Positions 1-64,000 of a stretch of DNA of 64,000 nucleotides are shown piece after piece. The translations under genes were made by a program, and so were the position numbers. Source of the DNA: Rhodobacterales bacterium LSUCC0031 (lineage in GTDB: Bacteria > Pseudomonadota > Alphaproteobacteria > Rhodobacterales > Rhodobacteraceae); contig WVSP01000002.1 of NCBI GenBank assembly GCA_015689735.1, forward strand, positions 434,001-498,000, written 5' to 3'. Every line of letters begins with the position of its first letter. The first letter of the stretch is position 1. The notes beneath the pieces are model-generated. The model searched no databases, was not told where the DNA came from, and saw only the letters and a list, made by a program, of their open reading frames with translations.

Positions 1-1
1 T

Positions 2-496
2 ATGGATGAGCCGCTCGTCGTCGAGGGGCGCGTGAAATGGTTCGACGTAGGTAAAGGTTTTGGTTTCATCGTGTCAGATGATCCTGGCCCCGATATTTTG
101 TTGCATGCCAATGTGCTGCGCAATTTCGGCCAAGGGTCAGTCGCAGAAGACGCGCGCATCACGGTGCGGGTGCAAGTGACACCGCGCGGTGTGCAGGCAA
201 GCGAAGTGTTGGCGATCTCGGCCGCGGTCGGCCCTGATGGCGAAGACTACGACACTTCCGAAGATCTTGCACCGGGTGTGCCGTTCGTACCGGCGCGGGT
301 GAAGTGGTTTGACAAGGCCAAAGGGTTTGGCTTTGCCAATGTGTTCGGCAATGCCGAAGATGTCTTTGTCCATGCCGAGGTGCTCCGCCGCTGCGGATTG
401 GCCGATCTGCTTCCCGGCGAAGCGGTGGCGATGAAGGTCGTCGAAGGCCCGCGGGGCAACATGGCCGCCGAGGTGCGTAGCTGGGATTTCGTCTGA
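2..496 (+). CDS. Double cold-shock domain protein
   Basis: A 164-residue protein with two cold-shock domains. The first (about residues 9-70) carries the RNP1-type motif KGFGFI at 18-23 and DILLHA at 31-36. The second (about 97-160) carries KGFGFA at 107-112 and DVFVHA at 120-125. Cold-shock domains bind single-stranded RNA or DNA, so this is probably an RNA chaperone or post-transcriptional regulator in the cytoplasm. Typical CspA is one domain of about 70 residues; the two-domain form is common in alphaproteobacteria. An ATG lies at the very edge of the window, so the true start may be further upstream. It is followed after 11 bases by the DUF192 gene, probably in one transcript. Confidence 0.88.
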   Translation: MDEPLVVEGRVKWFDVGKGFGFIVSDDPGPDILLHANVLRNFGQGSVAEDARITVRVQVTPRGVQASEVLAISAAVGPDGEDYDTSEDLAPGVPFVPARVKWFDKAKGFGFANVFGNAEDVFVHAEVLRRCGLADLLPGEAVAMKVVEGPRGNMAAEVRSWDFV

Positions 497-507
497 CGGA
501 GGTGTTC

Positions 508-990
508 ATGCGCCCGCGTATCTTGGGCGTGGCAACCGCACTGTTGCTAATCATGGGAAGCGCGCAACAGGCCTTGGCTTGTCGTGCCGACCAGCTGGTT
601 TTGCGGGGTGAATTCGGCACGGTGCGCTTTCGGGTCGCCGTGGCCGATACACCTGCAAGCCGCGCTGAGGGGCTGATGTTCGTGCGTCATCTGCCGCGTA
701 TGTCGGGCATGCTTTTTGTTTATGAGCGACCGCAGGCCGTCAGCTTCTGGATGGAAAACACCCTTATCCCGCTGGATATGATCTTTGCCGATGAAACCGG
801 CACAGTGCAGCATGTGCATGCAAACGCGATCCCACTTGATCGAACGCCTATCCGCGGGGGGGATGGTGTTCAGTATGTGCTCGAGATTAACGGCGGTTTG
901 GCTGCGCAGTTCGGGATCGCTCCGGGCGCCGAGATGCGTCATCCTGCGATTGCCCAAAACCTTGCCGCTTGGCCTTGTACAGCACCCTAA
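508..990 (+). CDS. DUF192 family exported protein
   Basis: A 160-residue protein with an N-terminal signal peptide (hydrophobic residues about 6-24, ending at ALA before a Cys). The rest matches the DUF192 / COG1430 pattern: SRAEGLMFVRHLP, then MLFVY, then FWMENTLIPLDMIF and a VQHVH segment. The biochemical role of the family is not established; an exported, periplasmic location is inferred from the signal peptide. The ATG at 508 is preceded by GGAGGT at 498-503. A GTG two codons earlier overlaps that ribosome-binding site and is less likely. It sits directly behind the cold-shock gene. Confidence 0.85.
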   Translation: MRPRILGVATALLLIMGSAQQALACRADQLVLRGEFGTVRFRVAVADTPASRAEGLMFVRHLPRMSGMLFVYERPQAVSFWMENTLIPLDMIFADETGTVQHVHANAIPLDRTPIRGGDGVQYVLEINGGLAAQFGIAPGAEMRHPAIAQNLAAWPCTAP

Positions 991-1038
991 CCAACAGGTC
1001 TTTCCAAGACGGCGATAGAACATTAAAGGGGAACCAGT

Positions 1039-1115
1039 CGGGGCGTAGCGCAGCCTGGTAGCGCGTCTGTTTTGGGTACAGAAGGTCGTGAGTTCGATTC
1101 TCGCCGCCCCGACCA
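1039..1115 (+). tRNA. tRNA-Pro (anticodon UGG)
   Basis: A 77-base cloverleaf. The acceptor stem CGGGGCG pairs perfectly with CGCCCCG, followed by A and an encoded CCA at 1113-1115. The anticodon stem TCTGT/ACAGA encloses the loop TTTGGGT, giving anticodon TGG, which reads proline codons. The T-arm contains GTTCGATTC. No integrated element is seen at its 3' end. Confidence 0.97.
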
Positions 1116-1675
1116 CTTTCCAACTTTCGATACATGATCTGGTGTTTGGACCCTTTGGAGCATCATCATGTTGCGCCCCTGCCATCACCTTGGGCGTTTT
1201 CCACAAGATCTTGTCGCGCGCGTCGTGGTGTCCCGAGATCTTGCCGCATTGCCGCAAGCTGTCACCCTGGCTTGATGCGTCGCCTCAATAATCGGTGCTA
1301 AACCCCAATGTTGCATACCCTTCTTGGTGTGCCGTCGATATCGCACGCGCAAAAGGGAATCGCGCACAGCAAAAGCCGATGCCCCTGTGTGGGATTTACA
1401 ACTCGTTTTTGCCGCCGCGCAGGATAAAAAAGTGATTGACCAAACTGCCCGCCCTACGTCAGTTTGTGTGGGCCGCGATACACCAACACTAGATATGGTG
1501 GTGGCGGCGGGGACGGGGAGATACCCCAACACAGATGACAGGCCCAGATGGGGTCGTGCATCGGCAAGAGCAGTCTTGCCGCGTGTTGGATCGTGTTTTG
1601 CCGCCCACCCGGTCAGAGCGCAACGACGCTGGCAGACCATGATGATGAGATCAATGTGCGAAAAGAGGCAGCCAG
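1116..1675 (+). other. Intergenic region upstream of nrdJ
   Basis: A 560-base gap between tRNA-Pro and nrdJ. Short open frames on both strands have no ribosome-binding sites and unconvincing, Arg/Thr-rich translations, so I call no gene here. The only recognisable content is the NrdR-like box pair at 1454-1501. I looked for the conserved boxes of a cobalamin riboswitch, which would suit a B12-dependent enzyme, and did not find them. Confidence 0.6.
1454..1501 (+). promoter_or_regulatory. Candidate NrdR-box pair upstream of nrdJ
   Basis: The site ACACTAGATATGGTGG at 1486-1501 closely matches the NrdR box consensus ACACWATATATWGTGT. A weaker site at 1454-1469 keeps the half-site TTTGTGT. The two are 32 bases apart, about three helix turns, which is the usual NrdR arrangement. 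NrdR is the ATP/dATP-sensing repressor of ribonucleotide reductase genes; nrdR itself is not in this window. The strong box is clear from sequence; the second is inferred mainly from spacing. Confidence 0.6.
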
Positions 1676-4600
1676 ATGAAAATCGAACGCAAATTTACCA
1701 CGGCCGGCGCGGATGTTTATGCCGATCTCGCTTTTACCACCACGACCTCCGAGATCCGGAACCCCGATGGCACCGTTGTGTTCAAGCTGGACAATGTCGA
1801 AGTGCCGGCAGGCTGGAGCCAGGTGGCCTCTGACGTGATCGCACAAAAATACTTCCGCAAGGCCGGCGTTCCAGCACGGCTTAAGCCGGTCAAGGAAAAG
1901 GGCGTGCCGGAATTCCTGTGGCGGCAGGTCGCCGATGAGGAGGCACTCGCCGCGTTGCCCGAAGATCAGCGCATGGGCGGCGAAACCTCGGCCAAGCAGG
2001 TTTTCCGCCGTCTGGCCGGCGCTTGGGCCTATTGGGGCTGGAAAGGCGGCTATTTTACCACCGAGGGCGATGCGCGCGCCTATTTCGAAGAGATGCAGTT
2101 GATGCTGGCGCGCCAGATGGCAGCACCCAACAGCCCGCAGTGGTTCAATACGGGCCTGCATTGGGCCTATGGCATCGATGGCCCGGCGCAGGGGCATTAC
2201 TATGTCGATTACAAGACTGGCAAGCTGACCAAATCCGCCTCGAGCTATGAGCATCCCCAGCCGCATGCCTGCTTTATCCAATCGGTCGCCGACGACCTCG
2301 TCAACGAAGGCGGGATCATGGACTTGTGGGTTCGCGAGGCGCGCCTGTTCAAGTATGGTTCTGGCACCGGCACCAATTTCAGCCATCTGCGTGGCGCGGG
2401 CGAAAAGCTGTCGGGCGGTGGCAAATCGTCGGGCCTGATGGGGTTCCTCAAGATCGGCGACCGGGCGGCGGGCGCGATCAAGTCGGGCGGCACCACGCGC
2501 CGCGCGGCCAAGATGGTCATCGTCGATGCCGATCATCCCGACATCGAGGATTTCATCGATTGGAAGGTGATCGAAGAGCAAAAGGTGGCAAGCCTTGTCG
2601 CGGGCTCCAAGACCCATGAAAAAATGCTCAACGCGATTTTCGCGGCTATTGGTGGCTGGGATGGTGAGATTGATGATGCGGTCGATCCTGCCAAGAATGA
2701 TACGCTGAAGAAAGCGATCCGGGCGGCCAAATCCGCGTCGATCCCGGAAACCTACATCAAGCGCGTGCTGGATTACGCGCGTCAAGGTTATACCGCGATC
2801 GAGTTCCCGACCTATGATACCGATTGGGACAGCGAGGCCTATGCCAGCGTCTCTGGTCAGAACTCCAACAACTCCATCCGTGTGACTGATGCCTTCCTCA
2901 AGGCGGTCGAAGCTGATGGCGATTGGAATTTGATCAACCGCGTCGGCGGCAAGGTGTCCAAGACGATCAAGGCGCGCGAGCTGTGGGAAAAGGTCGGTCA
3001 CGCCGCTTGGGCCTGTGCCGATCCGGGCATCCAGTTCCATGACACCGTCAACGCGTGGCACACCTGCCCCGAGGATGGGGCGATCCGCGGTTCGAACCCC
3101 TGCTCGGAATACATGTTCCTCGACGATACGGCCTGCAACTTGGCATCGATGAACCTGTTGACCTTCTACAAGGATGGGCAGTTCGACGCCGAGGGCTATA
3201 TCCACGCTTGCCGCTTGTGGACGCTGACGCTGGAGATCAGCGTGATGATGGCGCAGTTCCCCTCGAAAGAGATTGCGCAGCAGAGCTATGATTTCCGCAC
3301 CCTTGGCCTTGGATATGCCAATATCGGCGGCTTGCTGATGAATATGGGCCTTGGCTATGACAGCGACGAGGGGCGCGCGATGTGCGGTGCCTTGACCGCG
3401 ATCATGACCGGCGTGGCCTATGCCACATCCGCCGAGATCGCTGCCGAGCTTGGCCCCTTTGCTGGCTTTGTCCGCAACCGCGAGCACATGCTTCGCGTGA
3501 TGCGCAACCACCGCGCCGCCGCTTACGGCAAGACCGAGGGTTACGAGCAGCTCAACGTCACGCCGGTGCCACTCGATGATGCCAATTGCCCCGATCAGCG
3601 CCTTGTCGCGCTGGCGCGTCAAGCTTGGGATGAGGCCCTCACCCTTGGTGAGGCACATGGCTACCGCAACGCGCAATCGACCGTGATTGCGCCGACCGGC
3701 ACCATCGGTCTGGTGATGGATTGCGACACCACCGGGATCGAGCCCGATTTCGCGCTGGTGAAGTTCAAGAAGCTTGCCGGTGGTGGCTATTTCAAGATCA
3801 TCAACCAATCGGTGCCAGGTGCGTTGGAAACGCTCGGCTATGCCAGCCACGAAATCGAGGAAATCATCGCCTATGCCGTTGGTCACGGCACGCTTGGCCA
3901 GGCACCGGGTATCAACCACACAGCGCTGATCGGGCATGGCTTCGGCAAGGCCGAGTTGGAAAAGATCGAAGCCGCACTTCCCTCGGCCTTCGATATCCGC
4001 TTCGTGTTCAACCAGTGGACGCTCGGTGCGGATTTCTGCACCAAGATCTTGGGCATTCCGGCTGAAAAGCTGAACGATCCCACCTTCGAGATGCTGCGCC
4101 ATCTGGGCTTTACCAAGGCAGAGATCGACGCAGCCAACGACCATGTCTGCGGGACCATGACGCTGGAAGGCGCGCCGTTCCTCAAGCCCGAGCATTACCA
4201 TGTGTTCGATTGCGCCAACCCTTGCGGCAAGAAGGGCAAGCGTTACTTGGGGGTCAACAGCCATATCTACATGATGGCCGCAGCCCAAAGCTTTATCTCG
4301 GGCGCCATTTCCAAGACGATCAACATGCCCAATGCGGCCACGATCGAAGACTGCCAAAAGGCCTATGAGTTGAGCTGGTCCTTGGGCGTCAAGGCGAACG
4401 CGCTCTACCGTGACGGCTCCAAGCTGTCGCAGCCCTTGGCCTCGGCCCTCGTGGAAGACGACGAGGAAGCCGCCGAAGTGCTGGAAAGCGGCACCACGAT
4501 GGAAAAGGCGCAAGTCATCGCCGAAAAGATCGTGGAAAAGATCGTCATCAAGGAGATCATCAAGGCGCATCGCGAGAAGCTGCCGGAGCGGCGCAAGGGC

Positions 4601-5347
4601 TATACACAAAAGGCCATCGTCGGCGGTCACAAGGTCTATCTGCGCACCGGCGAATACAAGGACGGCACGCTGGGCGAGATCTTCATCGACATGCACAAGG
4701 AAGGTGCCGGCTTCCGTGCAATGATGAATAACTTCGCCATCGCGGTGTCGGTCGGCCTCCAATACGGCGTGCCGCTGGAGGAATTCGTGGACGCTTTCAC
4801 CTTCACCAAGTTCGAACCGAGTGGAATGGTGCAAGGCAACGACTCGATCAAGAACGCGACGTCGATCCTTGATTACATCTTCCGCGAGCTTGCCGTCAGC
4901 TATCTCGACCGCACCGATCTGGCCCATGTGCAGCCGCAAGGGACAAGCTTTGACGATGTCGGTCGTGGCGCGGAAGAGGGTGTCTCGAACATCCGCGAAG
5001 TGCCTGATAGCCGTGGATCAAGCCCGATCGATGTGCTGAAACAGGTGGCCTCGACCGGCTATCTGCGCAAGCGCGCGCCGCAGGAATTGCTGGTCTTCCA
5101 AGGCGGGGCCGATGCGGTCGCCACCTTGGAGACGCTGGTACCAGAGACGCGCGGCAACACAGCTATCGCCGCCATCGCCACGACCACTGCTGTCGCCACC
5201 GGCACGGTCAGCATGGATGCCTCGACGCGGGCCAAGATGCAGGGCTACGAGGGCGAGGCATGTGGCGAATGCGGCAACTATACGCTCGTCAGGAACGGCA
5301 CCTGCATGAAGTGCAACACCTGTGGTGGGACGAGCGGCTGTAGCTAA
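1676..5347 (+). CDS. nrdJ: Adenosylcobalamin-dependent ribonucleotide reductase (class II)
   Basis: A 1223-residue class II ribonucleotide reductase, which reduces ribonucleotides to deoxyribonucleotides using adenosylcobalamin as radical source, with or without oxygen. Visible features are the substrate-site motif SNPCSEY near residue 473 followed by [12 protein letters not shown], the PTGTIG loop near 673, and a C-terminal Cys-rich tail with CGECGNY, CMKCNTC and a final Cys. The tail fits the redox-active, zinc-binding end of long NrdJ proteins. Length is normal for the alphaproteobacterial form. The ATG at 1676 has GAGG a few bases upstream. NrdR-like boxes precede it and two hairpins follow it. 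No class I genes (nrdAB) are in view. Confidence 0.96.
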
Positions 5348-5356
5348 TCGAGATTG

Positions 5357-5382
5357 GGCGCCCCTTTGCTAAGGGGGCGCCT
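5357..5382 (+). terminator. GC-rich hairpin after nrdJ
   Basis: Inverted repeat GGCGCCCCTT / AAGGGGGCGCC with one bulged G, starting 9 bases after the nrdJ stop. No T-run follows, so it may block 3' exonucleases rather than terminate by itself. Confidence 0.5.
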
Positions 5383-5472
5383 ATCATCCAGGGCGGGTGC
5401 GCTCGCCCTAGACGCGGATCAGGCCGCAGGCAGAAACTTCGGGCAGACATTCAGAGCCTGATACGCGAAACT

Positions 5473-5498
5473 TGGGGGGCCATTGGCCCCCCATTTTT
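5473..5498 (+). terminator. Intrinsic terminator downstream of nrdJ
   Basis: Perfect 9-bp stem TGGGGGGCC-ATT-GGCCCCCCA (5473-5493) followed by five T (5494-5498). It is read on the plus strand and separates nrdJ from the convergent gene ending at 5529. Confidence 0.85.
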
Positions 5499-5528
5499 CA
5501 TCATTCATGGATGGTTGCGCGACGGACT

Positions 5529-6452
5529 TTATATCGCGGGCTGAAAAGTGAAACCATCGTCGCCGCGTGTGACGCGCCCGATCCCACCGCCTTGCAGGTG
5601 GAAACCGATCACTGTCATATCCGCCGCCATGATCTGTGCGAAAAGCGCGGCACGGGTGGCCGCCGCCAATGCGGGGTCTTGATCCGAGCCCGAGGTCCAG
5701 TCAGGCCGGGCAAAGGCGATGTGGCCATTGCCGATCGCATCGCCCAGCACCATCACCGCATCTGCCCCTTCGCCAATGACGAAGGCCATATGGCCCGGCG
5801 TATGGCCAGGTGTCAGCTGTGCGGTGACGCCGGGCAAAACCGCTTCGCCATCGGCAAACAGCACCATGTCATCGGCCAGCAGTTCAAGCCGCCGCCTGGC
5901 ACCGACCGCGAAACTTGCCCGTTCCGCGCCGATGCTTTCAACGGTCGCATCATCCATCCAATAGTCGAATTCCACTTGACCCATCATATGGGTGGCATTG
6001 GCAAAAAGCGGTTCGTCGAAATCGTCAAGCGCGCCCCAAAGGTGATCGGGATGGCCATGCGTAAAAATCACATGGGTGATGTCATAAGGGTCGATCCCGG
6101 CCGCGGCCAATGCATCGGGCAATGCGCCGACGCTGGATTGAAACCCGCTGCCCGAACCCGCATCGAACAGCGCCAGCGAATCGCCTTGGCGCAAGAGCGT
6201 GATGTTGCATGGTGGCGTGAGCGGCGCGGAGGGGTCCATCTCGAACCCGGCAAGGATGGTGGCAAGCTCGTCCTTGGGCATCGGGCCAAAGATGAAATCG
6301 GCGGGCAGGGTCAGGTTCCCATCCGAAAGCGTCACGATCTCGGCCCCGTTCGAAAGGCTCAAGCGCGTCTCGGTCCAACCGCGCCGGGGCAGGGTGGTGG
6401 ACAGGATGGCGGCCCCGCTGGTGGCCAGCAAGCTACGGCGGGTCAATGTCAT
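5529..6452 (-). CDS. Tat-exported metallo-beta-lactamase-fold hydrolase
   Basis: A 307-residue MBL-fold enzyme. The zinc-binding motif THGHPDH lies at 131-137; HTPGH at 217-221 and GDAIGN at 237-242 supply further ligands. The N-terminus MTLTRRSLLATSGAA is a twin-arginine signal followed by a hydrophobic stretch, so the protein is probably folded and loaded with metal before export to the periplasm. The substrate is unknown; relatives include lactonases, glyoxalase II-like enzymes and true beta-lactamases. The start at 6452 is set by GGGAGG nine bases upstream and by the Tat motif; longer open sequence upstream looks non-coding. It diverges from the membrane protein gene at 6613. Confidence 0.85.
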   Translation of the reverse strand: MTLTRRSLLATSGAAILSTTLPRRGWTETRLSLSNGAEIVTLSDGNLTLPADFIFGPMPKDELATILAGFEMDPSAPLTPPCNITLLRQGDSLALFDAGSGSGFQSSVGALPDALAAAGIDPYDITHVIFTHGHPDHLWGALDDFDEPLFANATHMMGQVEFDYWMDDATVESIGAERASFAVGARRRLELLADDMVLFADGEAVLPGVTAQLTPGHTPGHMAFVIGEGADAVMVLGDAIGNGHIAFARPDWTSGSDQDPALAAATRAALFAQIMAADMTVIGFHLQGGGIGRVTRGDDGFTFQPAI

Positions 6453-6612
6453 GGTCTTTCCTCCCGGTCTGCGGGCGGCAAGCCGCCCATTGCGCCAGAT
6501 ATATTCACAAAGATTAATATGTGTCACGGTGGAAATCCTTTGCATGTGCAGGGATTGTCCCCCTATTCTTGCGCCATGGTCTTGCCAGACCATCCCAAGC
6601 GGAGGATGCGGC

Positions 6613-7134
6613 ATGAAACCGGGACATGTGATGATCGGGGCCTTGATGGTCGGCGCCGGTGCCTTGGCCGCGCTGTGGTTGCCCTTGGGCTTGATGGGCA
6701 GTTTGGCCTTGCTCGCGCTCCTGCGCATCTGCTGGATCGAGGATAACATCACCTCTGATCTTTTTGGACGCGACACGCTGCCTTCGGGCTATGTGCAGAC
6801 GTTAGAACGGCGCCAGCGGTTTATGCGGCAGTGGTTCGGCGTCGATCGCGCGGCGGTGTTGCCTGATCAATCGGCCCATCTGATGGCGACGACCTTGCGC
6901 GCCGAGGCCCAGCTTTGGGGCGCATATTTGCTGGGATTTACGAGCATGATCTGCGGGCAACATGGCCCGTTTGACAGTGTGGTAAACGCGCTGCTCGCGG
7001 TGGGGATGATGGTATTGGCATTCAGCCGGGTGGATCGGTTGGCCGTGACGCTCCATCATTGCGACATCGGCCAGCCCTTGCCTGATGCGATGTTGTTGCC
7101 GCCCCTGCGGCGGTCGCATCATCGCTTGCGTTAA
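6613..7134 (+). CDS. Hypothetical membrane protein
   Basis: A 173-residue protein I do not recognise. It has two hydrophobic segments near the N-terminus (about residues 6-36) and two more between about 100 and 145, with a polar Arg-rich middle region (YVQTLERRQRF). It looks like an inner-membrane protein with about four helices. The start is supported by GGAGG at 6601-6605. Its stop codon shares the palindrome TTAA (7131-7134) with the convergent small gene that follows. No functional motif is visible. Confidence 0.6.
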   Translation: MKPGHVMIGALMVGAGALAALWLPLGLMGSLALLALLRICWIEDNITSDLFGRDTLPSGYVQTLERRQRFMRQWFGVDRAAVLPDQSAHLMATTLRAEAQLWGAYLLGFTSMICGQHGPFDSVVNALLAVGMMVLAFSRVDRLAVTLHHCDIGQPLPDAMLLPPLRRSHHRLR

Positions 7135-7340
7135 ATCTTGTCTTTGCGCTGGCGGGTGCGGCGCAAGGCAAGCCCGCCGCCGATGATCACAGCCGCCAAG
7201 CCTGCCAGCGCGGCAACCACCGCGCCATGTGCGATATCCGACAGCCAATGGCCCATCCCATTCGCCGCCTCGTGTCCAGGATGCGCCAAGGCTGCGCTGG
7301 CCAGAAGATAAAGCGCCACAGATGCCGCGAATTTCCTCAT
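7131..7340 (-). CDS. Small exported or membrane protein with HPGHE motif
   Basis: A 69-residue protein. Residues 1-19 form a signal peptide ending ASAALA, followed by HPGHE and GMGHW, then a hydrophobic helix (about 41-58) and a basic, charged C-terminus (RRTRQRKDK). This predicts a periplasmic N-terminal His-containing segment anchored by one helix. The His pattern could bind a metal, but that is inference. It ends convergently in the same TTAA as the preceding plus-strand gene. Confidence 0.6.
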   Translation of the reverse strand: MRKFAASVALYLLASAALAHPGHEAANGMGHWLSDIAHGAVVAALAGLAAVIIGGGLALRRTRQRKDKI

Positions 7341-7509
7341 TTGACCCGCGTCCCTTTATGCAATCAAGCCCACCACAGCTTTGCTAGATATGCGACCCGA
7401 TCATCGCAAGCCCCTGAAAGCTCGCCCCAAGGCCGCCGCTGGCGTTGCCCAATAAACAGACAGTTTTCTGTGCGATTGCCAAAAAGAGTGGCAGGACACA
7501 GATCCAAGA

Positions 7510-9627
7510 TCAGACCTCGTCCGGGATGGTGATGATCGGCTCCATCCGCGCGAAGATATCTTCGGCGAGGTGACATTTGATCTCGTGACCATCGGCGATC
7601 CGGCGCATCGGCGGCACCTCGGTTTCGCACAGATTACCCGCAACCTCCGCCTTCCAGCGGCACCGGGTCTGGAAGGGGCAGCCGGGCGGCGGGTTCATCG
7701 CCGAAGGGATATCGCCCTCAAGCACGATATGTTTCTTGGTGACCTTCGTGTCGGCAATCGGCACGGCTGACAACAGCGCCTCGGTGTAGGGGTGATAGGG
7801 CGGGCTAAACACCTGATCCGTGGTGCCAATCTCGACCACATGGCCCAGATACATCACCATCACCCGGTCGCTGAGGTAGCGCACGATCGACAAATCATGG
7901 CTGATGAACAAGAGCGTCGTCTTTTCGCGGCGCTGGATCTCCATCAGCAAATCCGTCACCGCGGCTTGCACTGACACATCAAGCGCAGACACAGGCTCAT
8001 CCGCGACGACGATCCGGGCGCCCCCCGCAAAGGCGCGTGCGATGCCAACACGTTGCTTTTGCCCCCCCGAAAGCTGGCGCGGCATGCGTTCGGCGAAAGC
8101 GCGCGGCAGCTTGACCAGATCGAGTAGTTCCAGCATGCGCGCGCGTCTTTCCGCGTCCGATGCGCCAATCCCGAAAACCTCAAGCGCGCGGATAATCTGA
8201 CGCCCCACCGTCATCGATGGGTTGAGCGTATCGAAGGGGTTTTGGAACACCATCTGGATCGACGACACGGTGCGCGTGTCGCGCTTTTCGATCGCAATAT
8301 CCTGGATGTCGCGTTCATCGAGCGTGACCTTGCCACTTGTGGCCGTCTCAAGCCCCATCAGCACCTTGGCCAAGGTGGATTTACCGCAACCCGACTCGCC
8401 TACGATGGCCAGCGTTTCACTTTCGCGCGCCTCGAAGCTGAGAGTCTCATTGGCCTTGACCACGCGCTTTTCGCCCCGCCCAAACAACGCGCTCGCTGCA
8501 ACCTCGTAATATTTCTTGAGGTTTTCGACCCTGAGCACCACGTCGCCCTTGACGGTGGCCTGCTGTTCATCGGCCAAGGCCATCGGCGCATCCCAATCGA
8601 TCTCGTCAAGCCTCAGGCAACGGCTTTGGTGACGGTCGCCATGCGCGATATTGGCCATGCCGATATTGGCCGCATCACAGCGCCCGGCCACAAAATAATC
8701 GCAGCGCGGGCCGAAGTTGCAGCCCGGTGGCCGTTCATGGGGCAGGGGGAAATTGCCGGGGATCGCGCGCAGCGGTCGCGTCGTCTTGTCCGCGCCGGGC
8801 AGCGGGATCGATCGGAAAAGCGCCTGCGTATAAGGGTGGCGCATCTCGTCGAAGACATCGGTGATCGCACCGGTCTCCACCGCTTCGCCGGAATACATCA
8901 CGCAGATCCGGTCGCAGGTCTCAAGCACCAGCCCGAGGTTGTGGCTGATGAACAGCATCGAGGTGCCGTATTTCCGGCCAAGATCTTTGACCAGATCGAC
9001 CACGGCGGCCTCGACCGTTACATCGAGCGCGGTGGTGGGTTCATCGAGGATCAAAAGCGAGGGCTTCGACATCAAGGCCATGGCGATGACGATGCGCTGC
9101 TGCTGGCCACCCGAAAGCTGGTGGGGATAGCTGCGCAGCATCCGCTCGGGATCGGGCAGGCGGACATCGCTGACCATTTCCAGCGCCCGCGCCCAGGCCT
9201 CTTTCTCCGAGATCCCTTCGTGGATCATCGGCACTTCCATGAGCTGCTGGCCAATCCGCATTGCGGGGTTCAGCGAGGCCATTGGCTCTTGATAGATCAT
9301 CGCGATCTCTTTGCCGCGAATGGCGCGCAATTCCTCGGCGCTCATCTGGTTGAGGTCGCGACCCTTGTACTTGATCGTGCCGCCCACGATCCGCCCGTTC
9401 ACACCCAAATCCTGCATCACGCCCAAAGCGACGGTAGATTTGCCGCAACCGCTCTCGCCCACAAGGCCCATCGCCTCGCCCGGCATCACGGTGCAGGAGA
9501 AATCCATCACCGCCGGGATCTCGCGCAAGCGGGTGAAAAATGAGATCGAGAGGTTCGAAATCTCTAGGATCGGCCCGTCATAGGCTTGTGCCGCGCGCGT
9601 CGCGGCCGCCGGATGGTGGTCAAGCAT
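7510..9627 (-). CDS. Peptide/oligopeptide-type ABC transporter, fused double ATPase
   Basis: A 705-residue protein with two complete ABC ATPase halves, equivalent to DppD and DppF in one chain. The first half has Walker A GESGCGKST at 57-65, signature LSGGQQQR near 171 and Walker B with DEPTTALD near 195. The second has Walker A near 408-416, LSGGQKQR near 520 and DEPVSALD near 541. Each half ends with the Cys-containing oligopeptide-transporter C-terminal motif (GCNFGPRC and GCPFQTRC). It powers uptake through the two permeases encoded just upstream. I chose the ATG at 9627, seven bases after AGGAG; an ATG two codons earlier sits too close to it. Tandem hairpins separate it from the permease gene. 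Confidence 0.92.
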   Translation of the reverse strand: MLDHHPAAATRAAQAYDGPILEISNLSISFFTRLREIPAVMDFSCTVMPGEAMGLVGESGCGKSTVALGVMQDLGVNGRIVGGTIKYKGRDLNQMSAEELRAIRGKEIAMIYQEPMASLNPAMRIGQQLMEVPMIHEGISEKEAWARALEMVSDVRLPDPERMLRSYPHQLSGGQQQRIVIAMALMSKPSLLILDEPTTALDVTVEAAVVDLVKDLGRKYGTSMLFISHNLGLVLETCDRICVMYSGEAVETGAITDVFDEMRHPYTQALFRSIPLPGADKTTRPLRAIPGNFPLPHERPPGCNFGPRCDYFVAGRCDAANIGMANIAHGDRHQSRCLRLDEIDWDAPMALADEQQATVKGDVVLRVENLKKYYEVAASALFGRGEKRVVKANETLSFEARESETLAIVGESGCGKSTLAKVLMGLETATSGKVTLDERDIQDIAIEKRDTRTVSSIQMVFQNPFDTLNPSMTVGRQIIRALEVFGIGASDAERRARMLELLDLVKLPRAFAERMPRQLSGGQKQRVGIARAFAGGARIVVADEPVSALDVSVQAAVTDLLMEIQRREKTTLLFISHDLSIVRYLSDRVMVMYLGHVVEIGTTDQVFSPPYHPYTEALLSAVPIADTKVTKKHIVLEGDIPSAMNPPPGCPFQTRCRWKAEVAGNLCETEVPPMRRIADGHEIKCHLAEDIFARMEPIITIPDEV

Positions 9628-9651
9628 CACCATGCTCCTGTGCTCGGGGCC

Positions 9652-9677
9652 TGCAAATCTTCGTATGAAGATTTGCA
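9652..9677 (-). repeat. Perfect 11-bp inverted repeat (hairpin 1)
   Basis: TGCAAATCTTC-GTAT-GAAGATTTGCA, with no mismatches. It lies in the short gap between the permease stop (9712) and the ATPase start (9627). It shares the core TTCGTANGAA with the neighbouring hairpin at 9684-9705. It may tune expression or RNA decay between the two transporter genes. Confidence 0.75.
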
Positions 9678-9683
9678 CTCTTG

Positions 9684-9705
9684 CGAATTTTCGTAGGAAA
9701 ATTCG
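9684..9705 (-). repeat. Perfect 9-bp inverted repeat (hairpin 2)
   Basis: CGAATTTTC-GTAG-GAAAATTCG, with no mismatches, seven bases from hairpin 1 and six bases beyond the permease stop codon. It has the same TTCGTANGAA core but different arms, which suggests related elements rather than a simple duplication. Confidence 0.75.
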
Positions 9706-9711
9706 GCATGA

Positions 9712-11175
9712 TCAGTCCTTCAGGCTTTCTTCACGCAATCCGTCAGCCAGCAGGTTCAGGCCAAGGACAAGGCTCATCAGGGCAAGGGCGGGCGGCAGGG
9801 CCGGGTGGGGATAGATCGTCAACAACCGCCGCCCCTCATTGATGGTCGAGCCCCAATCGGGGCTTTCGGGGCTGACGCCAAGGCCAAAAAAACCAAGCGT
9901 TCCTAATAGGATGGTGGTGTATCCGATCCTCAGGCAGAAATCGACGATCAAGGGGCCACGCGCATTGGGCAAGATCTCCCATAGCATGATGTACCATGGA
10001 CCTTCGCCACGGGTTTGAGCCGCCGCAACATAATCGCGGGTTTTGATATCCAGCACGATCCCGCGCACGATGCGAAACACGGTCGGGCTGTTGACGAAAA
10101 CCACCGAGACGAAAACGATCAGCAAATTCCCCGGCACATCGAACAGATCCAGCGCTTCGGGCCAGAGCCGGAATAGCATTGGCAGGTCAGGATCAGAGGC
10201 ATTCGAGATGAGCGACAGATACGCCATCCCACCGACACCGATACAGATCGCCACGATCACATTGCGCAATCCCGGTTGGGTGCGATAGCGCGCGTTGAAC
10301 AAGATCACCAAAAACAGGATCGGGAAAAGGAACAAGATCATCGATAGGTAGTTGGGGATACCTGCCGCCACAATTTCTGGGGCGACCAGCAGGTAGAACA
10401 GCAAGATCACCGGGAATGCCAAGACAAGATTGGCCACGAATGTCACGCCGATATCAAGCTTGCCGCCGAAATAGGCCGCAGGCACGCCAAGCGTGATGCC
10501 CACCATGAAAGCGAAAAGCGTGGCCAAGGGCGCGATCTTCAACACTTCGAAGGCGCCAAAAACCATCCTGCTAAAGACGCAGCGCCCCAGATTGTCGCCA
10601 CCCAGCAAATACCATTGGAATTGTCCCTCTGCGGGGCTGGGCAGAGGGGTTCCGGGCAATTCGTTGCGCATCTGGCTGATCACGTCGATCGGGCCATGCG
10701 GCGCAATGCTTTGCACAAAGATCGCGGTAAAGATCCAGAACATCACCAAGCCAAAGCCCGTCATGCCGATCGGGCTGTCGAAAAGCTTGCCATAAAGACC
10801 AAGCCGGCGCTTGAAACTGATGGAAACTGCAAACAGCACGACGAGCCCGATCCAGACCGGGGTGAGTTGCGCGGCCATGGCCCCGATGATGCCCGCGCGT
10901 TGCGGGTCGGCCACGACCATCCCCGCGATGACATAGCCCACACAGGTCAAGAGGAAGACAAGCACCGCGTAACGCATGGCCAACAAGGCATAATCGACCG
11001 GGCCACGTTGCAGGCTGAGGCTGTGATCAGCATTGATCACCATCTCGCCCGCCCGCTGCCCTGCCAGTGTCAGGACCAGATTAAGTAGAAAGGCCGCGGC
11101 AAAGACCACCGTTGCGCCAATGATGATCGGGTTCAAGAAAACGCCGATGTCACCAGACCATGAGAGAGGTTCCAC
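9712..11175 (-). CDS. ABC transporter permease, DppC/OppC-like, enlarged
   Basis: A 487-residue inner-membrane permease; DppC-type proteins usually have about 300 residues. The C-terminal part carries the family pattern: the loop with RIVRGIVLDIKTRDYVAAA, EILPNARGP, and ESPDWGSTINEGR. The extra length comes from an N-terminal block of about 130 residues with about three hydrophobic helices, and a central insertion (about 275-325) with two more. The start is a GTG at 11175, seven bases after AGGAGG. The upstream permease stop overlaps that ribosome-binding site, so the two are likely translationally coupled. Hairpins follow the stop. Confidence 0.88.
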   Translation of the reverse strand: MEPLSWSGDIGVFLNPIIIGATVVFAAAFLLNLVLTLAGQRAGEMVINADHSLSLQRGPVDYALLAMRYAVLVFLLTCVGYVIAGMVVADPQRAGIIGAMAAQLTPVWIGLVVLFAVSISFKRRLGLYGKLFDSPIGMTGFGLVMFWIFTAIFVQSIAPHGPIDVISQMRNELPGTPLPSPAEGQFQWYLLGGDNLGRCVFSRMVFGAFEVLKIAPLATLFAFMVGITLGVPAAYFGGKLDIGVTFVANLVLAFPVILLFYLLVAPEIVAAGIPNYLSMILFLFPILFLVILFNARYRTQPGLRNVIVAICIGVGGMAYLSLISNASDPDLPMLFRLWPEALDLFDVPGNLLIVFVSVVFVNSPTVFRIVRGIVLDIKTRDYVAAAQTRGEGPWYIMLWEILPNARGPLIVDFCLRIGYTTILLGTLGFFGLGVSPESPDWGSTINEGRRLLTIYPHPALPPALALMSLVLGLNLLADGLREESLKD

Positions 11176-11187
11176 CTGTCATCCTCC

Positions 11188-12276
11188 TCAGGAAATGCGG
11201 ATACGCGGGTTGAGGTAAACATAGCCGATGTCCGAGATCAGTTGTGTCACCAGAACCACGAAAACAGCCACGACCGAGCAGGCCAGTAACAATTCAATGT
11301 CATTGTTCGATGCGGCCTGCACCAAGGTCCATCCAAAGCCATTGTAGTTGAACAAGGTCTCGACGATCACGACGCCCGTCAAAAGCCACGGGAATTGCAG
11401 CATGATCACGGTAAAGGGCGCGATCAGCGCATTGCGCAGCGCGTGCTTGAGCACGATGTTGCGAAAGCTGACACCCTTGAGGCGCGCGGTGCGGATATAT
11501 TGCGCCGTCATCACCTCCGCCATCGAGGCGCGGGTCATCCGGGCGATATAACCCATGCCGTAAAAGGCGATGGTCATCACCGGCAAGGTGAAATTCCAGA
11601 AATTCGCCCCGTCCATCGCGCTGCGCGCAGAGCCAAGGAACAATGTCCCGCCATCCAGCCAGCCCCATTGCACAAGTAGGGGTGAAATCCCGGTCTGCGA
11701 CGAGGCCAAGAGCACGATGAAGATCACACCCGACACATATTCCGGTGTTGCAGTCGTCCCGATCGAGAATGTGGACAAGACACGGTCCGTGCGGCTGCCC
11801 TCGCGCATGCCGGCCAGCACACCAACCAAAAGCGCAGATGGCACGATCACGGCGAAGGCCCAGAACATCAGCACGCCGGTCAGTGCCAAGCGACCGCCGA
11901 TGATATTGGAGACCTCGTCATCCGACACGGTGGAATGGCCCAGATCGCCTTGCAATAGCCCGCAAAAGCGCGGCGCGGTTTCGGGTGTGTCGCCCGGCCC
12001 GAGGCAACGCCCCCGCCACTGGCCTGTCGGTGCGTCCAGGCGCACCCAGCCCGGCACCACGCCCAGCCATTCGCCGTAGCGCATGATCAAGGGGCCACCA
12101 TAGCCATTGCGATCGAGCCACGAGACGACCTCGGCATCGCTCATCCTTGCATTGCCTTGCGTCTTGGCAAGCTTTTCCAGGTTGGGGGCAAGATTGGTGA
12201 GGAAAAACACCACGAAGGTCAGGCAAAGCGCCGTCAAGATCATGACGCCAAAGCGGCGCAGGATAAAAAATGCCAT
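11188..12276 (-). CDS. ABC transporter permease, DppB/OppB-like
   Basis: A 362-residue permease that pairs with the DppC-like protein to form the membrane channel. It begins with the typical MAFFILRRFGVM helix, and the C-terminal half has the EAA-loop region ASMAEVMTAQYIRTARLKG and ALRNALIAPFTV. A periplasmic stretch at roughly 80-130 is longer than usual and contains two Cys residues (WRGRCLG and RFCGLLQ) that could form a disulfide. The gene lies 145 bases after the binding-protein gene, beyond a stable hairpin. Confidence 0.9.
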   Translation of the reverse strand: MAFFILRRFGVMILTALCLTFVVFFLTNLAPNLEKLAKTQGNARMSDAEVVSWLDRNGYGGPLIMRYGEWLGVVPGWVRLDAPTGQWRGRCLGPGDTPETAPRFCGLLQGDLGHSTVSDDEVSNIIGGRLALTGVLMFWAFAVIVPSALLVGVLAGMREGSRTDRVLSTFSIGTTATPEYVSGVIFIVLLASSQTGISPLLVQWGWLDGGTLFLGSARSAMDGANFWNFTLPVMTIAFYGMGYIARMTRASMAEVMTAQYIRTARLKGVSFRNIVLKHALRNALIAPFTVIMLQFPWLLTGVVIVETLFNYNGFGWTLVQAASNNDIELLLACSVVAVFVVLVTQLISDIGYVYLNPRIRIS

Positions 12277-12378
12277 TCGTCGCTGTGTCCTTGCCTAGGG
12301 GAGCGTACCATCGCGCAACGCGCGCTTATGGTGTCCCACGCATGGGTTGGTTCAGCCGGCCAGGGCCATTGCGTCGTT

Positions 12379-12409
12379 GTTCCGGGGCAGCACGTAGCCG
12401 CCCCGGAAC
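12379..12409 (-). terminator. Hairpin between binding-protein and permease genes
   Basis: Perfect 10-bp stem GTTCCGGGGC / GCCCCGGAAC around an 11-base loop, just downstream of the binding-protein stop. No T-run follows. Such hairpins often protect the binding-protein end of an ABC operon mRNA and lower permease expression; that role is inferred. Confidence 0.6.
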
Positions 12410-12421
12410 ATCAGGTGTAAA

Positions 12422-14059
12422 TCAGGACGCGAGGCCCAAGTGATGCACGTTGATCTCGAACTTGGGATGCATATCCGCGTTCAAGACACCCTCGCGATAG
12501 TGGCGGAACAGCGAGCGCCAGAAGGGGATGAAGGTCACGGCCTCTTCTTGCATGATCTGCTGGAGGCGCGCCATCACCACGCGGCGGGCATCGGCGTCTT
12601 GGATGCCGTTTGCCTCGTCGAGCAGGCGGTCGAACTCGGCGTTCGAGAAACCCGTCTCGTTCCATGCCACGCCCGAGCGATATGCAAGGTTCAGGATCTG
12701 CACGCCCAACTCGCGGTGGTTCCACTCGGTTGCCGAGAAGGGATAGTTCAGCCAGTCGTTCCAGAAGGTCGAACCGGGCAGCACTTCGCGGGTCACAGTC
12801 ATGCCGGCATCGCGCATCTGTGCCGCGATCGCGTCACAGGTGAAACGACCCAGACCATCGTCGAGCGAGATCAGTGTGAAGTTGTGATCGGCATGGCCCG
12901 CGGCGGCGAGACGCGCATTGGCCGCGGCTTTGTCCACCACCATCGGCGGTAGCGCGGCATATTCGGGATGGATCGGGCAGACATGGTGGTTTTCACCAAC
13001 CGTGCCTTGGCCATTCATACCCAGTTCCAACACCACCGACAGATCGACCGCTTCCAGCATTGCGCGGCGCACCTCGACGTTGTCGTAAGGTGCGTTGAGC
13101 TGGTTGGGGCGCACAACCACGGTTGCACCGGTCGTCACATCCGATTGGGTCCAACCAACGGCCGAGAACAGATCGACAAATTCGCCGACCGTCTCATAGG
13201 TCATGTCGAACTCACCGGCTTCCGCACCGGCGAACCACGCTGCGGGATCGGTGCCAAGATCGACAAAAGTGATTTCGTCGAGATAGGCATTGCCCCAATA
13301 ACTATGCGCGGTGTTGCGCTCCAGACGGCAGGAAATGCCGACTTGGTGGTCCGCGATCTTGTAGGCGCCGGTGCCGATCCCGTGGTCGAGCGGGTTCGTA
13401 CCGATCAGGTCGCGGTGCTGGATGGCGCTGGGGTAATCGGCGATGCCGGGAACCAGCGTGATGTCAGGCGCGGGCAGGTTGATCTGTACGGTCAGCGGGT
13501 CAACGACGACCACGCCACCTTCACGGGCTTGGCCGGTGTTGCTATCGACCAGACCACCCATACGCGCGGCCATGGAGTTGCCTTCAACCGTGGTATCGCA
13601 CCATCCGACGAAGTTCGCCGCGACATCCTCGGCGGTGAAATCATCGCCATTGTTCCACTTCACGCCGGGGCGCACGCGCAATGTGTATTGGGTGGCATCG
13701 GCATTGGCTTCCCAGCTGTCCAGCAGGATACCCGAGAACGAGCCGTCGCGATTATACTCGATCAGGTACTCAAGAAGGCCGCGGCTGACATTGCCAAGTT
13801 GCGACCAGTCATAGGTGCGCGGATCCTTGAGGGCGAGGATCTGCATCTGGATGCGCAGTTTGCCGCCCATGGGCGGCGTGACGCGCTGTGCCATGGCGGG
13901 CTTGAGCCCGATCATGGTGTATGCAGCCGCAGCCGACACGCCCAACGCAGTTGCACGCACCATGAATTCACGGCGGCTCATCTGGCCTGCCTTGTATTCA
14001 CGGGCGTACATCTCTGCGACCGGGTGGGTCGTCCGTGTGCCGCCGGAAAGGTTTGTCAT
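12422..14059 (-). CDS. ABC transporter substrate-binding protein, family 5 (peptide/oligopeptide type)
   Basis: A 545-residue periplasmic binding protein. A twin-arginine-like signal (MSRREFMVRATALG at about 27-40, then a hydrophobic segment ending KPAMAQ) precedes the mature part. The mature sequence has the family-5 pattern: RPGVKWNNGDDFTAEDV, then GTGAYKI and the C-terminal lobe. Family 5 proteins bind di- and oligopeptides, opines, nickel and other small molecules, so the substrate is not settled. The start at 14059 has GGGAG upstream. It is the first transporter gene of the minus-strand group, 244 bases behind the AraC regulator. Confidence 0.9.
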   Translation of the reverse strand: MTNLSGGTRTTHPVAEMYAREYKAGQMSRREFMVRATALGVSAAAAYTMIGLKPAMAQRVTPPMGGKLRIQMQILALKDPRTYDWSQLGNVSRGLLEYLIEYNRDGSFSGILLDSWEANADATQYTLRVRPGVKWNNGDDFTAEDVAANFVGWCDTTVEGNSMAARMGGLVDSNTGQAREGGVVVVDPLTVQINLPAPDITLVPGIADYPSAIQHRDLIGTNPLDHGIGTGAYKIADHQVGISCRLERNTAHSYWGNAYLDEITFVDLGTDPAAWFAGAEAGEFDMTYETVGEFVDLFSAVGWTQSDVTTGATVVVRPNQLNAPYDNVEVRRAMLEAVDLSVVLELGMNGQGTVGENHHVCPIHPEYAALPPMVVDKAAANARLAAAGHADHNFTLISLDDGLGRFTCDAIAAQMRDAGMTVTREVLPGSTFWNDWLNYPFSATEWNHRELGVQILNLAYRSGVAWNETGFSNAEFDRLLDEANGIQDADARRVVMARLQQIMQEEAVTFIPFWRSLFRHYREGVLNADMHPKFEINVHHLGLAS

Positions 14060-14303
14060 TTGTCTTCTCCCTGTGTCGTTTTTATGGTTGGCCATCTTGC
14101 CGCCCTTTTGTCCGCGGCGACATCACACATGTCAGCCATCGGCTTCCCGTATTCCGCGGTTTTTCGCGCGTTCCGTCAATCACCAGTTGTGACCAATCTT
14201 GAGCCGTTCCCGACCCAGCCCCGATCAAAAACGACATGGACCCATATCGCAACCCCTTGCGCCGAATTTTTTCGCCCATTCGAGTCACCGCAAAACCGTA
14301 TGA

Positions 14304-15092
14304 TCATGGACCGGCACGATAGCTGATAGGGGATCGTGCGGTTGCTTGCTGAAAGGCGCGGGTGAAATAAGCGGCTGACGAAAAGCCCAAAGTTTGGGCA
14401 ATTTCCCTGGCCGGCATATCCGTGTCGCGAAGCAGCCGACGCGCCTCGTGCATGATCCTTTCGTTGAGTAAGGCAAGCGCCGGACGGCCAGCTGCATCGC
14501 GACAAACGCGCGACAAATGGGTGGGTGTGACACCAAGCGCTTGGGCATAATCGGCAATGCCTGCGCCGGAACGAAATTTCCCCTCGACGTGATCCGCAAA
14601 GGCTTCGGCCAAGCGGTGTGTGTTGTGGCGCAGGGTCAATCCGCTGTCGCCCTGCGACTCGCGCGCCATCCACGCCGAGATCAACAGCCCATAGCCCATC
14701 AAGGCCCGCTCCATGGCGGGGGCATGGGCGCTCAATTCCCGCTCGACCCGCTCGAGATGCCCGGTCAGGCTAGCCTGACCTTCGATCGTCGTGACACGAC
14801 GCTGAAACGGGCTGGGCGGCATGGCAAGCGCGTTTTCCGCGGGCAGGGTGAATTCCACCCCCTGCAACTGAGCTGGAAGCTCGATCGCGAATTGCGTGCC
14901 TGCGGGCAGAAAGATCGCGGTATTCGGCCCGAAACCGCGCGTGACACCACGGATAGTGACGCGCCCTTGGCCGCGGGTAATCCAATAGAGCCTGTGGCGC
15001 TTCTGGCTATGCAACAATTCCAGCCGCCACGCATCCTTCATGCGCAGCTGGCCAAGCGAGGTGATGCGGAACCCTTGGGCCGAGTCGGTCAT
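14304..15092 (-). CDS. AraC-family transcriptional regulator
   Basis: A 262-residue regulator. The N-terminal half (about 1-150) is a cupin-like ligand domain, with GQGRVTIRGVTRGF and FLPAGTQFAIELP. The C-terminal half has two helix-turn-helix units: GIADYAQALGVTPTHLSRV and, after the linker, PAREIAQTLGFSSAAYFTR followed by FQQATARSPISYR. It lies directly upstream of, and in the same direction as, the ABC importer, so it is the likely local regulator of that system, perhaps responding to the transported compound. The ribosome-binding site is weak. Confidence 0.87.
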   Translation of the reverse strand: MTDSAQGFRITSLGQLRMKDAWRLELLHSQKRHRLYWITRGQGRVTIRGVTRGFGPNTAIFLPAGTQFAIELPAQLQGVEFTLPAENALAMPPSPFQRRVTTIEGQASLTGHLERVERELSAHAPAMERALMGYGLLISAWMARESQGDSGLTLRHNTHRLAEAFADHVEGKFRSGAGIADYAQALGVTPTHLSRVCRDAAGRPALALLNERIMHEARRLLRDTDMPAREIAQTLGFSSAAYFTRAFQQATARSPISYRAGP

Positions 15093-15160
15093 CCCGCAAG
15101 GCTGGGCCGGATGTTGGAATTATGCAACCAACTTGCCACGAAAGGACGCGACCCCGGCAG

Positions 15161-16051
15161 TTAGGCGTCCGATTTTGAGACATTAACGGCCAAACGCGGA
15201 TCAACACCACGCCATGCCTGCATCCGCGCGCGAAACCATGTGCGCTGGCGTTTCGCATATTGGCGCGTCGCGATGATGGCCGCGTCACGCGCGGCCCGCA
15301 AGGTCATCTCGCCCCGCAAATGGGCGACCAACTCTGGTGCGCCAATGGCGCGCATCGCAGGCAAGGCCGGGTCCCATCGCGACAGGTTGGCCGCGACCTC
15401 GTCAACGGCGCCATAGGCCAACATCACATCGAACCGACGCGCGATCCGCTCATTGAGCCAATCCACCGGCGCATCGATCCTGAGCGCAGTGCAATCTGAC
15501 AGTGCCAAGAGCGGCGCGGGGGTCGCGGCCTGCCAGGCAGCAAGGCCTTGGCCTGTGGCGGTCAACACCTCCCATGCGCGCTGGACACGGGCGCGATTGG
15601 CAAGGTCGATCTTGCCGGTTGTGTCGGGATCAAGCGCTGCGATGAGGGCGGGCAAGGACATGGCATCGCCCTTGGCGCGCACCGTTGCGGGGGTAGGCGG
15701 AATATTGGCCAACCCTTCGGTCAGAGCGCGGAAATAGAGACCTGTGCCGCCTACGATAATCGGCCGCTCACCTGTCAAAAGCGCGCCGACTTCGCGCAGC
15801 CAATGTCCTACGGAATAGTCGTTGTCCCAGCTGACATGGCCGTAAAGTCTGTGTGGCGCGCGCGCGAGGTCTGTCGCATCTGGCCGCGCGGTCAGCACGC
15901 GCCAGTTGCCATAGACCTGCAAGGCATCGGCATTCACGATGACGCCCCCTTGTGCCTGCGCGATCGCAAGTGCCAGCGCCGACTTCCCCGAGGCGGTCGG
16001 ACCTGCAATCAAAACCGGGCGGTCTTTGGGGATTGTTGTTAAATCGATCAA
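15161..16051 (-). CDS. miaA: tRNA dimethylallyltransferase
   Basis: A 296-residue enzyme that transfers a dimethylallyl group to A37 of tRNAs reading codons that begin with U. The P-loop GPTASGKS lies at 17-24, followed by [30 protein letters not shown] and the C-terminal [14 protein letters not shown] motif, all standard for MiaA. I place the start at a TTG (16051) with AAGG just upstream; no ATG is available close to the P-loop, and more distant starts would add an unlikely Pro/Gln-rich leader. The gene diverges from pyrH. Confidence 0.88.
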
Positions 16052-16148
16052 TGCCTTGCTCTGTGATTGCGGCGGCGGGGTTGCGGCCCTTGGCTGGGGT
16101 GAATATGGCCTGAGCCGGCGCAAGGGGCGTTGAACACCACCCAGTTTT

Positions 16149-16188
16149 AGACCATGGTGCGCCGCGCGCAATGCGCTGTGGTCTTTTT
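16149..16188 (+). promoter_or_regulatory. Hairpin plus T-run in the pyrH leader
   Basis: AGACCA and TGGTCT pair around an inner GCGC/GCGC stem (with an internal loop), followed by five T and then CCCC. It lies 20 bases before the pyrH start. It looks like a terminator or attenuator in the leader of the envelope cluster; pyrimidine-linked attenuation is conceivable but unproven. Confidence 0.4.
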
Positions 16189-16208
16189 CCCCAATCAAGG
16201 AGCCGCCC

Positions 16209-16943
16209 ATGTCCGACAGCCTCATCGCACCGTCCGATGCCCGCTATAGCCGGGTGATGTTGAAAATCTCGGGCGAGGCGTTGATGGGTGATCAGGGATT
16301 TGGTCTGCACCCGCCGACAGTCGAGCGCATCGCGCGCGAGGTGAAATCGGTCCATGATCTGGGTGTCGAGATCTGCATGGTCATTGGCGGCGGCAATATC
16401 TTTCGCGGCCTGCAAGGCAGCGCGCAAGGTATGGAGCGGACCACGGCGGATTACATGGGCATGCTCGCCACCGTGATGAATGCGCTTGCCATGCAATCGT
16501 CGCTGGAATCGATCGGGGTCTTCACCCGTGTTATCTCGGCCATTACCATGAACGAGGTGGCCGAGCCTTATATTCGCCGCCGCGCGATCCGTCATCTGGA
16601 GAAAAAGCGCGTCTGCATCTTCGCTGCCGGTACCGGAAACCCCTATTTCACCACCGACACGGCGGCGACCTTGCGCGCATCCGAGATGGATTGTCAGGCG
16701 ATATTCAAAGGCACCAAGGTCGATGGCGTGTACGACAAAGATCCCAAGAAGCACGCCGATGCCAAGCGCTACGAGAGCGTCACCTATGACGAGGTTTTGG
16801 CCCAGCATCTTGGAGTGATGGACGCGTCTGCCATTGCGCTTGCCCGTGAGAACAACCTGCCCATCATCGTTTTCAGCCTAGATGAGCCGGGCGGTTTCAA
16901 GGGCATTTTGGCAGGGCGCGGGACCTATACCAAGGTGTCCTGA
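16209..16943 (+). CDS. pyrH: UMP kinase
   Basis: A 244-residue amino-acid-kinase-fold enzyme that phosphorylates UMP to UDP in pyrimidine synthesis. It shows [13 protein letters not shown] at the start, [11 protein letters not shown] for phosphate binding, [15 protein letters not shown], and [16 protein letters not shown] near the nucleotide site; [16 protein letters not shown] is typical of bacterial PyrH. AAGGAG lies seven bases before the ATG. It begins the long plus-strand run pyrH-frr-uppS-cdsA-dxr-rseP-bamA and lipid A genes. Confidence 0.97.
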
Positions 16944-17050
16944 GCGCAACCTTGGGCGATTGACAGGGCTTGAGCGGCAAGACGGTTCTGGAAACCGCGC
17001 GCAGCTTTAGATATGACGCTGCCCAACAGGAGCGATAAAGGGCCGAGCAG

Positions 17051-17617
17051 ATGGCAGAAGACGAACTTGACATCGACCTTGATGATCTCGCGCGCCGGAT
17101 GGATGGTGCATTAGCGGCTTTGCGCACGGAATTTGCGTCACTCAGAACCGGGCGCGCCTCGGCCAGTATGCTGGAGCCGGTGATGGTCGATGCTTATGGG
17201 CAGATGACGCCGATCAACCAAGTCGGCACCATCAACGTCCCGGAACCGCGCATGGTCACGATCAATGTCTGGGATAGGGGTCTTGTCGGCAAGGTCGAGA
17301 AAGCCATTCGCGACAGCGGCCTTGGGATCAACCCTCAGCTCAACGGCACCATCATCATGTTGCCGATCCCCGAGTTGAACGAGGAACGCCGCCGCGAATT
17401 GACCAAGGTCGCCGCCCAGTATGCCGAGCATGCCCGCGTCTCGGTGCGCAATGTCCGCCGCGATGGCATGGACCAGATCAAGAAGGCCAAAGCCAAGGGC
17501 ATGTCGGAAGACGACGTGAAGCTTTGGGAGGATGAGGTGCAGGAATTGACCAATGCCCATATCGCAAAGGTCGATGCCACACTTGAAACCAAGCAGGCGG
17601 AAATCATGCAAGTTTGA
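17051..17617 (+). CDS. frr: Ribosome recycling factor
   Basis: A 188-residue protein that, with EF-G, splits the post-termination ribosome. Family motifs are [24 protein letters not shown] near the N-terminus, [32 protein letters not shown], and [19 protein letters not shown]. Length is standard. It follows pyrH by 107 bases, the common bacterial order, and is followed at once by an intrinsic terminator. Confidence 0.97.
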
Positions 17618-17619
17618 TC

Positions 17620-17644
17620 AAAATGGCCCTAAATGGGCCATTTT
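17620..17644 (+). terminator. Intrinsic terminator after frr
   Basis: Perfect 10-bp stem AAAATGGCCC-TAAAT-GGGCCATTTT starting 2 bases after the frr stop; the 3' arm supplies the T-run, extended by GTT. It may separate pyrH-frr from uppS and the lipid genes, or allow partial read-through. Confidence 0.8.
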
Positions 17645-17686
17645 GTTATCGTCTTGTTTGTTTTTGTCGCTCAAGGAACTGGGTTT

Positions 17687-18403
17687 ATGTCACACGCCAA
17701 AAGCCATCCGCATCACGTGGCCATCATCATGGATGGCAATGGCCGGTGGGCGCAGATGCGCGGCCGTCCAAGGCTGTTTGGCCATACTGCCGGTGCGCGG
17801 CGGGTCAAGGACATCGTGCGCGCTTGCCCTGATCTTGGGGTCAAGTATCTCACCATTTTCGCGTTTTCGACGGAAAACTGGAAGCGCACCCAAACCGAAG
17901 TGGCCGGGCTGATGCGGTTGTTTAAGCGCTATATCCGGCGCGAGGCCAAGGCACTTTTTGAAGAAAATGTGCGCGTCCGCTTCATTGGCGACCGGGTACG
18001 GCTTGAGCCCTCCTTGGTCGAGTTGATGGATGGGCTAGAGTTGATGACTGCGGGCAATACAGGCACCAATCTGACCATCGCACTCAACTACGGTGGCCGC
18101 GATGAGGTGACACGGGCCGCCCGGAGGCTGGCGCATGATGTAGCAATGGGCAAACTTGATCCGCGCGCGATCACCGATGACACATTCCCGCGCTATCTCG
18201 ATACATACGTGCTGCCCGATCCCGATCTGGTGATCCGCACCAGTGGTGAGGCGCGCATTTCCAATTTCCTGCTCTGGCAATCTGCTTATGCGGAGTATGA
18301 ATTCATCGACACGCTCTGGCCCGATTTCACCGAGGCCGAATTTGCAAAGGTGATCGGCCGTTTCGGCCAACGCGAACGCCGCTTTGGCGCGGTCACGGCC
18401 TGA
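17687..18403 (+). CDS. uppS: Isoprenyl transferase (undecaprenyl diphosphate synthase)
   Basis: A 238-residue cis-prenyltransferase that makes the undecaprenyl diphosphate carrier for peptidoglycan and polysaccharides. The catalytic motif HVAIIMDGNGRWA places Asp at residue 16. TIFAFSTENWKRT, LTIALNYGGRDE and the C-terminal PDLVIRTSGEARISNFLLWQ with AYAEYEF complete the signature. The ATG at 17687 is preceded by AAGGAA; earlier in-frame codons lie inside or next to the terminator hairpin. The end nearly touches cdsA. Confidence 0.96.
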   Translation: MSHAKSHPHHVAIIMDGNGRWAQMRGRPRLFGHTAGARRVKDIVRACPDLGVKYLTIFAFSTENWKRTQTEVAGLMRLFKRYIRREAKALFEENVRVRFIGDRVRLEPSLVELMDGLELMTAGNTGTNLTIALNYGGRDEVTRAARRLAHDVAMGKLDPRAITDDTFPRYLDTYVLPDPDLVIRTSGEARISNFLLWQSAYAEYEFIDTLWPDFTEAEFAKVIGRFGQRERRFGAVTA

Positions 18404-18410
18404 GGTTCAC

Positions 18411-19202
18411 GTGGCCCACGCCCGTGATAGCTTTTCTGATCTGACCACGCGGATGGCCACGGGCGCTGTGATCGCCTTGGTCGGTCTTGCGGCGGTTTGG
18501 GCAGGGGGGTGGTGGTTTACTGCTCTTGTCGCGCTCTTGGTGGCGACCTTGGTTTGGGAACTAGTCCGCATGCTTGGCGGCGCGGGGCAGGGGGCCGTTG
18601 TCTTGGGTCTATTGGCTGGGGTGACCATCTTGGCGACCAAGCTGTTGCCGATCTGGGTGGCGTTGAGTTTGGCGCTCTGCGTGGCCTTGGCAGCGGTCGT
18701 GATGCTGGCGCGGCATCGTCGTCTTTTTGTGGTGACGATCGCGATGATCCTGTTGGCCGGTGTGGGATTGATCCTGCACCGCGACAGCTTTGGCCTGACA
18801 TGGATGTTGTGGCTGGTGCTGGTGGTCGTGATCACCGACATATTGGGCTATTTCGCCGGTCGCTTGATCGGCGGCCCAAAGTTCTGGCCACGCGTGAGCC
18901 CCAAGAAAACATGGTCCGGCACGGTCGCGGGCTGGGTTGGGGCAGCCATTGTCGGTTGGGCCTTCATGGCGCTAACGGGGGTGGGCGCCGAATTGGTGGC
19001 CATCTCGGTGGCGCTCAGCATTGCCAGCCAGATGGGTGATGTCGGCGAATCCGCGCTCAAGCGGCATATGGGCGTGAAGGACAGTTCCAACCTTTTGCCC
19101 GGCCATGGTGGCGTCTATGATCGCTTCGATGGGTTGCTTGGGGCGGCCTTTGTGCTGGTCATCGTCGAAAGCGTGACCGCATTCCCGCCGCCGCCTTTGT
19201 GA
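18411..19202 (+). CDS. cdsA: Phosphatidate cytidylyltransferase
   Basis: A 263-residue inner-membrane enzyme that makes CDP-diacylglycerol from phosphatidate and CTP. It has about seven to eight hydrophobic helices and the CDS signature near the C-terminus (ESALKRHMGVKDSSNLLPGH, then GGVYDRFDGLL). SPKKTWSG is also typical. I chose GTG at 18411, six bases after GAGG and 8 bases past the uppS stop; an alternative start at 18384 would overlap uppS by 20 bases. Confidence 0.93.
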   Translation: MAHARDSFSDLTTRMATGAVIALVGLAAVWAGGWWFTALVALLVATLVWELVRMLGGAGQGAVVLGLLAGVTILATKLLPIWVALSLALCVALAAVVMLARHRRLFVVTIAMILLAGVGLILHRDSFGLTWMLWLVLVVVITDILGYFAGRLIGGPKFWPRVSPKKTWSGTVAGWVGAAIVGWAFMALTGVGAELVAISVALSIASQMGDVGESALKRHMGVKDSSNLLPGHGGVYDRFDGLLGAAFVLVIVESVTAFPPPPL

Positions 19203-19225
19203 CCGCCGAGCGAAAGTAGGGGCCA

Positions 19226-20398
19226 ATGCGCAGCATTTCCATTTTCGGTGCGACCGGGTCGATCGGGCAGAACACGGTCGATCTGATCGCGCGCGCCCCC
19301 GGCCAATTCCGCGTCGTCGCGCTGACCGGCGGGGCCAATATCGCGCTATTGGCCAAGGATGCGATCCGTCTTGGGGCCGAGCTTGCCGTGACAGCCCATG
19401 ACGACCGGCTCGATGACCTGCGCGCGGCCCTGAAGGGAACAGGCATCACCGCCACGGCAGGTGCCGCCGCCTTGGTCGAGGCTGCCGACCGTCCGGCCGA
19501 TTGGGTGATGTCGGCGATCGTTGGGGCCGCAGGGCTTGCGCCGGGGTTTCGGGCGCTGCGCCATGGCGGCACGCTGGCCTTGGCCAACAAGGAAAGCCTT
19601 GTGACCGCAGGCCCCTTGCTCTTGGCCGAGGCCGCCGCCCATCGCGCCACCATCTTGCCCGTCGATAGCGAACACTCAGCCGTGTTTCAGGCGCTTGTCG
19701 GGGAAAATATTGCCGCGGTTGAGCGGATTATCATCACCGCCTCGGGCGGCGGGTTGCGCGATTGGCCGCTCGACGCTTTGGCCAGTGCCACGGTCGCTGA
19801 TGCTGGCGCGCACCCCAATTGGGCGATGGGTCAACGCATCACCATCGATAGCGCATCGATGTTCAACAAGGGGATGGAGCTGATCGAAACGCGCGAGTTT
19901 TTCGGGGTTAGTCCGGGGCAGATCGAAACGGTGATCCATCCGCAATCGCTGATCCATGCGCTGGTGGGTTTCAATGACGGGGCCTTGATGGCGCATCTCG
20001 GCGCACCTGATATGCGCCATGCAATCGGCTATGCACTGAATTGGCCTGACCGGCGGCATTTGCCGGTGGCACGTCTGGACCTTGCCCAGGTTGCCACGCT
20101 GGAATTTCGCGCGCCCGATCCCGCGCGCTACCCCGCTCTTGCGATTGCGCGCGCGGTGATGGAGACAGGTGGGCGCGCCGGCGCTGTCTTCAACGCCGCC
20201 AAGGAGGTTGCGCTTGACGGCTTTATCGCAGGCCGCATCGGTTTCATGGATATGGCGCGCATCGTAGAACAGACGCTTGACGCCATGACATCGCAGATAT
20301 CCCTGACATCCTCCATGACAGATCTTGAGGACGTGCTGGCGACTGACCACATGTCGCGACAGACAGCATGGGCGACAATCACAAAAATGGAGCTGTAA
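19226..20398 (+). CDS. dxr: 1-deoxy-D-xylulose 5-phosphate reductoisomerase
   Basis: A 390-residue NADPH enzyme of the MEP isoprenoid pathway, converting DXP to MEP. GATGSIGQNT (8-17) is the NADPH site. ALANKESLVTAG, then LPVDSEHSAVFQ (metal and substrate binding), then ASGGGLRDWP, then HPNWAMGQRITIDSASMFNKG are classic DXR motifs. Length is standard. It supplies precursors for the uppS product encoded nearby. Confidence 0.97.
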   Translation: MRSISIFGATGSIGQNTVDLIARAPGQFRVVALTGGANIALLAKDAIRLGAELAVTAHDDRLDDLRAALKGTGITATAGAAALVEAADRPADWVMSAIVGAAGLAPGFRALRHGGTLALANKESLVTAGPLLLAEAAAHRATILPVDSEHSAVFQALVGENIAAVERIIITASGGGLRDWPLDALASATVADAGAHPNWAMGQRITIDSASMFNKGMELIETREFFGVSPGQIETVIHPQSLIHALVGFNDGALMAHLGAPDMRHAIGYALNWPDRRHLPVARLDLAQVATLEFRAPDPARYPALAIARAVMETGGRAGAVFNAAKEVALDGFIAGRIGFMDMARIVEQTLDAMTSQISLTSSMTDLEDVLATDHMSRQTAWATITKMEL

Positions 20399-20405
20399 GC
20401 ACGCG

Positions 20406-21734
20406 ATGGAATTCATTCCCCAGTTCGGCAATCTCGCCTTTACGATTGCAGCCTTTATCGCGGCCTTGTCGATCATCGTGGCGATCCATGAGTATGGGCA
20501 TTACATCGTTGGCCGCTGGTCTGGTATCCATGCTGAGGTGTTCTCCATCGGGTTTGGCCCCGTGCTTTTCAGCCGTACCGACCGGCGCGGTACGCGCTGG
20601 CAGATCGCAGCACTGCCTTTCGGGGGCTATGTGAAATTCTTGGGCGATGCGGATGCGGCAAGCGGCAAGGATGGTGCCGCTATCGACGCGCTTGATATGG
20701 CCGAGCGGCGCCGCTCCATGCATGGGGCGCCACTTTGGGCGCGGTCTGCAACGGTCGCGGCGGGGCCGATCTTCAACTTCATATTCTCGATCCTGATCTT
20801 CGCGGTGATCTTGTTTTTCACGGGTCGCCCTGCCGATGAGCCGCGCGTGGGCGCGCTGACCGCGCTGCCGCCAGAAATGCAGCAGCTTGCGCAAGGCGAT
20901 GTGATCTTGGCGCTCGACGGGCAGCCGGTCACAGTTTTTGGCGATGTCTTTCGCATTGCCCAAGACCTCCCGCTTGCGCCGACCGTGACCTATACGGTGG
21001 AACGCGATGGCCGCGTGATCGACACCGAGGCCGTGTTTCCCTTGATTCCCTTGGTTGATTCGGTCGCGCCGCAATCGGCGGCCTTTGCCGCGGGTTTGCG
21101 ACAAGGCGATGTGATCCGCACCATTGATGGTCAACCCATCTATGCCTTTCGCCAACTCCGCGATGCGGTGACCTCGGCGCAGGGTACGCCGCTCACCCTG
21201 TCGATCTGGCGGGCAGGCGAGGAGATCACCGTCACCTTGGCACCGCGCCGCACTGATCTGCCCTTGGCCGAGGGTGGGTTCGAGACACGCTGGCTGATCG
21301 GGGTGACAGGCGGCTTCAGCTTCGAACCGATGCGCGAAGGGGTCGGGGCTTTTGCTGCGCTGGGTTACGGTGCCGAGCAGACATTATTCGTCGTGCGATC
21401 CTCGCTTTCTGGCTTGTGGCATATGATTACCGGGGCGATTTCATCGTGTAACCTGCAAGGCCCGATCGGGATTGCGGAAACCTCGGGTGCGGCGGCCAGC
21501 CAAGGGATCGACAACTTTATCTGGTTCATCGCTGTGCTTTCGACAGCGGTCGGTTTGTTGAACCTCTTTCCGATCCCTGTGCTCGATGGTGGGCATCTGG
21601 TGTTTCACGCTTATGAGGCGATCGCCGGCAAGCCCCCGTCGGATCGGGCGATGCGACTGTTGATGACAACAGGGCTGACGCTGCTCTTGTCATTGATGTT
21701 GTTTGCACTGACCAACGATCTTTTTTGTCCTTAA
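20406..21734 (+). CDS. rseP: Site-2 intramembrane zinc metalloprotease, RseP family
   Basis: A 442-residue membrane protease. The zinc motif HEYGH is at 28-32 inside the first helix; the second motif NLFPIPVLDGGHL lies near the C-terminus. Two periplasmic PDZ-like regions lie between (for example QGDVILALDGQPVTVFGDV and QGDVIRTIDGQPIYAF). The family cleaves anti-sigma factors and leftover signal peptides in the membrane. It sits between dxr and bamA, the usual gram-negative order, fitting a role in envelope stress control. Confidence 0.95.
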   Translation: MEFIPQFGNLAFTIAAFIAALSIIVAIHEYGHYIVGRWSGIHAEVFSIGFGPVLFSRTDRRGTRWQIAALPFGGYVKFLGDADAASGKDGAAIDALDMAERRRSMHGAPLWARSATVAAGPIFNFIFSILIFAVILFFTGRPADEPRVGALTALPPEMQQLAQGDVILALDGQPVTVFGDVFRIAQDLPLAPTVTYTVERDGRVIDTEAVFPLIPLVDSVAPQSAAFAAGLRQGDVIRTIDGQPIYAFRQLRDAVTSAQGTPLTLSIWRAGEEITVTLAPRRTDLPLAEGGFETRWLIGVTGGFSFEPMREGVGAFAALGYGAEQTLFVVRSSLSGLWHMITGAISSCNLQGPIGIAETSGAAASQGIDNFIWFIAVLSTAVGLLNLFPIPVLDGGHLVFHAYEAIAGKPPSDRAMRLLMTTGLTLLLSLMLFALTNDLFCP

Positions 21735-21834
21735 GCGCCGCGGCGAGGCGTCATGGCTAATCCATGATCTTGTCGTTTTCTTGCCATGAACAGGGGTGAT
21801 ACCCATTCATGACAGAACAGCGGCTGAGCATGAG

Positions 21835-21972
21835 ATGAAACGCAGCATCGCACAAACACGCAATCTTGCGCATGTGATCTTGTGGCATGCGGATCGGATC
21901 ATAGTCCCGCTTTGGATCAGTGCGGCACTGGTGCTTGCCGCCGCACTCGTGGATGTCCCGCGCAGCTCTTGA
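21835..21972 (+). CDS. Possible small membrane protein (45 residues)
   Basis: A 45-codon frame starting ATGAAACGCAGC and ending in TGA. The peptide has a polar, basic start and one hydrophobic helix (about residues 22-39, IIVPLWISAALVLAAALV). The ribosome-binding site is poor (GAG seven bases upstream), and it overlaps the end of a 9-codon frame in another phase. It may be a small membrane peptide or chance; I do not recognise a family. Confidence 0.25.
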   Translation: MKRSIAQTRNLAHVILWHADRIIVPLWISAALVLAAALVDVPRSS

Positions 21973-22052
21973 TCGCGGGGCGCCGCTGGCATTTTCTCTA
22001 CGCGGATGATCTGGTGAAGATCATTTTGGTCGTTTGGAGATTGCGTTGTTTT

Positions 22053-22081
22053 TGACAACCCCCTGACCCTCCGTTAGGCAA
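22053..22081 (+). promoter_or_regulatory. Candidate promoter of bamA
   Basis: TTGACA at 22053-22058, a 17-base spacer, then TAGGCA at 22076-22081. The -35 is perfect and the -10 is weak. It is placed 35 bases before the chosen bamA start. Confidence 0.4.
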
Positions 22082-22115
22082 GTCATGTCTGCTGGGAATA
22101 TTGGGGTTGGATGAA

Positions 22116-24464
22116 ATGAGTCGGCATGTCCAGTTTTCGCCGTCGCGTATGTGGCATGATCTGACCGGTGCGCTGCGTCTGCGGCCGCTGACCGGCATGT
22201 TTGCGGTTCTCTTGATCCTTGCTGGCAGTTTAATTGTTCCAACAGCCAGCGCGCAGACCTTTAGCTTTTCGCGCTTCGACGTGGTGGGCAATGCGCGCAT
22301 CAGCGAATCTGCGATCTTGACGTATGCCGCGATCCCGCAAGGTGCCGAAGTAACCGCAGCGCAGGTCAATGATGCACTGCAACGGCTGCAAAATACCGGC
22401 CTTTTCGAGACGGTGGAGATCACGCCGCGTGGCAATACGCTGGTCATCAGCGTCCAAGAGTACCCCACAATCAATATCATTTCGATCGAAGGCAATGAGC
22501 GGCTCGATGATGATGCGCTCTTGCCGGTGATCACTTCGACCCCGCGTCGGACCTATTCGCCAAGTGTGGCTGAGCAAGACGCAAACGCCATCGCCGAAGC
22601 CTATCGCCTGTCCGGGCGGCTGACCGCGACGGTGACGCCGCGCATCATTCGTTTGAGTGATAACCGGGTTAACCTCATCTTTGAAATTGCTGAAGGGCGC
22701 GTTGTCGAGACCGAGCGCATCAGCTTTGTCGGCAACCGCGCCTATTCCGACCGCCGTTTGCGCGGTGTGCTGGAGAGCACGCAAGCAGGGCTTTTGCGCC
22801 AGATCATCCGCCGCGACACCTTTATTGCTGAGCGCATCGCGCTTGATCGACAGCTTTTGTCCGATTTCTACCTCGATCGCGGTTATGTCGATTTCCAAAT
22901 CCTCAGCGTGACGCCGGAACTGGCGCGCGGACGTGACGCCTATTTCGTGACCTTCAACATCCGCGAGGGTCAAAGCTTTTCGCTGGGCGCGATCAGCACC
23001 GTGTCTGACATCGCCGAAGCGGATGCCGCCCTTTATCAAGACATCATCCGAATTCGCCCTGGCCAGACCTACAGTCCGCGCCTGATCGAAAGCACGATCA
23101 GCCGCATGGAAAGCTTGGCTACACAACAGGGGTTGCGGTTTGTCAGGATCGAGCCGCGCATCACCCGCAATGACGATGCCCGCACGCTGGATGTAGAGTT
23201 TCGCATCATGCGTGGTGAGCGTGTTTTTGTCGAACGTATCGATATCGAGGGCAATGTGACTACGCTTGACCGCGTGATCCGGCGGCAATTTACCACCGTC
23301 GAAGGTGATCCCTTTGATCCGCGCGCCATTCGCCAGGCGGCAGAACGCATCCGGGCCACGGGCTTTTTCGCTGATGTCGATGTCGAAAGCCGCGCCGGCA
23401 CAGCGAGTGACCAGATCATCATCGATGTCGATGTCGAAGAGCAGCCCACCGGCACCTTGGGCTTTTCGGCCAGCTTCTCGACCGATACAGGGCCGGGTCT
23501 TGCGGTGAATTTCGCCGAACAGAACTTCCTAGGGCGTGGTCAAGCTTTGGATTTCAGCTTCAATACCACCGATGGCAGCCGCGCTTTCAACCTTGCCTTT
23601 ACTGAACCCGCATTTCGCGCGCGCGATCTGGAGTTGGGCATCAGCGCATTTTACACCGAAACAACGGGGCAAAATCGTGCTTTTGACACGCTGGATATCG
23701 GCGCTCGCACCAGTCTTGGTTTCCCGGTCAGCACGTTTGGCCGTGTCAGCACCTATGTCGGTGTCGAACAAAACGAGATTTCGGGTTTGGTCGCAGGGCG
23801 CAGTTCGCCGATCTTGTTGGCCGAGCAAGGCGACCGCGCCTTGGCCTTTGTCGGGATGCAATATGCCTATGACACACGCGATGTCGGACTTGATCCCACG
23901 CGTGGCGTGCGGCTGCAATTCGGGGTTGAATATGCGGGTCTTGGTGGCGACACGGATTATCTGCGCGCGACATTCCTTGGGATCGCCGAACAAAAGATCT
24001 TCCGTGAGGATGTGACCTTGCGCGCGAGCCTTGAAGGTGGCGCGCTGGAGATGCTTGGCGGTATCAATCGCCTGTCGGATCGGTTCTTCTTATCGAGCCG
24101 TCAGATGCGCGGCTTTGATGCGTTCGGGATCGGCCCGCGCGATCTCGGTGCGCCGAACCGCGATGCGCTTGGCGGCAACTTCTTCTCGGTCGCGCGCTTC
24201 GAGGCGTCCTTTCCCGTCGGTCTGCCGGACGAATACGGGATTTCGGGCGGTTTGTTCTACGATGTCGGTTCGGTCTGGGGGTTGGACAATACCGCCGGCA
24301 GCGCACCAGTCGATGATGGGCAGCATTTGCGGTCTTCGGTGGGTGTTTCGATTTTCTGGGACACCGCCATCGGGCCACTGCGCTTCAACTTCTCGCGCGC
24401 GCTTGATTTCGAAAGCTATGACCGAACCCGCGATTTCGATCTGACCGTCGAAACGCGGTTCTAA
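22116..24464 (+). CDS. bamA: Outer membrane protein assembly factor BamA
   Basis: A 782-residue outer-membrane protein. A signal peptide ends at TASAQ, about residue 47. POTRA repeats follow (five expected, e.g. FDVVGNARISESAI, ISIEGNERLDDDAL, ISFVGNRAYSDRRL, IDIEGNVTTLDRVI), then a C-terminal beta-barrel ending in Phe (LTVETRF), the signal recognised by the BAM complex. BamA folds and inserts beta-barrel proteins. The ATG at 22116 leaves a 47-residue N-terminal leader that is long for a signal peptide; an internal Met further in could be the real start. It is next to the periplasmic chaperone gene, as usual. Confidence 0.95.
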   Translation: MSRHVQFSPSRMWHDLTGALRLRPLTGMFAVLLILAGSLIVPTASAQTFSFSRFDVVGNARISESAILTYAAIPQGAEVTAAQVNDALQRLQNTGLFETVEITPRGNTLVISVQEYPTINIISIEGNERLDDDALLPVITSTPRRTYSPSVAEQDANAIAEAYRLSGRLTATVTPRIIRLSDNRVNLIFEIAEGRVVETERISFVGNRAYSDRRLRGVLESTQAGLLRQIIRRDTFIAERIALDRQLLSDFYLDRGYVDFQILSVTPELARGRDAYFVTFNIREGQSFSLGAISTVSDIAEADAALYQDIIRIRPGQTYSPRLIESTISRMESLATQQGLRFVRIEPRITRNDDARTLDVEFRIMRGERVFVERIDIEGNVTTLDRVIRRQFTTVEGDPFDPRAIRQAAERIRATGFFADVDVESRAGTASDQIIIDVDVEEQPTGTLGFSASFSTDTGPGLAVNFAEQNFLGRGQALDFSFNTTDGSRAFNLAFTEPAFRARDLELGISAFYTETTGQNRAFDTLDIGARTSLGFPVSTFGRVSTYVGVEQNEISGLVAGRSSPILLAEQGDRALAFVGMQYAYDTRDVGLDPTRGVRLQFGVEYAGLGGDTDYLRATFLGIAEQKIFREDVTLRASLEGGALEMLGGINRLSDRFFLSSRQMRGFDAFGIGPRDLGAPNRDALGGNFFSVARFEASFPVGLPDEYGISGGLFYDVGSVWGLDNTAGSAPVDDGQHLRSSVGVSIFWDTAIGPLRFNFSRALDFESYDRTRDFDLTVETRF

Positions 24465-24474
24465 GGGCGCAATC

Positions 24475-25083
24475 ATGCGCAATCGCCTTTTCACCAGCCT
24501 GATGTTGGGGCTGTCTCTGTCTGTCGCACCCCTGTGGGTGACGGCACAGACGGCGCCCGGCGCACGCGAGGCGGGCGCGCTCGACACTGCCAACGCGATT
24601 GCCATCATCGATCAAGAGAGGCTTTTGTCAGGGTCGCTTTATGGCTTACGTCTCCAGCAAGAAATCGAGGCGGCAGGAGCCGCCCTTGTCGCCGAGAACC
24701 GCCGGATCGAAGGACAATTGACCGAGGAAGAGCTGCGCCTGACGGCGCAACGCGCATCGATGACGGCCGAAGAATTTCGTCCTCTTGCCGAAGAATTCGA
24801 TTCCCGCGTGGAAAGCATACGCACCGCGCAAGAGACGAAGAGCCGGGCTTTGCAGGCGCAAGCAGAAGTCGCGCGCACACGCTTTTTCGAAATGGCCTTC
24901 CCGATCCTTGTCGATCTGATGCGCCTGCGGGGGGCGACCGTCTTGATGGATAACCGCGCAGTTTTGTTGTCGGCCGAGGGGATCGATATCACCGACGCCG
25001 CGATCGGGCGGATCGATCGCGACATCGGCATCGGCGGTGAGGCGGCGCTGATCGATCTCGACGGTGCGGTCCGCGCGCCGTGA
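24475..25083 (+). CDS. Periplasmic chaperone, OmpH/Skp family
   Basis: A 202-residue protein with a signal peptide (1-25, ending WVTAQ) and a long Glu/Arg/Gln-rich helical middle (about 60-125, including LVAENRRIEGQLTEEELRL), as expected for the coiled-coil arms of Skp. It begins IAIIDQERLLSGSLYG after the signal region, the usual OmpH start. It would hold unfolded outer-membrane proteins for delivery to BamA, encoded 10 bases upstream. Confidence 0.88.
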   Translation: MRNRLFTSLMLGLSLSVAPLWVTAQTAPGAREAGALDTANAIAIIDQERLLSGSLYGLRLQQEIEAAGAALVAENRRIEGQLTEEELRLTAQRASMTAEEFRPLAEEFDSRVESIRTAQETKSRALQAQAEVARTRFFEMAFPILVDLMRLRGATVLMDNRAVLLSAEGIDITDAAIGRIDRDIGIGGEAALIDLDGAVRAP

Positions 25084-25154
25084 CCCCGTCGCTTGCCGCC
25101 TTGCCGCCAAGTTGATAGCAACACGCGCAACATGCATTCAGTTTCCGAGGACCC

Positions 25155-25634
25155 ATGACGGCAGATACGCCCACAACCGCCGATATCGCGCTCATCCAGC
25201 GGATCATCCCGCATCGTTACCCCTTTCTCTTGGTGGACCGTGTCCGCGATATCGTGCCGTATCAATCGGCCGTCGGGATCAAGAATGTCACCATGAACGA
25301 GCCGCATTTTCAGGGTCACTTCCCCGGCGCGCCGATCATGCCCGGCGTCACGATTGTCGAGGCCATGGCACAAACAGCGGCCGTCATGATCGGAGTATCG
25401 GCGGATTTGGCCGATAAGAACCTGCTGGTCTATTTCATGGGCATCGATGGTTGCAAGTTCCGCCGCAAGGTGGTGCCGGGCGATATCGTCGAGATGCATC
25501 TGACGACGCTGCGCGGCAAGCCTGGCGGCAAGGTATGGAAATTCGGTGGACAGGCTTTTGTCGATGGCGATTTGGCCGCAGAGGCCGAGTTTACAGCGAT
25601 GATGGACCTTGAGGCCGGTAAGGGGACCTCGTGA
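25155..25634 (+). CDS. fabZ: 3-hydroxyacyl-[acyl-carrier-protein] dehydratase
   Basis: A 159-residue hot-dog-fold enzyme that dehydrates 3-hydroxyacyl-ACP in fatty-acid elongation. The catalytic motif [14 protein letters not shown] gives His55, and the partner Glu69 lies in [22 protein letters not shown] is the family's N-terminal signature. The stop overlaps the lpxA start (ATGA), so the two are probably translationally coupled; both draw on the 3-hydroxyacyl-ACP pool. Confidence 0.97.
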
Positions 25635-26437
25635 TGACAATCGATCCGTCGGCGCAGATACATCCTTCGGCGGTGGTCGAAGACGGGGCGGTGATCGGCG
25701 CAGGCTGCGTGATCGGTCCTTTCTGTGTCGTCGGCCCCGAGGTGGTGCTGGCCGCTGATGTGACGTTGAAATCGCATGCCGTTGTGGCGGGCCTGACCGA
25801 GATCGGCCAAGGCACGGTGATCTTTCCGTTCGCCAATATCGGTGATGTGCCGCAAGATTTGAAATATGGCGGCGAAAAAACCCGCCTGATCGTAGGCCAA
25901 CGTAACCGCATCCGTGAGGGTGTGACGATGAACACCGGGACCGAAGGCGGTGGTGGCATCACCCGCGTTGGCGATGATGGGTTGTTCATGGCAGGCGCTC
26001 ACGTCGCCCATGACGCGATCGTTGGCGACAGGGTCATCATGGCCAATAACGCCGCCGTGGCGGGGCATTGCATCATTTCCGATGATGTCATCATCGGTGG
26101 CTTGTCGGGGGTGCATCAGTTCGTCCGCATCGGTAAGGGCGCCATCATCGGGGCGGTGACGATGGTGACAAATGACGTCATCCCCTATGGCCTTGTGCAG
26201 GGGCCGCGCGGGATGCTTGACGGGTTGAACCTTGTGGGGCTCAAGCGGCGCGGTGTCGCGCGCGAGGATATCATGGCGCTGCGCGCAGCCTTTCAGGCGC
26301 TCGCACAAGGCGATGGTGCCTTTCAGGATCGCGCCAAGCGCTTGCTCGACGATGTTGCCGGGCAATCGCAATATGTGCGCGATATCGTCGATTTCGTGTT
26401 GGGCGAAAGCGACCGCTCATTCCTGACGCCGGGCTGA
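25634..26437 (+). CDS. lpxA: UDP-N-acetylglucosamine acyltransferase
   Basis: A 267-residue left-handed beta-helix enzyme, the first step of lipid A synthesis: it transfers a 3-hydroxyacyl chain from ACP to UDP-GlcNAc. Hexapeptide repeats run through residues 8-190 (IHPSAVVEDGAVIGAGCVIG and onward). The catalytic-His region appears as GAHVAHDAIVGD, and the C-terminal helical part includes GLNLVGLKRRGV. The start at 25634 overlaps the fabZ stop. Confidence 0.97.
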   Translation: MTIDPSAQIHPSAVVEDGAVIGAGCVIGPFCVVGPEVVLAADVTLKSHAVVAGLTEIGQGTVIFPFANIGDVPQDLKYGGEKTRLIVGQRNRIREGVTMNTGTEGGGGITRVGDDGLFMAGAHVAHDAIVGDRVIMANNAAVAGHCIISDDVIIGGLSGVHQFVRIGKGAIIGAVTMVTNDVIPYGLVQGPRGMLDGLNLVGLKRRGVAREDIMALRAAFQALAQGDGAFQDRAKRLLDDVAGQSQYVRDIVDFVLGESDRSFLTPG

Positions 26438-26443
26438 GGGGCG

Positions 26444-27220
26444 ATGGGCCGACGTGCCATCATCGCGGGGACAGGGGCCTTGCCGGGGCTGGTCGCAGCC
26501 GCCGGCCCTGCGATGGTGGTCCGGTTCGCCGATGCGCCTGGTGGCGCAGAAGGCGCTGATCTTGTGGCGCGCTTTGGACAGTTGGGCGCGCTTTTCGCCG
26601 ATTTGAAGGCGCATGGTATCGATGAGTTATGCCTTGCCGGTGCCATGCAGCGCGTCGCCTTTGATCAAGCGCAACTGGATGGGGAGACACGCGCCTTGTT
26701 GCCGCGTTTGGCTGCGGCGATGGGGCAGGGTGATGACGCGCTTTTGCGCAGTATCGTGGCGATTTTCGAGGAGCGCGGCTTTCGCATTCGCGGCGCGCAT
26801 GAATTGCGCCCCGATCTTGTGGCACGCGCAGGCGAACTATCTGGAGGGGCCATCGCGACCGGCGACACCGCGCGCGCGCGCGCTGTGCTGGCCGCTATTG
26901 GCCCGCTCGATGTGGGTCAGGCTTGCGTGGCCGCGCAAGGGCAGATCCTCGGGATCGAGACCTTGCAAGGCACCGATGCGCTCTTGCGCTTCGTGGCGGA
27001 CACCATGCCCGGATCGGGCGGTGTCTTGGTCAAACGCGCCAAGCCAGGTCAGGATTTGCGTGTGGATATGCCCGCCATCGGCCCCGATACCATCACGCTT
27101 TGCGCGCAAGCGGGCCTGAAGGGGATCGAACTTCAGGCGGATCACGTCTTGCTGCTTGGACCTGAGGCAATCCATGCCACCTGTCAGCACCATGCAATCA
27201 ACCTTTGGGCCGTACCATGA
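26444..27220 (+). CDS. lpxI: UDP-2,3-diacylglucosamine pyrophosphatase LpxI
   Basis: A 258-residue protein of the LpxI (DUF1009) family. It hydrolyses UDP-2,3-diacylglucosamine to lipid X, replacing LpxH in many alphaproteobacteria. Evidence is the N-terminal GRRAIIAGTGALPGLVA, the GAMQRVAFDQ segment, VVKRAKPGQDLRVDMPAIG-like sequence in the catalytic domain, and above all its place between lpxA and lpxB. It follows lpxA by 6 bases and overlaps lpxB by 4. Confidence 0.93.
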   Translation: MGRRAIIAGTGALPGLVAAAGPAMVVRFADAPGGAEGADLVARFGQLGALFADLKAHGIDELCLAGAMQRVAFDQAQLDGETRALLPRLAAAMGQGDDALLRSIVAIFEERGFRIRGAHELRPDLVARAGELSGGAIATGDTARARAVLAAIGPLDVGQACVAAQGQILGIETLQGTDALLRFVADTMPGSGGVLVKRAKPGQDLRVDMPAIGPDTITLCAQAGLKGIELQADHVLLLGPEAIHATCQHHAINLWAVP

Positions 27221-28398
27221 CGCTACGGCTTTTCTTGGTGGCAGGTGAACCCTCGGGCGATAGGTTGGGTGCGGCGCTTATGGCGGGGATCAAGGCCTTG
27301 GCGCAAGGGCCGGTCAGTTTTCACGGTATTGGCGGCCCCTTGATGCAGGCCGAGGGGCTTGAAACGCTCTTTGCGATGGAAGAGCTGTCGGTGATGGGCC
27401 TGACCGAGATCTTGGCCAATTACCGTCGCCTCTCGCGACGGGTGGAAGAAACCGCTGCGACCGTGGTGGCGTGGCAACCCGACGCGCTGATCACCATCGA
27501 CATTCCAGAGTTTTCCTTGCGCGTTGCCGCGCGCGTCAAGGCGGCGCGGCCCGATTTACGCACCATCCATTATGTCGCCCCCACGGTCTGGGCATGGCGG
27601 CCGGGACGCGCCAAGAAGATGGCGAAATCGGTCGATCATGTGCTGGCCCTTTTGCCGTTCGAGCCACCCTATATGGAGGCAGCGGGGATGAGCTGTGATT
27701 TCGTTGGCCACCCGGTCGTGACAGAGGCGCAGGCCTCAGAGGACGAGATCGCGGCTTTTCAGGCCAAGTATCTGCCCAATGAAGGCCCGGTCATTCTTGT
27801 GTTGCCCGGTTCGCGGCGGTCTGAGGTCGAGCGCTTGATGCCGGTCTTCGGCGCGGCCTTGCACGATGTCTTGGCGCGCCACCCCGATGCGCGGATCATA
27901 CTGCCCGCGGCACCCGCTGTAGCAGGGCTTGTGGCAGCGCGGATCAAGGATTGGCCAGGCCAGCCGATCATGCTCGATCCACGCGGCGTCGCTGCTGAAA
28001 CTTTCGTCGCCGAGAAGCGCGCGGCCTTTGCCACGGCGGATGTGGCACTTGCTGCCTCCGGGACAGTCAGCCTTGAGTTGGCAGCGACCGACACACCGAT
28101 GGTGATCGCCTACAAGATGAGTTGGCTGAGCCAAAGGTTGATCGGCGCTTTGCTACGTGTCGATACGGTCACCCTGGTCAATCTGGTCACCGAAAGCCGG
28201 ACAATCCCCGAATTCTTGTCCAAGAATTGCCGCCCCGCACCGATTGCGGCCGCGCTGAACCAGCTGATGGAGGACGAGCGCGCGCGCCTTGATCAACTTG
28301 ATGCGATGGCGCTGACGATGCGGCGCTTGGGCCGCGGCGGCGAGGCACCATGGCTGCGCGCCGCGCGCGCTGTTTTGGGTCAGATCAAAGGCGCTTAA
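27217..28398 (+). CDS. lpxB: Lipid-A-disaccharide synthase
   Basis: A 393-residue GT19 glycosyltransferase that joins lipid X and UDP-diacylglucosamine into the lipid A disaccharide. It shows GEPSGD at 10-15, FHGIGGPLMQAEGLE, PEFSLRVAARVK, HYVAPTVWAWRPGRAKK and LPGSRRSEVERLMPVF, all diagnostic of LpxB. It starts inside the lpxI stop (ATGA). Its stop shares TTAA (28395-28398) with the convergent deacylase gene, and it closes the envelope cluster. Confidence 0.97.
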   Translation: MTLRLFLVAGEPSGDRLGAALMAGIKALAQGPVSFHGIGGPLMQAEGLETLFAMEELSVMGLTEILANYRRLSRRVEETAATVVAWQPDALITIDIPEFSLRVAARVKAARPDLRTIHYVAPTVWAWRPGRAKKMAKSVDHVLALLPFEPPYMEAAGMSCDFVGHPVVTEAQASEDEIAAFQAKYLPNEGPVILVLPGSRRSEVERLMPVFGAALHDVLARHPDARIILPAAPAVAGLVAARIKDWPGQPIMLDPRGVAAETFVAEKRAAFATADVALAASGTVSLELAATDTPMVIAYKMSWLSQRLIGALLRVDTVTLVNLVTESRTIPEFLSKNCRPAPIAAALNQLMEDERARLDQLDAMALTMRRLGRGGEAPWLRAARAVLGQIKGA

Positions 28399-28865
28399 TG
28401 CGTGAAATCGGCCAAGATTGCGCCGGAATGGGTCAACAGTTCGTGCGGCGTAATCCCAAAGACATGTCGTGGCGTACCAGCGGCAGCATAGACCAGATCA
28501 AAGGCCAAGAGCCGGCGATCAAACCATGCCCGGATCGGCATCAGATGGCCCAAAGGCGCGACACCCCCGATGGCAAAACCTGTTTGCGTGCGGATCAGTT
28601 CGGCATCGGCCTTGCCCAAGGGTGTTCCGGCAAGCGCGCTGGCCTTGACAGTATCAACCTGATTGCCACCCGCGGTAATGAACAACACAACATCCCCGGT
28701 GGCCTCGGCGCGGAAGATGATTGATTTGGCGATCTGGTCCACGGTGCAACCTGCGGCGCGAGCGGCATCCTGGGCGGTGCGGGTGCCTTCGGCCATCTCG
28801 ACGATCTGTGCAGCGATCCCGGCATGTTGGAGAGCCGCTGCGACCCTTGCAAGACTTTTTGACAT
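28395..28865 (-). CDS. YbaK/EbsC-type aminoacyl-tRNA deacylase
   Basis: A 156-residue protein of the YbaK/ProX editing family. Members hydrolyse mischarged tRNAs such as Cys-tRNA(Pro) or Ala-tRNA(Pro), acting in trans. Family landmarks are the conserved Lys in IAKSIIFRAEA, LFITAGGNQVD, and the GFAIGGVAPLGH loop. Which mischarged tRNA it edits cannot be told from sequence. It diverges from glnE with a 92-base gap. Confidence 0.88.
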   Translation of the reverse strand: MSKSLARVAAALQHAGIAAQIVEMAEGTRTAQDAARAAGCTVDQIAKSIIFRAEATGDVVLFITAGGNQVDTVKASALAGTPLGKADAELIRTQTGFAIGGVAPLGHLMPIRAWFDRRLLAFDLVYAAAGTPRHVFGITPHELLTHSGAILADFTH

Positions 28866-28957
28866 GGTTTTACCCTTTCTGCGCGCCCCTTGATCTCAGC
28901 CTTGTTTGGGATGTGCAAGGCGTTGACCAAAGGAGCTTTGCCAGCCTAACTCGCACC

Positions 28958-31756
28958 ATGAGCTTTGCATCACGCATGACCCGTCATCCAATCCCCTTTG
29001 CGCCCGCGCGCGGGGATGAGGCTTGGGCGGCGCTTGGTGGTGTTGACCTCACGCTCAGACCGCTGATCACGGGCGCGGCGGGGTCGTCGCCCTACTTGAG
29101 CAGCTTGTTTCTGCGCGAGGCCGATTGGGTGCCACAAGCTTTGGCTAACCGACCCGAGGACAGTGTGAGCGCGCTCATTGCTATGGCTGGAACCCTTGAT
29201 CACACCAACCTTGATCATGGGCTGCGCCAACTCAAGCGGCGGGCGGCTCTGGTCGTGGCCTTGGCCGATCTTGGCGGGATTTGGCCGCTGCATCGCGTTA
29301 CCCAAGCTTGGACCGATGTTGCCGATGCATGCCTCAAGGCCGCCCTGACGACCCATGTCGCACTCGAGGCGCGGCGCGGCAAGATCCCCGGCATGACCGA
29401 GGCCGATGCCCATGAAATTGGGGCCGGCATGGTTGCGCTGGCCATGGGCAAAATGGGGGCGGGCGAGCTCAACTATTCATCAGACATCGATCTGATCTGC
29501 TTTTTTGACGATGATCGCTTTGATCCCGTTGATGTGATGGACGCACGTGCGGCCTTTATTCGGGCCACACGCCGCATGGCGGCCGCACTCTCGGATACCA
29601 CGGAAGAGGGGTATGTGTTTCGCACCGACCTGCGGTTGCGCCCCGATGCGAGCGTGACGCCTGTCTGTATCTCGCTTACCGCCGCTGAGCGTTACTACGA
29701 GGCTGAAGGGCGCAGTTGGGAGCGTTCCGCCTATATCAAGGCGCGCCCTGCGGCAGGCGATCTGGCGGCCGGGCAGCGGTTCTTGCAAGTGCTCACGCCT
29801 TTTGTATGGCGGCGGCATCTGGATTTCTCGATGGTGCAAGACACGATCGACATGCGTCAGAAAATTCGCGATCACAAAGGCTTGCATGGCGATCTTAAGC
29901 TAGAAGGTCACAATATGAAGCTTGGCGCGGGTGGCATCCGCGAGATCGAATTTTTCGCACAGACCCGCCAACTTGTCGCCGGTGGCCGCGACCTCAGCTT
30001 GCGCAAGCGGCGCACGGTCGATGCGCTCGCCGCCCTTGCCGAGGCGGGATGGATCGGCGCGGATGTGGCGCAGGAGCTGACCGATCACTATAGCCACCAC
30101 CGCGAGATCGAGCATCGCGTGCAGATGATCGATGATGCGCAAACCCATGATTTGCCGAAATCCGCCGAAGGTTTTGCAAGATTAGCCCATCTGTGCGGCA
30201 CGGATGATGTTTCAGCCTTTCGCGCAGGCATTCAGGATCGGCTGCAACGGGTCGAGCAGATTTGCGGTGATCTGTTCCAGCCCGGAAAAGCGACCACCCC
30301 GTCCGAGGTTAGCGTGCCGCCCGAACAGGCCGAGATCGTGGCACGATGGCCAAGTTACCCGGCGCTCCGCTCGGAGCGGGGGCATGCAATCTTTGCGCGG
30401 CTGAAACCCACGCTGTTACGCCGCTTCCAGCGGGCCGCACGCCCGGAAGAAGCACTTCTTAATTTTGATAACTTTCTCAAAGGGCTACCAGCGGGTGTTC
30501 AACTATTTTCACTGTTTGAGGCGAACCCAAGCCTTGTTGATCTGATTGTCGATATCTGTGCCACTGCGCCGGGCTTATCGCTCTACCTGTCGCGCCATGC
30601 CAGTGTCTTGGATGCTGTGCTGGATGGGCGGTTCTTTGCACCTTGGCCCGGCATGGCGTCACTTCGGGCCGAACTTGCGGAGCTTTTGGCAGGGCAGGGT
30701 TACGAGGCGCAGCTTGATCAGGCGCGGCGTTGGCAAAAGGAATGGCATTTTCGCATCGGTGTGCATCAGCTGCGCAACTTGATCAGCGCGGATGGCGCGA
30801 TGGCACAATATACCGATCTTGCCCATGCTGTGCTGGGTGCGCTTTGGCCCGCGGTCTGTGACGAGATTGCGCGCCGCCATGGACCGCCGCCTGGCCTTGG
30901 GGGTGTTGTGCTGGGGATGGGTAGCTTGGGCGCGGGGCGGATGACAGCGGGCTCTGATCTTGATCTGATCGTCATTTACGATCCCGCCGATGCCGAGACG
31001 AGCCTTGGTCCACGTCCGCTTGACCCACGCGGCTGGTATGCCAAGGCGACCAAGACCTTGATCACGGCGCTATCGGCACCAACTGCGGCAGGCACACTTT
31101 ACGCGGTGGATATGCGCCTGCGCCCATCGGGGCGGCAAGGGCCAGTGGCGACCGCGATCAAGGCCTTTGCCGATTATCAACGTGCCGAGGCGTGGACATG
31201 GGAGCATATGGCGCTGACGCGCGCCCGCGCCATGGCGGGACCACACGATCTGTGCGACCGGGTCGAGGCGATCCGTAGCACGATCATCGCGGAAAAGGCC
31301 GATCCTGCCAAGGTGCGCACAGATGCCGCCGAGATGCGCGCGCGCCTTGCCGCCACCGGACGCGCCGGTGGCACTTGGGCCATCAAGGAGGGGCCGGGCG
31401 GTCTTCAAGATATCGCGCTGCTGGGCCAAGCGGTGGCATTGGCCAGTGGCAGCGAGGCCCGCGACACCGCAGCCCAGCTTGCGCATGCACAAGCGTTGGG
31501 TTGGCTTGATGCGGCGCAAGCGGCGCGCGTCATCGCCGGCGAGGCTTTGTTTTCCCGCGTACAGGCCGCAACACGGCTGTTGACCGATGTCACCTTGGAC
31601 CCCGGTGCAATCGGCGATGGGGGGCGCGAATTCTTGGCCCGTGTCGCGGATGCGCCCTCGGCTGACGCGCTTGCATTGGAACTCGATGCAACCCGCGCCT
31701 ATATCGCCTGTGTGATTGACGCTGTTCTTGGCGTCAGCTTGCCCGAGGAACGCTGA
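28958..31756 (+). CDS. glnE: Bifunctional glutamine synthetase adenylyltransferase/deadenylase
   Basis: A 932-residue enzyme that adds and removes AMP on glutamine synthetase to match nitrogen supply. Two nucleotidyltransferase domains are visible, with the metal-binding patterns NYSSDIDLICFF near residue 172 (deadenylase half) and AGSDLDLIVIYDP near 665 (adenylylase half). Each is followed by helical regulatory segments, and the order matches GlnE. Length fits. I use the ATG at 28958 because it gives the usual N-terminus; a second Met six codons later is possible, and neither has a strong ribosome-binding site. The stop overlaps the next gene (TGATG). Confidence 0.94.
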   Translation: MSFASRMTRHPIPFAPARGDEAWAALGGVDLTLRPLITGAAGSSPYLSSLFLREADWVPQALANRPEDSVSALIAMAGTLDHTNLDHGLRQLKRRAALVVALADLGGIWPLHRVTQAWTDVADACLKAALTTHVALEARRGKIPGMTEADAHEIGAGMVALAMGKMGAGELNYSSDIDLICFFDDDRFDPVDVMDARAAFIRATRRMAAALSDTTEEGYVFRTDLRLRPDASVTPVCISLTAAERYYEAEGRSWERSAYIKARPAAGDLAAGQRFLQVLTPFVWRRHLDFSMVQDTIDMRQKIRDHKGLHGDLKLEGHNMKLGAGGIREIEFFAQTRQLVAGGRDLSLRKRRTVDALAALAEAGWIGADVAQELTDHYSHHREIEHRVQMIDDAQTHDLPKSAEGFARLAHLCGTDDVSAFRAGIQDRLQRVEQICGDLFQPGKATTPSEVSVPPEQAEIVARWPSYPALRSERGHAIFARLKPTLLRRFQRAARPEEALLNFDNFLKGLPAGVQLFSLFEANPSLVDLIVDICATAPGLSLYLSRHASVLDAVLDGRFFAPWPGMASLRAELAELLAGQGYEAQLDQARRWQKEWHFRIGVHQLRNLISADGAMAQYTDLAHAVLGALWPAVCDEIARRHGPPPGLGGVVLGMGSLGAGRMTAGSDLDLIVIYDPADAETSLGPRPLDPRGWYAKATKTLITALSAPTAAGTLYAVDMRLRPSGRQGPVATAIKAFADYQRAEAWTWEHMALTRARAMAGPHDLCDRVEAIRSTIIAEKADPAKVRTDAAEMRARLAATGRAGGTWAIKEGPGGLQDIALLGQAVALASGSEARDTAAQLAHAQALGWLDAAQAARVIAGEALFSRVQAATRLLTDVTLDPGAIGDGGREFLARVADAPSADALALELDATRAYIACVIDAVLGVSLPEER

Positions 31757-32040
31757 TGTCGCTGGATAAACCTGCACCCGATCCGCATGACCCAAAGGGG
31801 TTGATCCGCGAGTCGTTTCGCATTGATGGGATCACCGATGCAGAATGTAGGTCGATTTTCGTGGATTGGGCGCTCAGCCTGACGGCCGGCGAACCGCAAG
31901 CGGCGATCGAGGCATTACTTGCGCGCTATCAAGGGGAACCGGCCGATCACCCGATGTTTGCCGTATTGCATGCGGGGCTTGCAACCAGCCCCAAGCCCGG
32001 TCGCCGTGGGGGCCGGGCCGCGCGCGTCGGCCCTGCCTAG
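31756..32040 (+). CDS. Small conserved-looking protein behind glnE
   Basis: A 94-residue soluble protein I cannot name. It has an acidic, helical middle (ITDAECRSIFVDWALSL and AIEALLARYQ) and a Gly/Arg/Pro-rich tail (KPGRRGGRAARVG). Its ATG shares a base with the glnE stop, so it is almost certainly translated with glnE and may act with it in nitrogen control; that link is inference from position only. Its stop shares CTAG (32037-32040) with the convergent regulator gene. Confidence 0.7.
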   Translation: MSLDKPAPDPHDPKGLIRESFRIDGITDAECRSIFVDWALSLTAGEPQAAIEALLARYQGEPADHPMFAVLHAGLATSPKPGRRGGRAARVGPA

Positions 32041-33011
32041 TCGCGGGGTTTACTGCCATGCGTGCCGCGCTCGCGATAGGGCGTGGTCGCATAATGGGCG
32101 CGGTAGCATTTCGAGAAATGCGAGGGCGAGGCAAATCCACAGGCCAAGGCGACGTTGATCACGCTCATATCTGTCTGCATCAACAGGTTGCGCGCCTTGC
32201 CCAAACGCAGTTCCATGTAATACCGCTTGGGACTGCGGTTAAGATAGCGGCGAAACAAGCGCTCCAACTGCCGGGTGGACATATCGACGTCGCGCGCCAG
32301 CGTTGCGGGGCTGATAGGTTCCTCGATGTTCTGCTCCATCATGCGGATCACTTGCCCCAGCTTGGGGTGGCGCACACCGATCCGCGTCGGGATCGACAGG
32401 CGCTGCGTATCCTGATCGGTACGGATCGAGGTATAGATCAGCTGATCGGCAACGAGGTTGGCCAAATCCTCACCATGGTCGTCGGCGATGATCTTGAGCA
32501 TCAGGTCGATCGAGGCGGTGCCGCCCGCCGTGGTGATGCGATTGCCATCGATCACGAAGACCGATTTGGTCAAGGTGACATCTTCGAATTCCTCGATGAA
32601 GCTGTCTTGGTTTTCCCAATGGATCGTCGCGCGTTTTCCATCGAGCAGCCCGGCTTTTGCGAGCGTATAGCCCGCCGTGCAAAGCCCGCCGATGGTGGCA
32701 CCTTTGCGTGCCTCGCGGCGGAGCCAATTCAGCATCTTTTTCGAGGTTGCCGCCGCCACATCGATCCCACCACAGACCAACACTGTATCGTCGCGCGTGA
32801 TATCGGGCAGATCGCAATCGAGCTTGAAGCCGATGCCGGCCGAACACCACGCAACATCGCCGCCTTCACCAGCAAGCGTCCAAGTATAGAGTTGTTTGCC
32901 CGACATGCGGTTGGCGATGCGCAGCGCTTCGACGGCGCTTGAAAAGCAGAGCATGGTGAATTGATCCAACAATATGAAGACATATTGCTTGGGGCCGATC
33001 TGGTCTGGCAT
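32037..33011 (-). CDS. GlxA-family transcriptional regulator (amidase-like domain plus AraC HTH)
   Basis: A 324-residue regulator. The N-terminal half (about 8-185) is a DJ-1/PfpI (class I glutamine amidotransferase-like) domain with Cys111 in GGLCTAGYTLAKAGLLDG and the family run RATIHWEN. The C-terminal half is an AraC DNA-binding domain with two helix-turn-helix units (SPATLARDVDMSTRQLERLF; SVINVALACGFASPSHFSK). Relatives such as GbdR and CdhR control glycine betaine or carnitine use, but the ligand here is unknown. I place the start at 33011; a start at 33101 would add 30 Arg/Lys-rich residues that do not look like the family. Confidence 0.85.
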   Translation of the reverse strand: MPDQIGPKQYVFILLDQFTMLCFSSAVEALRIANRMSGKQLYTWTLAGEGGDVAWCSAGIGFKLDCDLPDITRDDTVLVCGGIDVAAATSKKMLNWLRREARKGATIGGLCTAGYTLAKAGLLDGKRATIHWENQDSFIEEFEDVTLTKSVFVIDGNRITTAGGTASIDLMLKIIADDHGEDLANLVADQLIYTSIRTDQDTQRLSIPTRIGVRHPKLGQVIRMMEQNIEEPISPATLARDVDMSTRQLERLFRRYLNRSPKRYYMELRLGKARNLLMQTDMSVINVALACGFASPSHFSKCYRAHYATTPYRERGTHGSKPRD

Positions 33012-33180
33012 CTGTGGTCTCGTCTTGGCACGTCGTGGCGCGCCGCTTGCGCGCCTGAGGAGCGAAAGCAGCTTTTTGGCGCATGTGCAATCCCCGCCCA
33101 TCGTGAATTAGGGCATTGGAAGCCATGGCGAGCCAGCCTATAACCCCGCCCCGTGACCAGACGATAGAAGGTGCAACGCC

Positions 33181-34560
33181 ATGACCAACACGACCGCAAC
33201 GGCTTGGGCCAAGAGCGATTGGCGCGCCAAGCCGCGCGTGCAAATGCCTGTCTATCCTGATGCAAACGCGTTGCAGGCCGTTGAGGCCCAATTGTCGAAA
33301 TACCCGCCGCTTGTGTTTGCAGGCGAAGCGCGGCGTCTGAAAAAGCAGCTTGCCGCAGCAGCACGCGGCGACGCTTTCTTGTTGCAAGGCGGTGATTGTG
33401 CCGAAAGTTTCGCCGAATTCTCGGCAGATAATATCCGCGACACCTTCAAGGTGATGCTGCAAATGGCAATGGTCTTGACCTATGGCGCCAAGGTACCGGT
33501 GATCAAGGTGGGGCGGGTGGCAGGTCAGTTCGCCAAGCCGCGTTCGGCGCCCACCGAGATGGTCAATGGCGTTGAGATGGACAGCTACAAAGGCGACATC
33601 ATCAACGATATCGCCGCCACGCCCGAGGCGCGCATCCCTGATCCGAGCCGGATGCTGCAAGCCTATACGCAGGCGGCGGCCTCGCTTAACCTGTTACGCG
33701 CCTTTTCGACAGGTGGCTTTGCCGACATCCATCGTGTGCATAGCTGGACCTTGGGCTTTACCGACCATGACGATGCCGAGAAATACCGTGACATGGCCAA
33801 TCGCATCCAAGACAGCCTTGATTTCATGGCCGCGGCCGGGCTTTCGGGGGAAACCAACCACGAGCTGAGCACGGTTGATTTCTACACCAGCCATGAAGCG
33901 TTGTTGCTGGAATACGAAGAGGCGCTGTGCCGGGTCGATAGCACCACGGGAAAATGGCTGGCGGGCTCTGGTCACATGATCTGGATCGGGGACCGCACAC
34001 GCCAGCCCGATGGCGCGCATGTGGAATTCTGCCGTGGTGTGCAAAACCCCATCGGCTTGAAATGCGGTCCGACCACGACCGAAGACGATCTCAAGGTGCT
34101 GATGGCCAAGCTGAACCCCGACAACGAGGCCGGCCGCCTGACGCTCATCGCGCGCTTTGGCGCAGGTAAGGTCGGCGATCACCTGCCGCGCCTGATCCGC
34201 ACGGTTGAGGCCGAAGGCGCCAAGGTGCTGTGGTCTTGCGATCCGATGCATGGCAATGTCATCAAATCCTCAACCGGCTACAAAACCCGCCCCTTCGATG
34301 CGATCCTGCGCGAGGTGCAGGAGTTTTTCGCCATACATCGCGCCGAAGGAACCGTGCCGGGTGGTGTGCATTTCGAGATGACGGGCCGCGACGTGACAGA
34401 ATGCACCGGTGGTATCCGTGCGGTGAGCGACGAGGATTTGTCCTCGCGCTACCATACCGCCTGTGACCCACGGTTGAACGCCTCGCAATCCTTGGAATTG
34501 GCGTTTCTCGTGGCCGAAGAGCTACAGCAAAGCCGCGCGGCGTTGCGGGCGGCGGTCTGA
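33181..34560 (+). CDS. aroG: 3-deoxy-7-phosphoheptulonate synthase, class II
   Basis: A 459-residue class II (plant-type) DAHP synthase, the first step of the shikimate pathway, joining phosphoenolpyruvate and erythrose 4-phosphate. The metal-ligand Cys73 lies in GGDCAESF (70-77). [40 protein letters not shown], and [12 protein letters not shown] with [15 protein letters not shown] are diagnostic. The class II family is unrelated in sequence to E. coli AroG/F/H. It diverges from the GlxA-type regulator. The symbol follows common usage for this class. Confidence 0.94.
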
Positions 34561-34580
34561 TCGCCCGCGTTGTGGGTGGC

Positions 34581-35156
34581 TTAGGACCGGCCACCCATGA
34601 TCAGCCGCAATGGCCCTGTCTGCGGCACTTTGGCATCCATCGCTGCCAAGGTCGCGCGTTGGATCGCAAGGCGCACTGGCCCGGTTTGGGCATGTGGATT
34701 GGGCCTGTCCATGCACAGCAAGGCGCGCGTGATCGCGCCCAGATGATCGCTTAACGGAAGCATGACCATGCCCAAGAGCAGGGGCGTGGTCTGTGACGTG
34801 GATGTCGCCACTTGCAATCGCAGGTGCAAGATCGCCGGATCCTCGAAAACATGGTGTGCCAGATCCTCGATGCGCGCGCGCGCCGATGGCACGAACATGT
34901 CCCGCAAGGCGAGGCCGCGCGCCTCGGCGCCGATGGCGGCGCATAACCCTTGGCCTGCCAGGCGGAAACACAGCGCGCCATGCGCCGTCCGTTCAACCAA
35001 TCCAAGCATGCTCAGCCACGGCACAAGCATCGTTGGGTCGAGATCGGCGCGGGCAGGCACGGGCTGCTCAAGGCGCAGCTGCCGCCAATATGCGACAAGT
35101 GCGGCCAAGCCAGCCCCGGCAAGGGGCGGCGTATCAGGGAAAGGGACGGAGGACAT
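34581..35156 (-). CDS. PAS-domain protein (PAS_5 type)
   Basis: A 191-residue protein resembling the alphaproteobacterial PAS_5 family: PARADLDPTMLVPWLSMLGLVE, then FRLAGQGLCAAIGAEARG, then LPLSDHLGAITRALLCMD. The whole chain is one sensory-type domain with no output domain, so it may bind a small ligand or partner protein; function unknown. The ATG at 35156 is chosen for the family-like N-terminus. A 20-base gap with an 8-bp inverted repeat lies between it and the convergent DAHP synthase gene. Confidence 0.7.
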   Translation of the reverse strand: MSSVPFPDTPPLAGAGLAALVAYWRQLRLEQPVPARADLDPTMLVPWLSMLGLVERTAHGALCFRLAGQGLCAAIGAEARGLALRDMFVPSARARIEDLAHHVFEDPAILHLRLQVATSTSQTTPLLLGMVMLPLSDHLGAITRALLCMDRPNPHAQTGPVRLAIQRATLAAMDAKVPQTGPLRLIMGGRS

Positions 35157-35271
35157 CTGTGCAGTTGGTCTCGACTTGGTTAGCCAAAACTTAATATCCC
35201 TCGTCACGGCGGAGCGGCAGGGGGAGAATCGATCATTGGTTAACGTATCGGCAGAAGGTGTGATCACCTCG

Positions 35272-36141
35272 ATGACGGGCTATGCGACGCGCGATGGCGG
35301 CGATGGGCGCGGGCTGCGTTGGAGCTGGGAGTTACGCTCTGTCAATGCGCGCGGGCTTGATCTGCGGTTTCGACTGCCCGACGGTCTCGGCGCACTTGAC
35401 GCCCCGTTGCGGCGCGCCCTGAGTGCGACGCTTTCGCGCGGCGCGGTCAACTTGTCGCTGCGCCTGTCGCGCGATGATGGCGGCACTCACGCGGGGATCG
35501 ACCCCGCCCGCCTTGAACAAACGCTCGCACAGATCGCCCAGATTGAAGGCGCCGCCATGGCGGCCGGTATCGCTCTACGCCCGGCCAGTGCTGCCGAACT
35601 CCTTGGCCTGCGCGCCTTGACCGAGAGCGACGAGATTGCCTTGCCCGACGCTGACATGCTTCTGGCCGATATCGACCCGCTTTTGGCCGCCTTCACCGCC
35701 ATGCGGCAGGCCGAGGGGTCAGCGCTTGGCGCCATTCTGCTCGGGCGGATCGACCAGATGACACAGTTGATCGATCACGCCGAAGCGCTGGTCAAGGCAC
35801 GCAGCCAGACGCAGGCCGAGCGGTTGCGCTTGTCGGTGCAAAGCGTGCTTGCAAACACAGATGTCGATGAGGGGCGGCTGCTACAGGAGATGGCGATCTT
35901 GGCGCTCAAGACCGATGTGACAGAGGAAATCGACCGGCTGCGCGCGCATGTCGCGGCCGCGCGCGCGCTTTTGGTGCAAGGGGGCGCGGTGGGGAGGAAG
36001 CTCGACTTCTTGATGCAGGAATTCAACCGCGAGGCCAACACGCTGTGTTCCAAGAGCCAAGATCACGCGCTGACCTCTGTGGGGCTTGACCTCAAACTGG
36101 TCATCGACCAGACCCGCGAACAGGTTCAGAACGTGGAGTGA
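35272..36141 (+). CDS. YicC family endoribonuclease-like protein
   Basis: A 289-residue YicC protein. The N-terminus [10 protein letters not shown], the [20 protein letters not shown] motif and the conserved C-terminal block ([19 protein letters not shown], then [14 protein letters not shown]) are diagnostic. YicC of E. coli has endoribonuclease activity and affects stationary-phase survival. A GTG four codons upstream is an alternative start. The pairing yicC-gmk is conserved widely; gmk starts 2 bases after the yicC stop. Confidence 0.9.
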
Positions 36142-36143
36142 TC

Positions 36144-36803
36144 ATGACTGCCACCGACCCCATGGCCCGCCGTGGTCTGTTGATCATCCTTTCGTCGCCC
36201 TCGGGCGCGGGGAAATCGACCTTGGCCAAGATGTTGATGGGCTGGGATCCGTCGCTGCGCTTTTCGGTTTCGGCAACGACACGCGCACCTCGCCCCGGTG
36301 AGGTCGATGGCGAACATTACCATTTCACGTCGGAGGCGGCGTTCAAATCCATGGTGGCCGATGGCGCAATGCTGGAACATGCGCATGTCTTTGGCCATTT
36401 CTACGGCTCGCCAATGGCCCCTGTAGCCACCGCGATCGCAGCGGGGCGCGATGTGTTGTTCGATATCGACTGGCAAGGCGCGCAGCAGATCCGCAATTCG
36501 GCCTTGGGGCGGCATACGCTCTCGATCTTTATCTTGCCGCCCTCGATCCCTGAATTGCGACGGCGGCTGGTGTCACGCGGCCAAGATGGCCCTGAAGTGA
36601 TCGCCAAGCGCATGCAAAAAAGCTGGGATGAAATCAGTCATTGGGATGGGTATGACTATGTCTTGATCAATGATGATCTCGAGACGAGTTTTACGCGCCT
36701 CATAACGATCATCAGCGCCGAACGGCTCCGCCGTCCGCAACAACCGGGCTTGGCCGATCATGTGCGTCGCTTGCAGAGAGAATTCGAGGAAAGTCAGTCA
36801 TGA
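36144..36803 (+). CDS. gmk: Guanylate kinase
   Basis: A 219-residue enzyme that phosphorylates GMP to GDP. The P-loop SPSGAGKST is at 18-26. [21 protein letters not shown] is the GMP-binding region, followed by [12 protein letters not shown] and [18 protein letters not shown] lies six bases before the ATG. The next gene starts inside its stop (ATGA). Confidence 0.97.
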
Positions 36804-37318
36804 TCTACGCATGGGAAGGCATCACCCCCGTCATCGAAGAAGATAGCTGGGTCGCCCCCGGCGCACATGTCATGGGGCGCGTCGTGCTTTGCGCAGGCGC
36901 GAGCATCTGGTTTGGCGCCACCTTGCGCGGTGACAACGAAGAAATCCGCATTGGCGAAGGGTCGAATGTGCAGGAAGGCTGCATCTTTCACACCGATATG
37001 GGTTATCCGCTGACGGTTGGGCGCGACTGTACCATCGGTCACAACGCGATCTTGCATGGCTGCACGGTTGGCGACGGCACGCTGGTTGGCATGGGGGCGA
37101 CCATTTTGAATGGCGCGGTGATCGGCAAGGGGTGCCTTGTAGGCGCAGGCGCGCTGATCCCCGAGGGCAAGATCATTCCCGATGGCAGCCTTGTCATGGG
37201 AATGCCCGGCAAGGTGGTGCGCGAACTTGACACCGCGGCACAAGAAAAGCTTTTGCAATCGGCACGCAACTATGCCGACAAGATGCGTCGTTTCCGCGCC
37301 GGGCTTGTCGCGCTGTAA
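36800..37318 (+). CDS. Gamma-class carbonic anhydrase-like protein
   Basis: A 172-residue left-handed beta-helix protein of the gamma-carbonic anhydrase / PaaY / YrdA family. Hexapeptide repeats fill most of the chain. [48 protein letters not shown] and [10 protein letters not shown] are characteristic, with conserved His residues as possible zinc ligands. Many members have little or no carbonic anhydrase activity, so the catalytic role is uncertain. It is coupled to gmk. Confidence 0.9.
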
Positions 37319-37322
37319 CTCA

Positions 37323-37946
37323 TCAGGCGGTGGCGATGGTCAGGCCTTCGTCATCGGCCACGAAATTCAACGTCAAATCGAAAAGGCTGAGCGCAGCATG
37401 AAGCGCGGGGAACTGCGCCTCACAGGCTTTCAAGGGGCGGGCGGCGGCATTGATCCCGAAATGCAGCACCGACCAAAGCGTTTGGTCATAGCTCACCCGC
37501 GGGGCCTTGGCGCTCAGCCGCAGATGACCGGCTGCCTCTTGCGTGACGGTCACATCGCCGCCCATGGGCAAAGCGGTTTCGGCGCACAGTAGCATCAAGT
37601 AGCCGAGCTTTGCACGGTGGCGGGGTAAATCCTCGGTCACGGCCCAACTGACATGCAGCCGCGTGCCTTGCCATGGCGCTTGTGCCGTGGCCTTTGCCTC
37701 GCGTGCAGAGAGGATCTGGGTCGGGGCGGCGGCACCAAAGGCCACGCGCAAAAAGCGCATGCGCGCCTGCGCATCGCGCACCGCGTCGCGGATCAGAGCC
37801 ATTTCAGGCCCACGCACTGCACCCGTCATCTCGATCAACTCAACCCCGTTGCCGATTGCCCCCAGCGGGTTTACGAGGTCGTGGCAGAGCCGCGAGGCAA
37901 TCAGTTCAGCCAAGCTTTGATGCCCATGGGGCGTTTGATCATTCAT
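37323..37946 (-). CDS. chpT: Histidine phosphotransferase, ChpT family
   Basis: A 207-residue protein matching ChpT, which relays phosphate from the CckA kinase to CtrA and CpdR in alphaproteobacterial cell-cycle and motility control. The phosphorylated His is probably His22 in SRLCHDLVNPLGAIGNGVEL. The C-terminal part resembles a degenerate histidine-kinase ATPase domain without the ATP-binding motifs, as expected. Its start is only 14 bases from the divergent DUF3553 gene, so its promoter must overlap that gene. Confidence 0.87.
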   Translation of the reverse strand: MNDQTPHGHQSLAELIASRLCHDLVNPLGAIGNGVELIEMTGAVRGPEMALIRDAVRDAQARMRFLRVAFGAAAPTQILSAREAKATAQAPWQGTRLHVSWAVTEDLPRHRAKLGYLMLLCAETALPMGGDVTVTQEAAGHLRLSAKAPRVSYDQTLWSVLHFGINAAARPLKACEAQFPALHAALSLFDLTLNFVADDEGLTIATA

Positions 37947-37960
37947 AAGGCAACGCTTTC

Positions 37961-38146
37961 ATGCAAGACGATTTGAGCACGATCCTAGAGCCGGGCATGT
38001 TCGTCGTGGCACCCGACAGCCCCGATTGGGGCCTTGGCCAAGTGCAGTCCAATATCGCTGGAAAAATCACGGTCAATTTCGAGAACGAAGGTAAGCTGGT
38101 GCTGGATGCACGCCATATCCGCTTGCAGATCGTATATCTCGACTGA
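37961..38146 (+). CDS. DUF3553 family small protein
   Basis: A 61-residue acidic protein: VVAPDSPDWGLGQVQSNI then GKITVNFENEGKLVLD. The pattern fits DUF3553, a short SH3-like barrel of unknown function also found appended to some UvrD helicases. The ATG at 37961 has a weak AAGG upstream. It diverges from chpT with 14 bases between starts. Confidence 0.75.
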   Translation: MQDDLSTILEPGMFVVAPDSPDWGLGQVQSNIAGKITVNFENEGKLVLDARHIRLQIVYLD

Positions 38147-38194
38147 ACCATTCTACCCTCACCGGATCATGCGCCCAAGGCTAAGGGCCACCGG

Positions 38195-38210
38195 TTAATA
38201 CGAGTTTAAC
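38195..38210 (+). promoter_or_regulatory. Candidate CtrA-binding site upstream of olsB
   Basis: Exact TTAA-N7-TTAAC spacing: TTAA at 38195-38198, seven bases, TTAAC at 38206-38210. This is the consensus for the cell-cycle regulator CtrA. It lies in the 160-base gap before olsB and less than 300 bases from chpT, the phosphorelay protein acting on CtrA. AT-rich sites can match by chance. Confidence 0.5.
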
Positions 38211-38306
38211 ACACCACGCGAGGACAGGTTTGCAGGGCTTTGGACTGTAGGCAAGGCCACACTTGGCTGCTAAAGCCACCGCCACAGGGGTGAGGTGCGT
38301 CACAAT

Positions 38307-39080
38307 ATGAAGGCCATGGATCATCATTTCGTGTTGCGGTTGGCACAAGATCGCACCGATCTGCATGCCGCACAGCGCTTGCGCTACGATGTTTTCGTCG
38401 ATGAGCTTGGTGCCAATGGCCCCATGGTCGATCACGCCAACCGCCGTGAAATCGACCGCTTCGATGACTTTGTGGATCACCTTTTGCTGCACGATACCCG
38501 CAGGCCGGCCGATGATCAGGTCATCGGTGTTTATCGCCTCTTGACCGAGGAAGGTGCGCGCGCTGCGGGACAGTTCTATTCCGAAGATGAATATGATCTT
38601 GATCCGCTCAAGCAAAGCGGTCGGCGTTTGCTTGAACTCGGGCGGTCTTGCCTGCACCGCGATTATCGCGGCGGCACGGCGATGATGCATCTGTGGTCGG
38701 GCCTTGCCGCTTATATCGCCGAACGCGAAATCGCGGTCTTGTTCGGCGTGGCCAGTTTCCATGGCTGCGATCCGGCCCCTTTGGCCGGGCCTTTGTCACT
38801 GTTGCATCACCGCCATTTGGCGCCGCCGGAACTGCGGCCCGTGGCGCGGGCAAAGGGATACCAGCGGATGGACCTGATCGCAGAAGATGCCCTTGACCGC
38901 CCCGCCGCGATCCGCGCCGTGCCTGCCTTGATCAAGGCCTATCTGCGCTTGGGTGGTGTCGTGGGGCAGGGGGCCTTTATTGATCGCGCCTTCAATTGTC
39001 TGGATGTGTGCCTTGTGATGGATGTTGACCGCATTCCCGCAACATCGCGCGCGATCTACCAACGTGGCACCGCGCCATGA
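38307..39080 (+). CDS. olsB: L-ornithine N(alpha)-acyltransferase
   Basis: A 257-residue GNAT-related acyltransferase. It moves a 3-hydroxyacyl chain from ACP to ornithine, giving lyso-ornithine lipid. RLAQDRTDLHAAQRLRYDVFVDELG, the acidic linker EIDRFDDFVDH, ELGRSCLHRDYRGG and LFGVASFHGCDP fit OlsB. I take the ATG at 38307, nine bases after GAGGTG; a GTG at 38295 and an ATG at 38316 are alternatives. The stop overlaps olsA (ATGA), forming the standard olsBA pair that makes phosphorus-free ornithine membrane lipid. Confidence 0.9.
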   Translation: MKAMDHHFVLRLAQDRTDLHAAQRLRYDVFVDELGANGPMVDHANRREIDRFDDFVDHLLLHDTRRPADDQVIGVYRLLTEEGARAAGQFYSEDEYDLDPLKQSGRRLLELGRSCLHRDYRGGTAMMHLWSGLAAYIAEREIAVLFGVASFHGCDPAPLAGPLSLLHHRHLAPPELRPVARAKGYQRMDLIAEDALDRPAAIRAVPALIKAYLRLGGVVGQGAFIDRAFNCLDVCLVMDVDRIPATSRAIYQRGTAP

Positions 39081-39907
39081 GCACAACGTGGCAAGGGATC
39101 CCTGATCGCGCGCCCGAGCCGCTTGGCCCGGCGGATTGGCTCCGGGTGGTTGCGCGCGGCCTGCCGCTTTTGGCCCTTTTGATGATCTGTTTTCCGACAC
39201 TCCTGCTATTGCGCTTGCCCGAACGCGCCATTTTTGGCCTGAACCGCCCGTTCACGCCGCAGATCACGCGCTTTGTGTGTCTCAATGCCTGCCGTATCCT
39301 TGGGCTTGAGCGGCAGCAGCGGGGGCAGCCCATGCGCGGGCAGGGGGCTTATGTCGCCAATCATGTCAGCTGGCTCGATATCTTCGTATTGAACGCGGGA
39401 AAGCCACTCTATTTCGTCGCCAAGTCCGAAGTGGCTGGCTGGCCGGGGATCGGGTGGCTGGCGCGCGGGACCGGCACCGTCTTCATCGATCGCGACAAGC
39501 GGCAAGCGGCTGTCCAGACCCGACTTTTCACCGCGCGTTTGCGGGCGGGTCATCGGCTTTTGTTTTTCCCGGAAGGAACGTCGAGCGATGGGCTTCGGGT
39601 CTTGCCCTTCAAGACCACGCTGTTCCAAGCCTTTTTCAGCGACGCTTTGCATGACGTGGCGCAGATCCAACCCGTGACGCTGCTCTATCATGCGCCGCAA
39701 GGGACCGATCCGGGGTTTTACGGCTGGTGGGGTGACATGGCGCTTGCGCCTGCCATCCTCGCCGTTTTGGGGGCCGCGCGGCAAGGCGCGGTCGAGGTGA
39801 TCTATCATGACCCGCTGAAGGTGAGCGATTTTACCGATCGCAAAACCTTGGCGGCAACCGCCGAAGCAACGGTTCGTCGTGGATTGCCGCCCAATCTACA
39901 GGGTTAA
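39077..39907 (+). CDS. olsA: Lyso-ornithine lipid O-acyltransferase
   Basis: A 276-residue PlsC-type acyltransferase. The catalytic motif NHVSWLD is at 95-101 and the second motif FPEGTSS at 164-170; a membrane helix (about 28-46) precedes them. By position behind olsB it adds the second acyl chain to lyso-ornithine lipid, though such enzymes can also act on lysophosphatidate. Its stop shares TTAA (39904-39907) with convergent bdhA. Confidence 0.88.
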   Translation: MSTTWQGIPDRAPEPLGPADWLRVVARGLPLLALLMICFPTLLLLRLPERAIFGLNRPFTPQITRFVCLNACRILGLERQQRGQPMRGQGAYVANHVSWLDIFVLNAGKPLYFVAKSEVAGWPGIGWLARGTGTVFIDRDKRQAAVQTRLFTARLRAGHRLLFFPEGTSSDGLRVLPFKTTLFQAFFSDALHDVAQIQPVTLLYHAPQGTDPGFYGWWGDMALAPAILAVLGAARQGAVEVIYHDPLKVSDFTDRKTLAATAEATVRRGLPPNLQG

Positions 39908-40689
39908 AGCGCGGTCCAGCCGCCATCGACGCTGATCGTGGTGCCGGTGATCTGGGCGGCGGCGTCAGAGCACAAGAACACCGCCGTGCCGCCCATCTGT
40001 TCCACGGTCGCGAAATCGCGCGAAGGTTGGCGCGCCAGCATCACTTCGCGCACCACGGTGTCACGGTCCATGTTGTGGGTCTTCATCTGATCGGGGATCT
40101 GCGCCTCGACCAAGGGGGTCAGCACATAGCCGGGGCAGATCGCATTCGCGGTGATCGGCTCTTCGGCGGTTTCCAGTGCTGTGACCTTGGTCAGCCCGAC
40201 GATGCCGTGCTTGGCCGCGACATAGGCCGATTTGAACGGGCTTGCGGTCAAGCCATGGGCGGAGGCGATGTTGATCACGCGACCCCAGCCAGCCGCGCGC
40301 ATCAGGGGCAGGGCGGCCGCCGTGGTGTGAAAGGCCGATGACAAGTTGATCGCGATGATCGCATCCCATTTCTCGGGCGCGAAATCGGGAATGGCCGCCA
40401 CATGCTGAATGCCCGCATTGTTGACCAGGATATCACAAGCCCCCGCTTGGGCGATGAGCGCGCGGCAGGCCGCACCATCCGACATATCGGCGGCGATGTA
40501 GCGGGCTCTGACGCCATGGGTTGCCGCAAGCGATTCGGCCAAGGCGTGATCCTCGGGGCGATCAGTGAATGAATTCAGAACTACGTCGGCCCCTGCACGT
40601 GCCAATTCCTGCGCGATTCCAAGGCCAATTCCGGAATTCGAGCCGGTAATAATCGCTTTTTTGCCGGCAAGATCGGTGGTGATGGACAT
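39904..40689 (-). CDS. bdhA: 3-hydroxybutyrate dehydrogenase
   Basis: A 261-residue short-chain dehydrogenase. TGSNSGIGLG at 15-24 binds NAD, NNAG is at 90-93, and the catalytic residues are Ser143, Tyr156 and Lys160 (YVAAK). The substrate-specific features GIQHVAAI, ICPGYVLTPLVEAQIPDQ and TISVDGGW fit the bacterial D-3-hydroxybutyrate enzyme, which oxidises the product of polyhydroxybutyrate breakdown to acetoacetate. The start at 40689 has AAGGA upstream; the candidate small RNA and its terminator lie 92 bases further upstream. Confidence 0.9.
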   Translation of the reverse strand: MSITTDLAGKKAIITGSNSGIGLGIAQELARAGADVVLNSFTDRPEDHALAESLAATHGVRARYIAADMSDGAACRALIAQAGACDILVNNAGIQHVAAIPDFAPEKWDAIIAINLSSAFHTTAAALPLMRAAGWGRVINIASAHGLTASPFKSAYVAAKHGIVGLTKVTALETAEEPITANAICPGYVLTPLVEAQIPDQMKTHNMDRDTVVREVMLARQPSRDFATVEQMGGTAVFLCSDAAAQITGTTISVDGGWTAL

Positions 40690-40780
40690 GGGCGCAGGGT
40701 CCTTGTGAGCAGTGGGAAGACACAATCGCATGCTATGCCCGCGCTTCGCCATGCAACAGGGCGCGCCATGTCGCGGGGCC

Positions 40781-40809
40781 AAAAAAAACGCCGGCACAAG
40801 GCCGGCGTT
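40781..40809 (-). terminator. Intrinsic terminator of the candidate small RNA
   Basis: Perfect 9-bp stem (40787-40795 with 40801-40809) followed on the minus strand by eight T (40781-40788, partly paired). This is one of the strongest terminators in the window. Confidence 0.85.
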
Positions 40810-40856
40810 CAGTTATTGAGGCAGGTTTCATACAGGCAAGAAACCTATCGAGCAGT
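40781..40856 (-). ncRNA. Candidate small RNA (about 76 nt) or bdhA leader attenuator
   Basis: Read on the minus strand, this stretch begins about 7 bases after a near-consensus promoter and ends in a strong intrinsic terminator. It contains two perfect hairpins. The first is AGGTTTC/GAAACCT around a 10-base loop (40823-40846). The second is AACGCCGGC/GCCGGCGTT around 5 bases (40787-40809), followed by T8. No open frame of note fits. There is no minus-strand gene upstream that the terminator could serve, so it most likely ends a free-standing small RNA. It could instead be a regulated leader of bdhA, which starts 92 bases downstream. No known RNA family is recognised by eye. Confidence 0.55.
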
Positions 40857-40862
40857 GGCACC

Positions 40863-40891
40863 TTTATAAGCAATGGCATGACCCTTGTCCA
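40863..40891 (-). promoter_or_regulatory. Promoter of the candidate small RNA
   Basis: On the minus strand, TGGACA (40891-40886; 5 of 6 match to TTGACA), a 17-base spacer, then TATAAA (40868-40863; 5 of 6 match to TATAAT). This predicts transcription from about 40856. Confidence 0.6.
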
Positions 40892-40969
40892 ACCGAAAAG
40901 TTTGCAGTGGCGCGCGCACGGAGCTAGCCTTGGCCCAACATAACCTGAGGCAGGGGGGATTGTTCACCC

Positions 40970-42790
40970 ATGAGAACGCAGTGTTTCGTCAATCTGTTGC
41001 GTATCGCAGGCCTGTCATTGGCGACGGCCGTGGGCCTTGCAGGGGCAGGTATCGCGCAGCCGATGCATGGGATCGCAATGTATGGTGAACCAGCCCTTGG
41101 TCCGGATTTCACACATCTTCCCTATGCCAACCCCGATGCGCCGACAGGCGGGCGGATCGTGACGGGCGAGACGGGCAGTTTCGACAGCCTCAACCCGCAT
41201 ATCCGGGCGGGCTCGGTGCCGTGGCAATTGCGGCTGATTGCCTACGAATCGCTTTTGGGGCGGTCATGGGACGAGCCCTTCACGCTGTACGGTCTGCTCG
41301 CCGAATCGGTCGAGGTGGCGCCGGATCACTCCTGGGTGGAATTCATTCTTCGCCCCGAGGCACGATTTTCCGATGGCAGCCCGGTGACCGTTGCCGATGT
41401 GATCTGGTCCTACGAGACGCTCGGCACCATCGGCCATCCACGATATCTCAATGCATGGACGCGTGTCTCGGGCATCGAGGCGGTGGGCGAGCGCGGTGTG
41501 CGGATCACCTTCTCTGACCCTGACCGCGAACTTGCGATGATCATGGGGCTGCGCCCGATCCTGAAAGCCGCGCAATGGGAAGGGCGCGATTTCACCCAGT
41601 CAGGCCTCGATGTAATCCCCATCGCCACCGCGCCTTATGTCGTCGATGATTTCGAGGCGGGCCGTTTTGTCAGCCTCAAGCGCAACCCCGATTATTGGGG
41701 CCGCGATCTGCCCTTTCGACGCGGTACCAATGTGATCGACGAAGTGCGGATGGAGTTCTTCACCGACGGCACGGCGATGTTCGAAGCCTTCACGGCTGGT
41801 ATCTTGTCCACCATGCGCGAGACATCGGCGCAAGCCTGGGCCACCAATTACGATTTTCCTCGTGTCCGGTCCGGCGAGGTCGTGCTGGCCGAAGTCGCAC
41901 ATCAACGCCCCTCTGGGATGACGGGGCTGGTGATGAACACGCGGCGGGATCATTTTGCAAATTGGCATGTGCGCGAGGCGATGATCCAAGCCTTCCCAGC
42001 GGAATTCATCAACCAGACGCTCAATGGCGGGATCGATCCGCGTATCACCTCCTATTTCGCAAATTCGCCCTTGGCGATGCAGACAGGCCCAGCCGAGGGC
42101 CGCGTGGCCGATTTCCTCACGCCATTTGCGGCCGAGCTCCTGCCCGGTGCGATGGAGGGTTACGTGATGCCTGTCTCTGACGGCACCGCACGCAACCGCG
42201 CCGGGATTGTCGCAGCCCTGGCCGCGCTGGAGGCTGCGGGCTATAAGGTGCAGAACGGCGTGATGATGACCCCCGATGGCACGCCCTTTAGCTTTGACAT
42301 CCTTCTCCAGACCGGCTCGGCCGAAAACGATGCCATCATCAACATCTACTCCGAGGCGTTGGCGCGTCTTGGGATCGCCGTAACTGTCAGCCGTGTCGAT
42401 GCCGCACAATTCCGCGAACGGCGGGATGTCTTTGATTTCGATATGGTCTATGAGCGCTATGGCCTGTCGCTCAGCCCCGGCAATGAGCAATATAGCTATT
42501 GGGGCTGCGCCAGCCGCGACACGCAAGGATCGCGCAATCTGATGGGGGCCTGCCACCCTGCAATCGAGGCGTTGGTGGGCCAGATGCTCAATTCCGCGAG
42601 CCAAGCCGATTATTTGGCCGCCGTACGCGCGCTTGACCGTGTTTTGACGTCAGAGCGCTATGTCGTGCCGTTCTGGCACAACCCGGTCAGCCGCATCGCC
42701 CATCATGCCGAACTGCATTACCCCGACACCATCCCGATCTATGGCGATTGGATCGGCTGGCAGCCCGATGTGTGGTGGGTCGAAAACTAA
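40970..42790 (+). CDS. Extracellular solute-binding protein, family 5 (YejA-like)
   Basis: A 606-residue periplasmic binding protein. A signal peptide spans about 1-29 (ending AGAGIAQ). The mature part has the family-5 layout, with GGRIVTGETGSFDSLNPHI, FILRPEARFSDGSPVTVADV, FVSLKRNPDYWGRDLPF and QYSYWGC. It resembles the YejA group, which binds peptides or peptide-like molecules such as microcin C. No permease or ATPase genes are adjacent, so it either works with a transporter elsewhere or is an orphan. A purine-rich ribosome-binding region (40946-40958) precedes the ATG. Confidence 0.87.
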   Translation: MRTQCFVNLLRIAGLSLATAVGLAGAGIAQPMHGIAMYGEPALGPDFTHLPYANPDAPTGGRIVTGETGSFDSLNPHIRAGSVPWQLRLIAYESLLGRSWDEPFTLYGLLAESVEVAPDHSWVEFILRPEARFSDGSPVTVADVIWSYETLGTIGHPRYLNAWTRVSGIEAVGERGVRITFSDPDRELAMIMGLRPILKAAQWEGRDFTQSGLDVIPIATAPYVVDDFEAGRFVSLKRNPDYWGRDLPFRRGTNVIDEVRMEFFTDGTAMFEAFTAGILSTMRETSAQAWATNYDFPRVRSGEVVLAEVAHQRPSGMTGLVMNTRRDHFANWHVREAMIQAFPAEFINQTLNGGIDPRITSYFANSPLAMQTGPAEGRVADFLTPFAAELLPGAMEGYVMPVSDGTARNRAGIVAALAALEAAGYKVQNGVMMTPDGTPFSFDILLQTGSAENDAIINIYSEALARLGIAVTVSRVDAAQFRERRDVFDFDMVYERYGLSLSPGNEQYSYWGCASRDTQGSRNLMGACHPAIEALVGQMLNSASQADYLAAVRALDRVLTSERYVVPFWHNPVSRIAHHAELHYPDTIPIYGDWIGWQPDVWWVEN

Positions 42791-42821
42791 ACCAAGCTCA
42801 ACACCCACGCCATGTTCCTAG

Positions 42822-42846
42822 CGGCGCCCCAATTGGGCGCCGTTTT
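42822..42846 (+). terminator. Intrinsic terminator after the YejA-like gene
   Basis: Perfect 8-bp stem CGGCGCCC-CAATT-GGGCGCCG followed by TTTT, 31 bases after the stop codon. Confidence 0.8.
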
Positions 42847-42958
42847 GCCACGTATCACGACGGGACAAATGCGCCATGGCGCGTGTCGTTTCTAAACGCG
42901 ACGCGGGATGGAAGCGCGCGGCAGATGAGGCAGAGCAACGATCGGAAAGCCGCCTTAT

Positions 42959-43831
42959 ATGCGCTACGGAACGGGTGTGGTGCTTGTTTTTGGGGCGGCG
43001 CTGTTATGGTCGCTGCAAGGTCTAATTTTTCGCCAGATCGCCGAGGCCACGCCTTGGACCATCCTCTTTTGGCGGTCTCTCGCAATGGTGCCGGTCATCG
43101 CGCTTTTTCTCGTCTGGACGGGGACACCAAGGGCGCTGTCTGCCGTGATGCGCGTCGGGCTTGCCGGTGTTCTCGGGGCGATGGGCCTGATCTTTGCCTT
43201 TGGTGGTGCAATCTACGCGATCCAATCGACAACGATTGCCAATGCGGTTTTCCTGTTCTCGGCGTCGCCGTTTCTGGCTGCACTTCTAGGCTGGATACTG
43301 TTGGGCGAACATGTGCGGCCACGCACTTGGGGCTCGATCGCGGTGGCGGTCGCTGGCATCGCGATCATGGTGCAAGGCGGGCTCGACCGTGGCGCGCTCC
43401 CCGGCAATATCGCGGCCTTGTCCAGTGCAGCGGGCTTTGCGCTGTTTACCGTGATGCTGCGCCGCGGTGGCGCGCAGCCCATGGCAATCGTACTTCTGGG
43501 CGGTATCTTTTCGGTGGTCGCCGGTGGCTTGGGCGCGCTTTGGATGGCCGCGCCCCTGATTGTACCTGCCACCGATATCGGCTGGGCGATGGGCATGGGC
43601 GCGGTCACCCTTGCCGGTGGGATGATCCTTTACACAATCGGAAGCCGCGTTGTGCCTGCGGCGGAACTGACCTTGATCTCGCTTCTTGAGGTGATGCTGG
43701 CGCCCCTTTTGGTGTGGTTGGTGATCGGGGAAACCGTCGCCCAAGCCACGCTGATCGGTGGTATTTTCGTGCTGGCCGCCGTGTTAATGAACGCCTCGGG
43801 GCGCCCTCGCAAAGAGGTGGCGCCGGCTTAA
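42959..43831 (+). CDS. DMT-superfamily transporter (EamA type)
   Basis: A 290-residue inner-membrane protein with ten predicted helices in two EamA repeats (about 5-135 and 145-282). LLWSLQGLIFRQIAEATPWTILFWRSL and, in the second half, AAELTLISLLEVMLAPLLVWL are typical. Members export amino acids, metabolites or drugs; the substrate cannot be inferred. No strong ribosome-binding site is visible. It converges with the DUF502 gene, leaving six bases between stops. Confidence 0.87.
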   Translation: MRYGTGVVLVFGAALLWSLQGLIFRQIAEATPWTILFWRSLAMVPVIALFLVWTGTPRALSAVMRVGLAGVLGAMGLIFAFGGAIYAIQSTTIANAVFLFSASPFLAALLGWILLGEHVRPRTWGSIAVAVAGIAIMVQGGLDRGALPGNIAALSSAAGFALFTVMLRRGGAQPMAIVLLGGIFSVVAGGLGALWMAAPLIVPATDIGWAMGMGAVTLAGGMILYTIGSRVVPAAELTLISLLEVMLAPLLVWLVIGETVAQATLIGGIFVLAAVLMNASGRPRKEVAPA

Positions 43832-43837
43832 GCGCAG

Positions 43838-44554
43838 CTATTCTGCCGCGTCAGGCACCTGCTCCTTGGACACTACCTTTATCCCGCCATCGCCATTGGG
43901 ATAAACAAGCCCCGCCGAGATGATCAGCTTGGCTGCATCCTCGACAGACATATCCAACACGATCACATCCTTGCGCGGTAAGAACAGCAAAAAGCCCGAG
44001 GTCGGGTTAGGCGTTGTCGGCATGAAGACAGAGATCATCTCTTCCGGGCCATGGCGGCGCGCGATCTCGCCTTTGGCGGTGGTCGAGATAAAGGCGATGG
44101 CCCACACGCCTTTGCGGGGATGCTCGATAAGGCAGGCTTTCTCGAAATTCTGCTGACCTTGTTGCAGCACCGTCTCGACGATCTGTTTCAGTCCTGAATA
44201 GAGTGATCGGATCAAAGGGATCGATAACACAAGGCTTTCCGCCCAGCGGATCAAGGAACGCCCGATCAAGCCCTTGGCGACCCAGCCGACGAGGATGGTA
44301 AAGACAAGAAATGTCGCAACACCGATGCCACGAATATCGATCGCGATCCCTGTGTAATCGCGGATCAGATAGGCAGGATTATAGGCATTGGGGATCAGTG
44401 GCAAAACCCAGCTGTCGATCCAGCCAAACAGGGACCAAATCAACCAGACCGTGATCCCGATTGGGGCGATCACGATCAACCCGGTGAAAAAGCTCGACCG
44501 AAGGGATGCAAAAAGGCCACGGCGTTGCGGCGGAGGTGTGGGCGGTAGCTGCAT
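43838..44554 (-). CDS. DUF502 family membrane protein
   Basis: A 238-residue protein of the DUF502 / COG2928 family. Two hydrophobic helices lie at about 20-48 and 72-95. Between and after them come the conserved IDSWVLPLIP, then SIPLIRSLYSGLKQIVETVL, and FMPTTPNPTSGFLLFLPRKDV. The function is unknown; plant members of this family (COV/LCV) affect vascular patterning, which does not help here. It is probably an inner-membrane protein with a large soluble domain. Confidence 0.85.
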   Translation of the reverse strand: MQLPPTPPPQRRGLFASLRSSFFTGLIVIAPIGITVWLIWSLFGWIDSWVLPLIPNAYNPAYLIRDYTGIAIDIRGIGVATFLVFTILVGWVAKGLIGRSLIRWAESLVLSIPLIRSLYSGLKQIVETVLQQGQQNFEKACLIEHPRKGVWAIAFISTTAKGEIARRHGPEEMISVFMPTTPNPTSGFLLFLPRKDVIVLDMSVEDAAKLIISAGLVYPNGDGGIKVVSKEQVPDAAE

Positions 44555-44650
44555 CGGTTATCTGGGTCCCGACCCTCTGGCGGGCGGCGCGACGCCGCGA
44601 GACACCATATATCTAGGCGCTGTCGTGGTTGCACACAAGCGCCGTGCCAC

Positions 44651-45589
44651 TCAAGCGTCGCGCATCGCAACGGCGATAGCCGCGCCAAGCCGTGCATTGT
44701 TCAAGACCAGGGCGATATTGGCCGCGAGGCTGCGCCCTTGGGTCAGATGATAAAGCCGATCCAGCAAGAACGGCGTGACCGCCTTGCCGGTGATGCCCGC
44801 CGCATCGGCATCGGCCTGCGCCTGAGCGATCAAGGGGGCCAGTTCCGCGGCCGCAATCTCATCCTCGGCAGGGATGGGATTGGCCACCAATTGCCCTCCG
44901 GGCAAACCAAGGGCTGCGCGCATCCGATGCGCGGCTGCGATGGTTTTTGGATCATCCATGCGCAACGGCGCGGCCAGACCGCTTTCGCGGCTCCAAAAGG
45001 CGCAAAATCCGTCTTGGCCCACCGCGATGACCGGCACCCCCAGGGTTTCTAGCACCTCGAGCGTCTTTGCCAGATCAAGGATCGCCTTGGCCCCGGCCGC
45101 CACCACGGTGACAGGGGTTTGCGCCAATTCATGCAAATCGGCTGATATGTCGAAACTGTCCTCGGCGCCGCGATGCACGCCGCCAATGCCACCTGTGGCA
45201 AAGACCGCGATGCCCGCTTGCGCAGCACAGATCATCGTCGCAGCAACGGTGGTCGCCCCAGTCCCGCCTTGCGCCAAGCAGGCTGCCAAGTCGGCGCGGC
45301 TTAACTTGGCGACATTGCGCGCTTGGCCCAAAGCCGCGAGGCGTGCCTTGTCGAGGCCAATATGGATCTCGCCATCCAGCACCGCGATCGTGGCAGGCAC
45401 GGCCCCAGCCGCCGCAACCGCCGCTTCGACTGCCTCGGCTGTCGCGATATTCTGCGGCCATGGCATGCCATGGGTGATGATGGTCGATTCCAACGCCACG
45501 ATCGGCGCACCAGCGGCCCGCGCAGCGGCCACCGCAGGGCTAAAGCGGAGCGGCAAGGACAGGGGCAGGGGGGCTCTTTGCGTCATCAT
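44651..45589 (-). CDS. psuG: Pseudouridine-5'-phosphate glycosidase
   Basis: A 312-residue enzyme that breaks the C-C bond of pseudouridine 5'-phosphate into uracil and ribose 5-phosphate. VALESTIITHGMPWPQN, the GGTGATTVAATM segment, FATGGIGGVHRG, VVAAGAKAILDLAKTLE and LLDRLYHLTQGRSL are the PsuG blocks. The start ATG (45589) shares one base with the psuK stop (TGATG), and GGAGGAG lies just upstream, so the two are translated together. Confidence 0.94.
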   Translation of the reverse strand: MMTQRAPLPLSLPLRFSPAVAAARAAGAPIVALESTIITHGMPWPQNIATAEAVEAAVAAAGAVPATIAVLDGEIHIGLDKARLAALGQARNVAKLSRADLAACLAQGGTGATTVAATMICAAQAGIAVFATGGIGGVHRGAEDSFDISADLHELAQTPVTVVAAGAKAILDLAKTLEVLETLGVPVIAVGQDGFCAFWSRESGLAAPLRMDDPKTIAAAHRMRAALGLPGGQLVANPIPAEDEIAAAELAPLIAQAQADADAAGITGKAVTPFLLDRLYHLTQGRSLAANIALVLNNARLGAAIAVAMRDA

Positions 45590-46476
45590 CACTCCTCCGC
45601 ACTGACATAGGCCGCGGCGGCGGCCACGGCCTGTACAAGTGCCTCTTGGCCGCTCATCCCGGCCCATTCGGCGGCGATATGGGCCGCCATGAAAGTATCT
45701 CCCGCCCCGGTCACGCGCCGCGCGGTCACCCTTGGCGGGCAAGCGACGAGGCGCTGATCGCCTTGTGCCACGACCACCTGCGCCGCCCCATCGGTGACGA
45801 GCACACGCCGGGCGCCCGCGGCGATCAAGGCATCGGCACCTGCCATGGCATCGGCGGGGGCGGTATCGGTCAGCAAACCTGCCTCGGTGCAATTGACGTA
45901 AAGCGTGGCGCGTGGATGGGCCAAGAGCGGGCGCAGCCGCCGTGCCTTGCCCGGAGAGGCCGGGGCAATCCGCAAATCAGCTGCGCCAAAGACCGGGCTC
46001 GCGGCGATCTCGGCCAACAAGGCCTCGGTCAGATTCCCGTCCAACGCGACAAGACCGCGCCAAGGTGCGTCCGCGTCTGCCAGTCGCCCATCGTGAAGCG
46101 GTGCCAAAATGCGGGCGCCTGCCGTTTCCAGGGAACGTGCATCGGCCAAGGCGGCCAATAGCCCGCCTTGCGCCTCGATGGCCATATACTGGTCGGTAGG
46201 CAAATCAGGATCGACGAGGATCGGGTCACAATCCAGCCCCATCGCGCGACAGGCCGCTACAAGCGCACGCCCTTCGGCATCATCGCCCACCACAGAGAGC
46301 AGCGCAGGTGCCACACCGAACCGCCGGATCGTCATCGCGATATTCAGCGCTACCCCGCCGGGAAGCCGCATAATCCGGCCTGGCATGTCATTGCCCGGCA
46401 CCATCGCCACATCGGTGCGCCCGATCATGTCCCAAAGGACCGATCCAATGCACAAGATATCCGGCAACTTCCCCAT
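45589..46476 (-). CDS. psuK: PfkB-family kinase, probable pseudouridine kinase
   Basis: A 295-residue ribokinase-fold enzyme. It has an N-terminal nucleoside-binding region ([32 protein letters not shown]), and the C-terminal [15 protein letters not shown] carries the catalytic Asp. By coupling to psuG it most likely phosphorylates pseudouridine, the first step of pseudouridine breakdown from turned-over RNA. A different nucleoside substrate cannot be excluded. No nucleoside transporter is next to it. An interspersed repeat element lies about 40 bases upstream of its start. Confidence 0.87.
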
Positions 46477-46515
46477 ATGCGTGCTCTATCCGGGCCGCAT
46501 GCCCACGTCCATCGG

Positions 46516-46575
46516 CTTCTTCGTTTCAGAAATATCCCGGGGGAGTCGGCCTTGGCCGACGGGGGCAGCGCCCCC
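46516..46575. repeat. Interspersed element, copy 1
   Basis: Contains TTCTTCGTTT (46517-46526), AAATATCC (46530-46537) and a run of G, then two perfect inverted repeats: GTCGGCC-TT-GGCCGAC (46545-46560) and GGGGGC-AGC-GCCCCC (46561-46575). The same leading motif recurs at 62720-62740, also about 40 bases upstream of a minus-strand gene start. It looks like a dispersed palindromic intergenic repeat. Confidence 0.6.
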
Positions 46576-46705
46576 ATCACCCGTGTCGCCAAGACGCCCT
46601 TACAGCTAAGGCCGCGATCATGCACGCAAGGAAAGGGGCAGGGGTTGCATTGGCCCCGCAAACACCGTATTGCGCGCTCACTTCACAGGCGGAGGCGGGC
46701 CTTCG

Positions 46706-46751
46706 GGGGAGACATCCCCGTTGCGTCCACCGGTTGGGGAAACCCTGAACC
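46706..46751 (+). promoter_or_regulatory. Hairpins in the rpsB leader
   Basis: GGGGA-GACA-TCCCC (46706-46719) and GGTT-G-GGG-AAA-CCC-TG-AACC (46732-46751) would form small stems in the untranslated leader, 35-80 bases before the rpsB start. Ribosomal protein S2 represses its own operon through the leader in some bacteria; a similar role here is inferred. Confidence 0.4.
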
Positions 46752-46785
46752 TTCGTCCCAGGCGCAAACCGGAAAGGAACACGAC

Positions 46786-47571
46786 ATGGCGCTTCCCGAT
46801 TTTTCCGTGCGTCAGCTGCTTGAAGCTGGCGTTCACTTTGGTCACCAGACACAGCGTTGGAACCCCCGTATGGCCCCGTATATCTACGGCGAGCGCAACG
46901 GCATCCACATCATTGACCTGACGCAGACCGTCGAGCTGCTCGACCAGGCGCTCAAGGTTGTGCGCGACACCGTGGCCAAGGGCGGCCGCATCCTGTTTGT
47001 CGGGACCAAACGACAGGCACAAAAGCCGGTGGCCGAAGCGGCCGAACGCTGCGCGCAATATTACATGAACCACCGCTGGCTGGGCGGCACGCTCACCAAC
47101 TGGAAGACCGTTTCGAATTCGATCAGCCGCCTGAAGGAAATCGATGCCTTGATGGCCGCTGGTGTTGAGGGTCTGACCAAGAAAGAGCGCCTTGGCATGG
47201 AACGCGATCAGGCCAAGCTGCAAGCCTCGCTTGGCGGGATCAGCCAAATGGGCGGTTTGCCCGACCTGATCTTTGTGATCGATGTCAACAAGGAAGATCT
47301 CGCTATCGCCGAAGCGCGCAAGCTGGGCATCCCCGTTGTGGCCGTGGTTGACACCAACTGTCCGCCCGATGGTGTCGATTATATCATCCCCGGCAATGAT
47401 GACGCCGCACGCGCCATCGCGCTTTATTGCGACCTGATCAGCCGGGCAGCCCTTGACGGGATGTCGACCCAGCTGCAAACCGCGGGCGTCGATCTGGGTG
47501 CGCTCGATGATGGCACCCTCGAAGAGGCCTTGGCCGATGAGACCGTCGCCGAGGACACCGCCGAAGCCTGA
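46786..47571 (+). CDS. rpsB: 30S ribosomal protein S2
   Basis: A 261-residue ribosomal protein. The opening [59 protein letters not shown] and [21 protein letters not shown] are the standard S2 blocks. The acidic C-terminal tail ([17 protein letters not shown]) is typical of alphaproteobacteria. The start at 46786 has AAGGAA upstream. It is followed by tsf, the usual operon. Confidence 0.98.
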
Positions 47572-47643
47572 GGCTTTCGTCATCCAACTGATACGTGCGC
47601 GGGGCATGCCTCGCGCACAAGACCGAATTTCAGGAGAACGCTC

Positions 47644-48519
47644 ATGGCGATTACCGCTGCAATGGTAAAGGATCTGCGCGAAGCAACCGGCGCAGGCATG
47701 ATGGATGCCAAGAAGGCATTGACCGAAACCGATGGTGATTTCGATGCCGCCATCGACTGGCTACGCACCAAGGGCTTGGCGAAGGCTGCTAAGAAGTCGG
47801 GCCGCACCGCCGCCGAGGGCCTTGTCGCCGTCGCCGTGACGGCCGGCACTGGTGTCGCGGTCGAAGTCAATTCCGAGACCGATTTTGTGGCCAAGAACGC
47901 CGAGTTTCAGGGCATGTGCGCGGCGATCTCCGAAGCCGCTCTTGGCGCAGACGATCTCGCTGCCCTGAACGTCGCAACGATCAACGGCACAGCAGTCGAG
48001 ACCGTGATCACCGATGCCATCGCCAAGATCGGCGAAAACATGGCGCTGCGCCGCATGACAAAGTTGTCCGGCCAAACCGTCGTCTCTTATGTCCATAACG
48101 CCGCAGCACCCGGCATGGGCAAGATCGGCGTTCTGGTCGCCATCAACGGCACGGATGAGGCGTTTGCCCGCCAGGTCGCGATGCATGTCGCCGCCGTGAA
48201 CCCGGCTGCACTGAACGAAGATGCCGTTGATCCGGCCATGATCGAGAAAGAACGTATGGTCCAGATCGAGATCGCGCGTGAATCGGGCAAGCCTGACGCC
48301 GTGATCGAAAAGATGATCGATGGCCGGATGAAGAAATATCTCGCTGATATCACCTTGGTGAACCAGGCTTTTGTGATCAATCCCGATCTGACGGTTGGCG
48401 CGGCGGCCAAGGAAGCTGGCGTTGAAATCACTGGCTTCGCGCGCCTTGAGGTTGGCGAAGGCATTGAGAAAAAAGAAGAAAATTTTGCCGAAGAAGTGGC
48501 CAAGGTCGCCAAGGGCTGA
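47644..48519 (+). CDS. tsf: Translation elongation factor Ts
   Basis: A 291-residue exchange factor that recharges EF-Tu with [25 protein letters not shown], then the [10 protein letters not shown] core motif and [20 protein letters not shown] at the C-terminus are diagnostic. AGGAG precedes the ATG. It lies 72 bases after rpsB and ends in an intrinsic terminator. Confidence 0.98.
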
Positions 48520-48540
48520 AATCTTTTCGATCTGACATGC

Positions 48541-48577
48541 AAACGGGGCAGGGCGTAGCGCTGCCCCGTTTCTTTTT
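48541..48577 (+). terminator. Intrinsic terminator after rpsB-tsf
   Basis: Perfect 11-bp stem AAACGGGGCAG / CTGCCCCGTTT with a 9-base loop, followed by C and five T. It is oriented for tsf; the convergent aroQ gene ends at 48581. Confidence 0.9.
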
Positions 48578-48580
48578 GGC

Positions 48581-49018
48581 TCATACGCGCGTCAGATGTG
48601 CTTTCATCGCATCCAGTGCCAGCATGTAACCAGCGGCGCCAAAACCTTGGATGATACCAAGACACACAGGCGCAATCATCGAGACATGGCGGAACGCCTC
48701 GCGCGCGTGGGTGTTGGACAAGTGCAACTCGATCACCGGCAGGCTGATCGCGCTAATCGCATCGCGTAACGCAACAGATGTATGGGTATAGGCACCGGCA
48801 TTGATAATCACGCCCGACATCTTGCCACGCGCATCATGGAGATGATCAATCAAGGCGCCTTCGGCATTGGACTGGGCGCACTGTACCGTCAAGCCGATCT
48901 GGGTGCCATATTCGACACAAGCCGCCGCGATATCGGCCAGCGTTGTGCTTCCGTAGATCTCGGGCTCGCGCGTGCCGAGCAAGTTCAGGTTCGGGCCGTT
49001 GAGGATCAATATCTGCAT
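48581..49018 (-). CDS. aroQ: 3-dehydroquinate dehydratase, type II
   Basis: A 145-residue enzyme that converts 3-dehydroquinate to 3-dehydroshikimate in aromatic amino-acid synthesis. NGPNLNLLGTREPEIYG at 7-23 includes the catalytic Tyr22. QSNAEGALIDHLH, NAGAYTHTSVALRDA and the HLSNTHAREAFRH block with the catalytic His complete the type II signature. The start at 49018 has AAGGAAAG upstream and matches the family N-terminus. Confidence 0.96.
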   Translation of the reverse strand: MQILILNGPNLNLLGTREPEIYGSTTLADIAAACVEYGTQIGLTVQCAQSNAEGALIDHLHDARGKMSGVIINAGAYTHTSVALRDAISAISLPVIELHLSNTHAREAFRHVSMIAPVCLGIIQGFGAAGYMLALDAMKAHLTRV

Positions 49019-49250
49019 GCATTTCTTTCCTTTGGCGTGCAGTATATGAGTTTGATCATCCTGCGGAAGAGACAATTCCAAAACTATCCGTGGTGGTCAT
49101 TACGTATTTAAAATCAATGTTATAATTGCCATTATTCACCCGTTTTCGCGACGTGCGCGTGTTGCACTCATGCCATTTATTAACATAATACTGATTACAG
49201 GATAAATGCATCACAATTGAGGACAGGACGTTGGGCGTTACGCCTGTACC
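49019..49250. other. AT-rich gap between phoB and aroQ
   Basis: A 232-base segment clearly richer in A and T than its surroundings. It must hold the aroQ promoter (minus strand) and the 3' end of the pho/pst transcript. A TATAAT at 49121-49126 on the plus strand has no matching -35 and no plus-strand gene behind it. No terminator with a T-run is visible after phoB. Confidence 0.5.
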
Positions 49251-49937
49251 CTATCCCAGCGCGTAGCCCGCCCCGCGCACCGTTCGGATCGGATCGCCAT
49301 GCGCTCCTGCTTTCAACGCTTTGCGCAAGCGTCCCACATGAACATCGACCGTCCGGCTATCGACATAGATGTCGCGCCCCCAGACACGGTCGAGCAGTTG
49401 CTCGCGGCTCCAGACACGGCCGGGCCTTTCCATGAAGGCGGTCAACAGCCGAAACTCGGTCGGACCAAGGCGGAGTTGTTCGCCCTGACGATAAACGCGA
49501 TGCTCGGCCAGATCGATCATGATGTCATCGTAGTCCAGCCGCTCACCTACGGTGGCCGGGCGCACGCGCCTTAGCTGGGTGCGCAGCCGCGCCAACAATT
49601 CCGCGACGGAATAGGGTTTCGTGATATAGTCATCAGCGCCGGTTTCGAGCCCGCGGATTTTGTCGGTCTCTTCGGAACGTGCGGATAACATGATCACGGG
49701 GATCCGCGCAGTCTCGACACCCATCTTAAGCTGGCGGCACACTTCGATGCCTGAGACATGCGGCAACATCCAGTCCAGCACGATCACATCGGGCGGCGTT
49801 TCGCGCACGAGCACCAAGGCCTCATCGCCGGCTTCGGCGGTGACGACCTGATAGCCCTCGGCCTTGATGTTATAGGCCAGAACCTCGCGTTGCGCGGGCT
49901 CATCCTCGACCACAAGTACAAGCGGTTCTCCGGCCAT
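49251..49937 (-). CDS. phoB: Phosphate regulon response regulator PhoB
   Basis: A 228-residue OmpR-type response regulator. The receiver domain has the acidic pair Glu11-Asp12, the phosphorylated Asp55 in VIVLDWMLP, and Lys107 in ITKPYS. The C-terminal winged helix includes LGPTEFRLLTAFMERPGRVWSR, then DVHVGRLRKAL and TVRGAGYAL. It is the activator that would bind the Pho box at 55527-55555. It is the last gene of the pst group and starts 12 bases after phoU. Confidence 0.95.
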   Translation of the reverse strand: MAGEPLVLVVEDEPAQREVLAYNIKAEGYQVVTAEAGDEALVLVRETPPDVIVLDWMLPHVSGIEVCRQLKMGVETARIPVIMLSARSEETDKIRGLETGADDYITKPYSVAELLARLRTQLRRVRPATVGERLDYDDIMIDLAEHRVYRQGEQLRLGPTEFRLLTAFMERPGRVWSREQLLDRVWGRDIYVDSRTVDVHVGRLRKALKAGAHGDPIRTVRGAGYALG

Positions 49938-49949
49938 GACCCCTGCCCC

Positions 49950-50666
49950 TTATGTGCGCGGCCCGACGCTCAGCGCGGTGGCGTCTTGCTTTGGACGATC
50001 GTCATCGGGCATGTCGCCCGTGACAAGGTAAATGACCTGCTCGGCAATCGAGGTCACATGGTCGCCCATCCGCTCGATATTCTTGGCCATGAAATGCAAA
50101 TGCATGCAGGTCGTGATATTGCGCGGATCTTCCATCATGAAGGTCAGGTATTCACGGAAAATCGCCGAATACATCTGATCCACGTCGCGATCACGGGCGC
50201 GCACATCGGCTGCCAAGGCCACGTCGCGCTGAATATAGGCGTCGAGAACATCCTTGAGCATCAATTCGACTTGGCGAGCCATCCGGCGCAACGATGCGGC
50301 CGAGCCATTGACAGGCGGGCTTTCGATAATGGTCTCGGTGCGTTTTGCGATATTCTTGGCGTAGTCGCCGATCCGCTCCAGATTGGTCGACACGCGAAAC
50401 ACCGTCAGCACGGTGCGCAGATCGCCCGCGATAGGCTGGCGCTGCGCAATGATACGCGCAGCCTCGTCATTGACCTGCTCTTCCAGCGCGTCGATGGCAC
50501 GATCGGCATCGCGCACCGCGCGCGCCTGTTCGCCATCGCGCGTTTCCAGCGCTTCAGTCGCTCGTGCGATCGCCTCTTCGACGAGCCCCCCCATGCGCAT
50601 GATTTGTGCCTGAATGCCTTCGAGGTCGCGGTCGAAGCCCGATACGATATGCTCTGAATTTGGCAT
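49950..50666 (-). CDS. phoU: Phosphate signalling protein PhoU
   Basis: A 238-residue all-helical protein with two three-helix repeats: GGLVEEAIARATEALETRD with NLERIGDYAKNIAKR, and VELMLKDVLDAYIQRD with NIERMGDHVTSIAEQV. The paired E-R-[IM]-G-D motifs bind metal. PhoU dampens PhoR-PhoB signalling and Pst uptake when phosphate is plentiful. The ATG at 50666 follows a G-rich ribosome-binding site. Confidence 0.95.
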   Translation of the reverse strand: MPNSEHIVSGFDRDLEGIQAQIMRMGGLVEEAIARATEALETRDGEQARAVRDADRAIDALEEQVNDEAARIIAQRQPIAGDLRTVLTVFRVSTNLERIGDYAKNIAKRTETIIESPPVNGSAASLRRMARQVELMLKDVLDAYIQRDVALAADVRARDRDVDQMYSAIFREYLTFMMEDPRNITTCMHLHFMAKNIERMGDHVTSIAEQVIYLVTGDMPDDDRPKQDATALSVGPRT

Positions 50667-50697
50667 GGTGATCCCCCCTGCCCTTAACGAATTTGGC

Positions 50698-51495
50698 TCA
50701 ACCGATCCGACCCGTGATATAGCTTTCGGTGCGTGGATCGTCGGGATTGGTGAAAATCTTCGAGGTATTGCCATATTCCACGAGGTTACCAAGGTGGAAG
50801 AAGGCGGTTCTTTGGCTGACCCGTGCGGCTTGCTGCATGGAATGTGTCACGATCACGACCGAGAATTTCTCGCGCAGCTCGTCGATCAATTCCTCGACCT
50901 GCGCGGTAGCGATGGGGTCAAGCGCCGAGCAGGGCTCGTCCATCAACAAGATCTCGGGGCCGGTGGCCACCGCGCGCGCGATGCACAAACGCTGCTGCTG
51001 ACCGCCCGAAAGCCCTGTGCCGGATTCCTTGAGGCGATCCTTGACCTCGTTCCAAAGTGCGGCTTTGCGCAGACTTTCCTCGACAATGCGATCGAGATCG
51101 GCCTTCGTACGGGCCAGACCGTGGATCTTGGGGCCATAGGCCACGTTGTCATAGATCGATTTCGGGAAAGGATTGGGCTTTTGAAACACCATGCCCACCT
51201 TGGCGCGGAGCTGCACCGGGTCCACGCGACTATCATAGATATCTTCACCATCGATGCGGATATCGCCTTCGACGCGGGCAATGGCGACGGTATCGTTCAT
51301 CCGGTTCAGACAGCGCAGAAAGGTGGATTTGCCACAGCCCGATGGGCCGATGAAAGCGGTGACCGTATTGGCGAGAATATCGACATCCACGTCTTTCAAA
51401 GCGTGCTTTTCGCCATAATAGACCTGCACGCCGCGGGCCGTGATCTTGATCTCATGCGCGTCCACACGTCTCTCCGTCATCAATTGGTCGTCCAT
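50698..51495 (-). CDS. pstB: Phosphate ABC transporter ATP-binding protein
   Basis: A 265-residue ATPase. Walker A is GPSGCGKST at 50-58; signature [15 protein letters not shown] and Walker B with [12 protein letters not shown] follow. [18 protein letters not shown] and [14 protein letters not shown] are specific to PstB. It energises phosphate import through PstC and PstA and starts 10 bases after the pstA stop. Confidence 0.97.
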
Positions 51496-51505
51496 GTTCC
51501 GTTCC

Positions 51506-52867
51506 TTACCAGCGGCGCTCGAAGCGGCGGCGCAGCACGATGGCCACGATGTTCATGATCAGCAAAAAGGCCAGCAAAACGATGATCGCGCCAGCGGAGC
51601 GTTCGATAAAGGCCGGATCTGCCCGCGACGCCCAGGAATACACCTGCACCGGCAGAGCCGTGGCCGGGTCTAGGATACCGCCATCAAGCGGGCCTGCGGG
51701 ATAGTTGGCCACGAAAGCCACCATCCCGATCAACAGCAAAGGCGCGGTTTCCCCAAGTGCCGAGGCAAGCCCAAGGATCGTACCCGTCAAGATCCCTGGT
51801 GCCGCCAGCGGCAACACATGGTGAAACACCACCTGCATCTTGGACGCGCCCACACCCATCGCCGCATCGCGGATCGACGGCGGCACGGCACGAATGGCCG
51901 CACGCGTGGCAATGATGATCGTGGGCAGGGTCATCAGCGTCAGCACCAAGGCCCCCACCAAGGGCGAGGATTGTGGAAACTGTGCAAAGTTGATGAAGAT
52001 CGCAAGCCCCAAGATCCCGTAAACGATCGACGGAACAGCAGCGAGGTTCGAGATATTCACCTCGATCAAATCGGTCCAACGGTTTTTGGGGGCGAATTCT
52101 TCAAGATAGATAGAAGCCGACACACCCAAGGGCAGCACCATCAGCGCGACCAGAAGCATCATGTAGGCCGATCCAATCATCGCCACGCCCAGTCCCGAAG
52201 CCTCCGGGCGCTGGTCCGAGGCATCGGGGTTCGTGAGGAACCCCCAGTTGAACTTGAGCGACAACAGCCCGTCTTCAACCATGCGATCAGCCAGATCAAG
52301 CTGGGCCACCGACACATTGACGTCCAGTTCGGCGATCTCGCGCGTGACCCTGCCCTTGAGATAGCCATCGATCCGACCGGTTGCATAGCCCTCGAACCGA
52401 ATGGTCTGACCCAAAAGCGAGGGATCTTCGAGCACCATAAACCGCAGCCGCGCGGGCGTATCGCGCGAGATGAAGGCCGCGATTTCCTTGTCGGTCACAC
52501 CATCGGTCGCGATACCGCGTTCAGCCAGATAGGCGATCAGATTGTCATTCAATAACCCCCCGTAGCCGATGGTCGTCACGCGCATCATCTCGTCGCGCTG
52601 ACGATTGCCGTTCGGATCAAGCCGTTCGGCGTCAAGCGTCACGGGGAAGGAGAAGGTCGCTTGCCGAAAGGCCGACAGACCATCGGAAAAAATCGTCCAT
52701 AGCATGATGAAAAGCACTGACAGGCTGAGGCAAATGGCGGCGACGCCATAAGCTTTGAAGCGCGCCTCAGCAGCGTTGCGCCGTTTCATCCGATCGGTTT
52801 GCTGCAACAAGGAGGCAGCGGGCCGGGCTGGGTTCTGCGGCGAAGTCGTGGCGGTTGCGTCGGTCAT
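51506..52867 (-). CDS. pstA: Phosphate ABC transporter permease PstA, with large periplasmic insert
   Basis: A 453-residue permease; the E. coli protein has about 296. The C-terminal core has the PstA/PstC loop ([25 protein letters not shown]) and about five helices. A long polar segment at about 75-215, with repeats of charged residues and no helices, lies between the first and second helices and is probably periplasmic. It resembles the DUF3333-extended PstA found in alphaproteobacteria. Its start overlaps the pstC stop (ATGA). Confidence 0.92.
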
Positions 52868-54324
52868 TCATACTGCTCCCGGTATCTGCGCACGACCCAA
52901 AGTGCAAAGACGTTCAGCCCCAAGGTGATCATGAACAACGTCATTCCCAAGGCAAAGGCCACCAAGGTTTCGGCCGAATTGAATTCAAGGTCCCCGGTCA
53001 GTTGGCTGACGATCTTCACCGTGATGGTGGTCATCGCCTCGAACGGGTTGAGGTCAAGCTTGGCCGAGGCTCCTGCCCCCATCGTCACGATCATCGTCTC
53101 GCCGATGGCCCGGCTCGCAGCGAGCAAGATCGCCCCCACGATCCCCGGAAGGGCCGCTGGCAAGATCACTTGGCGGACCGTTTCGGATTTCGTGGCACCT
53201 AGCCCATAGGACCCATCGCGCAGCGATTGCGGCACCGCGTTCATGATGTCATCAGCCAGCGACGAGATGAACGGCACATTCAAGATGCCGATCACGATGC
53301 CCGCCGTCATCACCGACGACCCCGATGTGCCAAGCCCGGTCGGCTCGGCGATCCATTCGCGCAGGAAGGGGCCAACTGTGACCAAGGCGAACAGGCCAAA
53401 GACCACGGTCGGGATGCCCGCGATCACCTCGATCAACGGCTTGACAACCGAGCGCACGCGCGGGCTTGCGTATTCGGCCAAATAGATCGCCGTGAACAGA
53501 CCAGTTGGCACCGCGACCAGCATCGCAACCAAGGTGATGTAGATCGTCCCCCACAGAAGTGGCAAAAGCCCAAGCTGGCTGTTGCCTTGAAATGTGGGCG
53601 ACCACGTCAGGCCGAACAAGAAATCCCCAAAGGGATACATGGTGGAGAAACGATAAGTCTCGGATAGCATCGACAACACGATGCCGATCGTCGTCAGGAT
53701 CGCGACCGTCGAGGCCAGCATCAAGACGCCGAGCACGACCATCTCGACACGGTTACGCGCGCGCATCGCGGAATGAGTGATCTTGATCGCATATGCCAAG
53801 GCCAAAACAGCCACGAGGATTGTGAATATGCTGCGAAACAGGGCGCCGGTGCCTGCCAGTTCGCGATAGCGTTGGGCAGCTTGCAACACCTCGGCGGTCA
53901 CCGCCGAACCGAGCGCGACGCCCACCTCGGACAGGCGGGCGCGCACATCGTCACTTTCCACGTTCAGCGCGATCGCATCCGCAGCGCTGAGCGCACCCGC
54001 CGCAACGGCGCTGTCGATCCCAAGCGCGACACGGCGAATATCGGCCATCAGCAAGATGCGATCAGCCTCGACCGCGAATTGTTCGACTGGGAAAATCCCG
54101 GAAATCTGGCGCTCGATGAAAATGGGTTGCGCGACCACCCAGATCGTCAAAACAGCCAGCGCGGGCAGAAAGGCCATGATGGCCCCGTACCACCCGTAAT
54201 AATTGGGCAAGGAATGTAGGCGGCGCGCGTCACCTTGCGCTGCGGCCAGCGCGCGCCCACGCCCAAGGAAGAAACCGGCAGCGGCAAAGACCAGCAACAG
54301 CAAGATCAGAAATGTGACGGTCAT
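52864..54324 (-). CDS. pstC: Phosphate ABC transporter permease PstC, extended
   Basis: A 486-residue permease, again longer than the typical 320. It starts with a helix (MTVTFLILLLLVFAAAGFF) and a second helix after LHSLPNYYGWYGA. A polar, probably periplasmic region spans about 85-165, and the transport core follows with the loop SLRDGSYGLGATKSETVRQVILP. I chose the ATG at 54324: an upstream GTG at 54357 lies inside a hairpin, and the ATG gives the family N-terminus. It forms the phosphate channel with PstA. Confidence 0.92.
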   Translation of the reverse strand: MTVTFLILLLLVFAAAGFFLGRGRALAAAQGDARRLHSLPNYYGWYGAIMAFLPALAVLTIWVVAQPIFIERQISGIFPVEQFAVEADRILLMADIRRVALGIDSAVAAGALSAADAIALNVESDDVRARLSEVGVALGSAVTAEVLQAAQRYRELAGTGALFRSIFTILVAVLALAYAIKITHSAMRARNRVEMVVLGVLMLASTVAILTTIGIVLSMLSETYRFSTMYPFGDFLFGLTWSPTFQGNSQLGLLPLLWGTIYITLVAMLVAVPTGLFTAIYLAEYASPRVRSVVKPLIEVIAGIPTVVFGLFALVTVGPFLREWIAEPTGLGTSGSSVMTAGIVIGILNVPFISSLADDIMNAVPQSLRDGSYGLGATKSETVRQVILPAALPGIVGAILLAASRAIGETMIVTMGAGASAKLDLNPFEAMTTITVKIVSQLTGDLEFNSAETLVAFALGMTLFMITLGLNVFALWVVRRYREQYE

Positions 54325-54351
54325 CAGCCGCGCCCTATCAAAGCGAGAAAA

Positions 54352-54381
54352 CGGCACCCCAACCCAATGGCCGGGGTGCCG
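54352..54381 (-). terminator. Hairpin between pstS and pstC
   Basis: Perfect 9-bp stem CGGCACCCC / GGGGTGCCG with a 12-base loop, 13 bases downstream of the pstS stop, with no T-run. It probably stabilises the pstS end of the message so the binding protein is made in excess over the permeases. Confidence 0.6.
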
Positions 54382-54394
54382 AAGCGAGGTATAA

Positions 54395-55438
54395 TTAGTT
54401 CAGCGGTGCCATGGCGACGCGATTGCGCACCATTTCCTGTGTCTCGGCAAGGGCCGGATCGGAGACGAGGCCATACTCGGCCAGCGGGCCGTTCGGGCCA
54501 GCCATATCGTCAGACACGAAGAACTCCACATACTCGGGCAGGCCGGGGATCACATCCATATGGGCCAGCTTGACGTAGAAGAACAAGGGACGCGAAATCG
54601 GATACTCGCCCGAGGCAACGCTTTCGGTCGAGGGAACCACACCGTTCATCGTCGCAACCTGAAGCTTGTCGGTGTTGTTGGTGTAGAAGGACAGGCCGAA
54701 GACGCCGATGGCGTTGCGGTCGTTCTCGAGGCGCTGAAGCGTCTCGGTATAGTCGCCGTCGATATCGACGTTGCGGCCATCGGTGCGCAGCGTCATGCAC
54801 GCATCTTCGGCATCGTCTTCGGACATGCCGCCGGCCATCATCGCGGCCATTGCGCCGCTTTCTTCGCAACCGGCCAGAAGAACGCGGTCGTCATAGACCT
54901 CCCGGGTGCCGTGCTTGGTGCCGGGCGACAGAACGAGGATGTCCTGAGCGGGCAAGCTAGCGTTGAAATCGGACCACTGGCTGTGCGGGTTATCAACGAT
55001 TGCACCATCGACAAGAACCTTGGCGCCGAGTGCATTGTAGAAATCGGCCGGGGTAAACGCGAAAGCCGGGCCGTTGATGTCGGACGCGAACACGATCCCG
55101 TCGTAGCCAAAGCGCACTTCCATCACCTCGGTCACACCGTTGGAGGCGCAGGTGTCGAGGTCGGACTGCTTGATCCGCGAGGAGGAGTTCGCGATGTCGA
55201 TGGTGTTTTCGCCCACGCCTTCGCACATCATGGCACGGCCAGCGCCCGAGCCGCCGCCCTGCACAACCGGGGTCGGGAAGTCAAAGTTTTCGCCAAAAGC
55301 TTCGGCAACGATGGTCGCATAGGGAAGCACGGTCGAGGAACCGGCAATCTGCACGTTTTCACGGCTCTGCGCGAAAGCGCCGGTGGCCGAAACTGCGGCG
55401 ATAGCCAACGCCGAAACGGAAAGTTTTGCGAGCGACAT
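54395..55438 (-). CDS. pstS: Phosphate-binding periplasmic protein
   Basis: A 347-residue binding protein. A signal peptide spans 1-23 (ending TGAFA). IAGSSTVLPYA, VVQGGGSGAGRAMMCEGVGENTIDIANSSSRI with conserved Ser/Gly/Asp residues that hold phosphate, and SPGTKHGTREVYDDR are typical of the PstS group that includes long alphaproteobacterial forms. It is the first gene of pstSCAB-phoU-phoB and has a Pho box 90-120 bases upstream. Confidence 0.94.
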   Translation of the reverse strand: MSLAKLSVSALAIAAVSATGAFAQSRENVQIAGSSTVLPYATIVAEAFGENFDFPTPVVQGGGSGAGRAMMCEGVGENTIDIANSSSRIKQSDLDTCASNGVTEVMEVRFGYDGIVFASDINGPAFAFTPADFYNALGAKVLVDGAIVDNPHSQWSDFNASLPAQDILVLSPGTKHGTREVYDDRVLLAGCEESGAMAAMMAGGMSEDDAEDACMTLRTDGRNVDIDGDYTETLQRLENDRNAIGVFGLSFYTNNTDKLQVATMNGVVPSTESVASGEYPISRPLFFYVKLAHMDVIPGLPEYVEFFVSDDMAGPNGPLAEYGLVSDPALAETQEMVRNRVAMAPLN

Positions 55439-55526
55439 GGAAGAGATCTCCTGATTTAGTCACACATCCGAACGCGCCCGAATGCGCATCCTTGGCGTCC
55501 GCCTATCGGCCCCGTGCAATGCTTTT

Positions 55527-55555
55527 GTGACGGTTGCGTAACAGTTTTATGACAA
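55527..55555 (-). promoter_or_regulatory. Pho box upstream of pstS
   Basis: Read on the minus strand: TTGTCAT-AAAA-CTGTTAC-GCAA-CCGTCAC, three 7-base repeats at 11-base spacing, close to the CTGTCAT direct-repeat consensus for PhoB. It lies 89 bases upstream of the pstS start and between phoR and pstS, so it should drive pstSCAB-phoU-phoB under phosphate starvation, giving PhoB autocontrol. Confidence 0.85.
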
Positions 55556-55599
55556 GCCATCTGATGGGTGGTTTTTTCAATGACGCAGCGCAAACCGGA

Positions 55600-56682
55600 T
55601 CAATCGCGTGGCAAAATCACCGTGAAAACACTGCCCTGCCCTTGCACTGATTCGATCCGCAGCCGCCCACGATGGCGATTGACGATGTGCTTGACGATGG
55701 CCAAACCCAAGCCTGTGCCGCCCATCGCGCGGCTGCGATGGGTATCGACGCGGTAAAACCGCTCGGTCAAGCGCGGGATATGCAAGGGATCGATTCCTTC
55801 GCCTTGATCGATCACATCGACCACGATCACCGGCCCCGGCATTGCGCCCAACCCCTTTTGCCAGCCGATCGCAAGGGTGACGGTCTTGCCCCGCCCACCG
55901 TATTTCAACGCATTCTCGGTCAGGTTCAAGAACACCTGCATCAACTGATCGCGGTCACCTTTGAGGCGAAACACATCCGTCGCTGCCCCAAGCGCAAGCT
56001 CGGGCGCAGCGGGCCGGACATCGAGAGCCAATGAACAGGCCTCTTCCTCGGCAGCTGGGCGCAGCGCGGCGATCACGCCCCGCAAGACCGCGCCAAGATC
56101 GACGTCATCGGCAGGGCGTTGACGCTCTTGTGACTCGACCCGGCTGAGCGATAACAGATCCGAGACCAAGCGGTTCATCCGCCGCGCTTCGCCCTCCATG
56201 ATCCCCAAAAAGCGTTCGCGTGCGCTGGAATCGTCGCGCGCGGGGCCGCGCAAGGTCTCGATGAACCCCATCACGGCGGTCAAGGGCGTGCGCAATTCAT
56301 GGCTGACATTTGCCACGAAATCGCGACGCATCTCCTCGGCCTCGCGTAAATGGGTAATATCGGTGAAATGCAGCGCAAGATCGTGCTGGCCGCGTAGATT
56401 AGGTGGACCAATCGGCGTGATCTTGACGCGGTATTGTGTTTCGCCCGTGCTTTCGGTGCGCTGAAGCCGGGCCTCACAGGCTTGCCCATCGGCAAACGCC
56501 GCTTCGATCCGGCCCAAAAGCGCAGGTTGGCGCAACACCGAAGCATAGCTCCGCCCTTCGATCCAATTGCCCAAGAGCGCGCGCGCGGCGCTGTTCGAAC
56601 GTTGCACTTGCCCGCTTTGCGAGAGGTGCAGCATTGGCTCAGGCACCGCTTCCATCAATTCGGTCAAAAGCTCTTGGCTCAT
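55600..56682 (-). CDS. phoR: Phosphate regulon sensor kinase PhoR, without membrane segment
   Basis: A 360-residue histidine kinase. A PAS domain spans about 9-110; the phospho-accepting His128 lies in FVANVSHELRTPLTAVMGF. The ATPase domain has NLTENALKYG, DQGEGIDPLHIPRLTERFYRVD and the G-box GGTGLGLAIVKHIV. No transmembrane helix is present, unlike E. coli PhoR, so it would sense phosphate status from the cytoplasm, probably through PhoU and PstB. The start at 56682 follows AAGGGG. It is read in the same direction as pstS, with the Pho box in the 161-base gap. Confidence 0.93.
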   Translation of the reverse strand: MSQELLTELMEAVPEPMLHLSQSGQVQRSNSAARALLGNWIEGRSYASVLRQPALLGRIEAAFADGQACEARLQRTESTGETQYRVKITPIGPPNLRGQHDLALHFTDITHLREAEEMRRDFVANVSHELRTPLTAVMGFIETLRGPARDDSSARERFLGIMEGEARRMNRLVSDLLSLSRVESQERQRPADDVDLGAVLRGVIAALRPAAEEEACSLALDVRPAAPELALGAATDVFRLKGDRDQLMQVFLNLTENALKYGGRGKTVTLAIGWQKGLGAMPGPVIVVDVIDQGEGIDPLHIPRLTERFYRVDTHRSRAMGGTGLGLAIVKHIVNRHRGRLRIESVQGQGSVFTVILPRD

Positions 56683-56791
56683 CGCAACCCCTTGGTATTT
56701 GCGGTAGTCTTGCAACTCACAGCGATAGCCGTGGCGCAATTGCCGTCACTTGGCAATGGCGTCACATTAGTATCATCTGCATTTGTTATCT

Positions 56792-56818
56792 TTGACAAAG
56801 AAATTTTCCTGATATAAT
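56792..56818 (+). promoter_or_regulatory. Consensus-like promoter of the 56915 gene
   Basis: TTGACA (56792-56797) and TATAAT (56813-56818) both match consensus perfectly, but the spacer is only 15 bases. The surrounding 60 bases are AT-rich. It would start a leader of about 90 bases. Confidence 0.5.
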
Positions 56819-56914
56819 TAGCGACTGTGCGGTGAGATCAGCGATTGTGGTGCGCACCGAACGCAACACGCCTTGGCCTTGATCAACCGCGTTGCTGGAA
56901 ACAAGGTGCCGCAG

Positions 56915-57334
56915 ATGGATGGAAGAGACAGGCAGGCCCTCTCTCGCGCCCGTCAAGATGGGCCGCAGGATGTTCAGGCAACGCGCCCTGTTCTGGCAGT
57001 CGAGATCGACGGCGATCTCGTCGCGGCGCTTCCGCCGCATCTGGTACAGCCAGGCGCGCGCATACAATCCGTGGAACTCGCGCAGTTGAACATGGTCCCT
57101 TTGACCGGGCCAGACGCGCCCATCTTGGTGTTGTCGCCCCTTGTGACCGCGCAATTCGATGCAATTGATCTGGCCAAGCGCTTGGCGCTGTCCGGCTATC
57201 GGGGGCGCTACCTCGCCCTGGTGGACCGCCTACCCGATCCTAAGCTGATCCGACGCGAGGTTGCCGCGCAATCGCCGGGGATCAATTTCGACGTCATCAT
57301 CCTTGACGGTTCATCATCGCTGCATTCACTCTAG
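56915..57334 (+). CDS. Uncharacterised 139-residue protein
   Basis: I do not recognise this protein. It begins with a charged stretch (MDGRDRQALSRARQDG), then an alternating strand/helix pattern: APILVLSPLVTAQFDAIDLAKRL, GYRGRYLALVDRLP, IRREVAAQSPGINFDVIIL. The layout recalls a receiver-like or Rossmann-like alpha/beta fold, but the acidic pocket and Lys of a true receiver are not evident. The ATG at 56915 has AAGG eight bases upstream; a TTG at 56873 would extend it. It stands alone, convergent with metC and sharing CTAG (57331-57334) as the stop. Confidence 0.6.
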   Translation: MDGRDRQALSRARQDGPQDVQATRPVLAVEIDGDLVAALPPHLVQPGARIQSVELAQLNMVPLTGPDAPILVLSPLVTAQFDAIDLAKRLALSGYRGRYLALVDRLPDPKLIRREVAAQSPGINFDVIILDGSSSLHSL

Positions 57335-58518
57335 ATGGCGGAAAGACCTGCTGTGAAGTCGGCGATCAACAGATCGACATCCTCGATCCCCACGGAGATG
57401 CGGAAAAACCCGTCTGTGATCCCCAGCGCTGCCCGCCCCTCAGGCGTCAGGCCGCGATGCGAAGAGGACGGCGGATGGCTGAGCGTGGTGCCCACATCGC
57501 CCAATGTCGGAGCAAAGGCCATCTCGGGCATCGCCTCGACCATACGGTTGGCGGCGGCCGCATCGCCATCGATCAAGATGGACAGCATGTTGCCGTAACG
57601 GCCACCCAGCAGCGTCTTGGCGCGCGCATGATCGGGATGGTCGGCGCGACCGGGGTAAAGGACACGCGCAACCTTGGGCTGGCTTGCAAACCAATCAGCC
57701 AGTCGCGCGGCATTGGCTTCGGCCCGGTCGAAGCGCAAGGGAAAGGTGTAAAGCCCCCGCTCGGCCAACCAACATTCATAGGGGCTGGGCGTCAATCCGG
57801 TGGTGACGGCGAAATCATAGATTTTCTTGGTGTCGGCCGGATCACGCGCTGCGACATAGCCAAGCGTCACGTCGGAATGGCCCGCCAATAGCTTGGTCAC
57901 CGAATGGATCACGATATCGGCGCCATGCGCGAAAGGTCGATACCCGATGGGCGTTGTAAAGGTGTTGTCAACCGCCACCCGCACCCCTGCCTCCTTCGCG
58001 ACCGCGATGATCCCGGCCATGTCGGCCACACGCAAGGTTGGGTTCGAGACCACCTCAGCCAAGATCATCTTGGTCTGGGGGCGAATCGCAGCCCGGAGGG
58101 CCGCGGGGTCAGTCGGATCGACCAAGCTCGTTTCGATCCCGAAACGTGCAAGATCTTGATGCATCAACCGAAGCGACCGACCATAGAGTTGATCGGCCCC
58201 GATGATGTGATCCCCTGCCCCCAGCAAGCCCATGATGGCCGCCGTGACAGCCGCCATGCCAGAGCCGGTTACAAGCCCACCTGTCGCCCCTTCCAGCATG
58301 TCGATCTTCTGCGCCAGAAGGGTGGCGTTGGGATGGCCCTCACGGGCATAGGTATAGCCTTGCGAGCGCCCCTCATATTGGGCGTGCAGCATGTCGATCG
58401 ATGGTGAGGCATAGACAACCGAAGGCTGGATCGGTGTCACAACAGCCCGGCTCACCCCTTCTTTCAAAGGGTGGCGACGAACCAAGGTCTGGGGGCGGTC
58501 GTTACGGCGATCGGTCAT
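57331..58518 (-). CDS. metC: Cystathionine beta-lyase
   Basis: A 395-residue PLP-dependent enzyme of the Cys/Met metabolism family. The PLP Lys lies in SVTKLLAGHSDVTLG near residue 208. TGSGMAAVTAAIMGLLGAGDH is the phosphate-binding loop. YECWLAERGLYTFPLR and SHPPSSSHRGL fit the beta-lyase branch, which splits cystathionine into homocysteine, pyruvate and ammonia. Close relatives act on other sulfur amino acids, so MetC is the best but not the only reading. It follows proA by 72 bases. Confidence 0.88.
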   Translation of the reverse strand: MTDRRNDRPQTLVRRHPLKEGVSRAVVTPIQPSVVYASPSIDMLHAQYEGRSQGYTYAREGHPNATLLAQKIDMLEGATGGLVTGSGMAAVTAAIMGLLGAGDHIIGADQLYGRSLRLMHQDLARFGIETSLVDPTDPAALRAAIRPQTKMILAEVVSNPTLRVADMAGIIAVAKEAGVRVAVDNTFTTPIGYRPFAHGADIVIHSVTKLLAGHSDVTLGYVAARDPADTKKIYDFAVTTGLTPSPYECWLAERGLYTFPLRFDRAEANAARLADWFASQPKVARVLYPGRADHPDHARAKTLLGGRYGNMLSILIDGDAAAANRMVEAMPEMAFAPTLGDVGTTLSHPPSSSHRGLTPEGRAALGITDGFFRISVGIEDVDLLIADFTAGLSAI

Positions 58519-58590
58519 TTCTGCTCCATCAGCATTGCATCCGAATTTTCGACCGAAAACGCGGATCGATAAATCTTTTCGACGACGATG

Positions 58591-59871
58591 CTACGGGCGG
58601 ATCGTGCCGTTGCCTGTCACGAGATATTTGAACGATGTCAGCTGTTCGGCCCCTACCGGTCCGCGCGCATGCAGCTTGCCCGTGGCAATCCCGATCTCGG
58701 CACCCATCCCGAACTCGCCGCCATCTGCAAACTGGGTCGACGCATTGTGCATCAAGATCGCGCTGTCGAGTTGGGCAAAGAACTGGGCCGCCGCCCCCGC
58801 GTCCTCGGTCAGGATGCTTTCGGTATGGTGCGAACCAAATTGGCGGATATGAGCGATCGCCGCATCGATATCATCGACCACGCGGGCTGCGATGATGCTA
58901 TCAAGAAACTCGCGCCCCCAATCCTCCTCTTTGGCGGCAACGACACCAGGCAAGGCTTGCAAGGTGGTGTCGCCCCTCACCTCCACCCCGGCACCGATGA
59001 GAGCTGCAATCACGTCACGGCCGATCGTCTCGACGATATCGCGATGGATCAGCAGACATTCCGCCGCTCCGCAAATCCCCGTTCGCCGGGTCTTGGCGTT
59101 CAGCGTCACGCGCAAAGCCTTTTCAGGATCGGCGGCCGCATCAAGATAGATGTGACAAACCCCTTCGAGATGGGCAAAGACAGGTACACGTGCCTCGGTC
59201 TGCACAAGGCCCACAAGCCCCTTGCCCCCACGCGGCACGATGACATCGACATACTCCGTCATGGTCAAGAGGGCGCGCACCGCCGCGCGGTCGCGTGTTG
59301 GCACAAGCTGAACCGCATCCTCCGGCAGGCCCGCCGCCGCAAGACCCGCCCGCAGGCATGCAACAAGCGCCGCCGACGAATGCAGGCTTTCCGATCCGCC
59401 GCGCAAGATCACCGCATTGCCCGACTTCAGGCATAACGCGCCGGCATCAGCGGTGACATTGGGTCGGCTTTCGTAAATCACGCCGATCACGCCCAAGGGG
59501 GTGCGCACCCGCGTGATATGGAGCCCGTTGGGTCGATCCCACGTAGCGATCACGGAACCGACAGGATCATCTTGCGCGGCCACCGCGCAAAGCCCATCGG
59601 CGATCGCCGCGAGCCGGTCCTTGCTCAACGCAAGCCGGTCAAGCATCGCAACTGACAGGTCCTTCGCCCGGCCAAAAGCCATATCTTGCGCATTGGCCGC
59701 GAGAATATCATCCGCGCGCAGCATGATCAGGCGGGCCGCCTCCTCAAGCGCACGGCGCCTGTCATCGGCGCGGGCTGTTCCGAGCGTTGCAGCCGCAGAT
59801 TTTGCACGCGCCCCGATGTCAGCCATCATCTGGGCAATGTCATCGGGGCTCTGGCAGTTCGGGTCTTGCAT
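58591..59871 (-). CDS. proA: Gamma-glutamyl phosphate reductase
   Basis: A 426-residue aldehyde-dehydrogenase-like enzyme, the second step of proline synthesis. [42 protein letters not shown], and [13 protein letters not shown] with the catalytic Cys near residue 265 are diagnostic. The ATG at 59871 is preceded by AAGG at a suitable distance; a GTG one codon earlier is possible. proB lies upstream in the same direction, with one gene between them. Confidence 0.96.
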
Positions 59872-59949
59872 CACTTCGGCCTTATGCGCTTGGGTCGGAC
59901 AGCAGGATATGCGTATTTTCGGAAAGGTGAAGCCTATGGCGTTCCGGCC

Positions 59950-60513
59950 TTAGTGGCTTGGAGCTTCGGCCCGGTCGGTCAGAGTATAGTCACGGTTGAT
60001 CGCAAAGACCCGCAAATCCTGCGCACCTTGCGCCATGGCGAGATGGGCCAAATCCAAGGCCTCGGCGCGGCTGCGATCCCCGATCAGGCTCACGCATTGG
60101 CCGGGATGATTGACGCTTTCGTAAAGCCTCCCACCGGGCAAGGCGATATCGGCCTGCCCATAGGCGACCACCAACAGACGCATTTGAGGCAAATCATCAT
60201 GGCCCCTCTGCGCCGCTTGCGTCAGATGCAGAACCATTTCGCCCACACGGATGCGATAGCCGTCGAAATGGATACGCCGGCCGGCCGCTTGGCTGGCGCG
60301 GTGGGTGCTTTCGGACCGCCAGCGTGTAATCGCGGCCTCATCGGCCCAGAGTTGATGCGACAACAGCGCGCCTGCATCATCGCGGGGCTGGTAGCGGTCG
60401 AGAAAGACAAGCCCCTCATGCGCGGCAAGGATCGGTTTGAGCCGATTCACATGGTCGAAATAATGCGGCATGTGCCCCGGCTTGGGTTGCACATCGAAAA
60501 ACAGCCCATGCAT
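59950..60513 (-). CDS. ABM-domain (antibiotic biosynthesis monooxygenase-like) protein
   Basis: A 187-residue protein whose first half (about 8-100) fits the ABM / EthD-like ferredoxin-fold: HVNRLKPILAAHEGLVFLDRY, then LLSHQLWADEAAITRWRSESTHR. The second half has no clear match. Such proteins include small cofactor-free oxygenases and heme-degrading enzymes, but most are uncharacterised. It starts 13 bases after the proB stop and lies 78 bases before proA, so it is cotranscribed with proline-synthesis genes for no obvious reason. Confidence 0.7.
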   Translation of the reverse strand: MHGLFFDVQPKPGHMPHYFDHVNRLKPILAAHEGLVFLDRYQPRDDAGALLSHQLWADEAAITRWRSESTHRASQAAGRRIHFDGYRIRVGEMVLHLTQAAQRGHDDLPQMRLLVVAYGQADIALPGGRLYESVNHPGQCVSLIGDRSRAEALDLAHLAMAQGAQDLRVFAINRDYTLTDRAEAPSH

Positions 60514-60526
60514 GCCCTACCCCCCT

Positions 60527-62703
<2,177 letters not shown>

Positions 62704-62718
62704 TCACCCGGTCCGCGC

Positions 62719-62770
62719 CTTCTTCGTTTGATAAATATCCTGCGGGGGTCCGGGGGTGCAAAACCCCCGG
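62719..62770. repeat. Interspersed element, copy 2
   Basis: TTCTTCGTTT at 62720-62729 and AAATATCC at 62733-62740, then a G-run and the perfect inverted repeat CCGGGGGT-GCAAA-ACCCCCGG (62750-62770). The first 21 bases differ from copy 1 at 46517-46537 in only three positions, while the palindrome differs. It lies about 40 bases upstream of the obgE start. Confidence 0.6.
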
Positions 62771-62798
62771 GACGCGCCACAAGCTTGTCTTTACGCCT

Positions 62799-63338
62799 TC
62801 ATGCAAGGCGTTTCAAATAGGTCCATGTCGCGACCTTGGCCCCGCGCGCAACTGAAAACGCCTCGGCATCGCCCAAATAGTCGAAACCGGCATTGGTCAG
62901 TACCCGCGCCGAGCCAGGATTGTCCTGAAAGACACTGGCAAAAATCGTTTGGCTTGCCAGTGGGTTGGCGGCGATCAGTGCGCGCACCGCCTCTGACGCG
63001 ATGCCGGTGTTCCACATGGTGGGTGCCACCCAAAAGGCGATCTCGGTCTGGTCGCGGTCAAGCATGCTCAACGTGATCATGCCAAGGAATTCGGCGCCCC
63101 CGGCATCGGACCCATCCAGCGCCCATGTGAACACCTCTCGATCGGGCCGCAAGGCTTGCGCAATCGCCGCCTCGGCCGCGCCGGGGGGATAAGGATGGGG
63201 AAGATGAGGGGTCATTTCGGCAACGCGTTTGTCACCGGCATAAAGCCGCATCAAACCGGCATCGGCCATGCGTAAAGGGCGCAACCACATCCGCGGCGCT
63301 TCGATCACGGGCTGCGCAATAATCGTTTCTTGTTTCAT
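62799..63338 (-). CDS. GNAT-family N-acetyltransferase (RimJ/RimL-like)
   Basis: A 179-residue acetyltransferase. APRMWLRPLRMADAG, FLGMITLSMLDRD, then IAFWVAPTMWNTGIASEAVRALI (acetyl-CoA loop), VFQDNPGSARVLTNAGF and YLGDAEAFSVARG follow the RimJ/RimL pattern, which acetylates protein N-termini or small amines. The target here may be a ribosomal protein given the neighbours, but that is inference. The start at 63338 is nine bases after GGAGGT. Confidence 0.85.
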   Translation of the reverse strand: MKQETIIAQPVIEAPRMWLRPLRMADAGLMRLYAGDKRVAEMTPHLPHPYPPGAAEAAIAQALRPDREVFTWALDGSDAGGAEFLGMITLSMLDRDQTEIAFWVAPTMWNTGIASEAVRALIAANPLASQTIFASVFQDNPGSARVLTNAGFDYLGDAEAFSVARGAKVATWTYLKRLA

Positions 63339-63431
63339 CCCCTTGGGACCTCCACCCTTCACCAAACGACGCTCGGCCCCCATCAGGTGGGAACAGCGCA
63401 AAGACAGCACAAGACCATGACTGAAATGCGA

Positions 63432-63458
63432 AGGGGCCGGCGAACTGCGCCGGCCCCT
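63432..63458 (-). terminator. Strong hairpin after rpmA
   Basis: Perfect 11-bp stem AGGGGCCGGCG / CGCCGGCCCCT around a 5-base loop, 29 bases downstream of the rpmA stop. There is no clear T-run on either strand; it may partly separate rplU-rpmA from the downstream genes. Confidence 0.55.
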
Positions 63459-63487
63459 CGAAACTTTTCCCGTCTCGGGATACGGCG

Positions 63488-63757
63488 TTACTCCGCGGCC
63501 TCCGCCGCCGGAAGCACGGATACGAAGGTGCGCCCCTTCAAACCCTTGGCAAAGGTCACATGCCCCTCGACCACGGCAAAGATCGTGTGATCCTTGCCAA
63601 TGCCAACACCTGCACCGGGATGCCATTTGGTGCCGCGCTGACGCAGGATGATGTTGCCCGGGATCACAGCTTCACCGCCAAACTTCTTGACGCCCAGACG
63701 ACGACCCGCGCTATCGCGACCGTTGCGGGAGCTACCACCAGCTTTTTTATGTGCCAT
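63488..63757 (-). CDS. rpmA: 50S ribosomal protein L27
   Basis: An 89-residue ribosomal protein. [44 protein letters not shown] and [16 protein letters not shown] are diagnostic. The N-terminal tail reaches the peptidyl-transferase centre. It follows rplU by 13 bases. Confidence 0.98.
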
Positions 63758-63770
63758 TTCGTCTCTCTCC

Positions 63771-64000
63771 TCAGCCTGCGATCAGCGCTTTGGCTTGATC
63801 GATCCAGCCTTCACGTTCGATCCGGCCCTTGAAGTTCAGCTTTTCGTCGAAGGCGGCGATGTCATCGGCACCCCAAGCGGCAATCTGCGCAAAGCTGGTC
63901 ACACCGGCCTCGTGCAGCTTCTTCTCAAGCGCAGGGCCGACGCCCGACAGCTTCTTGAGGTCATCTGCGCCAGCGGTCGTTGGTGCTGCCGCCTTGGCGG
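63771..64000 (-). CDS. rplU: 50S ribosomal protein L21, C-terminal extension (partial)
   Basis: The 3' end of a gene whose start lies beyond the window. The visible 75 or so residues read ...[23 protein letters not shown]..., a helix-hairpin-helix-like region ([20 protein letters not shown]), ending DQAKALIAG. In alphaproteobacteria, L21 often carries such an appended domain behind a Lys/Ala-rich linker, and L21 directly precedes L27. The L21 core itself is not in view, so the call rests on this and on position. Confidence 0.8.

Follow-up and report, generated by a model that had tools for sequence, protein, structure and literature searches.

A small RNA gene between bdhA and a solute-binding protein gene

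The window, a 64,000-nucleotide stretch of the genome of Rhodobacterales bacterium LSUCC0031, carries on its minus strand a compact small RNA (sRNA) gene between bdhA and a divergent gene for an ABC transporter solute-binding protein (SBP). Features of the locus are collected in Table 1. Matches of the SBP gene product to models of solute-binding proteins all score under the curated cut-offs. The U-run at the 3' end of the sRNA may reach 40781, so that the predicted length is 72–76 nt; the first two residues of the T8 tract (40788-40781) lie inside the terminator stem. The antisense stretch spans part of the loop of hairpin 1, its 3' arm and the following base.

Table 1. Features of the sRNA locus, in positions of the window
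Feature	Position	Strand	Remark
-35 element TTGGACA	40892-40886	minus	read directly; only TTG(G) conserved, RpoHI/HII type
-10 element TATAAA	40868-40863	minus	read directly; TAT at -12 conserved
sRNA gene, probable StsR ortholog	40785..40856	minus	72-nt transcript predicted, +1 at 40856
Hairpin 1, 7 bp AGGTTTC/GAAACCT, 10-nt loop	40846-40823	minus	read directly and folded
Antisense stretch GCCTGTATGAAACCTG, sRNA nt 20-35	40822..40837	minus	complementary to dcw/UpsM leader upstream of mraZ
Intrinsic terminator, 9-bp perfect stem + T8	40781..40809	minus	stem 40809-40787
bdhA, 3-hydroxybutyrate dehydrogenase	39904..40689	minus	NCBIfam TIGR01963 above cut-off; ATG at 40689; neighbour, outside sRNA
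ABC transporter SBP gene	40970..42790	plus	divergent neighbour

A sequence-only reading of this locus had placed a promoter here, followed by a perfect 7-bp hairpin and a perfect 9-bp terminator stem with T8 that had no other client, and had proposed a new stand-alone sRNA of about 76 bases. Promoter elements and both hairpins were read directly where it had put them, and its view of the terminator and of the compact transcript was upheld; the word "new" did not survive (see below). The 83-nt sRNA stretch folded with a z-score of -3.7, and none of 200 shuffles folded equally well. Terminator-like sites numbered 15 in 10 kb (8.9 ± 3.2 in shuffles), and among them the sRNA terminator had the most pairs and the most G-C pairs.

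Conservation across the family

Of 295 genomes sampled throughout Rhodobacteraceae, 289 had a match to a 120-base query; among the 260 with completeness of 90% or more and contamination of 5% or less, 258 did. With a 270-base query all 13 genomes of the genus matched, the source genome included. An exact 40-base core was present in at least 118 stretches of named genomes, 80 of which were listed. Among these listed matches the titles were mostly of Rhodobacteraceae or Rhodobacterales, for example Ruegeria pomeroyi, Leisingera, Sulfitobacter, Paracoccus and Jannaschia; two were of Neomegalonema, and four named only Alphaproteobacteria. Four Paracoccus records have the sRNA gene on replicons of 1.5-2.2 Mb that are filed as plasmids; the loci of Paracoccus versutus and P. 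pantotrophus are L112 4002-4077 and L113 3002-3077.

Fifty copies were aligned, mostly the best-scoring loci: 13 from the genus, 29 from the rest of the family, six from another search and two of the four Paracoccus records. Locus L014, a copy of the source locus, was left out. Loci were cut out by an 11-base core word, which none of the 50 lacked. The first 39 nt of the sRNA were identical in all 50 of these mostly best-scoring copies; since the poorest matches of the family search were left out, invariance may be weaker among them. The conserved block begins at 40856, in agreement with the start that had been proposed, while the base preceding it varies (of 78 named loci among the matches listed, 53 have C and 24 have T).

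Downstream of this block the terminator stem was paired in 98.8% of alignment cells. Four of its nine pairs had changes on both sides in relatives, a number reached in 1 of 500 shuffles, and the covariation score was reached in none of 500. The count of further pair types was not unusual (53 of 500 shuffles). Hairpin 1 is invariant in the aligned copies, so covariation is uninformative for it. Loss of the promoter and both hairpins from relatives that keep the flanking genes had been named as the outcome to look out for; the opposite was found in the loci read. The sRNA gene is real and ancient.

Promoter type

The motif recognised by RpoHI/HII is TTG at -35 and TAT at -12 (PMC10673084). We counted bases in 78 of the 80 listed named relatives (matches totaling at least 118), namely those with at least 45 nt of upstream sequence. 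Among these the -35 TTG was kept (T in 78, T in 71 and G in 76 of 78), as was TAT at -12 (T in 76, A in 77 and T in 73), but the "ACA" that would complete TTGACA was not (A in 55 and C in 39). This pattern indicates a site of the RpoH type and not of the sigma-70 type. TTG and TAT are separated by 21 nt in the window, against 20 in most relatives among the matches listed. A sigma-70 scan did not report the sRNA promoter, which says little, because the scan demands a T ending the -10 box and TATAAA lacks it. Judged by its motif, the promoter fits the RpoHI/HII type and is better read so than as sigma-70.

Just upstream of the -35 element lies an AACTTTT box (40896-40902, minus strand), kept at -45 to -39 in most of the 78 relatives among the matches listed. 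It may bind an activator or belong to the divergent promoter.

A predicted pairing site in the leader upstream of mraZ

For comparison we used an R. sphaeroides-like genome (G063), identified by its reaction-centre M protein (100% match). Its sRNA locus (C4:1443996-1444073) lies between bdhA-like and SBP-like frames, judged from translations, and a scan for TTG-N(19-21)-TAT plus a terminator gave a 73-nt RNA there. The mraZ leader of this genome includes GCAGGCTTCATACAGGCA, a stretch antisense to the sRNA at all but one position.

We extended the comparison to 32 mraZ leaders, from six genomes of one set and 26 of 30 of another, the remaining four having no MraZ match and being uncounted. All 32 contained the pairing site, with 13-18 of 20 positions matching in an ungapped comparison, and CATACAGGC was likewise present in all 32. 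The source genome scored 14 of 20 ungapped because its target duplex has a 1-nt bulge. The antisense pattern CAGG-N(0-2)-TTCATACAGGC occurred at 60 places in the 32 genomes: 32 at the sRNA gene (every genome), 27 at the mraZ leader (27 genomes) and one elsewhere, near a contig end. The other five mraZ leaders carry near-matches, and the reversed pattern, used as a control, had no occurrence in the 32 genomes. Near-uniqueness here refers to matches to the antisense pattern.

Duplex energies were computed throughout with nt 1-45 of the sRNA. The duplex between sRNA and leader of the source genome came to -33.2 kcal/mol, and over the 32 leaders the energy was equalled in 6 of 1920 shuffles. From this conserved, near-unique site we predict that the sRNA base-pairs with UpsM and with the 5' leader of dcw, the cell-division gene cluster. 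In 30 of the 32 leaders (the source genome's own leader is L063) a further element, CGAGCAG, complementary to the sRNA 5' end CUGCUCG, follows the main site within 90 nt; it is a possible second contact with the sRNA, and any role for it is a guess.

UpsM starts 268 nt before mraZ and is 206 nt long, RNase E produces a 130-nt 3' fragment from it, and its leader is reported as conserved in Rhodobacteraceae (PMC5089854). When these distances are applied to G063, the pairing site corresponds to UpsM nt 54-71, and the size of the 130-nt fragment implies an RNase E cut at 76/77, 5 nt past the end of the site. When the site was blocked in leader folds, openness of the next 18 nt rose from 0.40 to 0.45 on average, compared with 0.39 when other windows were blocked (paired test, p about 1e-5). 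The rise exceeded 0.1 in only 5 of 32 leaders, so that this simple fold model reproduces the structural opening described in the literature weakly at best.

Identity of the sRNA

These properties point to StsR (formerly RSs0827) of Rhodobacter sphaeroides. StsR is described as a 72-nt RNA under RpoHI/HII control, named for its pairing with the sRNA UpsM (PMC8307010). Its levels rise when iron is limiting, under prolonged singlet oxygen stress and in stationary phase; the dcw leader is a further binding partner, and StsR promotes cleavage by RNase E (PMC8307010, PMC3688512, PMC3413700, PMC11354728). Because of the 72-nt length, the RpoHI/HII-type promoter and the complementarity to the dcw/UpsM leader ahead of mraZ, we take the sRNA to be probably the StsR ortholog (about 90%), a judgement by properties. 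An RNA with the properties of one already characterised in R. sphaeroides is hardly the new one that the sequence-only reading had thought probable. A text search with pieces of the sRNA sequence gave, among the matches listed, only apparently unrelated primer matches.

StsR binds Hfq and targets the rpoE mRNA near its start codon. In the G063 sequence searched, no close RpoE was found whose mRNA could serve to compare this pairing (best 28% identity), nor was there a Cupin_7 (ChrR) match. R. sphaeroides is known for its RpoE/ChrR pair, and the miss in G063 perhaps reflects a missing stretch.

The Rfam search that had been suggested for the locus returned no family at gathering threshold. A permissive search gave 16 matches there, all below gathering. 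The top one was SorX (RF02784), at 24.1 bits against a gathering score of 46.6, and it was rejected. Neither the mraZ leaders of G063 and the source genome nor the G063 sRNA locus had any Rfam match. Two other places gave matches to known sRNA families. At 11433-11611 (plus strand) the window has a strong match to Cis52_sRNA (RF02647; 132.9 bits against 56 for gathering), a Ruegeria sRNA family. Outside the window, the source genome has sub-threshold matches to SorX (43.4 bits) and SorY (55.8 bits) at G000:C2:508950-509031, perhaps a relative of these singlet-oxygen sRNAs. Neither the published sRNAs of Ruegeria pomeroyi nor those of Paracoccus denitrificans could be tied to the sRNA locus; Intergenic 60 and Intergenic 134 of P. 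denitrificans are candidate counterparts.

Alternative explanations

The same anatomy could be read as a conditional leader of bdhA, an attenuator whose terminator is read through in some condition so that the transcript continues into bdhA. Such a leader would always lie upstream of bdhA, and bdhA is indeed the adjacent downstream gene on the same strand in 51 of the 69 named relatives whose sequence extends far enough, among the matches listed. In the other 18, however, the sRNA is kept without it: bdhA is 1-2.3 kb away in five and was not found in the stretch examined in 13. The divergent SBP gene is adjacent more often than bdhA (69 of 73 named loci with enough sequence), and a T-run of at least six follows the core in all 78 testable named relatives, both again among the matches listed. 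Because of the 18 relatives, this is a stand-alone sRNA gene rather than a bdhA leader. We consider the attenuator, which the earlier reading had offered as its alternative, very improbable, while some readthrough into bdhA may occur. That promoter and hairpins arose by chance with no transcript at all is less credible still: near-perfect conservation across the family and the two-sided changes in the terminator refute it for practical purposes.

A more serious competitor, if an unlikely one, is that a different family-wide sRNA also pairs with the dcw leader and that StsR itself is encoded elsewhere. It draws on the RSs numbers. SorX (RSs2461), UpsM (RSs0682) and SorY (RSs1543) lie at 2598, 695 and 1633 kb of G063; if the numbers are gene indices along a replicon, as these positions suggest, RSs0827 would be expected around 850 kb on chromosome 1 or 915 kb on chromosome 2, away from the sRNA locus. 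Yet no RpoH-type promoter followed by a terminator was found in 140 kb around these places, and the same scan finds the sRNA locus. Several 12-base stretches complementary to the leader do lie in this sequence, as expected by chance in GC-rich DNA. The empty scan leaves the number RSs0827 unexplained. Against a separate sRNA, too, the locus fits those StsR properties that sequence can test (length, promoter type, orphan gene, UpsM pairing by the RNase E cut), and it would be strange for two RpoH-driven 72-nt sRNAs to share one partner.

Proposed role

At the level of sequence we observe the anatomy of the gene, its conservation, its promoter type, covariation in its terminator and a near-unique, conserved site in the dcw leader. 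Control by sigma factors, cleavage by RNase E and an effect on division are inferred for this organism by analogy with R. sphaeroides. On that analogy, stress or stationary phase would act through RpoHI and RpoHII to raise transcription of the trans-acting 72-nt sRNA, which would pair with the dcw leader and with UpsM, the sRNA that derives from this leader ahead of mraZ. As a result RNase E would cut more readily a short way past the site, dcw expression would fall and division would slow. The position of the pairing site right beside the RNase E cut in G063 makes such a chain, from stress and RpoH through pairing and cleavage to less dcw expression, a likely one.

The sRNA is ordinary in kind; what sets it apart is how widely it is conserved and how nearly unique its target is. 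No change was seen in the first 39 nt of the copies read, and in 32 genomes the mraZ leader is essentially the sole place besides the sRNA gene where the antisense pattern occurs. For these reasons we lean towards a broader proposal, that throughout Rhodobacteraceae StsR and the dcw leader form a near-universal brake with a single purpose, by which stress sigma factors act on cell division. On this view StsR would be dedicated to one operon instead of having many targets, and rpoE would be a lineage-specific extra. Conservation of gene and pairing site across genera of common marine and soil bacteria turns a finding on StsR in a single species into a general hypothesis on how division is stopped under stress. 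A literature search, with subscription papers mostly outside its reach, found no account of family-wide conservation of StsR. The comparison also yields an alignment for this RNA, to which Rfam 15 has no family matching at the gathering score, and points to bases for testing.

Comparison with known sRNAs

SorX of R. sphaeroides resembles the sRNA in its similar size and in being RpoHI/HII-controlled. It differs in its origin, being processed from the 3' UTR of RSP_0847 (PMC8625941), and it scores 88.8 bits at a locus of its own, at 2598 kb of G063. UpsM, the sRNA of the Rhodobacteraceae dcw leader reported as conserved in the family, is the partner RNA; it is the target, 206 nt long and upstream of mraZ, and not the RNA of the sRNA locus. 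StsR is the closest counterpart, judged by sequence. The present locus belongs to a different genus, its promoter spacer and terminator differ slightly, and its target duplex is bulged in the source genome. The two agree in a 72-nt orphan RNA, predicted here, with an RpoHI/HII-type promoter, antisense to the UpsM/dcw leader beside the RNase E cut, and the R. sphaeroides-like genome has its sRNA gene between the same kinds of neighbours.
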